This document shows positions 1 through 30,291 of a DNA stretch of 30,291 nt, piece after piece. How positions within the stretch are numbered: the stretch's first letter is position 1; the number at the start of each line of letters is the position of its first letter. Below the pieces are notes generated by a model that worked only from the letters and a program-made list of their open reading frames with translations, was not told the DNA's origin and ran no database searches. The stretch lies in the IMG/VR virus record IMGVR_UViG_3300029267_000360, positions 1 to 30,291 of that record; one strand, 5' to 3'. Origin of the DNA: a virus. Made by a program: the position numbers and the translations under genes.

Positions 1-69
1 ATTCTGATTGATGTCGAGGACTTGTCCACAATCGAACGGTTTGGTTTTACCAAGGCTGATTTTTCATAA
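1..69 (+). CDS. 3' end of a truncated gene, product unknown
   Basis: The first frame is open from base 1 and ends with TAA at 67-69, giving the last 22 residues of a protein (ending in TKADFS). The next gene follows after 10 bases with a good SD, as expected inside an operon. In a circular map this would be the last gene before the lysis cassette, possibly a tail appendage or other late protein. Too little is present to name a family. Confidence 0.6.
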   Translation: MLIDVEDLSTIERFGFTKADFS

Positions 70-79
70 GGAATGAGCG

Positions 80-346
80 ATGGAACCTCAGGTCGCATTC
101 AACTGGATCGTAGGTGTTGCCGGAACTCTTGGCGGCTGGACGCTAAAGGTGATCTGGGATTCCATTCAATCGCTGAGATCGGATGTGAAGAATCTTGACA
201 CCAAGATGCACGAGGACTTTGTGCGCCGTGATGACTTCAAGGACGCGGTCAAAGACATCAAGGACGACATGAGGGAAGGCTTTAACAAGATCGACAGTAC
301 GCTCGGCTTGATATTTAAGAAGCTAGAAGGCAAGACAGACAAGTGA
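80..346 (+). CDS. Small membrane protein with coiled coil, lysis-cassette candidate
   Basis: An 88-residue protein with one hydrophobic segment near residues 8-26 followed by a charged helical region to the C-terminus, probably coiled coil (repeated DDFKDAV/DIKDDM-like heptads). AAGGA lies 7 bases before the ATG. The layout, a single N-terminal TM and then a cytoplasmic or periplasmic helix, is shared by XhlA-type hemolysin/holin-associated proteins and by inner-membrane spanins (Rz type). Similar one-TM proteins are common in phages just before holin genes. Its stop overlaps a possible GTG start of a tiny membrane peptide (GTGA). Role in lysis is inferred from the neighbours; no enzymatic motif is visible. 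Confidence 0.8.
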   Translation: MEPQVAFNWIVGVAGTLGGWTLKVIWDSIQSLRSDVKNLDTKMHEDFVRRDDFKDAVKDIKDDMREGFNKIDSTLGLIFKKLEGKTDK

Positions 347-414
347 CCAGTCTGTACTGGATCATTATTGGAACTCTACTTGGTAGCCTTGTGTGCTTGG
401 CCCAATGTATTTAA
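343..414 (+). CDS. Possible 23-residue membrane peptide
   Basis: A GTG at 343 overlaps the TGA of the upstream gene (GTGA) and opens a 23-codon frame ending in TAA at 412-414. The peptide is almost wholly hydrophobic: it starts MTSLYWIIIG, ends in LVCLAQCI and has no charged residue, so it could be one membrane-spanning helix. An AAGG lies about 12 bases upstream, which is far for an SD, so initiation would rest on translational coupling. It lies in a gap otherwise empty between two membrane-protein genes. It may be a small lysis or holin-regulating peptide, or a chance frame. Confidence 0.4.
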   Translation: MTSLYWIIIGTLLGSLVCLAQCI

Positions 415-479
415 GCCTATGTGACTGGTGGACAGTCGCAGGCAAAGTGATGTTGGTTTGTGCAGCATAGGAGGCTGAC

Positions 480-842
480 ATGAGCGAAGAAATTAAACCC
501 GTAGATCATTCCTCAGCTAAAGAGGTGGCATCTAAGTTCATTGGCAAGAATGGCCTTTGGGTGGTAGTTGTCTTGGTTCTGGCTGGAATCTACTCTGCCA
601 TGTACCTAGAGGCAGGCACTTTGGCTGTAGTCATGTCCATGATTTCCACTGTCGTAATGGCAATCATCGGTATCCTGATGGGCATTACTGGCACGAAGGA
701 CAAGGAAGAAAAGCCTGAAATCACCATCATCCGTGACCTGATTGACAAGGCCAGCAAGGAAGAATCCCCGATGCAGGTGGATGTCGCTGATGGCAAAGTC
801 ACTGTGCGTAAGGGAGACTCGGTAACCAACCTTGAACGCTAA
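480..842 (+). CDS. Holin-like protein with two membrane segments
   Basis: A 120-residue protein with a short charged N-terminus, two adjacent hydrophobic segments at about residues 25-43 and 48-70, and a charged, soluble C-terminal half. Two close TM hairpins in a protein of this size, beside other membrane genes, fit a class II holin, which would form inner-membrane lesions at lysis. AGGAGG lies a few bases before the ATG. The TAA overlaps the next in-frame ATG as TAATG, so the following gene may be coupled. An alternative is a membrane protein of superinfection or virion entry; nothing in the sequence excludes that. Confidence 0.75.
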   Translation: MSEEIKPVDHSSAKEVASKFIGKNGLWVVVVLVLAGIYSAMYLEAGTLAVVMSMISTVVMAIIGILMGITGTKDKEEKPEITIIRDLIDKASKEESPMQVDVADGKVTVRKGDSVTNLER

Positions 843-904
843 TGGAATTTACATGGCTGCTCTGGCTGCTGCCGGAAGCACAACCAATATCAGGAGATTC
901 TAAT

Positions 905-1357
905 ATGATCCCGGTAGAAGTAATGACAATGGCTGGTGGTGCTGCAATGGGTCATCTGTTCAAGATGATGTCTGCTGCACAGGAAGCAAAGAGGGAGCAA
1001 CAGAAGCTTCAGCTAGAGATGCTAAAGGGCAAGCAGGAGGTACAGGCTGCTCACATGGAAGCAGCTACGAAGTCCGCTGACGCAGCCGCACAAAGAGCCT
1101 CAGACCCATTTACGAAGCTAACCCGCAGAATCTTTGTTTTGTCCGTAGTGGCAATGGTAATGATTTACCTGCTTGCCCCTATATTTGGCGTGTCTATTTC
1201 GGTGCCTGTAGAAAAAACTACTGGGTTTAATCTCTTGGGATTGTTCGATAACACCAAGACGGTCACAGAGTATGTCACCCTAAATGGAATGGTATCCTTT
1301 AATGAAATCTGGATAACCTTCCTCGCAGCAGGATCTTTCTACCTAGGCAAGTCATGA
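905..1357 (+). CDS. Three-TM holin-like protein
   Basis: A 150-residue protein: a glycine-rich weakly hydrophobic N-terminus (about 4-22), a glutamine/alanine-rich charged helix (about 25-66), the segment DPFTKLTRR, a clear TM (about 75-97) and a hydrophobic C-terminal stretch (about 133-147). The layout resembles the three-TM holins linked to gene-transfer-agent release (Holin_3TM type). I chose ATG 905 because AGGAG lies 8 bases upstream; an in-frame ATG at 842 (TAATG overlap with the upstream gene) would add 21 residues beginning MEFTWLLWLL but has no SD of its own. It overlaps the next gene by ATGA. Holin function is inferred. Confidence 0.7.
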   Translation: MIPVEVMTMAGGAAMGHLFKMMSAAQEAKREQQKLQLEMLKGKQEVQAAHMEAATKSADAAAQRASDPFTKLTRRIFVLSVVAMVMIYLLAPIFGVSISVPVEKTTGFNLLGLFDNTKTVTEYVTLNGMVSFNEIWITFLAAGSFYLGKS

Positions 1358-1542
1358 GAGATCCAGCCGATTGGATTCTTGTTATGTTGGCCTTGCTCGT
1401 GGTTTTGGGTACGGCCGGCTGCGCGGACATCCGTAAGCTGACGATGACAAAGACTGAACTGGATTTTTTTTCCATTAAGGATCAGACCCCTTGTATTCGC
1501 GGATACGATGTATGTATTGAGGAAGGTAGCCATGCTCGATAA
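1354..1542 (+). CDS. Small probable lipoprotein, outer-membrane spanin candidate
   Basis: A 62-residue protein with a signal-like N-terminus: MRDPADW, a hydrophobic core to about residue 18, then LGTAGC with the cysteine at position 23, which fits a lipobox although the -3 residue is Thr. The mature part is about 40 residues. A very small lipoprotein beside holin-like genes suggests an o-spanin (Rz1 type) that helps to break the outer membrane. Against this, it is not proline-rich and is not nested inside a recognisable Rz gene. It starts on the ATGA of the upstream gene and overlaps the next one. Two further cysteines (TPCIRGYDVC) lie near the C-terminus. Confidence 0.65.
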   Translation: MRDPADWILVMLALLVVLGTAGCADIRKLTMTKTELDFFSIKDQTPCIRGYDVCIEEGSHAR

Positions 1543-1795
1543 GTCCAAAATGAAATGCAATTCCCCCAAGGCTACGCCGGACCATGCAACCAAGTCCCAT
1601 GTGGTCAAGGCTTGCTCCGGTGGGCAGGAGAAGATCATTCGGTTTGGGCAGAAGGGAGTGAAGGGTAGCCCCAAAAAGTCTGGAGAGTCTGAGTCCTATG
1701 CGGCTCGCCGCCGTGCATTCAAGGCTCGTCACGCAAAGAACATCAAGAAGGGTAAGATGTCGGCTGCGTACTGGGCAAACAAAGTCAAATGGTAG
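1532..1795 (+). CDS. Conserved small basic phage protein ([21 protein letters not shown] type)
   Basis: An 87-residue strongly basic protein. Its second half contains [20 protein letters not shown], which I recognise from memory as the signature of a small conserved protein found in many aquatic-phage genomes, usually near structural genes; its function is unknown. The N-terminal half carries two cysteines (KMKCNS and KACSGG). Start 1532 was chosen because GAGGAAGG lies just upstream; a longer in-frame version from 1508 lacks such a signal. It overlaps the end of the lipoprotein gene by 11 bases. The basic charge would suit a DNA- or RNA-binding virion component, which is inference only. Confidence 0.8.
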
Positions 1796-1803
1796 GAGGC
1801 TAT

Positions 1804-1938
1804 ATGCCGCTCAAGAAAGGTAGTTCCAAGAAAACAATCTCTGCCAACATCAAGACTGAGATCAAGTCTGGCAAGCCGCAGAAGCAGGCTGTAGCCATCG
1901 CCTTGACCAAGGCAGGCAAGTCTAAGAAGAAGAAGTAA
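1804..1938 (+). CDS. 44-residue basic protein, DUF6496-like
   Basis: A 44-residue protein starting [16 protein letters not shown] and containing [12 protein letters not shown], ending in a lysine tail. This resembles a widespread short family of phages and bacteria with the core '[13 protein letters not shown]' (I believe catalogued as DUF6496), of unknown function. AGGAGG sits 5 bases before the ATG, the best SD in this cluster, and the TAA overlaps the next ATG (TAATG). Lysine makes up about a quarter of the residues, so nucleic-acid binding is plausible but not shown. Confidence 0.8.
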
Positions 1939-2702
1939 TGTCCCGCTACGACTCCATTGGTCGCAACAGACGCACCGAAAGTTTCCCGCTGTATGTAGCG
2001 AGAGGCATGGTTCCGGGGCATGACATCGTTACGGTGTCTGGCTCTGTGATTACCAGCACCTCGATGTCAACCGTCTGGAACAATGGCGGACTCTATGCCT
2101 ATCCTGCATCCGCTACTCAGATGACAGTCAGCAGCGCCAATGCTGCCGACACTGCGGCAGGGGCAGGAGCAAGAGTGGTATTTGTTAATGGACTAGACGC
2201 AGACTATAACCCAAGCAGCGAGTACATCTCGATGAATGGGCAGACCGCAGTGACCACAACCAAAAGCTACCTACGCATTAACGGCCTGAATGTTGTTAAT
2301 GGTGCACCTAATGTGGGCAACATTTACATTGGCACAGGCACGGTAACGGCTGGTGTTCCAGCTACTACCTATGCCGAAATCATTGCTGGCAATGGGAACT
2401 CATTGCAGGCTATCTACACAGTGCCAGCCAATTACGATGCATACTTTCATGTTGGCTATATTTCTACTGGGACTACATCAAGCAACAAGTATGTAAAGGG
2501 TAAGCTGATGATCCGCCCTTTTGGTGGAGTCATGGGCGTGGCCCTTGAAACCACAATGAACAATGGGATCAATGCATTTCAGTTCGAGTATCCAATTACC
2601 ATTTACAGCAAGTCGGACATCGAGGCTCGTGCCATATCGTCCTCAGGTACAGACGATGTTGCTGTCATCTTCCAGCTAGTCTTAGCTCACCGTCCCGACT
2701 GA
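1938..2702 (+). CDS. Beta-rich probable virion protein
   Basis: A 254-residue protein rich in Ser, Thr, Gly and Val with few charged residues, beginning [12 protein letters not shown]. Composition and the alternation of hydrophobic and small residues suggest a beta-sandwich or fibre-like structural protein; the C-terminal half (around YTVPANYDAYFHVGY and IEARAISSSGTDDVAV) looks like a jelly-roll receptor or decoration domain. No signal peptide, cysteine cluster or enzyme motif is seen. It is translationally coupled (TAATG) to the small basic protein and is the last plus-strand gene of the cluster, with its 3' end overlapping the convergent gene by 16 bases. Head decoration or adsorption protein is the best guess. 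Confidence 0.75.
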   Translation: MSRYDSIGRNRRTESFPLYVARGMVPGHDIVTVSGSVITSTSMSTVWNNGGLYAYPASATQMTVSSANAADTAAGAGARVVFVNGLDADYNPSSEYISMNGQTAVTTTKSYLRINGLNVVNGAPNVGNIYIGTGTVTAGVPATTYAEIIAGNGNSLQAIYTVPANYDAYFHVGYISTGTTSSNKYVKGKLMIRPFGGVMGVALETTMNNGINAFQFEYPITIYSKSDIEARAISSSGTDDVAVIFQLVLAHRPD

Positions 2703-2899
2703 CGCTTGGGATTGTAGATATGCCAAGGTGATTTCTTGGCAGCACAGCTAGCTGCTTGGCTCCGGTTCATAGTCTGCATGGACACGGCTCGCTCAATGGT
2801 CCATCCCCGCTTGATCCTGTGATACACCGTCTTCCAAGGGACTCCGGCTTCTTCTGCTTTTGCTCTGTATTCTGCTAGTTGTTCGCGTGTATGTGTCAT
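2687..2899 (-). CDS. Small HTH-like protein with RGW motif
   Basis: A 70-residue basic protein. Residues about 8-40 read as a short HTH: an initial helix, then GVPWKTVYHRIKRGWTIERA. The same pattern, (R/K)RGW(S/T)xExA after a recognition-like helix, occurs in the protein at 4487-4774 and is common at the ends of phage regulators and homing-endonuclease-associated DNA-binding segments. It lies downstream of the recombination-operon terminator, so it needs its own promoter; the AT-rich stretch 2900-3025 has possible ones. Its 3' end meets the late plus-strand gene tail to tail. Probable DNA-binding protein, targets unknown. Confidence 0.65.
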   Translation of the reverse strand: MTHTREQLAEYRAKAEEAGVPWKTVYHRIKRGWTIERAVSMQTMNRSQAASCAAKKSPWHIYNPKRQSGR

Positions 2900-2924
2900 A
2901 GAAAATAAGTAAAATCAAATGACC

Positions 2925-3022
2925 GTCAAATAAGTTATGCGCCATTCGATCTATATGAATCAATAGTTTAATCGTGATTATGTCTTAGTTATGTGCCGCT
3001 ATAAACCAAGCAGTCAAATAAG
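2925..3022. repeat. AT-rich leader with two repeated motifs
   Basis: The non-coding stretch between 2899 and 3026 carries a 10-base direct repeat GTCAAATAAG at 2925-2934 and 3013-3022, and a second pair (A/T)AGTTATG(C/T)GCC at 2932-2943 and 2986-2997. Read on the minus strand these are TTATTTGAC and GGC(G/A)CATAACT. TTGACT followed after 18 bases by CATAAC gives one weak sigma70-like promoter for the gene ending at 2687. The repeats may be operators or tandem promoters. Confidence 0.5.
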
Positions 3023-3025
3023 AAT

Positions 3026-3050
3026 AAAAAAATCCCCGCCGAAGCGGGGA
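3026..3050 (-). terminator. Intrinsic terminator of the recombination operon
   Basis: On the minus strand this is a 7-bp stem TCCCCGC/GCGGGGA closed by a TTCG tetraloop and followed by seven T residues, a textbook Rho-independent terminator with an extra-stable loop. It lies about 80 bases past the stop of the last gene of the leftward operon (3128). Confidence 0.92.
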
Positions 3051-3077
3051 TAAGGCTCTTGCCATCTGGAGGAGATT

Positions 3078-3113
3078 GCCGGGGGAGGAGTTGACTAGAC
3101 AGAAAACCCCGGC
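3078..3113. other. Hairpin upstream of the terminator
   Basis: GCCGGGG at 3078-3084 pairs perfectly with CCCCGGC at 3107-3113 across a 22-base loop that contains AGTTGACT, the motif seen before several early start codons. It sits in the 3' UTR of the recombination operon and could protect the mRNA end; no T-run follows on either strand. Confidence 0.45.
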
Positions 3114-3127
3114 GAACAAGAGTAGGA

Positions 3128-3403
3128 CTAAGAAGATACGGCTCCATGCTGCACTGGCTGCCAGAAGATTGCAATAGGCTGGCCCTGCATTTCTGCTGCT
3201 GCTTCTGCTGCTTCCATCAATCGAGTCACAGCATTTTCTTCGTCAATTGTAATCAGTGTGCTTAGCATTGCGAGCAATACCGTGTTGCAGATTTCATCCT
3301 TGGTTGCGCCGCGCCAGCCCTTAATGACCGACACCATTTCATTAACCATAGTGTCTTCGGTCTTGCTGATCTCGCGTTTGAGGGTGAACCTAGAATGGGA
3401 CAT
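3128..3403 (-). CDS. Unknown 91-residue protein, last gene of recombination operon
   Basis: A helical, mixed-charge protein with a run of alanines and glutamates (MEAAEAAAEMQ) and no motif that I recognise. It overlaps the 3' end of the ssb gene. Two in-frame starts lie 6 bases apart (3409 and 3403); neither has an SD, so translation is probably coupled to ssb. Being co-transcribed with SSB and the annealing protein suggests a DNA-metabolism or host-interaction role, but nothing in the residues shows it. Confidence 0.65.
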   Translation of the reverse strand: MSHSRFTLKREISKTEDTMVNEMVSVIKGWRGATKDEICNTVLLAMLSTLITIDEENAVTRLMEAAEAAAEMQGQPIAIFWQPVQHGAVSS

Positions 3404-3821
3404 TATCATTTAGTTCGTCATAGCTTGGTAGGTTAGTGGCTCCGGCGAATGCGTCATTGGCATTGAAGTCATCAGCCTTTGGCTTTTCCATGATCTTGAT
3501 CTCGCCACCAAACTTGGGGATCACGATCTCAGTCATGTACTGCTTCTGACCATCTTTCTCCCAGCTACGATACTCGACCTGCCCCTCGATATAAACCTTG
3601 GCTCCTTTGACAATCCGATCCATCACATACTTGACCTTGGCCGAGTTCAGGATCTTGACATTGTGCCACTGGGTATTTTCCCTCCACTCTCCTTTCTTGG
3701 TTTTCCAAGATTCTGAGGTGGCTACGCTGAACTGCATATACAGATCACCGCTTGGGAATGACTTGACCTCTGCATCCTTGCCAACATTGCCGAGGATAAT
3801 TACTTTGTTAATGCTGCTCAT
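3390..3821 (-). CDS. ssb: Single-stranded DNA-binding protein
   Basis: A 143-residue protein with a bacterial SSB-type OB fold: start MSSINKVIILGNVGKDAEVK, then TQWHNVKI, KGAKVYIEGQVEYRSW and the end of the fold near MTEIVI. A flexible linker leads to the C-terminal tip LNDNVPF, matching the acidic DDxxPF tail with which SSB recruits partner proteins. It would coat single strands made by the exonuclease and work with the annealing protein encoded immediately upstream. GGAG lies before the ATG, next to the stop of that gene. Length is typical for phage SSB. Confidence 0.95.
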   Translation of the reverse strand: MSSINKVIILGNVGKDAEVKSFPSGDLYMQFSVATSESWKTKKGEWRENTQWHNVKILNSAKVKYVMDRIVKGAKVYIEGQVEYRSWEKDGQKQYMTEIVIPKFGGEIKIMEKPKADDFNANDAFAGATNLPSYDELNDNVPF

Positions 3822-3825
3822 TCTC

Positions 3826-4476
3826 TTATTCTCCGAGAGTTGCTTCGTGGTTCTTAAACACAGTGGCTAAGTACATGCCGTTAGCCTTCGGCATTTGCGC
3901 TACCTCGGTACGGATCGAAGCCTTGAGTGCTTCGATTTCGGCCTTGGTCTTGCAATCCTTGATCGAGTCAACGATCTGATTCAGTCGCGGGTTCTCTTCC
4001 TTCTTAGCTTCTGCTACTGCGTTCTTCTCGCTGAACTCCTTGTTCATCTTGGCGACATATCGGTTGTCATCGAACTTGCCAAGGAACACATCGGCACCCA
4101 GACCAAGGTGGCTCAGTGCTTTTGTTAGCGCATCGGTCATGGCTTTCTTGGGTGCGTCTTCGTCAATCTTTCCCTTCTCGGACACGATGAAGTCCAAGCC
4201 TCTGACAGGGCCATACACGCCTTTTCCATCTGGCTGCATGATCCATACGCTGACATCCGCAACGGCCAACAGAGCGGTTCCTGCGGACAGTGTGCTATGG
4301 TCAACGACATAGCCCCAGCCTTGGCCTACTGGACCGAACAGTTCAGTCATGCGCATGATCTGATACTGCGGGTCGATGCTGGTAAAGCCGCGACCGAAGG
4401 TTACTTTTTTGGTGTACTGCGGATCAGTCTTCTCGACTGCATTCCACACTACCATGTTCTGTTCTTTGTTAATCAT
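3826..4476 (-). CDS. Rad52/Erf-superfamily single-strand annealing protein
   Basis: A 216-residue protein. The core, with DPQYQIMRMTELFGPVGQGW early, then a strand-rich region ending in GPVRGLDF and a helix MTDALTKALSHLGLGADVF, matches the phage recombinases of the Rad52-like class (Sak/Erf relatives), which anneal SSB-coated strands. The C-terminal third is charged and helical, as usual for the partner-binding tail. ATG 4476 was chosen over an upstream TTG because AAGGAG-TTGACT precedes it directly. The upstream exonuclease and downstream SSB complete a Red-like recombination set. Exact subfamily is not certain. Confidence 0.82.
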   Translation of the reverse strand: MINKEQNMVVWNAVEKTDPQYTKKVTFGRGFTSIDPQYQIMRMTELFGPVGQGWGYVVDHSTLSAGTALLAVADVSVWIMQPDGKGVYGPVRGLDFIVSEKGKIDEDAPKKAMTDALTKALSHLGLGADVFLGKFDDNRYVAKMNKEFSEKNAVAEAKKEENPRLNQIVDSIKDCKTKAEIEALKASIRTEVAQMPKANGMYLATVFKNHEATLGE

Positions 4477-4486
4477 AGTCAACTCC

Positions 4487-4774
4487 TTACTTAGATAGGG
4501 TTACAAATCCAGCTACAATTGCAATACAAACAAGAATAAAAATTAGCCAGCCATGCGATTCGTCAGTCTTGCTAGGCTGTGGAATTTCTTGGCGAGGTTT
4601 GTCGTTAACAACCTTGACTGGCTTAGTCTTTTTCTTCTTACGCACTGGTGTAATCAGTGCATCCTCTAGGCTCCAGCCTCTACGGACTCTGTTCTGTACC
4701 AATGCGGGACTCATGCCCTTGGCTTTTGCCAATGCTGCAATGCTTTCTGGTTTCTTGATTGCTTTCTTTTTCAT
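4487..4774 (-). CDS. HTH-like protein with C-terminal membrane anchor
   Basis: A 95-residue protein in three parts: a lysine-rich N-terminus with a small HTH-like unit (residues about 9-40, ALAKAKGMSPALVQNRVRRG followed by WSLEDA), a basic proline-containing linker, and a C-terminal hydrophobic segment (about 75-92, WLIFILVCIAIVAGFV). The DNA-binding-like unit shares the RGW(S/T)xExA motif with the gene at 2687-2899. A tail anchor on such a unit could tether DNA to the membrane. It overlaps the upstream gene as ATGA and has AAGGAG before the ATG. Function unknown. Confidence 0.75.
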   Translation of the reverse strand: MKKKAIKKPESIAALAKAKGMSPALVQNRVRRGWSLEDALITPVRKKKKTKPVKVVNDKPRQEIPQPSKTDESHGWLIFILVCIAIVAGFVTLSK

Positions 4775-5046
4775 CGTAACTCCTTAGTCCTAAAAAACCC
4801 TTCGTATTCAGGGTGGTCGTGCATGAACAGCCTTGCGTAATAGGCCGTGTGGTTGTTGCTCAGCTTGAATGGTTCCCCCTTGGTTTCGACATCAGTGTGC
4901 CAACGGATGCGTTCAAACACAGCTTTGGCCGAATAATTCTTGTGTCCTCTGTCAATCAACTGAAATGTGAATGACGAAAACAACGCATAAACTTGCGGGT
5001 TATTCTTGTGGTACTCCCACCATTTCTTTTTCAGTGCTTGGCTCAT
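4771..5046 (-). CDS. Conserved protein of phage recombination loci, unknown function
   Basis: A 91-residue protein with a pattern I recall from many phage and prophage recombination or replication regions: an N-terminal NPQVYALFSSFTFQLIDRG, then YSAKAVFERIRWHT, and NNHTAYYARLF followed by HPEYEGFFRT. The function is unknown to me. The start 5046 has GGAG-TTGACTG-ATG, the early start signature, and lies inside the exonuclease gene, overlapping it by 47 bases in another frame. Being sandwiched between exonuclease and annealing protein suggests a DNA-processing accessory. Confidence 0.85.
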   Translation of the reverse strand: MSQALKKKWWEYHKNNPQVYALFSSFTFQLIDRGHKNYSAKAVFERIRWHTDVETKGEPFKLSNNHTAYYARLFMHDHPEYEGFFRTKELR

Positions 5047-5617
5047 CAGTCAACTCCATGTCTGCAATGTCAATGGTTGTTGGGTCAATCTTCTTTTGTA
5101 CGCAGTTCCAGAATTTAGATTCCAGTTCGATTAGTTCTGCCTGATACAGTGGATCAGCTTCGACTTCTGTTACCTCGTGCTTGTAGTTCCCATACAGCAC
5201 AGACAGGTACGCTTTGCCTGCACCAGTCACCATCATGTAATGCTGTAGCTGGGGCATATATTTCTTAATCACATTATCTGGCTTGCTGAATCCATTAACA
5301 TGCTTGGCTTCCCAGACTGCATTCTCGTCCTCGATCCAGCCATCCAAGCTAGCTACCATCCATGAGAATGTATGACTGACAATGGTTTCAGTGTTAGTAA
5401 GTACTAACTTACCTGTAGTTTTCTGGAACCAGTTGCGGTTAAAGTCTTCGGTGTAGATGCCCATCTGCACAGGCAGTATGTCGGACAAGTCATCGCGCTC
5501 CTTCATGCCTAGCTTCTCGGCCCATAGGTCGTACCAGTCGCCGGTCATTAGCTTGACCGCATCACTGCCGCCGACCCCTTGGCTTCGGATTCTGTGTTGT
5601 TCTTCTGTCAATGTCAT
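5000..5617 (-). CDS. YqaJ-type recombination exonuclease
   Basis: A 205-residue protein of the YqaJ/lambda Exo group (PD-(D/E)XK fold), which degrades one strand of double-stranded DNA to give 3' tails for annealing. Visible motifs: GGSD at 16-19, GIYTEDF with Glu57, SLDG with Asp92, WEAKH with Glu103 and Lys105, and MPQLQHYMMV with Gln and Tyr near 123-127. Together these are the full catalytic set. It is the first gene of the leftward operon, about 24 bases from the inferred transcription start, with AGGGG before the ATG. Confidence 0.92.
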   Translation of the reverse strand: MTLTEEQHRIRSQGVGGSDAVKLMTGDWYDLWAEKLGMKERDDLSDILPVQMGIYTEDFNRNWFQKTTGKLVLTNTETIVSHTFSWMVASLDGWIEDENAVWEAKHVNGFSKPDNVIKKYMPQLQHYMMVTGAGKAYLSVLYGNYKHEVTEVEADPLYQAELIELESKFWNCVQKKIDPTTIDIADMELTDEPSTEKEMVGVPQE

Positions 5618-5626
5618 GTCATCCCC

Positions 5627-5655
5627 TTGTCAACCAATGTGTACCGTAATATACT
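5627..5655 (+). promoter_or_regulatory. Rightward early promoter
   Basis: TTGTCA (5627-5632), a 17-base spacer and TATACT (5650-5655) fit sigma70 at 5/6 in both boxes. Transcription would begin near 5662, about 27 bases before the HTH regulator gene. The -10 box coincides with that of the opposite promoter. Confidence 0.75.
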
Positions 5656-5676
5656 GCTGTCCATCGTCCATGTCAA
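5648..5676 (-). promoter_or_regulatory. Leftward promoter of the recombination operon
   Basis: On the minus strand TTGACA (5676-5671), a 17-base spacer and TATATT (5653-5648) match sigma70 at 6/6 and 5/6. Start of transcription would be near 5641, about 24 bases before the exonuclease ATG. Five TGTCA pentamers lie between 5606 and 5675 and may include regulator half-sites. Confidence 0.8.
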
Positions 5677-5688
5677 TAGGAGTTAATG

Positions 5689-5901
5689 ATGGAAGTAGAA
5701 GAAGAAGCGACAGTGGTTGTCGCTCCAGCCAAAGAAGATTGGGTTGATACCCATCAAGCATCCAAGATCACTGGCTTTACCTACGGTACGCTGCGTACTT
5801 GGCGTTGCCAGAAGAAAGGTCCACCATTTTCCAAGGTAGGATCAGCCATCCGCTATAAGGTGGGTGATTTGCAGGACTACATGGAAGATCGGATTTGCTA
5901 G
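5689..5901 (+). CDS. MerR/excisionase-like HTH protein
   Basis: A 70-residue protein with an acidic N-terminal tail and a winged-helix HTH_17-type domain: DWVDTHQASKITGFTYGTLR, then PPFSKVGSAIRYKVGDLQDY, the usual order of recognition helix and wing with the 'I RYK xxDL xxY' ending. Such proteins are phage excisionases or small transcription regulators. ATG 5689 has AGGAG at a 6-base spacing; an ATG 3 bases earlier would be too close. As first gene of the rightward unit next to the shared promoter pair it may control that switch (inference). Confidence 0.85.
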   Translation: MEVEEEATVVVAPAKEDWVDTHQASKITGFTYGTLRTWRCQKKGPPFSKVGSAIRYKVGDLQDYMEDRIC

Positions 5902-6287
5902 TTACTAATTACCGTGACCTGATTTTTTTCCTGAGGATGCGGCGGATTATGCTTGACCTGTCGCAGCCAGCCCTTGCTGACATCACTGGAATATCCGTAT
6001 CTTCTCTGAGGAAATACGAGCAGGGTCAACACTCGTTGCACCTGCCTCGTCTTCTTGAATTGTGCGATGCCCTTGACTGCCAGCTTGCGATCATCCCCCT
6101 TGAGTTGCAGACTGACGAGTTCAAGTCTATGGTCAAGGGTACGATTGAGGACGAGATCGACTTTCAACTTATAGCAAAGAACAGGCGCAAGGCTGGTGGA
6201 GCAAGGGATCATTCGTTGATTCCTAAATTGTTTAGGGCTACTGGTCTTGGCCGAGGTACATGGCGACCGAATGGCAAGAAGAAATAA
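5895..6287 (+). CDS. XRE/Cro-CI family HTH regulator with basic C-terminus
   Basis: A 130-residue protein. Residues about 6-65 form an XRE-type HTH: an initial helix (YRDLIFFLRMRRIMLDLS), QPALADITGISVSSLRKYEQ, then HLPRLLELCDALDCQLAIIP. The start is TTG at 5895, overlapping the upstream stop, because later ATGs (5937, 5949) would remove the first helix; a GGAAG lies 7 bases upstream. The C-terminal half is unlike CI cleavage domains: it is basic and ends in NGKKK, so it may bind nucleic acid. Probable repressor or activator of the early region. Confidence 0.82.
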   Translation: MLVTNYRDLIFFLRMRRIMLDLSQPALADITGISVSSLRKYEQGQHSLHLPRLLELCDALDCQLAIIPLELQTDEFKSMVKGTIEDEIDFQLIAKNRRKAGGARDHSLIPKLFRATGLGRGTWRPNGKKK

Positions 6288-6609
6288 GTACGGTGCTAAG
6301 AAGACCGAGGTAGATGGCATCCTGTTTGATTCAAAGGCTGAGTCCAGAAGGTATCTAGTACTCAAAGCCCTTGTCGAACAAGGTGACATCTGGGGTTTGG
6401 AACTTCAGCCTGAATACACATTCCCGATTGATGGACGGGAACTTAGGTATCCATCGAAGCGAGTCGTAAAGTATCGAGCCGACTTCCGATACCAGACACC
6501 AGACGGTGAGGTAGTAGAGGATGTAAAAGGGTTCGATACCATTACTTCAAGAATCAAGCGTAGCCTAGTGGCGCATATTCACAACATCGAGGTAAAGATA
6601 ATCCAATGA
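6271..6609 (+). CDS. DUF1064-type PD-(D/E)XK nuclease-like protein
   Basis: A 112-residue protein that matches the DUF1064 pattern: RRNKYGAKKTEVDGILFDSK then AESRRY, LELQPEYTFPI, KYRADFRY and VVEDVKG. The Glu in SKAE, the Asp in YRADF and the E...K of VEDVKG fit a PD-(D/E)XK metal site, so an endonuclease acting on branched or damaged DNA is likely (family knowledge plus inference). ATG 6271 was chosen over TTG 6247 because it starts at the conserved N-terminus. It overlaps the upstream gene by 17 bases and the next by ATGA. Confidence 0.85.
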   Translation: MARRNKYGAKKTEVDGILFDSKAESRRYLVLKALVEQGDIWGLELQPEYTFPIDGRELRYPSKRVVKYRADFRYQTPDGEVVEDVKGFDTITSRIKRSLVAHIHNIEVKIIQ

Positions 6610-6968
6610 ACTATCCTGATTGGCTAGACACCGAAGCATGGGCTGAGTACAAGCAACATCGCATCGAGATTAAAAAACCCTTAACCCCACTAGCTGAAAG
6701 CAAAATGATTAAGAAGCTAGGTCAGATTGTTAACGAGGTTAACGCAACACAGCAGCAAGTAATCGACCAGTCCATCGAGTACGGTTGGATTGGTTTGTTT
6801 CCACCGAAGGAGTTGACTCATGCACATAAGCAAACTACTAAGCCAGCCTTTAACTCAACCGCAGCAGCATACCGAGAACTCCAAGCCCTTGGGTACACAA
6901 CTGGATTCGAGGAGGAAGCAAGCGGTCAATCACCTGTTCGCCAAAATGTCGTTAATCTTCGGGACTAA
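6606..6968 (+). CDS. Replication protein C-terminal-like domain
   Basis: A 120-residue protein whose first 70 residues (DWLDTEAWAEYKQHRIEIKK, PLTPLAESKM, IDQSIEYGWIGLFPPKE) match the small helical domain usually found at the C-terminus of phage replication-initiation or primosomal (O-like) proteins. Here it stands alone; no origin-binding winged helix is joined to it. The remainder is less ordered. It starts on ATGA with the nuclease gene and shares 149 bases, in another frame, with the next gene. It probably acts with the P-like protein in loading the host helicase. Confidence 0.75.
   Translation: MNYPDWLDTEAWAEYKQHRIEIKKPLTPLAESKMIKKLGQIVNEVNATQQQVIDQSIEYGWIGLFPPKELTHAHKQTTKPAFNSTAAAYRELQALGYTTGFEEEASGQSPVRQNVVNLRD
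6807..6819 (+). promoter_or_regulatory. Start signal of the P-like gene inside its neighbour
   Basis: AAGGAG followed by TTGACTC and ATG at 6820. The same SD-TTGACT-ATG arrangement precedes the genes starting at 4476, 5046, 8280 and 9636, which supports this as the true start even though it lies within another reading frame. Confidence 0.7.
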
Positions 6969-7284
6969 ATGGGCTAACAACTTCCCGACTACCGAAGTAG
7001 AAATGATGGCGAAGCGGGAGTGGTATGATGCACTCGATGGGCTGACCCCTATGCAACTACGCACTGCCGTGGATAAGGTTCGGCAAGAATGTGAATGGCC
7101 GCCTTCGATTGCTGAGTTTTTGAGGTACACAAAAACCGAGAAGCGTGACCCATGCCACCGTATGCTTGAAGCGTTGCCACCCCCAAAGGCTGATCCTGAG
7201 GTAGCAAAGAAAGCCCTTGAGATCATACGATCAGGCCATCTCCCAAGCAGGGAGGAGGCACTAAAAACTTTAGCCTCTACCTAA
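6820..7284 (+). CDS. Lambda P-like helicase loader
   Basis: A 154-residue protein. After a polar N-terminus of about 30 residues it shows FAKMSLIFGTKWANNFPTTE, an alternation REWYDALDGLTPMQLRTAVD and WPPSIAEFLRY, the pattern of phage lambda replication protein P, which delivers the host DnaB helicase to the phage origin. The start 6820 rests on its SD-TTGACT-ATG signal; a start at 6945 would keep the conserved part but has no SD. The C-terminal end reaches to within 80 bases of the convergent ardC gene. Confidence 0.78.
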   Translation: MHISKLLSQPLTQPQQHTENSKPLGTQLDSRRKQAVNHLFAKMSLIFGTKWANNFPTTEVEMMAKREWYDALDGLTPMQLRTAVDKVRQECEWPPSIAEFLRYTKTEKRDPCHRMLEALPPPKADPEVAKKALEIIRSGHLPSREEALKTLAST

Positions 7285-7362
7285 TCGCTTCTAGGTACTT
7301 GCGGCTGGCTTGATCCACCAGCGGGGCGCAACGGATCGCTCTCCTCTAGTTCACTAATCAGG

Positions 7363-8280
7363 TTAAGCAGCAAGGCGAGCGCCGCTTTGCTCGCTTGAAT
7401 CTGATTCTCCAGCCAGCTCGCGACCATCCTGAGTTCCTGTACTCGATCCATGCTGCACCTCCATTACATAGTCAGCCGCGATCTCGGCTAGCTTGGATGC
7501 ACGGACGATGGCTGTGCTGTCATCCTTCAATACCTTAATCCAGCTAGCAATATATTCTGGGTGTTGTAACTCACCGTTAATGCCGAGTCTAGCGCATAGA
7601 AATGCGGACCCTAACTCAGCTACAAGTTCTTCTCGTGCGTAGTCTGGCGATCCGAAGAAGCCATTGAATGGACGGTCAAGGCGTGTCTTGTGGCCTGACC
7701 AGTGGGTGATCTCATGAAGCAGGGTGCTGTAATAGTTCTCAGCATCCTCGAATCGACTGCGGTCAGGCATTCCAATGTAGTCGTCATGCACATTGAAGTA
7801 GGCTCGGTCGCCTCCAGTGCGCAGGTCGATCTTGTGCTTGTGGACTAGGCTCTCGGCCTCGACCAGTGGATTCCATTCGTGCTGTGGCAGGGTCGGCATG
7901 ACAGCCTCGATGCCATCTATCTGGGCGATGTTGAATACGGTATAGCCTCTTGCAAGCAGCGTCTTCTTGATGTTGCCAGTGTCTGGGTCTACCTTCTCCA
8001 TTGGTTTCCAGAACACAACGGTCGTACCCTTCTCGCCCTTGCGTACCTGACCACCACGCTCCTGTGCCTGCTTATATGTACACCACATGGGATGCTCGTA
8101 CTTGTTAATTTCTGCGGCAGCCCAGAGTTGCAGCACATTAACACCACGGTATGCCTTGCCAGTGTGCAGGTTCTTGGGCGTGCCTTCACCGGGTAGCGTA
8201 GCCCACGGCTTGACCCACGGTGCAACACCTGCTTCCAGTTGCTCGATGATGCTATTGGTAATCTGCTTGTAGATACTCAT
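7363..8280 (-). CDS. ardC: ArdC-type antirestriction protein with zinc metallopeptidase domain
   Basis: A 305-residue protein. Residues 1-130 match the ArdC N-terminal single-strand DNA-binding domain (SIYKQITNSIIEQLEAGVAP, WVKPW, AYRGVN, GEKGTTVVFWK). Residues about 150-280 are a zincin domain with the HEITH motif at 189-193 and a following EELVAELGS whose Glu is a likely third zinc ligand. ArdC of conjugative plasmids protects incoming DNA from restriction. ATG 8280 has GGGG-TTGACT before it. Last gene of the small-protein operon, about 25 bases past the preceding stop; the C-terminal 30 residues are Ser/Gly-rich and probably disordered. Confidence 0.92.
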   Translation of the reverse strand: MSIYKQITNSIIEQLEAGVAPWVKPWATLPGEGTPKNLHTGKAYRGVNVLQLWAAAEINKYEHPMWCTYKQAQERGGQVRKGEKGTTVVFWKPMEKVDPDTGNIKKTLLARGYTVFNIAQIDGIEAVMPTLPQHEWNPLVEAESLVHKHKIDLRTGGDRAYFNVHDDYIGMPDRSRFEDAENYYSTLLHEITHWSGHKTRLDRPFNGFFGSPDYAREELVAELGSAFLCARLGINGELQHPEYIASWIKVLKDDSTAIVRASKLAEIAADYVMEVQHGSSTGTQDGRELAGESDSSEQSGARLAA

Positions 8281-8305
8281 AGTCAACCCCTTTAATATCA
8301 ACTAG

Positions 8306-8515
8306 TTACATTGCATCGGATGCTCGATAGCATCGCTTCAAGATGTCCGCTACAAACTCTAGTTCGCTACGATTGAACACAACTCTTGTCGGTTTCTTTT
8401 GTTCATCGTCTTCGTAGAGTTCAAGCGATACATATCCTTCTCGGCAGTCGGTCACGAGGAACAGCTTGCGCTCTCCGTTTGTGACTGAGTGCGTTACAAA
8501 TCTACCTTTATTCAT
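8306..8515 (-). CDS. Small unknown protein, early operon
   Basis: A 69-residue protein of mixed charge, beginning MNKGRFVTHSVTNGERKLFL and with beta-strand-like spacing (LVTDC, YVSLELYEDD, TRVVFN) and a C-terminal helix with a cysteine. The frame is open much further upstream, but that part only mirrors the next gene; the ATG at 8515 overlaps that gene's end (GATGAATAA) and gives coupled translation. No family recognised. Located directly before ardC. Confidence 0.75.
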   Translation of the reverse strand: MNKGRFVTHSVTNGERKLFLVTDCREGYVSLELYEDDEQKKPTRVVFNRSELEFVADILKRCYRASDAM

Positions 8516-8732
8516 CTTCCATTTGCTCCAAACATTCGGACAGGGCAACTTCCAAGGATTCTTTGATCCGCGACCAGTCAATGTCCTCCATGTATTCAGA
8601 ACACGCATTCCACTCAGCGGTGTTAATGTGTTCGGCTTCCTCGAAGTGACTCTGATCCCACCATGCCGCAACAATGTAGTCTTCTGGATCATAATATTTG
8701 GTTAGATGATTGATTAACTCACCGACTTTCAT
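8508..8732 (-). CDS. Small acidic protein, early operon
   Basis: A 74-residue, very acidic protein (LSECLEQMEDE at the end; many Asp, Glu and Trp), starting MKVGELINHLTKYYDPEDYI. The beginning resembles a small fold often seen in phage early proteins with 'VGELIxxLxxxxDPEDxVV'. Strong acidity could mean DNA mimicry or binding to a host enzyme, but this is inference. GGAGG precedes the ATG at a 7-base spacing and the start overlaps the upstream stop as ATGA. Confidence 0.8.
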   Translation of the reverse strand: MKVGELINHLTKYYDPEDYIVAAWWDQSHFEEAEHINTAEWNACSEYMEDIDWSRIKESLEVALSECLEQMEDE

Positions 8733-8914
8733 TTGCTTGCCTCCTCGATGGCTTGGGCTATGCGTTCCATACGCCCCTTGATTTCACGGTACTCGTCCAC
8801 AATCCTGCCCGCTCTGCCCATGCTGACCGTGGATTGAAGCTGCTGTTTCAGTACGATCAGCCGCTCATCCATGTCGGCATAGATCATTTCGAGTTCATCA
8901 ATTACTGGATTCAT
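8729..8914 (-). CDS. Small coiled-coil protein, early operon
   Basis: A 61-residue, wholly helical, acidic protein (IDELEMIYADMDERLIVLKQ, then IVDEYREIKGRMERIAQAIE), probably a short coiled-coil dimer. ATG 8914 has AGGAGG at good spacing, so longer in-frame starts to 8965 are not needed. It overlaps the upstream gene by 17 bases and the downstream gene by ATGA. No family recognised. Confidence 0.8.
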   Translation of the reverse strand: MNPVIDELEMIYADMDERLIVLKQQLQSTVSMGRAGRIVDEYREIKGRMERIAQAIEEASK

Positions 8915-9089
8915 GGTCTTCCTCCTGCTGGCGTTGGTGTTCATACTCGAATCGGTCTTGGTCATTGGGTCTGTCTTCGTCCATTTTTATCCTCGATATG
9001 GTTGCGTTGAGTTGGGTGAATCCGTCAAGGATCTCGTCAAACAGTGGGTGTAACCCACGGTACTGCTCGATGTCACTCTGATTCGGCAT
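8898..9089 (-). CDS. Small charged protein, early operon
   Basis: A 63-residue protein starting MPNQSDIEQYRGLHPLFDEI, with a helical middle (FTQLNATISRIKMDED) and a highly charged, Gln/Glu-rich tail (EHQRQQEEDHES). GGAGG is placed well before ATG 9089; the frame is open to 9269 but those residues are the shadow of neighbouring genes. No family recognised. It overlaps the genes on both sides. Confidence 0.78.
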   Translation of the reverse strand: MPNQSDIEQYRGLHPLFDEILDGFTQLNATISRIKMDEDRPNDQDRFEYEHQRQQEEDHESSN

Positions 9090-9276
9090 AGTTTTCCTCC
9101 ATCTTTTCCCAATAGAACAGGCAGTCTTCTGCTTCAGTTGCTTCGCACTCCCATCCGCCCGGACTGTCTGGCCCATTGGATTCATAGCGTCCGTAGTCGC
9201 AGCGTGAACAGTAATCACCGAGCGGCTCGTAGATTTTGTATGCGTGATCCCATACATCTTGGATGTCAATCTTCAT
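9073..9276 (-). CDS. Four-cysteine small protein, possible zinc binder
   Basis: A 67-residue acidic protein with a CSRC pair (YCSRCDYGRYES), then GGWECEATEAEDCLFYWEKM: four cysteines in a CxxC...C...C arrangement that could hold one zinc. GGAG lies 7 bases before ATG 9276. Zinc-ribbon-like small phage proteins often bind host polymerase or nucleases, but no family can be named here. Overlaps both neighbours. Confidence 0.8.
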   Translation of the reverse strand: MKIDIQDVWDHAYKIYEPLGDYCSRCDYGRYESNGPDSPGGWECEATEAEDCLFYWEKMEENYAESE

Positions 9277-9460
9277 CGCTGTTCTCCAGTAGCCAGTTGC
9301 CCAGCAGATATACGATCTGCTCTGCCTCGAACTTCCAAAGCGTATGCTCTGTCTGTCCAATCCTAAGTACAGCCTCACCCTTGAATTCAGTCTTCTCGAA
9401 CTGGATGAATCCATTGGATTCGACTGGCGAATCAATCGCTTCGATAGTGTGTCTAGTCAT
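9266..9460 (-). CDS. Small unknown protein, early operon
   Basis: A 64-residue acidic protein (MTRHTIEAIDSPVESNGFIQ at the start) with strand-like first half (GEAVLRIGQTEHTLWKFEAE) and a C-terminal helix ending NSDED. ATG 9460 has GGAG-TATTAACA upstream, similar to the leader of the first operon gene. A longer form from 9484 overlaps the preceding gene and lacks an SD. No family recognised. Confidence 0.75.
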   Translation of the reverse strand: MTRHTIEAIDSPVESNGFIQFEKTEFKGEAVLRIGQTEHTLWKFEAEQIVYLLGNWLLENSDED

Positions 9461-9462
9461 TG

Positions 9463-9636
9463 TTAATACTCCATGCAGTGCCAATCGTCATAGAACATGA
9501 TGCGTTCCTCGGCTTTCTGCTTCGCCGTTGTTTGCCCTGAGTATTCATCCCAAGGTTCGTACTCCAATCCGCAGGCTATCGACTCGTTCTTGTACTCAAG
9601 CCATTGGGTGTAGAGATCATCAAGATCATTTTCCAT
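9463..9636 (-). CDS. 57-residue acidic protein, early operon
   Basis: A short frame, MENDLDDLYTQWLEYKNESI... ending in DDWHCMEY, rich in Asp, Glu, Tyr and Trp. It begins with GAGAG-TTGACT-ATG, the recurring early start signature, and its stop lies 2 bases from the next gene's ATG. Its placement fills the gap in the operon exactly. Function unknown; small acidic early proteins often inhibit host enzymes, which is only a general expectation. Confidence 0.75.
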   Translation of the reverse strand: MENDLDDLYTQWLEYKNESIACGLEYEPWDEYSGQTTAKQKAEERIMFYDDWHCMEY

Positions 9637-9671
9637 AGTCAACTCTCCCTCTGTTAATGAGTGTTAGTATA

Positions 9672-9690
9672 TGACAATTAATGCTTGTCA
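9672..9690. promoter_or_regulatory. Operator-like inverted repeat
   Basis: TGACAA (9672-9677), 7 bases, TTGTCA (9685-9690) form a perfect inverted repeat around the stop of the TM-protein gene and just before a TATACT on the minus strand. CTTGTCAACAAG at 9684-9695 is a second overlapping palindrome. A -35 at correct spacing is poor (TTGTTG), so this is a candidate regulatory site, not a proven promoter. Confidence 0.4.
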
Positions 9691-9839
9691 ACAAGTGTGA
9701 ATTTCCTGCGTTTTCTACGCGGAGTCCAGCCCCTTGGTTTCGTGTAAAAAACCACCGACCAGACCAGCCCCACTAATGACAGGCCAGCGAGCCATGTAGC
9801 GAGCCACAGTGCTACCTCGAATGTTTCTTGTTCGGTCAT
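9678..9839 (-). CDS. 53-residue single-TM membrane protein
   Basis: The frame encodes a short acidic N-terminus (MTEQETFE), a hydrophobic segment at about residues 9-32 (rich in Leu, Ala, Val, Trp) and a strongly basic C-terminus (PRGWTPRRKRRKF). Positive charge after the TM predicts N-out/C-in topology. GGAGG precedes the ATG by 7 bases. Early phage inner-membrane proteins of this type can block superinfection or alter the membrane; no family is recognised. Confidence 0.78.
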   Translation of the reverse strand: MTEQETFEVALWLATWLAGLSLVGLVWSVVFYTKPRGWTPRRKRRKFTLVDKH

Positions 9840-9906
9840 GTTCCTACCTCCAGTTAGCCAAAAAAGGGGTTGAGCAGTTTAGAGTCTTGCTCAGGACTGT
9901 CATGTA

Positions 9907-10323
9907 TTACTCAGGCTTAGCTAGTCTTTCCAACACCGCCTGGGCTTCGAGCGCAGCGGCTGTCTGGGTCTTGTCCAGAGTTGACTCTGGCGTAGCTTGG
10001 TAAGGCTTCCACTCTTCACCGAACAGGTCGGAGTAGGATTCCTTCGCTACGATACCCAGTCGAGTCAACTCGTCCTGCTGGTCGGCAAGGTTGTTAAGGA
10101 ACTGAGTCTTGGCCTGTAGCTGAGCGTCCTCAATCTCGGACCCAGTGAAATGTTCGAGCTTGTTACGAAGTTCGTAACTAATGTCACTGATCTTCTGCTC
10201 GGTGGTCTTGATCCACCGAGATTCAGGACGGGTCATGTAGATCATCAGGCCAATCAGACGCTTCTGGTTGAACTCAGACATTGCATCGACTTCTGCGAAG
10301 ATGTTTTCGATCATGTTTTTCAT
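9907..10323 (-). CDS. First gene of the leftward early operon, unknown function
   Basis: A 138-residue helical, acidic protein starting MKNMIENIFAEVDAMSEFNQ, with a predicted coiled-coil middle (EDAQLQAKTQFLNNLADQQD) and an Ala-rich end (TAAALEAQAVLERLAK). GGAG-TATTTACC precedes the ATG. It contains two symmetric GTTGAC-centred palindromes (9976-9989 and 10061-10072). No known domain is seen. Its position nearest the inferred operon start suggests early, high expression. Confidence 0.8.
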   Translation of the reverse strand: MKNMIENIFAEVDAMSEFNQKRLIGLMIYMTRPESRWIKTTEQKISDISYELRNKLEHFTGSEIEDAQLQAKTQFLNNLADQQDELTRLGIVAKESYSDLFGEEWKPYQATPESTLDKTQTAAALEAQAVLERLAKPE

Positions 10324-10454
10324 GGTAAATACTCCAGATGTTAATGAGAAAAGAGGCTGAGCGAGTGTGTGCCCGCCTCAGGGGGGGAGGAGGAGCGCAC
10401 GATTCACATACCCCTGCAAAGGTCCGCGAACGCGGACGAATAGATAGACCATGC

Positions 10455-10526
10455 GCTGTCAAAGAAAAATCGAGGAAGGCTGCCGCAAGCGAAGCGAAGC
10501 GGAATACCTCTATTTTTATTGACAGC
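10455..10526. repeat. Long inverted repeat with outward TTGACA boxes
   Basis: GCTGTCAA (10455-10462) pairs with TTGACAGC (10519-10526); the arms continue inward through an A5T/AT5 stretch and GAGG/CCTC with one bulge, giving about 20 paired bases per arm. The apex contains CCGC/GCGG around GAAGC direct repeats. Both arm ends read TTGACA outward, but no good -10 lies at normal spacing on either side. Confidence 0.65.
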
Positions 10527-10914
10527 AGGCGTTAGCTGAATCGGGCGCTATGATCGGACCCCCGGCGGCACGCATACCGGAGTTCGAGCGAGTAACGCGA
10601 CTATGCGGGACGCATAGACGCTTACAGGGAGCCAGACTCGTCACCCGATTCACTATGTTCATCCGGTTCTTGAGTCGGCTCCGGGAGCGAGTTGCAGAGC
10701 GGTCGCCATCGAGCGTTCCGACCGAGTGGCGAGGGAGGAAAAGCGGGCAACAATAGTCCGCTGCGCAGAGCGCAGACAGGACACCTACTTGGCTAACACC
10801 GAGACACGGCAGTGCAGGTTTTCCAGAAACACCGTGGCAGAATGAGAAATGTCAGTAACCACTATCAGTATTGGTACTGGCATTACTAGGGAAAACCCTA
10901 TAGCTACTGGGATA

Positions 10915-10943
10915 TTGACAGTGAAATGGAATGGTGCTCTATT
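10915..10943 (+). promoter_or_regulatory. Likely promoter of the late genes
   Basis: TTGACA (10915-10920), 17-base spacer, TCTATT (10938-10943): a perfect -35 and a 4/6 -10. Transcription would begin near 10950, ahead of the small terminase gene. A second candidate, TTGACA at 10983 with TACAGT 18 bases on, would start at or just after the proposed ATG. Confidence 0.55.
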
Positions 10944-11000
10944 TAACTTAATCGTAACTGGTAAGAAACACCCGGAACAGGGTTGACACGAATTACTGGT

Positions 11001-11414
11001 ATGTCATACAGTCTGTTCATGGATGTCGATAACGATAAACAGATGGTCACTACACAGTCCGGGCGAGTGCAGCCACTCACGGATCAGCAGGCCGAACTGG
11101 TGAGCCTGATGACGAGCACTTCATGGAGCAAAGCACAGATCGCTGAGCAAATGGGTGTAAGTCCCGACTGGATCTACCAAACAGTACGAAAACCCCATAT
11201 CAAAGAAGCGATCAGTGCCGCTATATCAGATGGATTGATAAGTGGTGCTGCAAGAGCCTTAGGACGCATCACTGAACTTGTCGAGCACAAATCAGGGTAC
11301 GTAGCTTTAGAGGCGAGTAAGGATTTACTTGATCGGGCTGGCTTTAAACCAGTGGATCGTGCACAGGTAGCGGTTGCTGGTGATGTCAAGATTCAGATCG
11401 ACCTAGGGGGTTAA
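11001..11414 (+). CDS. terS: Probable terminase small subunit
   Basis: A 137-residue protein with a homeodomain-like HTH (LTDQQAELVSLMTSTSWSKA, QIAEQMGVSPDWIYQTVRKP) and, further on, EASKDLLDRAGFKP, which is typical of phage small terminase subunits that recognise the packaging site and recruit the large subunit. It is the first gene of the late operon, upstream of terL. The start is uncertain: TTG 10983, ATG 11001 and ATG 11019 are in frame and none has a strong SD; I chose 11001. TACTGG repeats in the upstream 130 bases could be its binding site. Confidence 0.68.
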   Translation: MSYSLFMDVDNDKQMVTTQSGRVQPLTDQQAELVSLMTSTSWSKAQIAEQMGVSPDWIYQTVRKPHIKEAISAAISDGLISGAARALGRITELVEHKSGYVALEASKDLLDRAGFKPVDRAQVAVAGDVKIQIDLGG

Positions 11415-11473
11415 AAACCGTCATGTTGATTCCCGTGATGGTACAACCCACTAGCAATAACCCACCAAGTTCA

Positions 11474-11538
11474 TTAACACCCCGCCCAGAAATTATTTTC
11501 CTGCTGTAGGGGTCGTTAACAAATGGTGCTGTAGCACC
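11474..11538 (+). other. Two hairpins in the leader between terS and the next gene
   Basis: TTAAC-A-CCCC (11474-11483) pairs with GGGG-TC-GTTAA (11509-11519). It is followed by GGTGCT-GT-AGCACC (11525-11538). The second hairpin, with its CGCGA tail, recurs before terL. They fill most of the 149-base gap 11415-11563 and may control translation or mRNA processing. Confidence 0.55.
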
Positions 11539-11563
11539 GCGAACGAAGTAAAACGGAGTGAGC

Positions 11564-11875
11564 ATGCTGGATGTAACTGAGACCAAGAAGCGTTTAAGGG
11601 ATTTTGTAAATCGTTTGTCTGCTGACTTTGGTGACTACAATCACCTGACCCAGTTCAATCGGAAGATGGACGAGGCGGAGAAGATTCTGGAGTATATTGA
11701 GGACAAGATTATTGCCCGGAATGAGCGGGCGCATGAGGCGGTCACTCAGGTCAGTACTAAGAAGAAGGAAAAGGCAGATGGAAATGATGCAGCCAGCGAT
11801 GGAACCGATGCCGCGCCAGACTCCAGCGGAGATGCGGGAGATGAAGGCGCAGCCAGCAAGACCGACCCCAAGTGA
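11564..11875 (+). CDS. Unknown late protein with acidic tail
   Basis: A 103-residue protein: a helical, charged N-terminal part (LRDFVNRLSADFGDYNHLTQ to about residue 60), then a low-complexity acidic tail of Asp, Gly, Ala and Ser (from about residue 70). ATG 11564 was preferred over GTG 11558 because CGGAG lies 5 bases upstream. Its last 98 bases overlap the start of the lysozyme-like gene in another frame, and this overlap coincides with the low-complexity tail. No family recognised; the position next to terS suggests packaging or assembly. Confidence 0.72.
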   Translation: MLDVTETKKRLRDFVNRLSADFGDYNHLTQFNRKMDEAEKILEYIEDKIIARNERAHEAVTQVSTKKKEKADGNDAASDGTDAAPDSSGDAGDEGAASKTDPK

Positions 11876-12275
11876 TGACTTGGCGAGCCTTGCTCGCTTT
11901 GTGGAGTATGTTGAGAGTAGCGGTAATCCCAAGGCGGTAAGCCGTGTGGGTGCTGCTGGACTCATGGGGATTATGCCTGCTACGGCCAGTCAGCCGGGAT
12001 TTGGTGTAGATCCGATTCGCCCTGCTGAATTATTTGATCCCCAAAAGAATCGAGCCTTTGGTGAACAGTATTTGGCAGCCATGCTCAAGCGGTATAACGG
12101 CAATCCAGAACACGCAATTGCGGCGTATAACTGGGGTGTCGGTAATACAGACAAGTGGATTCGCCGGGGTGGTAGGCTTGCCGACCTTCCATCGGACACC
12201 CAGAATTACATTCGGGGCTGGCGCGGTGAAGGGAAGCACAAGATGCCGAAGGACTGGAAGCGTTACGGCGAATAG
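11778..12275 (+). CDS. Lytic transglycosylase (SLT-domain) protein
   Basis: A 165-residue protein. After a Met/Pro-rich N-terminus (1-32) it has an SLT fold: FVEYVESSGNPKAVS with the catalytic Glu46, GAAGLMGIMPATAS (the usual GLMQ has Gly for Gln), KRYNG and AIAAYNWGVGNTDKW with the AYNxG motif. It cleaves peptidoglycan glycan strands. ATG 11778 has GAAGGAAAAGG upstream, so the earlier in-frame ATG at 11697 is not needed. No signal peptide is seen. Two roles are possible: endolysin released by the holins, or a virion lysozyme, since the T7 gp16-like protein here seems to lack its own SLT domain. Confidence 0.88.
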   Translation: MEMMQPAMEPMPRQTPAEMREMKAQPARPTPSDDLASLARFVEYVESSGNPKAVSRVGAAGLMGIMPATASQPGFGVDPIRPAELFDPQKNRAFGEQYLAAMLKRYNGNPEHAIAAYNWGVGNTDKWIRRGGRLADLPSDTQNYIRGWRGEGKHKMPKDWKRYGE

Positions 12276-12282
12276 GTTACAC

Positions 12283-12462
12283 ATGGAACCCTGTCAGCAT
12301 AAATTTACCCACCATAAGGCGGTTAAAAATGAAGCAGGGGTTATCTCACTCGCCAGATTTTGCAGCCATTGTGGAGAACGCCTACGAGCGGCTAGCAATC
12401 ATGGAACTAGAATGCCGACTACCGCAGCGCGAGATCGAGCGCATGGTAAGGGAAATGTATGA
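12283..12462 (+). CDS. 59-residue zinc-ribbon-like protein
   Basis: The frame starts at ATG 12283 and shows MEPCQHKFTHHKAV, then ARFCSHCGERL: cysteine/histidine pairs spaced like a small zinc ribbon. The C-terminal third is basic and Arg/Ala/Thr-rich. It ends in TGA that overlaps the ATG of the next gene (ATGA at 12459), as expected for a real, coupled gene. No strong SD is visible before its own ATG, which lies 7 bases after the lysozyme stop. Function unknown. Confidence 0.65.
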   Translation: MEPCQHKFTHHKAVKNEAGVISLARFCSHCGERLRAASNHGTRMPTTAARDRAHGKGNV

Positions 12463-12547
12463 GCTTCCTGACGACTTTGAGTTTAGAAGACCTGAATCGC
12501 CTGAGGGAAGTAGCCAAGAAGGTATTTCTCCAGTACAACCCACCTGA
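12401..12547 (+). CDS. Possible overlapping small gene in a third frame
   Basis: Between the zinc-ribbon-like gene and the next one, a third frame is open from ATG 12401 and would encode 48 residues, MELECRLPQREIERMVREMY followed by an acidic and then Pro/Ser/Glu-rich tail. The amino acid make-up is protein-like, but there is no SD and it overlaps credible genes on both sides in other frames. It is more likely a shadow than a gene; listed because the three-frame overlap is unusual. Confidence 0.25.
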   Translation: MELECRLPQREIERMVREMYELPDDFEFRRPESPEGSSQEGISPVQPT

Positions 12548-12671
12548 GTTTTATACGGACCGGGAAGCCGACAAGATTATCGAGGCAATGGGTCCAGAAA
12601 TCATGGAACAGCGGATCAAGCAAATGGTGGACGCTGGCCTGATGAAGGGCAAGATTCAGGTTAGAACCTAA
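12459..12671 (+). CDS. Small late protein before terL
   Basis: A 70-residue helical, mixed-charge protein (LTTLSLEDLNRLREVAKKVF, NPPEFYTDREADKIIEAMGP, MEQRIKQMVDAGLMKGK). AAGGGA lies well before the ATG, which overlaps the upstream stop as ATGA. It is the last gene before terL. Similar small helical proteins often sit directly ahead of the large terminase in podovirus clusters, but I cannot name the family. Confidence 0.8.
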   Translation: MSFLTTLSLEDLNRLREVAKKVFLQYNPPEFYTDREADKIIEAMGPEIMEQRIKQMVDAGLMKGKIQVRT

Positions 12672-12672
12672 T

Positions 12673-12685
12673 GGTGCGCAGCACC
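12673..12685 (+). other. Hairpin before terL, copy of the 11525 hairpin
   Basis: GGTGC-GCA-GCACC follows the stop codon at 12671 and is followed by CGCGAGC, matching the element at 11525-11538 (ATGGTGC, loop, GCACCGCGA). It ends 16 bases before the terL ATG, which lacks a normal SD. Confidence 0.6.
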
Positions 12686-12701
12686 GCGAGCAAAAGCGAG
12701 C

Positions 12702-14255
12702 ATGGCATTCGAGTTTAAGTACAAGCCTGCTGGCGAAACCCTGCGCCAGTTTATGCTGGACGACCATTTCTTTCGTGGTGTCCGCGGTCCGGTAGGTAGC
12801 GGCAAGTCGGTTGCCTGCTGTGTTGAAATCTTCCGCCGTGCTGCTGCCCAGAAACCCGGCAAGGATGGCAAGCGGAAATCCCGCTGGGCCGTAGTCCGTA
12901 ACACCAATCCACAGTTGAAGACCACGACCATCAAGACATGGATTGACTGGTTTCCTGAGGATGTCTTTGGTCGCTTTGGCTGGTCTGTACCGTACAACCA
13001 CAACATCAAGATTGGCGATATTGACCTTGAGGTGATCTTTTTGGCCCTAGATCGGGAAGAAGATGTCCGAAAGTTGCTGTCCCTTGACTTGACTGGTGTG
13101 TGGGTGAATGAAGCCCGCGAGGTTTCCAAGTCTATTATTGATGCCTGCACTATGCGTGTTGGCCGATACCCTTCGATCAAGGACGGTGGCCCGACTTGGT
13201 ATGGCGTAATCTGCGATACCAACGCCCCGGAAGACGATCATTGGTGGCCGATCATGGCTGGCGAAGTTCCGATGCCAGATAATGTTCCAAGAGAAGAAGC
13301 CCTGATGCTGGTCAAGCCAGAAGACTGGGTTTTCTACAACCAGCCTCCGGGAATGACCGAGGTAAAGAACGATTCTGGTGAGGTAATTAAGTACATTGGC
13401 AACCAACTAGCGGAGAATTTCCATAACCTGCCGGGTGACTACTACAAGAAAATTATTACAGGTAAGACAAAGTCGTGGATTGATGTCTATGTGCTGAACA
13501 AATTGGGTACGATTGAATCTGGTAAAGCGATCTACCCGATGTTTAACGAACAGGTTCACATATCCAAGGAGCCGATCCGTGTCATTCCTGAATTGCCTGT
13601 TTATATTGGTATCGACTTTGGTCTTACTCCTGCTGCTGCTTTTGGTCAAAGGCTAAGTTCCGGTCGCTGGCTAATTTTCCATGAGGTCGTTACACGAGAC
13701 ATGGGGGCAGTCCGGTTCTCGGAATTGCTGCGAAACCAGATTCAAGCTATTTGCCCAAGCAATGAACTGCATATTTATGGCGACCCGGCAGGTGATTTCC
13801 GTGCCCAGACAGACGAAGTAACGCCGTTCCAAATCCTACGGGCAAATGGGATCAAGGCATATCCGGCTCCCAGTAATGATCCAGTCCTGCGAATCGAGTC
13901 GGTACAAGCACCGCTGAATCGTATGGTGGACGGTATGCCAGGATTTACGATTGATCCATCCTGCAAAACCCTGATTAAAGGATTCCGTGGTGGCTACAAC
14001 TACCGCCGGGTATCGGTTTCTGGCGAGGTTCGGTACGAAGAAAAGCCTAGCAAGAACAAATATTCCCATGTGCATGACGCATTGCAGTACCTATTCATTG
14101 GTTCGGGCGAGGGAAGATCATTAACAACCAATGCCAACAAGCCAGCGCAAGTGGCGAATGGGAGGTCCAATTGGAACATTTGGGATCAGCGAGCGGGATT
14201 CGGGAAGAACAAAGGTTGGGGGAACCTCAACCGCCGGAATTCGACTGGTTGGTAA
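12702..14255 (+). CDS. terL: Terminase large subunit
   Basis: A 517-residue DNA-packaging motor. The ATPase domain has Walker A GPVGSGKS at 29-36 and a Walker B-like VWVNEA at 133-138, with Asn where Asp is common, followed by Glu137. The nuclease domain (RNase H fold) shows IGIDFG with Asp305, IYGDPAGD with Asp361 and HVHDALQY with Asp459, the three metal ligands. It pumps DNA through the portal into the prohead and cuts concatemers. The SD is weak (GCGAG), preceded by a hairpin, so its translation may be limited. Its TAA overlaps the next ATG as TAATG. Confidence 0.95.
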   Translation: MAFEFKYKPAGETLRQFMLDDHFFRGVRGPVGSGKSVACCVEIFRRAAAQKPGKDGKRKSRWAVVRNTNPQLKTTTIKTWIDWFPEDVFGRFGWSVPYNHNIKIGDIDLEVIFLALDREEDVRKLLSLDLTGVWVNEAREVSKSIIDACTMRVGRYPSIKDGGPTWYGVICDTNAPEDDHWWPIMAGEVPMPDNVPREEALMLVKPEDWVFYNQPPGMTEVKNDSGEVIKYIGNQLAENFHNLPGDYYKKIITGKTKSWIDVYVLNKLGTIESGKAIYPMFNEQVHISKEPIRVIPELPVYIGIDFGLTPAAAFGQRLSSGRWLIFHEVVTRDMGAVRFSELLRNQIQAICPSNELHIYGDPAGDFRAQTDEVTPFQILRANGIKAYPAPSNDPVLRIESVQAPLNRMVDGMPGFTIDPSCKTLIKGFRGGYNYRRVSVSGEVRYEEKPSKNKYSHVHDALQYLFIGSGEGRSLTTNANKPAQVANGRSNWNIWDQRAGFGKNKGWGNLNRRNSTGW

Positions 14256-14650
14256 TGTTTATTGACAAAGACGAGCCTGACCGCTGGTGGGATTATTTAT
14301 TTCACACCCGCAAAGGTTTTAAGCATGTATGCGCCATTGGATACCAGCCGGGTAGCTACCACTGGATTTTTATGGACTGGACTTCTAAGTTTTTCCAGAC
14401 TTGGATCTACCATCCGCTGATGGCAAAGGATGTAATCGAGTGGGCAAAAAATGAAAGAAACGCCACAATTGTGTCGTATCGGCCCCGCCGGGATAAAAAT
14501 TCCGTTTTTAATTTCTCCATACTATACTGCACCCAAGCCATCAAGCACCTACTGGGTCTTAAAGGCTTATTTGTGCTGACTCCGTGGCAACTGTATAAAC
14601 AGATGATGCGGACAGGCGGGACGCTAATTCACAAGGGAGAATGGAAATGA
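14255..14650 (+). CDS. Unknown late protein after terL
   Basis: A 131-residue protein rich in aromatic residues (RWWDYLFHTRKGFKHVCAIG, YHWIFMDWTSKFFQTWIYHP), with a Cys/Thr segment (ILYCTQAIKHLLGLKG). I recall similar proteins after terL in podoviruses, but not a function; the GFxHCxA-like box, aromatic core and later Cys recall a papain-like NlpC fold, which is speculative. The start could be ATG 14255 (TAATG coupling) or TTG 14171, which has GGAGG and would add 28 residues inside terL. It ends on ATGA with the next gene. Confidence 0.75.
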   Translation: MFIDKDEPDRWWDYLFHTRKGFKHVCAIGYQPGSYHWIFMDWTSKFFQTWIYHPLMAKDVIEWAKNERNATIVSYRPRRDKNSVFNFSILYCTQAIKHLLGLKGLFVLTPWQLYKQMMRTGGTLIHKGEWK

Positions 14651-14943
14651 AGGTGTACACCTCCATCCAATACCAGATGACTGAGGGCGGTCTTCTCGAA
14701 CTGTCCGCTGATAGTTTTGATTACAATGGTCCGGTATCTGAAGCTAAGGGTGGCGGCAGTCCGCCTCCTCAACCACCACCGCCACCACCTGAACCTAAAA
14801 AGGAAGAAGTGGTTGCTGCGCGTAAGCAAGCCGAAGAAACAATGGGCGGAAGTAAGTCACGCCGCCGTGGTCGTATGGGTAGCCTTAGCAGCCTTTTGAC
14901 CGCTGGATATAAAGGCTTCAAAGACGAAGATATGCTGGGGTAA
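14647..14943 (+). CDS. Small polyproline virion-like protein, copy 1 of a tandem pair
   Basis: A 98-residue protein: conserved N-terminal part (MKVYTSIQYQMTEGGLLELS, SFDYNGPVSEA), a Pro-rich linker (about 40-52), a charged helix and a basic end RRRGRMGSLSS, GYKGF and DEDMLG. The last part follows the 'RRxxxxLTxxxG...LG' ending of small tail-associated proteins at this locus in podoviruses (T7 gp7.3 position). GGGAG lies 7 bases before ATG 14647; the nearer ATG 14641 is too close to it. Its own TGGGGTAA end acts as the SD for the next gene. Confidence 0.82.
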   Translation: MKVYTSIQYQMTEGGLLELSADSFDYNGPVSEAKGGGSPPPQPPPPPPEPKKEEVVAARKQAEETMGGSKSRRRGRMGSLSSLLTAGYKGFKDEDMLG

Positions 14944-14946
14944 GCC

Positions 14947-15252
14947 ATGAAGATTTACACCAGCATTGAATTTCAGATGACGCATGATGACCTCGTTGAG
15001 GTTTCACATGAATCATTTGATTATGAAGGTCCATTGGAACTGGCCTTTAGTAGTCCTAAGGCACCGCCACCTGATCCTGAATTGGAGCGTCAGCGTAAAG
15101 AACGCGAAGAAGCAGCCAAGCAGGAAAAGATTTCACTGGCTAAAAAAGAAGCAAGAGGTGCAAGCGAAGACTTAACCCGCCGCCGCCGTGGCGTGATGCT
15201 CAGTGGCTATCGTGGTTATCAGCAACCAGAAGACGGAACTACATTGGGGTAA
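14947..15252 (+). CDS. Small virion-like protein, copy 2 of a tandem pair
   Basis: A 101-residue paralogue of the preceding gene: MKIYTSIEFQMTHDDLVEVS and SFDYEGPLEL align with copy 1, as do the ends (RRRRGVMLSGYRGYQ and TTLG). The middle differs: a charged coiled-coil-like helix (LERQRKEREEAAKQEKISLA) in place of most of the prolines. The shared ends point to a duplication and divergence in place. Both stop with LG followed by TAA, and GGGGTAAGYCATG links each to the next gene, here the portal. Probably a virion or tail-assembly component. Confidence 0.82.
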   Translation: MKIYTSIEFQMTHDDLVEVSHESFDYEGPLELAFSSPKAPPPDPELERQRKEREEAAKQEKISLAKKEARGASEDLTRRRRGVMLSGYRGYQQPEDGTTLG

Positions 15253-15255
15253 GTC

Positions 15256-16818
15256 ATGGCCGATGCTAGCTATATCATCAAGCGTTATACCAAAGCCAAA
15301 CAAGCAAGGGCGAACTGGCTTGATGTTTGGCAGGAGTGCTATGAGTATTCATTGCCGCTGCGCGAAGGCTTTTTTATGGAAGCACCAGCGCAGTCACGCA
15401 TGGACAAGATATTTGACGAAACCGCAGTCGTAGGTGTGCAGGAATTTGCATCCAGATTGCAGTACGGCATTGTACCGAACTATGCAACATGGTTCCGACT
15501 TGAGCCGGGTTCAGATATTCCGATGCAACTGCGTAACAAAGTGCAGTCAGAACTGGACGAGATTACCGAATATGTTGGTGAAATTATCCAGAACTCTAAC
15601 TTTTCGCAGGAAGTCCATGAGTCGTTCCTCGATCTAGCTGTTGGTACAGCCAATATGCTGATTGAAGAAGGCAACGAAACAAATCCAATTAAGTTTTTGT
15701 CTGTTCCGTTAAGCCAAACAATCCTAGATTCTGGGCCGTTTGACCAGATTGACGGTGTGTTCCGTGAGCGTAGCGTTAAAGCTAAAGACATTCTGACCGT
15801 ATGGCCTAAGGCCAAACTGTCGGAAGCATTGAAAGCCAAGATGCGCAACAATCCTGAGGCAAGCGTACCGTTTATTGATGCGGTATATCGTGACTGGACG
15901 GACCGTTCACAGGAAGTACACAACTACTGTGTAATTGATTTGGAGTCACAGACCAAGATTATCGAAGGTTCATTTAAGGGTGAAGGTTCTCGCCCTTGGG
16001 TTAACTTCCGCTGGTCAAAAGCGGCTGGTGAAATCTATGGTCGTGGCCCGCTGATGAACGCATTGCCTGCAATTAAGGTTTGTAACCTGACTATGCAGCT
16101 TGTATTAGAAAATGCGCAGATGGCAATTGGCGGTATTTGGCAGGCAGATGACGATGGCGTTATCAATGTCGATACGATTCAACTAATTCCCGGCACAATC
16201 GTGCCAAGAAGCCCGAATAGCCGTGGTCTTGAGGCTGTACAGTCGCCAGCAAAGTTCGATGTTTCGCAGCTTATTATTGAGAATATGCAGCAAAACATTA
16301 AACGCGCATTGTACAACCAAGACTTAGGCCGGACCGACACTACGCCAATGTCAGCTACTGAAGTAGCGGCTCGCCAATCTAATCTTGCAGAAATTATTGG
16401 TTCTGCCTATGGCAGATTGCAGGCAGAGTTTGTTAATCCTTTGCTGCGCCGTGTTATTTCTATCCTGAAAAAGCAAGGCAAGATCGAGATTCCAAAGGTA
16501 GATGGCCGTGAAGTTAAGATTGTTGCCAAATCGCCGCTGGCTCGTGCGCAGCGTAATCAGGACATTATGCAGCTTACGAATTTTATTGCTCTGGTTACTC
16601 AAACGATGGGGCCACAGGCTGCATCGCAGTTTATTAGCCCGGATGAAACCATCAAAAAGCTGGCTGAATGGTACGAAATTCCGCAGAAAATCCTAATTGA
16701 CGAAACCCAACGCATGATGATGCAGCGTCAAGCTCAACAGCAGGCGATGGCAATGGAACAGCAGGCTCCGGGTTCTGTAATTGAAATGGCTCAGGCGGCC
16801 AAAGGAATGATGCCTTGA
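15256..16818 (+). CDS. Portal protein (T7 gp8-type head-tail connector)
   Basis: A 520-residue protein close in length to T7 gp8 (536). Features: early RYTKAKQARANWLDVWQECY, YEYSLPLREGFF, then DETAVVGVQEFASRLQYGIV, matching the start of head-tail connector proteins of podoviruses; the C-terminal part (QRMMMQRQAQQQAMAMEQQA) is Met/Gln-rich and helical. It forms the dodecameric ring at one capsid vertex through which the terminase packages DNA and to which the tail binds. The downstream gene starts on its stop (TTGA). Confidence 0.93.
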   Translation: MADASYIIKRYTKAKQARANWLDVWQECYEYSLPLREGFFMEAPAQSRMDKIFDETAVVGVQEFASRLQYGIVPNYATWFRLEPGSDIPMQLRNKVQSELDEITEYVGEIIQNSNFSQEVHESFLDLAVGTANMLIEEGNETNPIKFLSVPLSQTILDSGPFDQIDGVFRERSVKAKDILTVWPKAKLSEALKAKMRNNPEASVPFIDAVYRDWTDRSQEVHNYCVIDLESQTKIIEGSFKGEGSRPWVNFRWSKAAGEIYGRGPLMNALPAIKVCNLTMQLVLENAQMAIGGIWQADDDGVINVDTIQLIPGTIVPRSPNSRGLEAVQSPAKFDVSQLIIENMQQNIKRALYNQDLGRTDTTPMSATEVAARQSNLAEIIGSAYGRLQAEFVNPLLRRVISILKKQGKIEIPKVDGREVKIVAKSPLARAQRNQDIMQLTNFIALVTQTMGPQAASQFISPDETIKKLAEWYEIPQKILIDETQRMMMQRQAQQQAMAMEQQAPGSVIEMAQAAKGMMP

Positions 16819-17054
16819 TAGACGGAATCCAGCGTTCTGACGAAGCAGAAGATCGAATTAACGAAGCACTGGCTCTGTGCTTTTCGGGAGCAAACGGCGA
16901 GTTTGCTTTGAAATATCTCCGCTCGATTAGTATCGAGAGGGTGATGGGGCCGAACTTTGACCCAAATTCACTGGCCCATATTGAGGGGCAGCGGTTTATT
17001 GTCGGCATTATTGAACAGCGCATTAAGCGCGCCAAAGAAGGAAATCAGCCATGA
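16815..17054 (+). CDS. Bbp19-like protein
   Basis: A 79-residue protein with ALALCFSGANGEFALKYLRS, FDPNSLAHIEGQRFIVGII and EQRI, resembling the Bbp19 family (from Bordetella phage BPP-1), found between portal and scaffold genes in podoviruses; the 'F..G..G..vL..L...........DP....EG.R.vv..I' spacing is visible. Start is TTG 16815, overlapping the portal stop, with AAGGAA 7 bases upstream. It is probably an assembly or virion component; role unknown. Its end overlaps the scaffold gene as ATGA. Confidence 0.8.
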   Translation: MIDGIQRSDEAEDRINEALALCFSGANGEFALKYLRSISIERVMGPNFDPNSLAHIEGQRFIVGIIEQRIKRAKEGNQP

Positions 17055-17815
17055 GTGACATGACAACTGATTCTGCGCCAGAAGCCGCAGCATCGAGCGA
17101 AGCAACCCCGACTGCGGTTCCTCGTCCCGAATATTTGCCAGAAAAATTCTGGAATACAGAGGCAAACCAGCCTAATGTAGAAGGATTAGCAAAGTCTTAT
17201 ACAGAACTGGAAAAGAAATTTAGCCAGCGAGCATCTTCGCTGCGTGAAGAACTTGAGGCCGAGATTCTGAAACCTCGCGATGGTGTACCGGAATCTGCCG
17301 ACAAGTACCAGTATGCTGTACCTGAACTGGAAAACCTGCCGAATGGCTGGGAAGCCCAGATGTCGGATGATGATCCAATGCTGGGCTGGTGGAAGGAAAC
17401 GGCATATAGCCGTGGCCTGACCCAAGACGAGTTTCAGGAAGGCATTAACAAGTATTTTGAGTACCACTTTGGCGGTTTGCCTAACCATGAAGCGGAACTT
17501 AGTGCGCTTGGCGAAAATGCACAGGCTCGAATTGACCGCGTAGATATGTGGCTTTCTAAGAATTTGAGCGAGCAGGAATACAATGTCATGGCAGATTTTG
17601 CCGTTGACGCTAATTCTATCAAGGTGCTGGAAAAGATTATCGGTATTCAAGCCGAGCCATCCCTTTCTGACTTTGGCGGCGAGCCTTCAACCGGATCAAT
17701 GTCCGAAGACAAGCTGCGAGAAATGATGGATGACCCTCGTTATTGGAAACCGGGCGAAATTGACAACGCCTACCGCGCCAAAGTAACCGAGGCGTGGCAA
17801 AAACATTTTGGTTAG
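17051..17815 (+). CDS. Capsid scaffolding protein
   Basis: A 254-residue acidic protein between portal/Bbp19 and the capsid gene, the normal place for the scaffold. It has an Ala/Pro/Thr-rich disordered N-terminus, EKFWNTEANQPNVEGLAKSY followed by TELEKKFSQR (the 'W..eg..d.e.laksY.elEkk' start is common in T7-type scaffolds), a helical middle and a C-terminal basic/helical part (AYRAKVTEAWQKHFG) likely to bind the capsid protein. It is released or ejected when the prohead matures. GAAGGAAATC precedes the ATG, which overlaps the previous stop. Confidence 0.9.
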   Translation: MSDMTTDSAPEAAASSEATPTAVPRPEYLPEKFWNTEANQPNVEGLAKSYTELEKKFSQRASSLREELEAEILKPRDGVPESADKYQYAVPELENLPNGWEAQMSDDDPMLGWWKETAYSRGLTQDEFQEGINKYFEYHFGGLPNHEAELSALGENAQARIDRVDMWLSKNLSEQEYNVMADFAVDANSIKVLEKIIGIQAEPSLSDFGGEPSTGSMSEDKLREMMDDPRYWKPGEIDNAYRAKVTEAWQKHFG

Positions 17816-17820
17816 TTAGT

Positions 17821-17901
17821 GCTTGCTAACCTGAGCAAGCCTGATTATTCTGTGTCCGTGGCCCCGCTGCCGGAAGTCTTAGCCCCAAGGGTAACTAAGA
17901 C
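17821..17901 (+). other. Two hairpins upstream of the capsid gene
   Basis: GCTTGCT/AGCAAGC (17821-17840, 6-base loop) and GTCTTAG/CTAAGAC (17876-17901, 12-base loop) are perfect 7-bp stems in the 137-base gap before the capsid ATG. The first lacks a T-run. They may act in mRNA processing, stabilisation or partial termination. No sigma70-like promoter is obvious here. Confidence 0.65.
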
Positions 17902-17952
17902 GGAAACTCAGAGGACAACCGCTGATTTTGTTTCAACAACTGGAGAACTGTA

Positions 17953-18774
17953 ATGGCAAATACTATTGATACTGCCTTTGTAAAACAGTTTGAAAGCGAA
18001 GTTCATCTTGCATTTCAGCGCATGGGGGCTAAGCTGCTCAATACTGTTCGTCGTAAGACCAATGTTAAGGGTGAGTCCACCACCTTCCAAAAGATCGGCA
18101 CTGGCGTAGCTGGCACTAAGTCCCGCAATGCACAGGTTCCGCTCGCTAACCTGACCCACACCAATGTTGAATGCTCACTGGCCGATTACTATCTCGGTGA
18201 GTATGTTGACAAGTTGGACGAATTGAAGATTCAGCATGACGAACGCGCTGCTGTTTCTACCTCTTTGTCTGCTGCCCTTGGTCGTCAGTCTGACCAGCTT
18301 ATTATCAACGCTGTTGATGGTTCTGGTAATGCTACGACTGGTACTGGTGCGCTTACTCAGGCTAAGCTGGAAGAAGTGTACGAAGCATTTGGCAACAATG
18401 ATGTTGCTGATGATGGTCAGCGTTATATGTTGGTTTCCCCGCAGGGCTGGACCGACCTGATGGGTATCGTTGAGTTCTCTAGCCGTGACTATGTTCCGGA
18501 AGCTGAACTGCCGTGGAAGGGTGCTGGCTTCTCTGCTAAGCGTTTCATGTCCTTCTTCGTGATGACTCACTCTGGTTTGACCAAGGCATCTTCTGTTCGT
18601 AACTCACTGGCTTATCACCGCAATGCTATTGGTGCTGCGTCTGGTGCAGAAGTAAGCATGGATGTCACTTGGCAGGGTAAAGAACAGGCTCACCTGATGG
18701 TAGCTTCTATGTCGCAGGGCGCAGTCCTGATTGACGACAATGGTTGTTACATCGTCAAGCACACTGAAACCTAA
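17953..18774 (+). CDS. Major capsid protein
   Basis: A 273-residue protein. Its N-terminus (FVKQFESEVHLAFQRMGAKL, NVKGESTTFQKIG), the middle VDGSGN segment and MLVSPQGWTDLMG are typical of the podovirus-type capsid family with the HK97 fold (Phage_capsid_2-like, from memory). It follows the scaffold and has a good SD (GGAGAAC). Codon choice is dominated by GCT, GGT and CTG, as expected for a highly expressed gene. It forms the icosahedral head; the C-terminal ASMSQGAVLIDDNG would lie in the axial or P domain. Confidence 0.93.
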   Translation: MANTIDTAFVKQFESEVHLAFQRMGAKLLNTVRRKTNVKGESTTFQKIGTGVAGTKSRNAQVPLANLTHTNVECSLADYYLGEYVDKLDELKIQHDERAAVSTSLSAALGRQSDQLIINAVDGSGNATTGTGALTQAKLEEVYEAFGNNDVADDGQRYMLVSPQGWTDLMGIVEFSSRDYVPEAELPWKGAGFSAKRFMSFFVMTHSGLTKASSVRNSLAYHRNAIGAASGAEVSMDVTWQGKEQAHLMVASMSQGAVLIDDNGCYIVKHTET

Positions 18775-18785
18775 GGGGGTGGACC

Positions 18786-19025
18786 ATGGCATTTTCTGCT
18801 GACAATATGAAGCGCATTAACATCGGTGACGAGGCACTTTATGTGTACAAGTCTGCTGATGCTATCGCTACTGTTGCTGCTTCTGGCTACTTTAATACTT
18901 ACACCGCTGGTCTTAAGAAGGGTGATGCGATCATTGTGATCGACTCATCTACCCCGACTGTAGATGTATGTGTTATTTCTAGTGCCACTGGTGCAGCTAC
19001 CGTTACTGTAGTTAACGGAACCTGA
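18786..19025 (+). CDS. Small head protein after the capsid gene
   Basis: A 79-residue, beta-rich protein with DEALYVYKSADAIATVAASG, YFNTYTAGLKKGDAIIVID and TVTVVNG. The '..T.A....V..aGYFN....L..GD.I.v' pattern is shared by small proteins encoded next to podovirus capsid genes; decoration or head-stabilising function is probable. GGGGGTGG lies before the ATG. It is the last gene before a terminator-like hairpin. Confidence 0.8.
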   Translation: MAFSADNMKRINIGDEALYVYKSADAIATVAASGYFNTYTAGLKKGDAIIVIDSSTPTVDVCVISSATGAATVTVVNGT

Positions 19026-19031
19026 TGAATC

Positions 19032-19061
19032 GGGGCGGTCTTTCGGGGCCGCCCCCTTTCT
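19032..19061 (+). terminator. Terminator-like hairpin after the capsid genes
   Basis: GGGGCGGTC (19032-19040) pairs with GGCCGCCCC (19047-19055) as a 9-bp stem (one G-T pair) with a 6-base loop, followed by a CCTTTCTT stretch rather than a pure T-run. It would give partial termination, leaving more capsid than tail mRNA, as the T7 terminator does after gene 10. Confidence 0.65.
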
Positions 19062-19072
19062 TGGAGTTTTAG

Positions 19073-19648
19073 ATGGGTGCTTCGACTGCAATTGCTGTAG
19101 CCCAAAAAGCCTGTGCGCTGATTGGTATGCAACCAATTACTTCGTTTAATGACGATTCCTCTGAGGGAATTGTGTTGAATGCCATCTACGATGAAATCGT
19201 AGAGTCGGAGTTAGCCTCGTTTCCTTGGCGTTTTGCTATGGCACAACGCACACTAAATCGGTTAGCGGCTACGCCAAGCGCACGGTGGACAGCCGCTTAC
19301 CAACTTCCAACGGACATCCTGATGGTTCGCGCTGTCACGGTGAACGATTACAACATCGAGTACGACCGCTACGATGACAACATCTATTGTGATGCTGGCA
19401 CGAATGATGTGGTGGTGCTGGATGGTATTTACCGGGCTGATGAAATTGATTGGCCCGCCTATTTCCGGCTTGGGATTGAGTATCGACTGGCCTCTGCGCT
19501 GGCTTCTGGGGTATCCATGCAGGCTGACATTGCGCAGCTAATGGAAGAAAAAGCTGAACTCCAGATTCGTAAAGCGCGCCACACGGACTCCGCATCTCAA
19601 ACAACCAGAAAGGTTAACCTGAACCGACTGACCAACGCGAGGCTGTAA
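19073..19648 (+). CDS. Tail tubular protein A (T7 gp11-like)
   Basis: A 191-residue protein (T7 gp11: 196) with AVAQKACALIGMQPITSF at the start, then IYDEIVESELASFPWRFAMA and RAVTVND, the standard order for tail tubular protein A or the gp4-type head-completion protein. It forms the ring below the portal that connects it to the nozzle. SD TTGGAG is 6 bases from the ATG, overlapping the foot of the terminator-like hairpin. Tail tubular protein B follows 3 bases after the stop. Confidence 0.92.
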   Translation: MGASTAIAVAQKACALIGMQPITSFNDDSSEGIVLNAIYDEIVESELASFPWRFAMAQRTLNRLAATPSARWTAAYQLPTDILMVRAVTVNDYNIEYDRYDDNIYCDAGTNDVVVLDGIYRADEIDWPAYFRLGIEYRLASALASGVSMQADIAQLMEEKAELQIRKARHTDSASQTTRKVNLNRLTNARL

Positions 19649-19651
19649 GCC

Positions 19652-21835
19652 ATGAGAAGGGTAAGAACCCTCCAGACCAACTTCTCGTCTGGGCAACTTG
19701 ATCCCTTGATGGCGGCTCGGTCGGATACCAAAGCCTATGGCAATGGTGTTGAAACCTTAACCAACTTCATGCAGCTAGTGCAGGGTGGCATTAAACGCCG
19801 CCCCGGTACTTTGTTACTCGCAGATATTGGCAAAGCGGTCCGCCTGTTTCCATTTATCTTTAACGAATCCCAGCTTTATATTGTTGCCCTGTCTGCGGGA
19901 GAAGCGCGGTTTTATAGCACGGCTGGTGCTTTGCTAGACACCGTAACTGGTTTTGATTGGGACGCAACAAACCTCTACGAACTGCGTTATACCCAGCGTA
20001 ACGATGTGTTAATCATTACGCACGAAGACTTCCCAATGACGGTCATTACCCGCACTGGGGCATCTTCATTTGCTGGCGCATATTTTGATTTCGATCAAGA
20101 TTTGTCGGGCGGAAAAATCTACGCCCCAATGTACAAGTTTGCTCGTGACGATGTGACGATCACGCCTAGCGGTCGTACTGGTAGCATCACATTAACAACA
20201 TCTGCTGCGGTTTGGAATTCTGACCATGTGGGTGCGCGTGTTGCTGTACACAATCGTCAGGTAGAAATTACTGGCTACACTTCCGCTACTGTTGTAACTG
20301 GCACTGTGCAGGAAGAATTGTTTGCAGACCAGCAATTAACAATTAGTTCTGGTGCTAGCTTCCAAGTTGGTGAGGTTGTTACTCAAACAGATTCGGAGGC
20401 TGAAGGTGAGGTTGTTGAAATTGGCGCAGGCTACATTCGTGTGGCAAACCTTAAAAAGGTTTTATTCAAGACTCAGGGTTCTGGGGACGCTACTGTGGGC
20501 GGACTTTCTGGTGCAGAAGGTCAAGTTACGGCGGTATCGACAGTTGGGCCGCTAGCTACTCGTGACTGGAACGAAGAAGTATTTAGTTACGCTAGGGGCT
20601 GGGCTAGATCCTGTTTGTTTCACGGCCAGCGTTTGTGGTTTGGTGGATCACGAGATTTGCCTGCCCACCTGTTTAGCTCGAAGGTGGCTAGCTTTTTTAA
20701 TTTTGATACTGGCGAGGCATTGGATGACGAAAGCATCCAAAGCCCAATTGCATCGGATCAGGTTAACAGTATTAACCATCTAGTTTCTGCCGGACACTTA
20801 CAGGTATTTACCGATCAGGCTGAGTTTTACTGCCCCGAATCTGAAAACTCTCCACTGGTTCCTTCCGATTTTAACATCCGCCGCCAGTCTTCTTATGGCA
20901 CTGGTGATGTTCGTCCTGTCGCATTTGACCGAGCCACGCTGTTTGTACAAAGCACTGGTAAGGTAATCCGAGAGTACAAGTGGGAAGAAATTGAGGGCGG
21001 CTATACGCCTAATGCAATTTCACTAATTGCTTCAAATCTTTTGGATTCTGATGGGATTATTGATTCTGCTGTAATTTACGGTCTTAAGAATCGCCCTGAA
21101 CAATATGCGTTTTTCTTGAATGCTGATGGAACACTAGCTGTTTATCATGCTGCTCGTAACGAACAGATTTCTAGTTGGTCCAAATGGGAAACTGATGGAC
21201 AGATTCTTGATCTTGTTGCTGTAGAAGGCGAATTGTTTATCTGTGTTAAACGCACAATTAACGGAACAACTAAGTATTTGTTAGAAAAGTTTAGCGAAGA
21301 TGTCACGCTAGATTGTTCTGGACAATTTACATCTGCTAGTTTGACAGACACATTTACTGGTGTTGGAATTTTTGGAACAGATACTGTCAATATTGTTGCG
21401 GATCACGGACAGTCTGGCGATGCTGACTTTAAGGCTAATGCCTTTAGTTTAGGTCAATATACGCTAGATGGAACTGGCTCAGTTACTCTTTCTGGTGGCT
21501 ACCAAACTTACAAAATTACAGTTGGGTTTAATTACGACTGTACCGTTAAGACCATGCCTGCTGACTATGCGGCAAATGACGGACAAATTACTGGTCTGCC
21601 AAAGAAAATTAGTACGGTTGATTTGATTCTAGATAGCACAATGGGCGTAGATGTTGAGGGAACAAACCTAATCCTGCGCCGCGTAACCAGCGACCTTTCT
21701 AAACCGCCAACACCAATTACAGGCCGTTCTCGATTCTATTTGCTAGGCTGGGATAAACTAGGTCAAATTCAAATTCAGTCCACAGTCCCGCTAGAATTTA
21801 CTCTGTTGGGTCTAATGATGGAGGTAGCGTTCTAA
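19652..21835 (+). CDS. Tail tubular protein B (T7 gp12-like nozzle)
   Basis: A 727-residue protein with the family's start (MRRVRTLQTNFSSGQLDPLM, AARSDTKAYGNGVETLTNFM, QGGIKRRPGTLLLADI), many beta strands, and motifs such as RSCLFHGQRLWFGGSRDLPA and SSYGTGDVRPVAF. Length is near T7 gp12 (794). It forms the hexameric nozzle carrying the fibres. The 5' half is GC-richer, and the region around 21000-21450 uses more A/T-ending codons, perhaps a less conserved domain. The stop overlaps the next ATG (TAATG). Confidence 0.93.
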   Translation: MRRVRTLQTNFSSGQLDPLMAARSDTKAYGNGVETLTNFMQLVQGGIKRRPGTLLLADIGKAVRLFPFIFNESQLYIVALSAGEARFYSTAGALLDTVTGFDWDATNLYELRYTQRNDVLIITHEDFPMTVITRTGASSFAGAYFDFDQDLSGGKIYAPMYKFARDDVTITPSGRTGSITLTTSAAVWNSDHVGARVAVHNRQVEITGYTSATVVTGTVQEELFADQQLTISSGASFQVGEVVTQTDSEAEGEVVEIGAGYIRVANLKKVLFKTQGSGDATVGGLSGAEGQVTAVSTVGPLATRDWNEEVFSYARGWARSCLFHGQRLWFGGSRDLPAHLFSSKVASFFNFDTGEALDDESIQSPIASDQVNSINHLVSAGHLQVFTDQAEFYCPESENSPLVPSDFNIRRQSSYGTGDVRPVAFDRATLFVQSTGKVIREYKWEEIEGGYTPNAISLIASNLLDSDGIIDSAVIYGLKNRPEQYAFFLNADGTLAVYHAARNEQISSWSKWETDGQILDLVAVEGELFICVKRTINGTTKYLLEKFSEDVTLDCSGQFTSASLTDTFTGVGIFGTDTVNIVADHGQSGDADFKANAFSLGQYTLDGTGSVTLSGGYQTYKITVGFNYDCTVKTMPADYAANDGQITGLPKKISTVDLILDSTMGVDVEGTNLILRRVTSDLSKPPTPITGRSRFYLLGWDKLGQIQIQSTVPLEFTLLGLMMEVAF

Positions 21836-22296
21836 TGGGTGTTCATGCCGCAATTGTTGCCAGTGTAGCTAGCGCAGGTATTGGCGCATACACAGCAATT
21901 CAGTCTGGCAAATATGCTCAGGCTGCTGCCGAAGCCGAGGCTCGTCAGTATGAAGAAGAACGCCGCATGGCTATCTTGCAGGCGCAGGAAGAAGCCAATG
22001 AGCGTAACCGTGAATTGCTGCGTACTCAGTCCGAAAACCTTGCGCTAGCTGCCGCCAAGATGGGTGTCGATCCTAATGAGTCGGCATCTTTCCTAGCATT
22101 AAAAGAATCTAATATTCAAGAAGCTGAGCGTGATGTTGGGGCTATTCGCTTGATGGGCGCAGCACAGGCAGAAAAATTTAAGCTAAGTGCGTGGAATGCC
22201 AAGATGTCTGGCAAAGCTGCCAAGACCGCATCTTATGGTCAGGCTGCTTCATCGCTGCTTGGTGGTTACAAAGACTACAAATACCTGAGTTCATAA
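21835..22296 (+). CDS. Internal virion protein (T7 gp14-like)
   Basis: A 153-residue protein with a small-residue, weakly hydrophobic N-terminus (HAAIVASVASAGIGAYTAIQ), a long Ala/Glu/Arg-rich helix (RQYEEERRMAILQAQEEANE) and a Ser/Gly/Lys C-terminus (ASSLLGGYKDY). It corresponds in place and architecture to T7 gp14, the internal core protein ejected into the outer membrane at infection (gp14: 196 residues). It follows tail tubular protein B by a TAATG overlap and precedes two large ejection proteins. Confidence 0.85.
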   Translation: MGVHAAIVASVASAGIGAYTAIQSGKYAQAAAEAEARQYEEERRMAILQAQEEANERNRELLRTQSENLALAAAKMGVDPNESASFLALKESNIQEAERDVGAIRLMGAAQAEKFKLSAWNAKMSGKAAKTASYGQAASSLLGGYKDYKYLSS

Positions 22297-22297
22297 C

Positions 22298-25200
22298 ATG
22301 GCAAAGCTGAAACGCGAAACACGCACTGAAACTGTCAAGCCAATCGGCATCGTACAGATGTCTGGTATGCGTGATGTTGCAAAAGGTTTAATGGAAACTT
22401 CTAAGACAGCCCAAGAGTTTCAGCAGTTCTTTACTTCGTATGGCGCAGAGAAGCTAAAGAAAAAGGCACAAGAAGATGCGTCTTCTATGCCAAGCCAGAA
22501 ACAACGCCGTGCTTTGTTGGATGAAAAGAATCAGTACATTCCTGATTCGGATGGCAATCCAGTAGAGGCTGAGTTTTACACGCCAATCGAGGATCGTGAT
22601 GTTGGTCCTTTTGGTTCTGCGTACAACGAGTCGTGGAATAAAGCTATTTCCCAAAGAAACCTGAATGCTGCTCGCGAAACTGCTACTCGTGCATTAAGCA
22701 ACTTTGAAGCTGAGCGTTTGCAGGATTTGGATTACAAGCGTTTTGAAGCGCAGTCAGAAGCCTACATTCGACAGACTGTTAATGATTTGCCGGGACCGTT
22801 GCGCGGTCTTGTTGAGGAAGACTTGCGCACTAGGCAGAACGGCATATTTATTAACCTGCAACAGCAGAATCGTGATCGAACTTTTAGGCAAAACGATGCG
22901 CTGCGCCAGACCCTTATTACTCAGGGCACAGACAGACTTGTTAATAAAATATCTCAGTTTGGCTCAACTGATCCGGGTGCGTTAAAAGAAGCTGGCAAGC
23001 TTGTTGATTTGCAGAATCAACGGCTAAGCCTAAATCAGATTAACCAAAAACAATTTAATCTTGAGGTTGCGGCCATTGCAAACAAGTTTGCTGATGGTGC
23101 TGTAATTGGTCAGATCCAGTCTGGATTCCGTAGCGGTGACATCGAGCAAAGCCTTGCTGCGTCACAGGCTATATCTGGACAGATTATTGCTGGCGACTTT
23201 CAGGTTGATGTTGCCGAATATGATGCTGCTACCAAGACTTTTGTTCCTGTTCGCAAGTCAATTGCAGAGGTTATTCCTGACCTTGGTGAACGCCAAACCT
23301 TGGCTGGTCAGGCATACGAGATTGCGTACAGCAAGTACATTGCAATCAAAAACACCAATGCTGCTGCTGTTACCGCATTAACAAATGACTTGACCATGTT
23401 GGAAAACATGGCTACGCAGGCATCTATTTCTGGTGACTACGATCAGTTAATTAGTGCCAGAGATCGTGCGCGTCAGATTCAAGAAAAAGCTGAGTCACTT
23501 GATCCGCAGGTTCGTCAGGGTTTTATTCAAGAGGCTTTGAAAAGCTACCAGAATATTCAAAGTCGCGTGACGATGACTAACGAAGAACAAGAATTGCTGC
23601 TTGCTGCAACTCGTGCAGAGCAGATTCTTGGGTCAGAAGTTATTGCACAGATTGCAGACTTTAGACTTGACGATATGAAAAGCCGCGAGGAATACATTGC
23701 GTATGGCTCGCTGGAAGATCGCGTAGCTTTCTTGAAAGGTCAAACAAAAATTCTGGAAGATGCGTACACCGCATTAACAAAAGAAAAGCCGGGTCAGGCT
23801 GACTTTTTTGAATTGGTGCGGACGAATACCGGATCAACTGATCCTGCAAAAAATACCAGAGAGTACGCACAGCTTTTCTTTGACCAGCAGTTTCCAGATA
23901 ACAACTGGTCTGAACAAGATTTTACTGTGTCAACTCAAAGAGCAACACCGTACTATCAAATGGGCATTGTGTTGCCCGGATTGGTAACAGAATTAAAGGA
24001 TGCCATTGTTGGCGTAGAGCAGAGTCCAGAACGCTTGCAGCGGGCGATGAAAGTTTTTCAGGCAATAGACATCTATAAAAATTACTTGACTAACGATAAT
24101 CTAAAGAAACAAATGGGTGACGAGGCATATCGCACCTACAAGTACATTCGTAACAAGATTGATGTTGCAGGCCAATTCCCGACTGACGCTAAGTTCTTGC
24201 AAGACATCAAGACTGTATTTAGCGGCGAAAAAGTCATGTCCTACAAGGATCTTGACCGTGATTCGCAGCAAGGAATTGTTGAAGGATTAAATGCGGAACT
24301 TGATCGTTCTTTTTTCCAAGGTGAAATATTTTTAAGCCAAGGCGATATTTCATACTTTGAAGACTTGCCACAATTACCGCCGCGTATGCGTGACCAACAC
24401 CAGACAATTGCTTTAGAAGAATATGAACAAATTGGTGGCGATTCTAAAAGTGCTGGCAAAGAAGCATCGCAAACTGCTTTGGAGCGTATAACTCAAAAGC
24501 AGTGGGCATACGATGATGTGACAATGGTAGACTCATACCGCAAGTGGGTTGAGTTTCCTGCGCAAAAACAATATCCGCAATTGTCATTGCCTAGTATTAA
24601 GGCACTTGTTCGCGACAAGCTGGTTTCATCCCGTGCTGATGCAGAAAAGTATCACTTTCTTGAAAAAGGATACGGCGCTGGTACTACGCCTGGTGAAACA
24701 AAAACAGAGGTTAAGTTGCAGGTAAGCCGACTGGACAACAACAATCAGCCAATCTACAAACTGGTATCACGGAATCGTGATCTTGATCCAGAAATGCCGG
24801 ATGCAGACATCTACATTGATATGTTTGACGACAATGGAAACCTGATCGAAGTAGATTTCCGCGAAACGAATTATCAGTTGCAGCGGGTTAGAAGCAATAT
24901 TATTGCCGTTGACCGTGAAATTGAGCGTCTAAATAACAAGTCCAAGATTCGGGCTTTGGGTGATGCCGCAGAAGTAGATCAAACTGCGCAAGACATTGGT
25001 GCGCTGCGTTACATTCGTAATGCTATGACTTACTACCCAGAGAATGTTCTGGGCTTGTACGATAAGGGAATTGACCTACAGCCCGTTGACATCAAGTTCC
25101 ACGATACTGCTCCGCTTGGTCAAAATATGAAGATCATGCGTATAGGCGCAGAACGGTATGTTGAAGAAACCGGATGTCCTCCGGGCTTTGTTAACAACGG

Positions 25201-25339
25201 CACTGGTTGCGTATTGGAAATAAAGCCAACAGTACGACTTGAAGATTTGCCTGACCTTGATCCAACAACCTTTGCGCCACGAGAAGGTGCTAATGTTGTC
25301 GTTGATCCAAACATGATGGTTGAGGTTCCAAATGGCTGA
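22298..25339 (+). CDS. Large internal virion protein (T7 gp15 position)
   Basis: A 1013-residue, mostly helical protein, Gln- and charge-rich, in the position of T7 gp15 (747 residues) between gp14-like and gp16-like genes. It likely belongs to the ejected core that spans the periplasm. No enzymatic motif is seen. Its only distinctive part is the C-terminus: two cysteines in CPPGFVNNGTGC (about residues 960-971), then an acidic/proline tail (LEDLPDLDPTTFAP), which looks like an anchoring or cross-linking element. SD is weak. The 3' end overlaps the next gene by 8 bases. Confidence 0.85.
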   Translation: MAKLKRETRTETVKPIGIVQMSGMRDVAKGLMETSKTAQEFQQFFTSYGAEKLKKKAQEDASSMPSQKQRRALLDEKNQYIPDSDGNPVEAEFYTPIEDRDVGPFGSAYNESWNKAISQRNLNAARETATRALSNFEAERLQDLDYKRFEAQSEAYIRQTVNDLPGPLRGLVEEDLRTRQNGIFINLQQQNRDRTFRQNDALRQTLITQGTDRLVNKISQFGSTDPGALKEAGKLVDLQNQRLSLNQINQKQFNLEVAAIANKFADGAVIGQIQSGFRSGDIEQSLAASQAISGQIIAGDFQVDVAEYDAATKTFVPVRKSIAEVIPDLGERQTLAGQAYEIAYSKYIAIKNTNAAAVTALTNDLTMLENMATQASISGDYDQLISARDRARQIQEKAESLDPQVRQGFIQEALKSYQNIQSRVTMTNEEQELLLAATRAEQILGSEVIAQIADFRLDDMKSREEYIAYGSLEDRVAFLKGQTKILEDAYTALTKEKPGQADFFELVRTNTGSTDPAKNTREYAQLFFDQQFPDNNWSEQDFTVSTQRATPYYQMGIVLPGLVTELKDAIVGVEQSPERLQRAMKVFQAIDIYKNYLTNDNLKKQMGDEAYRTYKYIRNKIDVAGQFPTDAKFLQDIKTVFSGEKVMSYKDLDRDSQQGIVEGLNAELDRSFFQGEIFLSQGDISYFEDLPQLPPRMRDQHQTIALEEYEQIGGDSKSAGKEASQTALERITQKQWAYDDVTMVDSYRKWVEFPAQKQYPQLSLPSIKALVRDKLVSSRADAEKYHFLEKGYGAGTTPGETKTEVKLQVSRLDNNNQPIYKLVSRNRDLDPEMPDADIYIDMFDDNGNLIEVDFRETNYQLQRVRSNIIAVDREIERLNNKSKIRALGDAAEVDQTAQDIGALRYIRNAMTYYPENVLGLYDKGIDLQPVDIKFHDTAPLGQNMKIMRIGAERYVEETGCPPGFVNNGTGCVLEIKPTVRLEDLPDLDPTTFAPREGANVVVDPNMMVEVPNG

Positions 25340-28300
25340 TCCAAAAGATCCAACACAGACTATTCCGGGATTTTATGCACCCGGACAGGAACGCCGCATT
25401 GGTGGTGTTTCTGGTCAGTGGAGCGCGATGGATAACCTGACGCGCTCTTTTTACTTGGATACTTGGGTGGGCCAGTCTGCAATGGCCGCCACTTCTTATG
25501 CGCAGGCCATTAACGAAAAAGGCAAGTTTGTAGATGACAAAAACTACAATCCGCTTGCAGACCCTGAAAATGAGGGTTATGAGCAATATGTTTTAGATTC
25601 TCATTCCAGCGCAGAATCCTACTACCTGCGTACTCTGGCCCGCCGCAACAACAACCTGCGCAGGGAACTAGAAGTAGGCGGTGCTGGCCCTACTCGATTT
25701 CTGTCTCAGTTTGCGGACCCAGTAACTTACCTGCCAATCCCGCTAGCCAAGGGCATTGGCTTTGTCCGTGGTGCGCAAAAGAGTTTTGGTCCGGTTGCAG
25801 CCAGCATTACGGCATCCGAAGGGTTGCGTCATTCAATTGACCCGACATCGACCCCTGAGGAAACGATGATCGGCATTACCTTTGGAACGATGTTTGGTAC
25901 GGCTTTAGGCGGCGCAGCAGGCTCTCTAGGCCGTTCTAGCAAATATGCGGGGTATGAACCCAAGACCGTGCTAGATCGCATGGGAGAGCGTTACAGACAG
26001 CTTCTTGAGAATTCTGATGGTCCTGCCGGTCAACCCAAGACTTTTGAGGAAGCTGCAAACGAACTAAACAATACCGCAGCAAGCCAAGGATTCCGGTTTG
26101 TTAATGACCCCGAGGCTCCCGGCAACACTGTTGTTAACAGGGAAGCGGGTGAGATTCGTGTTAATGAAGAGCGAATTCGTGCAGAGTACAAATCCGGCAA
26201 ATTGTTGCAGGGTGTGATGGCTCGTTTGGGTGAGCGTTCGGCAACTACATTCAGCAATCTTGATATGGATAAGCTGAAAAAGTGGTTTGACGAAAATGGC
26301 GGCGAAGATCGTTATGTCCAGTTTATGCTGGAGCGCGAACTGGGTCGCCAAAAAGTCTTTGCCAAAGACCCTAATGCTCCTGCGCTAGATGCGATGGGTG
26401 AGTCAATTCTTGAGCGGTCAATCTTTGAAAACGCTCTTCGTAAATCTGGGGCGCGTGTTACTGATGTGCTGGAGGTCGGAGTTCCAAAGGAAATCCTAGA
26501 GCGCCAGCGCATGGCGGAAGAACGCCTAAAAGTAACCGAAGATGAGATTGCTCGAATCAAGGGAGAAAAATTTGATAAGCAGGCTAAAGCCGCTGAGTTG
26601 CGCCGCAAAGCAGATGAAGCACCAGAGTTTCGTGCTGATGGCCGCAAGAACAATGCGCGTACTAATTGGCTAAACCAAGCGGACAAACTGGATCAAGAGG
26701 CTGCAAAGCTAGACGAGTCTATTGCTACGGCTCAAGAAAAGCAGGTTGGTCAGCGTAATGACTTAGACAGCATTAACACCAAGATTGATGATCTAGGACA
26801 GATTGACGACATCGAACTGATGGCATTGGCCTCTACTGGCATTGGCTTAGAAAAGGTTAAGTGGCAACAGCTTCCTTGGTATGCGATGAACAACACGAAA
26901 TTTCGTGAATTGTCTCCACGGCTTGCAAAAGAATTTATCCAAATGGCTTGGCAGCTAGCAGGCTCACCGGGCTTGCGTACCGTTGGGGCCAAGTACGGCA
27001 TTGCTATGGATGTATCCGTAGAAATGCTGGCAAAGCAATGGATGGGCAGACTTCGCAGTAATGTTGACAATACTCGCAAGATTTATATGCGGTATCTCAA
27101 GGATGTCGAAGCAACCAGAGGGCAGGGTTACTTAGAAGTATTCAAACAAAATATGCCGTTTATTGGTAAAACACCTCAGGATGGCAGAATGTCTTGGAGC
27201 GACTTTAAGGAAAGCGTTTCTAAGGCAATGTTCAACAATGATGCGCCTACCGACAATCCGTTTGTGGATGAAGCAGTCCGTGGCTGGCGCACTTTGTTTG
27301 ACGAGTTTGAAAAGGCTGGCAAGGAACTAAATGTTTTCCAGTCAGTTCGCGTGGCACAGCGTAACTTTGACAAAGCTTCTGCTCGTGTTGACACCCTGAT
27401 GAAAGGTCAGGCTAAGCCGAAAGAACTAGAGATTGCCCTGCGTAATCTTGATGAAGCAGAACAGGCATTAGAAATGGCAAAAGCCATTGGCGACACCGAA
27501 GGAAAGAGGTATTTCCATGTGATGTGGCGAGCCGATCTTGTTCAGAAGAATCGTGAGGTTTTGCGTCAAAAGCTGACTGCCCACTTTATGCAGCAGTCTG
27601 GCCGTTACATTAACGGCAAATATGTTGCGTTTGATAATAGCCCGGTTGCGATTGCCGCTCGTGTCGATGAAGCCATCGTTAACATCGAAAAGGCTTCGAC
27701 CTTTAACGATGGCATTGGTTTGATTAACAAGGGTGACAAGGTAGCGATTGCCAAGAATCGCATTGAAAAATACCGCGAAGAAATCAAGGTTCGTGGGGAT
27801 CAGGAATTTGCTGACGGTCTTACGATTCGTGAGGTACGCGAGAAGCAAATTGAATTGATCGAGCGTGATCTTGAGGCTGGCAATGTTGCGGGTCTTGGTG
27901 GCCCTTCTCCTGTCATATCAAGAAAACTTGATATTGACCACAGCCAGTACACCGAATTTATGGAACTGGACATTGAAACCGTGGCGCACCACTACACGAT
28001 GCGCATGGGTCCAGTGGTGGAAATGGCCCGCAAGTTTGGTGATTACAGAATTGACAACAAGTTGTCGATGCTGCGCCAGATGATTGACGAGGAAATTGCC
28101 GCTAACCCAGCTAATGCCGATGCAATCCGCGCAGAAGGCGAAAAGATGATCGAGGCTGCCGAAACCCTGCGTGACAAGGTTCTTGGCGTATATGGCATTC
28201 CTGAGAATCCTGATGCTCTGCATGAGCGCGCACTGGCGTTTGGCCGCACATGGAACACTTTGTCTTTTATGGGTGGTGCTGCTCAGATTGCTACGGTCGA

Positions 28301-29417
28301 TGCAGGCAAGGTTGTAATGAGCGAAGGATTTACTCGCTCATTTGGTGGCTTGCTTAAAAACATTACTGACCGTTTAGAAAAAGGTCCAAAGAGCGATTGG
28401 TACATTGCTGGCAAAGAAGTAGAAATGGCTGGCGAGGCTTTGGATACCGTGTTTGCTGCTCGAATCCAGCAGATTTATGACATCGGTGGTGGCTACCACA
28501 ACATGACTGCCGTAGAAAGATGGGCGCAGCAACAGACTGGACCGTTCTTTTTCTTGAATGGCCTGTCGCTGTGGACAGATACCATGAAGCGGTTTTCTGG
28601 GTCGATGATTCAGTCCCGCATGATCGAGGATTCTGTAGCTTGGGCGGCTGGCAAGCTGCCTCAGGACAGAATTGAAAAGCTGGCTGCGGCTGGAATCAGC
28701 GAGTCTTGGGCCAAGCGGTTTGCTCGTCAGTGGACAGAAGCAGGCTCTCAGAAAGGCGACAGCTTATTTTTAGCCAATACCGAAGGCTGGACAGATCGAG
28801 AGGCTGTTAACAGATTCCGGGCAATTCTAGCCAGCGAAGTTAATGTGGCCGTAATTACGCCGGGTGCTGCGGACAAGTTCAACTTTATGTCTGGGGCTGT
28901 TGGCAAAACCATGATGCAGTATCGCTCATTTGGTTTAGCGGCAACTCAGCGAGTGTTAATGAGCGGCTTGCAGGCTCGTGATCGGTCTGCCCTTTTGGGT
29001 GCGTTGAGCATGGTGGCACTGGCTGCAATCGTAGATTCGGCTCGCCGCCCTGATTATATTGACCTAGATATGAGCGAGATAATGTTCCGCTCCGTAGAAA
29101 CTTCTGGGGTGCTGGGCATTTTTTCGGACATTAACAGCGCACTAGAAATTGCGTCTGGAAACCAATTTGGTTTGCGTCCGATGCTTGGATTTAATCCACT
29201 AATTAAGGATACTAACTGGGCATCGAGGACTGGCGCGGTTGCTGGCGCGGCTCCATCGCAATTCTTACAGCTTTTATATGCTGTAAGCGACCCTGATGCT
29301 ACAGCGTCAGAGCAGGCGAGAGCCTATAGGTATGCGCTGCCACTCAATAATGTTGTGTGGTGGGATGATATTGTAACAAGGCAGCAGCGTGGGCTTGCTG
29401 AAACGCTTGAGGATTAA
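25332..29417 (+). CDS. Very large internal virion protein (T7 gp16 position)
   Basis: A 1361-residue protein, close to T7 gp16 in length (1318). It has an early region with EYSKAG-like small-residue helices, long charged coiled-coil stretches (about 390-480, e.g. RQRMAEERLKVTEDEIARIK), and a C-terminal third with amphipathic and hydrophobic helices. No SLT-type motif (ESxxNP/GLMQ/AYNxG) is visible, unlike T7 gp16. ATG 25332 has GAGG 6 bases upstream; TTG 25320 is in frame but has no SD. Expected role: DNA-ejection channel across the inner membrane. Confidence 0.85.
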   Translation: MADPKDPTQTIPGFYAPGQERRIGGVSGQWSAMDNLTRSFYLDTWVGQSAMAATSYAQAINEKGKFVDDKNYNPLADPENEGYEQYVLDSHSSAESYYLRTLARRNNNLRRELEVGGAGPTRFLSQFADPVTYLPIPLAKGIGFVRGAQKSFGPVAASITASEGLRHSIDPTSTPEETMIGITFGTMFGTALGGAAGSLGRSSKYAGYEPKTVLDRMGERYRQLLENSDGPAGQPKTFEEAANELNNTAASQGFRFVNDPEAPGNTVVNREAGEIRVNEERIRAEYKSGKLLQGVMARLGERSATTFSNLDMDKLKKWFDENGGEDRYVQFMLERELGRQKVFAKDPNAPALDAMGESILERSIFENALRKSGARVTDVLEVGVPKEILERQRMAEERLKVTEDEIARIKGEKFDKQAKAAELRRKADEAPEFRADGRKNNARTNWLNQADKLDQEAAKLDESIATAQEKQVGQRNDLDSINTKIDDLGQIDDIELMALASTGIGLEKVKWQQLPWYAMNNTKFRELSPRLAKEFIQMAWQLAGSPGLRTVGAKYGIAMDVSVEMLAKQWMGRLRSNVDNTRKIYMRYLKDVEATRGQGYLEVFKQNMPFIGKTPQDGRMSWSDFKESVSKAMFNNDAPTDNPFVDEAVRGWRTLFDEFEKAGKELNVFQSVRVAQRNFDKASARVDTLMKGQAKPKELEIALRNLDEAEQALEMAKAIGDTEGKRYFHVMWRADLVQKNREVLRQKLTAHFMQQSGRYINGKYVAFDNSPVAIAARVDEAIVNIEKASTFNDGIGLINKGDKVAIAKNRIEKYREEIKVRGDQEFADGLTIREVREKQIELIERDLEAGNVAGLGGPSPVISRKLDIDHSQYTEFMELDIETVAHHYTMRMGPVVEMARKFGDYRIDNKLSMLRQMIDEEIAANPANADAIRAEGEKMIEAAETLRDKVLGVYGIPENPDALHERALAFGRTWNTLSFMGGAAQIATVDAGKVVMSEGFTRSFGGLLKNITDRLEKGPKSDWYIAGKEVEMAGEALDTVFAARIQQIYDIGGGYHNMTAVERWAQQQTGPFFFLNGLSLWTDTMKRFSGSMIQSRMIEDSVAWAAGKLPQDRIEKLAAAGISESWAKRFARQWTEAGSQKGDSLFLANTEGWTDREAVNRFRAILASEVNVAVITPGAADKFNFMSGAVGKTMMQYRSFGLAATQRVLMSGLQARDRSALLGALSMVALAAIVDSARRPDYIDLDMSEIMFRSVETSGVLGIFSDINSALEIASGNQFGLRPMLGFNPLIKDTNWASRTGAVAGAAPSQFLQLLYAVSDPDATASEQARAYRYALPLNNVVWWDDIVTRQQRGLAETLED

Positions 29418-29420
29418 CAA

Positions 29421-30291
29421 ATGGCTCATGTGACCATACCAGATACAGCACCGCGAGTTCAGTACACGGTTGGTGGTACTTCAACCACTAACTTTACGAT
29501 TCCGTTTGCTTACTTTGCCGACAGCGATATTAAGGTTTATGTCGGTTCTACGCTGAAAACCCTGTCAACTGACTACACCATTACTGGTACTACGGTAGAT
29601 GAAGGGTTTTCTGGCGGCACGGTTGTGCTAAATACCGGCGTAACAAACACCACTGTAACTGTACTGCGCGATGTACCTATTAAGCGTATTACTGATTTCC
29701 CGACCAATGGGCCGTTTAATATTACTCAGCTAAATACTGAGTTGGATGCGTTAACTGCCCAGCTACAACAAGAAGAAACAGGCCATGATCTGTTTCTTCG
29801 TATTGCTGAATATGACACCTATACCGACCTCACGCTGCCTGTTAAAGCCGACCGCGCTGGTACGGTGCTGGGTTTTAACGCTACGACTGGCGATCCTGAG
29901 GCAGGGCCGACCATTGCAGATGTATCTACTCTGGCTGCGATTACTGCCGACATTGCTACGCTGGCAGACATCGAAGATGGTACGGACGCAACGGATGCGA
30001 TTCAGACCGTAGCTGGTATTGCTGGGAATGTAACCACTGTTGCGGGTATCTCTGGCAATGTCACCACAGTAGCAGGCATTTCAGCCAATGTTACTTCGGT
30101 TGCAGGGAACTCCAGCAACATCAATACCGTTGCAGGTATTAACGCTAATGTCACTACGGTTGCAGGAATTGCCGCAGATGTGACTGCCGCTGCCAACATT
30201 TCCTCGGACATTCAGGATGTTCAGGACAAGCTGGCCGAGATTCAAACAGTCGCTGACGACCTGAATGAAGCGGTATCTGAGATCGACACCG
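29421..30291 (+). CDS. Tail fibre protein, N-terminal part (runs off window)
   Basis: At least 290 residues, truncated at the right end. Residues 1-150 match the T7 gp17 N-terminal tail-attachment domain: QYTVGGTSTTNFTIPFAYFA, DIKVYVGSTLKTLSTDYTIT, VTVLRDVPIKRITDFPTNGP, then LNTELDALTAQLQQEE. From about residue 197 there are ten-residue repeats of the type VAGIxxNVTT, then a helical shaft. GAGG lies 8 bases before the ATG. The receptor-binding end is outside the window. Confidence 0.92.
   Translation, partial: MAHVTIPDTAPRVQYTVGGTSTTNFTIPFAYFADSDIKVYVGSTLKTLSTDYTITGTTVDEGFSGGTVVLNTGVTNTTVTVLRDVPIKRITDFPTNGPFNITQLNTELDALTAQLQQEETGHDLFLRIAEYDTYTDLTLPVKADRAGTVLGFNATTGDPEAGPTIADVSTLAAITADIATLADIEDGTDATDAIQTVAGIAGNVTTVAGISGNVTTVAGISANVTSVAGNSSNINTVAGINANVTTVAGIAADVTAAANISSDIQDVQDKLAEIQTVADDLNEAVSEIDT
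30009..30218 (+). repeat. 30-base tandem repeats coding for decapeptides
   Basis: Six in-frame 30-base units, GT(A/T)GC(A/T/G)GG.....-type, begin at 30009, 30039, 30069, 30099, 30129 and 30159; a seventh, degenerate unit starts at 30189. They encode VAGIAGNVTT, VAGISGNVTT, VAGISANVTS, VAGNSSNINT, VAGINANVTT and VAGIAADVTA. They form part of the trimeric fibre shaft. Confidence 0.9.

Follow-up and report, generated by a model that had tools for sequence, protein, structure and literature searches.

Gene neighbourhood of the structured region

The window analysed here corresponds to an entire IMG/VR virus record (30,291 bases). The phage is a small podophage with a head-tail connector, a capsid gene, the large terminase, an SSB, a YqaJ exonuclease and an ArdC antirestriction protein, and it also encodes lambda O-like and P-like replication proteins, the genes of which are located at 6.6–7.3 kb. 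No tRNA or tmRNA was found in the window. About 700 bases without a gene separate a leftward ORF from the rightward gene of the small terminase subunit (Table 1). A structured element lies between this ORF on one side and the late promoter and small terminase gene on the other, confirming the divergent early and late operons of the original prediction. Positions 10324–10800 hold only mechanical ORFs of 62–68 aa and, as expected, no plausible gene. The putative late promoter is part of a conserved block, GGATATTGACAG, that recurs in the related phage sequences L003, L006, L014, L076, L007, L010 and L012.

The leftward ORF belongs to a family of proteins of about 130 aa, for which the label GSEI, after a conserved motif, is used here. 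Homologues were found in L076, L006, L014, L007, L010, L011/L012, L020/L021, L024, L058 and the isolated Pelagibacter phage EXVC031P Hodr, and also in 16 of the 39 related virus records searched. The family was absent from the bacterial genomes searched, and the protein matched no Pfam or PHROG family. Its AlphaFold model (pLDDT 83.5) contains helices only; a fold search gave two significant matches, both to uncharacterised viral proteins, and no convincing match in the PDB. Both strands of the GSEI gene itself fold moderately better than synonymous-codon shuffles (z of -3.0 and -2.2). Since its pairs are poorly kept in L076, no claim is made on a fold inside the gene.

Table 1. Features at the early/late junction of the window.
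Feature	Position	Strand	Evidence
H-type pseudoknot motif of 27 nt, directly 3' of the GSEI gene, separate from the rod	9872–9898	-	Motif search and covariation
GSEI-family gene (138 aa, all-helical), divergent early gene; start abuts the structured region	9907–10323	-	ORF and homologues
Shine-Dalgarno-like CTGGAG of the GSEI gene	10332–10337	-	Sequence
Rod helices P1–P3 (10367–10377/10564–10573, 10381–10385/10559–10563, 10394–10406/10537–10549)	10367–10573		MFE
Hairpin P4, first arm of the Y-shaped tip, GTCCGC-GAAC-GCGGAC	10422–10437		Fold and L076
Long hairpin P5, second arm of the tip, TGTCAA/TTGACA in stem	10455–10526		Inverted repeat I3
Hairpin P7	10592–10625		Fold and L076
Hairpin P8, conserved loop GTCACCCGATTC...TTCATCCGGTTCTT	10628–10682		Fold and L076
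Hairpin P9	10703–10732		Fold and L076, L003
Hairpin P10	10756–10782		Fold and L076
Putative late promoter TTGACA-17-TCTATT	10915–10943	+	Block recurrence; -10 box poor in the window
Second promoter-like site TTGACA-18-TACAGT	10983–11012	+	Sequence
Small terminase subunit gene, first late gene	11019–11414	+	PHROG 2538, E 2.2e-15

Composition and fold of the region

The GC content was 0.574 over 10324–10800 and 0.594 over 10360–10780. The GC maximum of the record is located here, the best of all 421-nt segments starting at 10361 (mean 0.486, sd 0.030). The sharp change of base composition described originally proved to be a rise in GC of about 0.07–0.09; beyond 10800, the GC content falls to 0.437. 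The G7 run was confirmed at 10381–10387 and is the sole run of at least six G or C in the window.

The hairpin cluster of the original prediction was confirmed as a structured region. Short perfect hairpins by themselves were unexceptional: four 6-bp hairpin starts were observed and 2.1 were expected from the length, and the hairpin count alone is unconvincing because this is only twice the expectation. The long-range fold was exceptional. For 10360–10800, z-scores of -4.1 on the plus strand and -3.8 on the minus strand were obtained, with none of 100 dinucleotide shuffles as good; for 10324–10983, they were -4.5 (plus) and -3.2 (minus), again with no shuffle as good. A piece of the terminase gene, used as a coding control, scored -0.55. 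Overall, the fold z is about -4 on both strands, and the claim that the region is too structured to be only a promoter is supported. That an ordinary divergent promoter region forms hairpins by chance from its high GC is hardly credible: divergent operons are indeed separated by the region and its perfect short hairpins are only twice as frequent as expected, but the z-scores against dinucleotide shuffles and the covariation described below speak against it.

In the best fold (MFE), the rod P1–P3 opens into the two hairpins P4 and P5, and the hairpins P7, P8, P9 and P10 follow. The G7 run pairs within the helix 10381–10385/10559–10563. The element would accordingly be described as a rod with a branched (Y) tip, after which three or four further hairpins come in the window.

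Known families and patterns were searched for in parallel. None of 4227 Rfam families, including GOLLD, ROOL, OLE, 6S and riboswitches, gave a gathering-score match in the window or in 20 loci of relatives, and at a relaxed threshold a single weak match (E 9.3) was obtained over 9800–11100. Between 9600 and 11200, one weak site resembling an intrinsic terminator (GC-rich hairpin and T run) was found, with 1.4 expected by chance, which does not qualify as a terminator. BLASTN against phage records returned a chance match only. The matches to the exact pattern GGTCCGCGAACGCGGAC included no recognised relatives, and the CTATTTTTATTGACAGC pattern was found, among recognised relatives, only in the contig of L076 itself.

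Covariation between the window and its relatives

L076 aligns with the window over the region, with 79% DNA identity in the left part and 71% in the right part, and L003 covers the right part. Compensatory pair changes, as expected of a structured RNA in its relatives, were found between the window and L076. The helices P1–P3 are kept in L076, with a G-C to A-U change at one pair and a U.G to C-G change at another. P4 reads GTCAGCC-GGA-GGCTGAC in L076, a two-sided change, while the stem of P5 is identical and its tip rebuilt. In P7, the window pairs GTAA/TTAC and GCG/CGC correspond to GCAA/TTGC and GCA/TGC. Three two-sided changes and one G.U account for the rebuilt P8 stem of L076. In P9, C-G became U-A in L076 and two end pairs are broken, and L003 shows two one-sided G.U changes. 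P10 carries a two-sided change from G-C to A-U in L076.

With the arms placed by hand, 86 pairs were compared between the window and L076: 71 were unchanged, nine showed two-sided and three one-sided changes that keep the pair, and three were non-pairs, one of which is a G.A common to both sequences. When the sequences were aligned blind with MAFFT, P7 and part of P8 were misplaced. Pairing was nevertheless seen in 95.7% of cells, compared with 33–41% for slid partners; five pairs showed a two-sided change, and 7 of 500 shuffles reached the covariation score. The covariation in the window rests on one full relative (L076) and one partial relative (L003), and it is good but not final, as the comparison has only three sequences, which also served in part to draw the structure. 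Positions 10324–10800 are a conserved structure, and L076 keeps the branched rod. Compensatory changes in an alignment of homologues, the mark of a conserved structured RNA, were found both for the window element and for the related rods described below.

Structured regions beside the GSEI gene in related phages

Next to the GSEI gene, a structured region was found in at least 20 related phages, one of which is the isolate Hodr. When eight relatives were folded at the equivalent place, seven (L076, L006, L014, L007, L010, L012 and L024) showed z-scores of -3.3 or below on both strands, down to -7.5. The whole intergenic region of the eighth, L020, was not clearly more stable than shuffles. Further family members likewise fold into long rods. 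In most of these phages, the sequence upstream of the GSEI gene has diverged beyond alignment; between the window and L006, it is unalignable although the large terminases are 97% identical. Since absence or lack of structure in close relatives would speak against the original prediction, L006 was checked: its sequence differs, yet it is structured (z -6.4). The element holds the same position across the lineage, so that the suggested foreign origin is unsupported.

Pairing was also compared between related rods. The RNAalifold fold of L010 and L058 contained 12 two-sided changes. In four close pairs of relatives, two-sided changes that keep pairing outnumbered those that break it by 29 to 6, and bulge positions of close pairs agreed in 8 of 8, 10 of 10 and 23 of 25 cases.

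The rod tips showed features of their own. TGTCAA/TTGACA-like hexamers occur by the tip in L006, L010, L012, L020, L119, L120, L122, L124 and the window (10455–10526), often on both sides and facing outward. A fair rightward promoter is present at the tip in L010, L012 and L007 (TTGATA or TTGACG, 16 nt, TATACT, TATAGT or TATGGT). A cloverleaf-like tip with two hairpins, TGCAAGGC...GCCTTGCA, is common to two phage groups (rod tips of L113, L114, L115 and L117, alignment A5), and the L115 version was rebuilt as TGCAAATC...GATTTGCA.

An inverted copy of the GSEI gene forms the right arm in most relatives

Most relatives have, as the right arm of the rod, an inverted copy that takes in the GSEI leader and ribosome-binding site as well as the start codon and coding sequence. 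Its extent ranges from the first few codons in some relatives to essentially the whole gene in Hodr, L115, L119 and L121, in which self-pairing of the gene with its inverted copy scored 261–493, compared with at most 48 for shuffles. In several relatives, the site equivalent to the Shine-Dalgarno sequence lies within the rod and is mirrored in the other arm. The copy is non-coding, with frameshifting indels throughout. In the Hodr rod, 53 indel events and 87% identity of aligned positions were counted, and in several rods indel events rival or approach substitutions in number; these indel counts are approximate because the gap penalties used favour gaps to some degree. Perfect runs were at most 16 bp long in nine of ten rods and 23 bp in the tenth. 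In Hodr (L101:2141-3137), the copy crosses the late promoter (TTGACA-17-TATACT) into the first ~200 bases of the small terminase gene, and as a result two coding regions appear partly complementary to each other.

The inverted gene copy was not found in the window (score of 32, shuffle maximum of 36). The window and L076, both without it, keep the leader rod with the branched tip and add the hairpins P7–P10.

Three explanations for the similarity of the arms were considered. Gene conversion as its sole cause is considered less likely: it could make the arms similar, but it should erase bulges, yet close relatives share them. It is very unlikely that the rods are functionless remnants that arose by repeated inverted duplication of the GSEI gene and are now decaying. 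The right arm is plainly a frameshifted gene copy in many phages, and in L117 most of the copy still present in L115 is gone. However, a decaying duplicate would not show such sharing of bulges and such compensatory changes; neutral decay gives mainly substitutions, whereas many indels were seen, and nearly every relative that carries GSEI has a structured region. Selection on a folded single strand appears to fit best, because close relatives share bulges as well as compensatory changes.

Strand preference and transcription of the element

The strand that would act as RNA was addressed through the mismatches of the rods. On the plus strand, which is antisense to the GSEI gene, 233 G.U and 98 A.C were counted. 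Taken as proof of a plus-strand RNA, this ratio had to be withdrawn, since G+T exceeds A+C on the plus strand at four-fold sites of rightward (late) and leftward (early) genes alike, with a ratio of about 1.4. Such an excess can result from a replication-type strand bias and mimic selection for G.U pairs. From the base composition of each phage, G.U:A.C ratios of about 1 to 3.7 are predicted. Only L115 (35:4) and L117 (14:0), which are related to each other and for which about 1.7:1 is expected, were clearly beyond composition, and no excess was present in Hodr (8:8) or L112 (6:7). The G.U excess favours the plus strand, but a large share of it is attributable to mutational strand bias. In some rods, pairing is nearly as good on one strand as on the other, and a promoter scan of either strand revealed no consistent promoter for a transcript spanning the element. 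In the fold of the window on the mRNA strand, the last bases before the GSEI start codon are left unpaired.

These observations bear on the possibility that the element is a free-standing non-coding RNA of the plus strand acting in trans, e.g., as a decoy or scaffold, with control of GSEI a side effect of the overlap. This is conceivable, if rather doubtful. Besides the overall G.U excess and its extremes in L115 and L117, it is favoured by the better z-score of the plus-strand fold of 10324–10983 and by a possible terminator (stem and T6), read by eye, that ends the element on this strand in L076. However, the terminator-like run of L076 is missing in the window, no promoter was seen at the left end, and the lack of excess in several relatives and the mutational share of the G.U excess count against it.

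Replication and packaging

The region had also been suggested to be a replication origin or a packaging site. The former was weakened, as the lambda O-like and P-like genes are located 3.5 kb away and the cumulative GC-skew minimum near 10 kb coincides with the switch of the coding strand, while four-fold sites show no turn there. The O-like gene (6606–6968) lies away from the element, and no clear iterons were found in 6250–7400. The record has no end repeats.

A function as DNA or transient single-stranded DNA, be it a pac/cos packaging site, an origin or a regulatory palindrome, is considered unlikely. It would agree with the position about 240 nt upstream of the small terminase gene, with the outward-facing TTGACA-like hexamers that flank the tip in several relatives, and with the ability of single-stranded DNA to form G.T pairs and hairpins too. 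Arguing the other way, replication genes of the lambda O and P type are encoded elsewhere, bulges held in place amid compensatory pairs are unexpected for a protein-binding DNA palindrome, and the sequence lacks the conservation to be expected of a binding site. Among the suggestions of the original prediction, a structured RNA is best supported, through the covariation with L076 and the structured region of the 20 or more relatives, while the origin and the foreign source are without support.

A widespread pseudoknot motif 3' of the GSEI gene

A block of 28 bases just downstream of the GSEI gene is conserved in relatives with diverged flanks, which led to a pseudoknot motif with the consensus AGUCCU-NNN-CAAGACU-NN-AAACUG-N'N'N'. 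The pattern AGTCCT-NNN-CAAGACT-NN-AAACTG was searched for in the phage and contig collections. Besides the window, it was present at 59 distinct sites (in L105, L104, L091 and L128–L190), i.e., 60 in total, whereas by our estimate a collection of this size should contain about 0.1. At 54 of the 59 sites, the three variable bases can pair with the triplet that immediately follows the motif. When the sites were scored as an H-type pseudoknot, pairing held in 98.5% of cells and two-sided changes numbered 31, a value reached by 0 of 500 shuffles.

The motif occurred in no ORF of at least 150 codons. A stop codon precedes it within 40 nt at 43 of the 59 sites, most often by 4–10 nt, and a T run of at least five follows at 20 sites. 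Near matches were found in Lactobacillus prophage Lj771 and phage D6E, immediately ahead of the scaffold gene, and also in a Synechococcus phage and crAss-like phages. The motif matched no Rfam family. The pseudoknot may be an mRNA 3'-end or intergenic control element. A literature search, which was thin on subscription journals, returned no description of the structured element or of the pseudoknot motif.

Comparison with known RNAs and proposed role

GOLLD and ROOL occur in phages. Like OLE, they are large ornate RNAs of hundreds of nucleotides with an elaborate fold (PMC12286853). The element is also hundreds of nucleotides long and elaborately folded, but it has no Rfam match, forms a Y-tipped rod, is not conserved in sequence and is bound to one neighbouring gene. 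The STAXI motif (RF01728) consists of pseudoknots near SSB and antirestriction genes (PMC2864571). The window likewise has SSB and antirestriction genes and a nearby pseudoknot motif; however, there was no Rfam hit in the window, and the pseudoknot is present in a single copy, has its own consensus and is a neighbour of the element rather than part of it.

Hairpins in 5' leaders can bury the ribosome-binding site, as in the early transcripts of T4 gene e. In many of the relatives, too, upstream sequence would pair with the region around a gene start, but here the partner is a copy of the leader in inverted orientation that can extend to the whole gene, with about 100–500 nt per arm. HDV-like RNAs have a rod-like fold with protein-coding sequence on one side, its non-coding complement on the other and frequent bulges. 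Obelisk RNAs are also rod-like, with a protein-coding side opposite a non-coding complement (PMC13096302). The comparison with both covers fold architecture (a rod, a coding side against a non-coding complement, frequent bulges). In contrast to these RNAs, the element is carried in the DNA genome of a tailed phage with no sign of RNA replication, and no Rfam ribozyme family matched in the 20 loci of relatives.

With somewhat less than an even chance, the element is proposed to be a large structured RNA at the early/late junction of a family of small podophages, with control in cis of the GSEI gene as its main role. It would act as RNA, controlling leftward GSEI relative to the late genes read rightward. 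A transcript reading across both arms would bury the GSEI start in the fold, while transcripts starting near the tip would expose it. In many relatives, the ribosome-binding site and start codon of GSEI lie, together with coding sequence, inside the rod and opposite the inverted non-coding copy. For the window, control in cis would be carried over from these relatives, since neither the window nor L076 has the gene-copy part.

More speculatively, and probably against the odds, the relatives' rods might represent a novel type of phage RNA, namely a self-complementary, rod-shaped transcript with a conserved gene (or its complement) on one side and an inverted non-coding mirror on the other, in which pairing is selected and the sequence turns over completely between phages. 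It is an equally tentative suggestion that an architecture of gene side and non-coding mirror, otherwise known from HDV-like RNAs, occurs here in dsDNA phages.

The conservation of structure is visible where sequence alignment fails, which matters for structured-RNA searches, and the neighbouring pseudoknot is a compact, widespread phage RNA motif without an Rfam family. If the anatomy of the relatives means what it appears to mean, a gene is kept double-stranded against its own non-coding mirror, with the pairing renewed as both sides drift. If true, this would be an unusual way of gene control, testable in the isolated phage Hodr.
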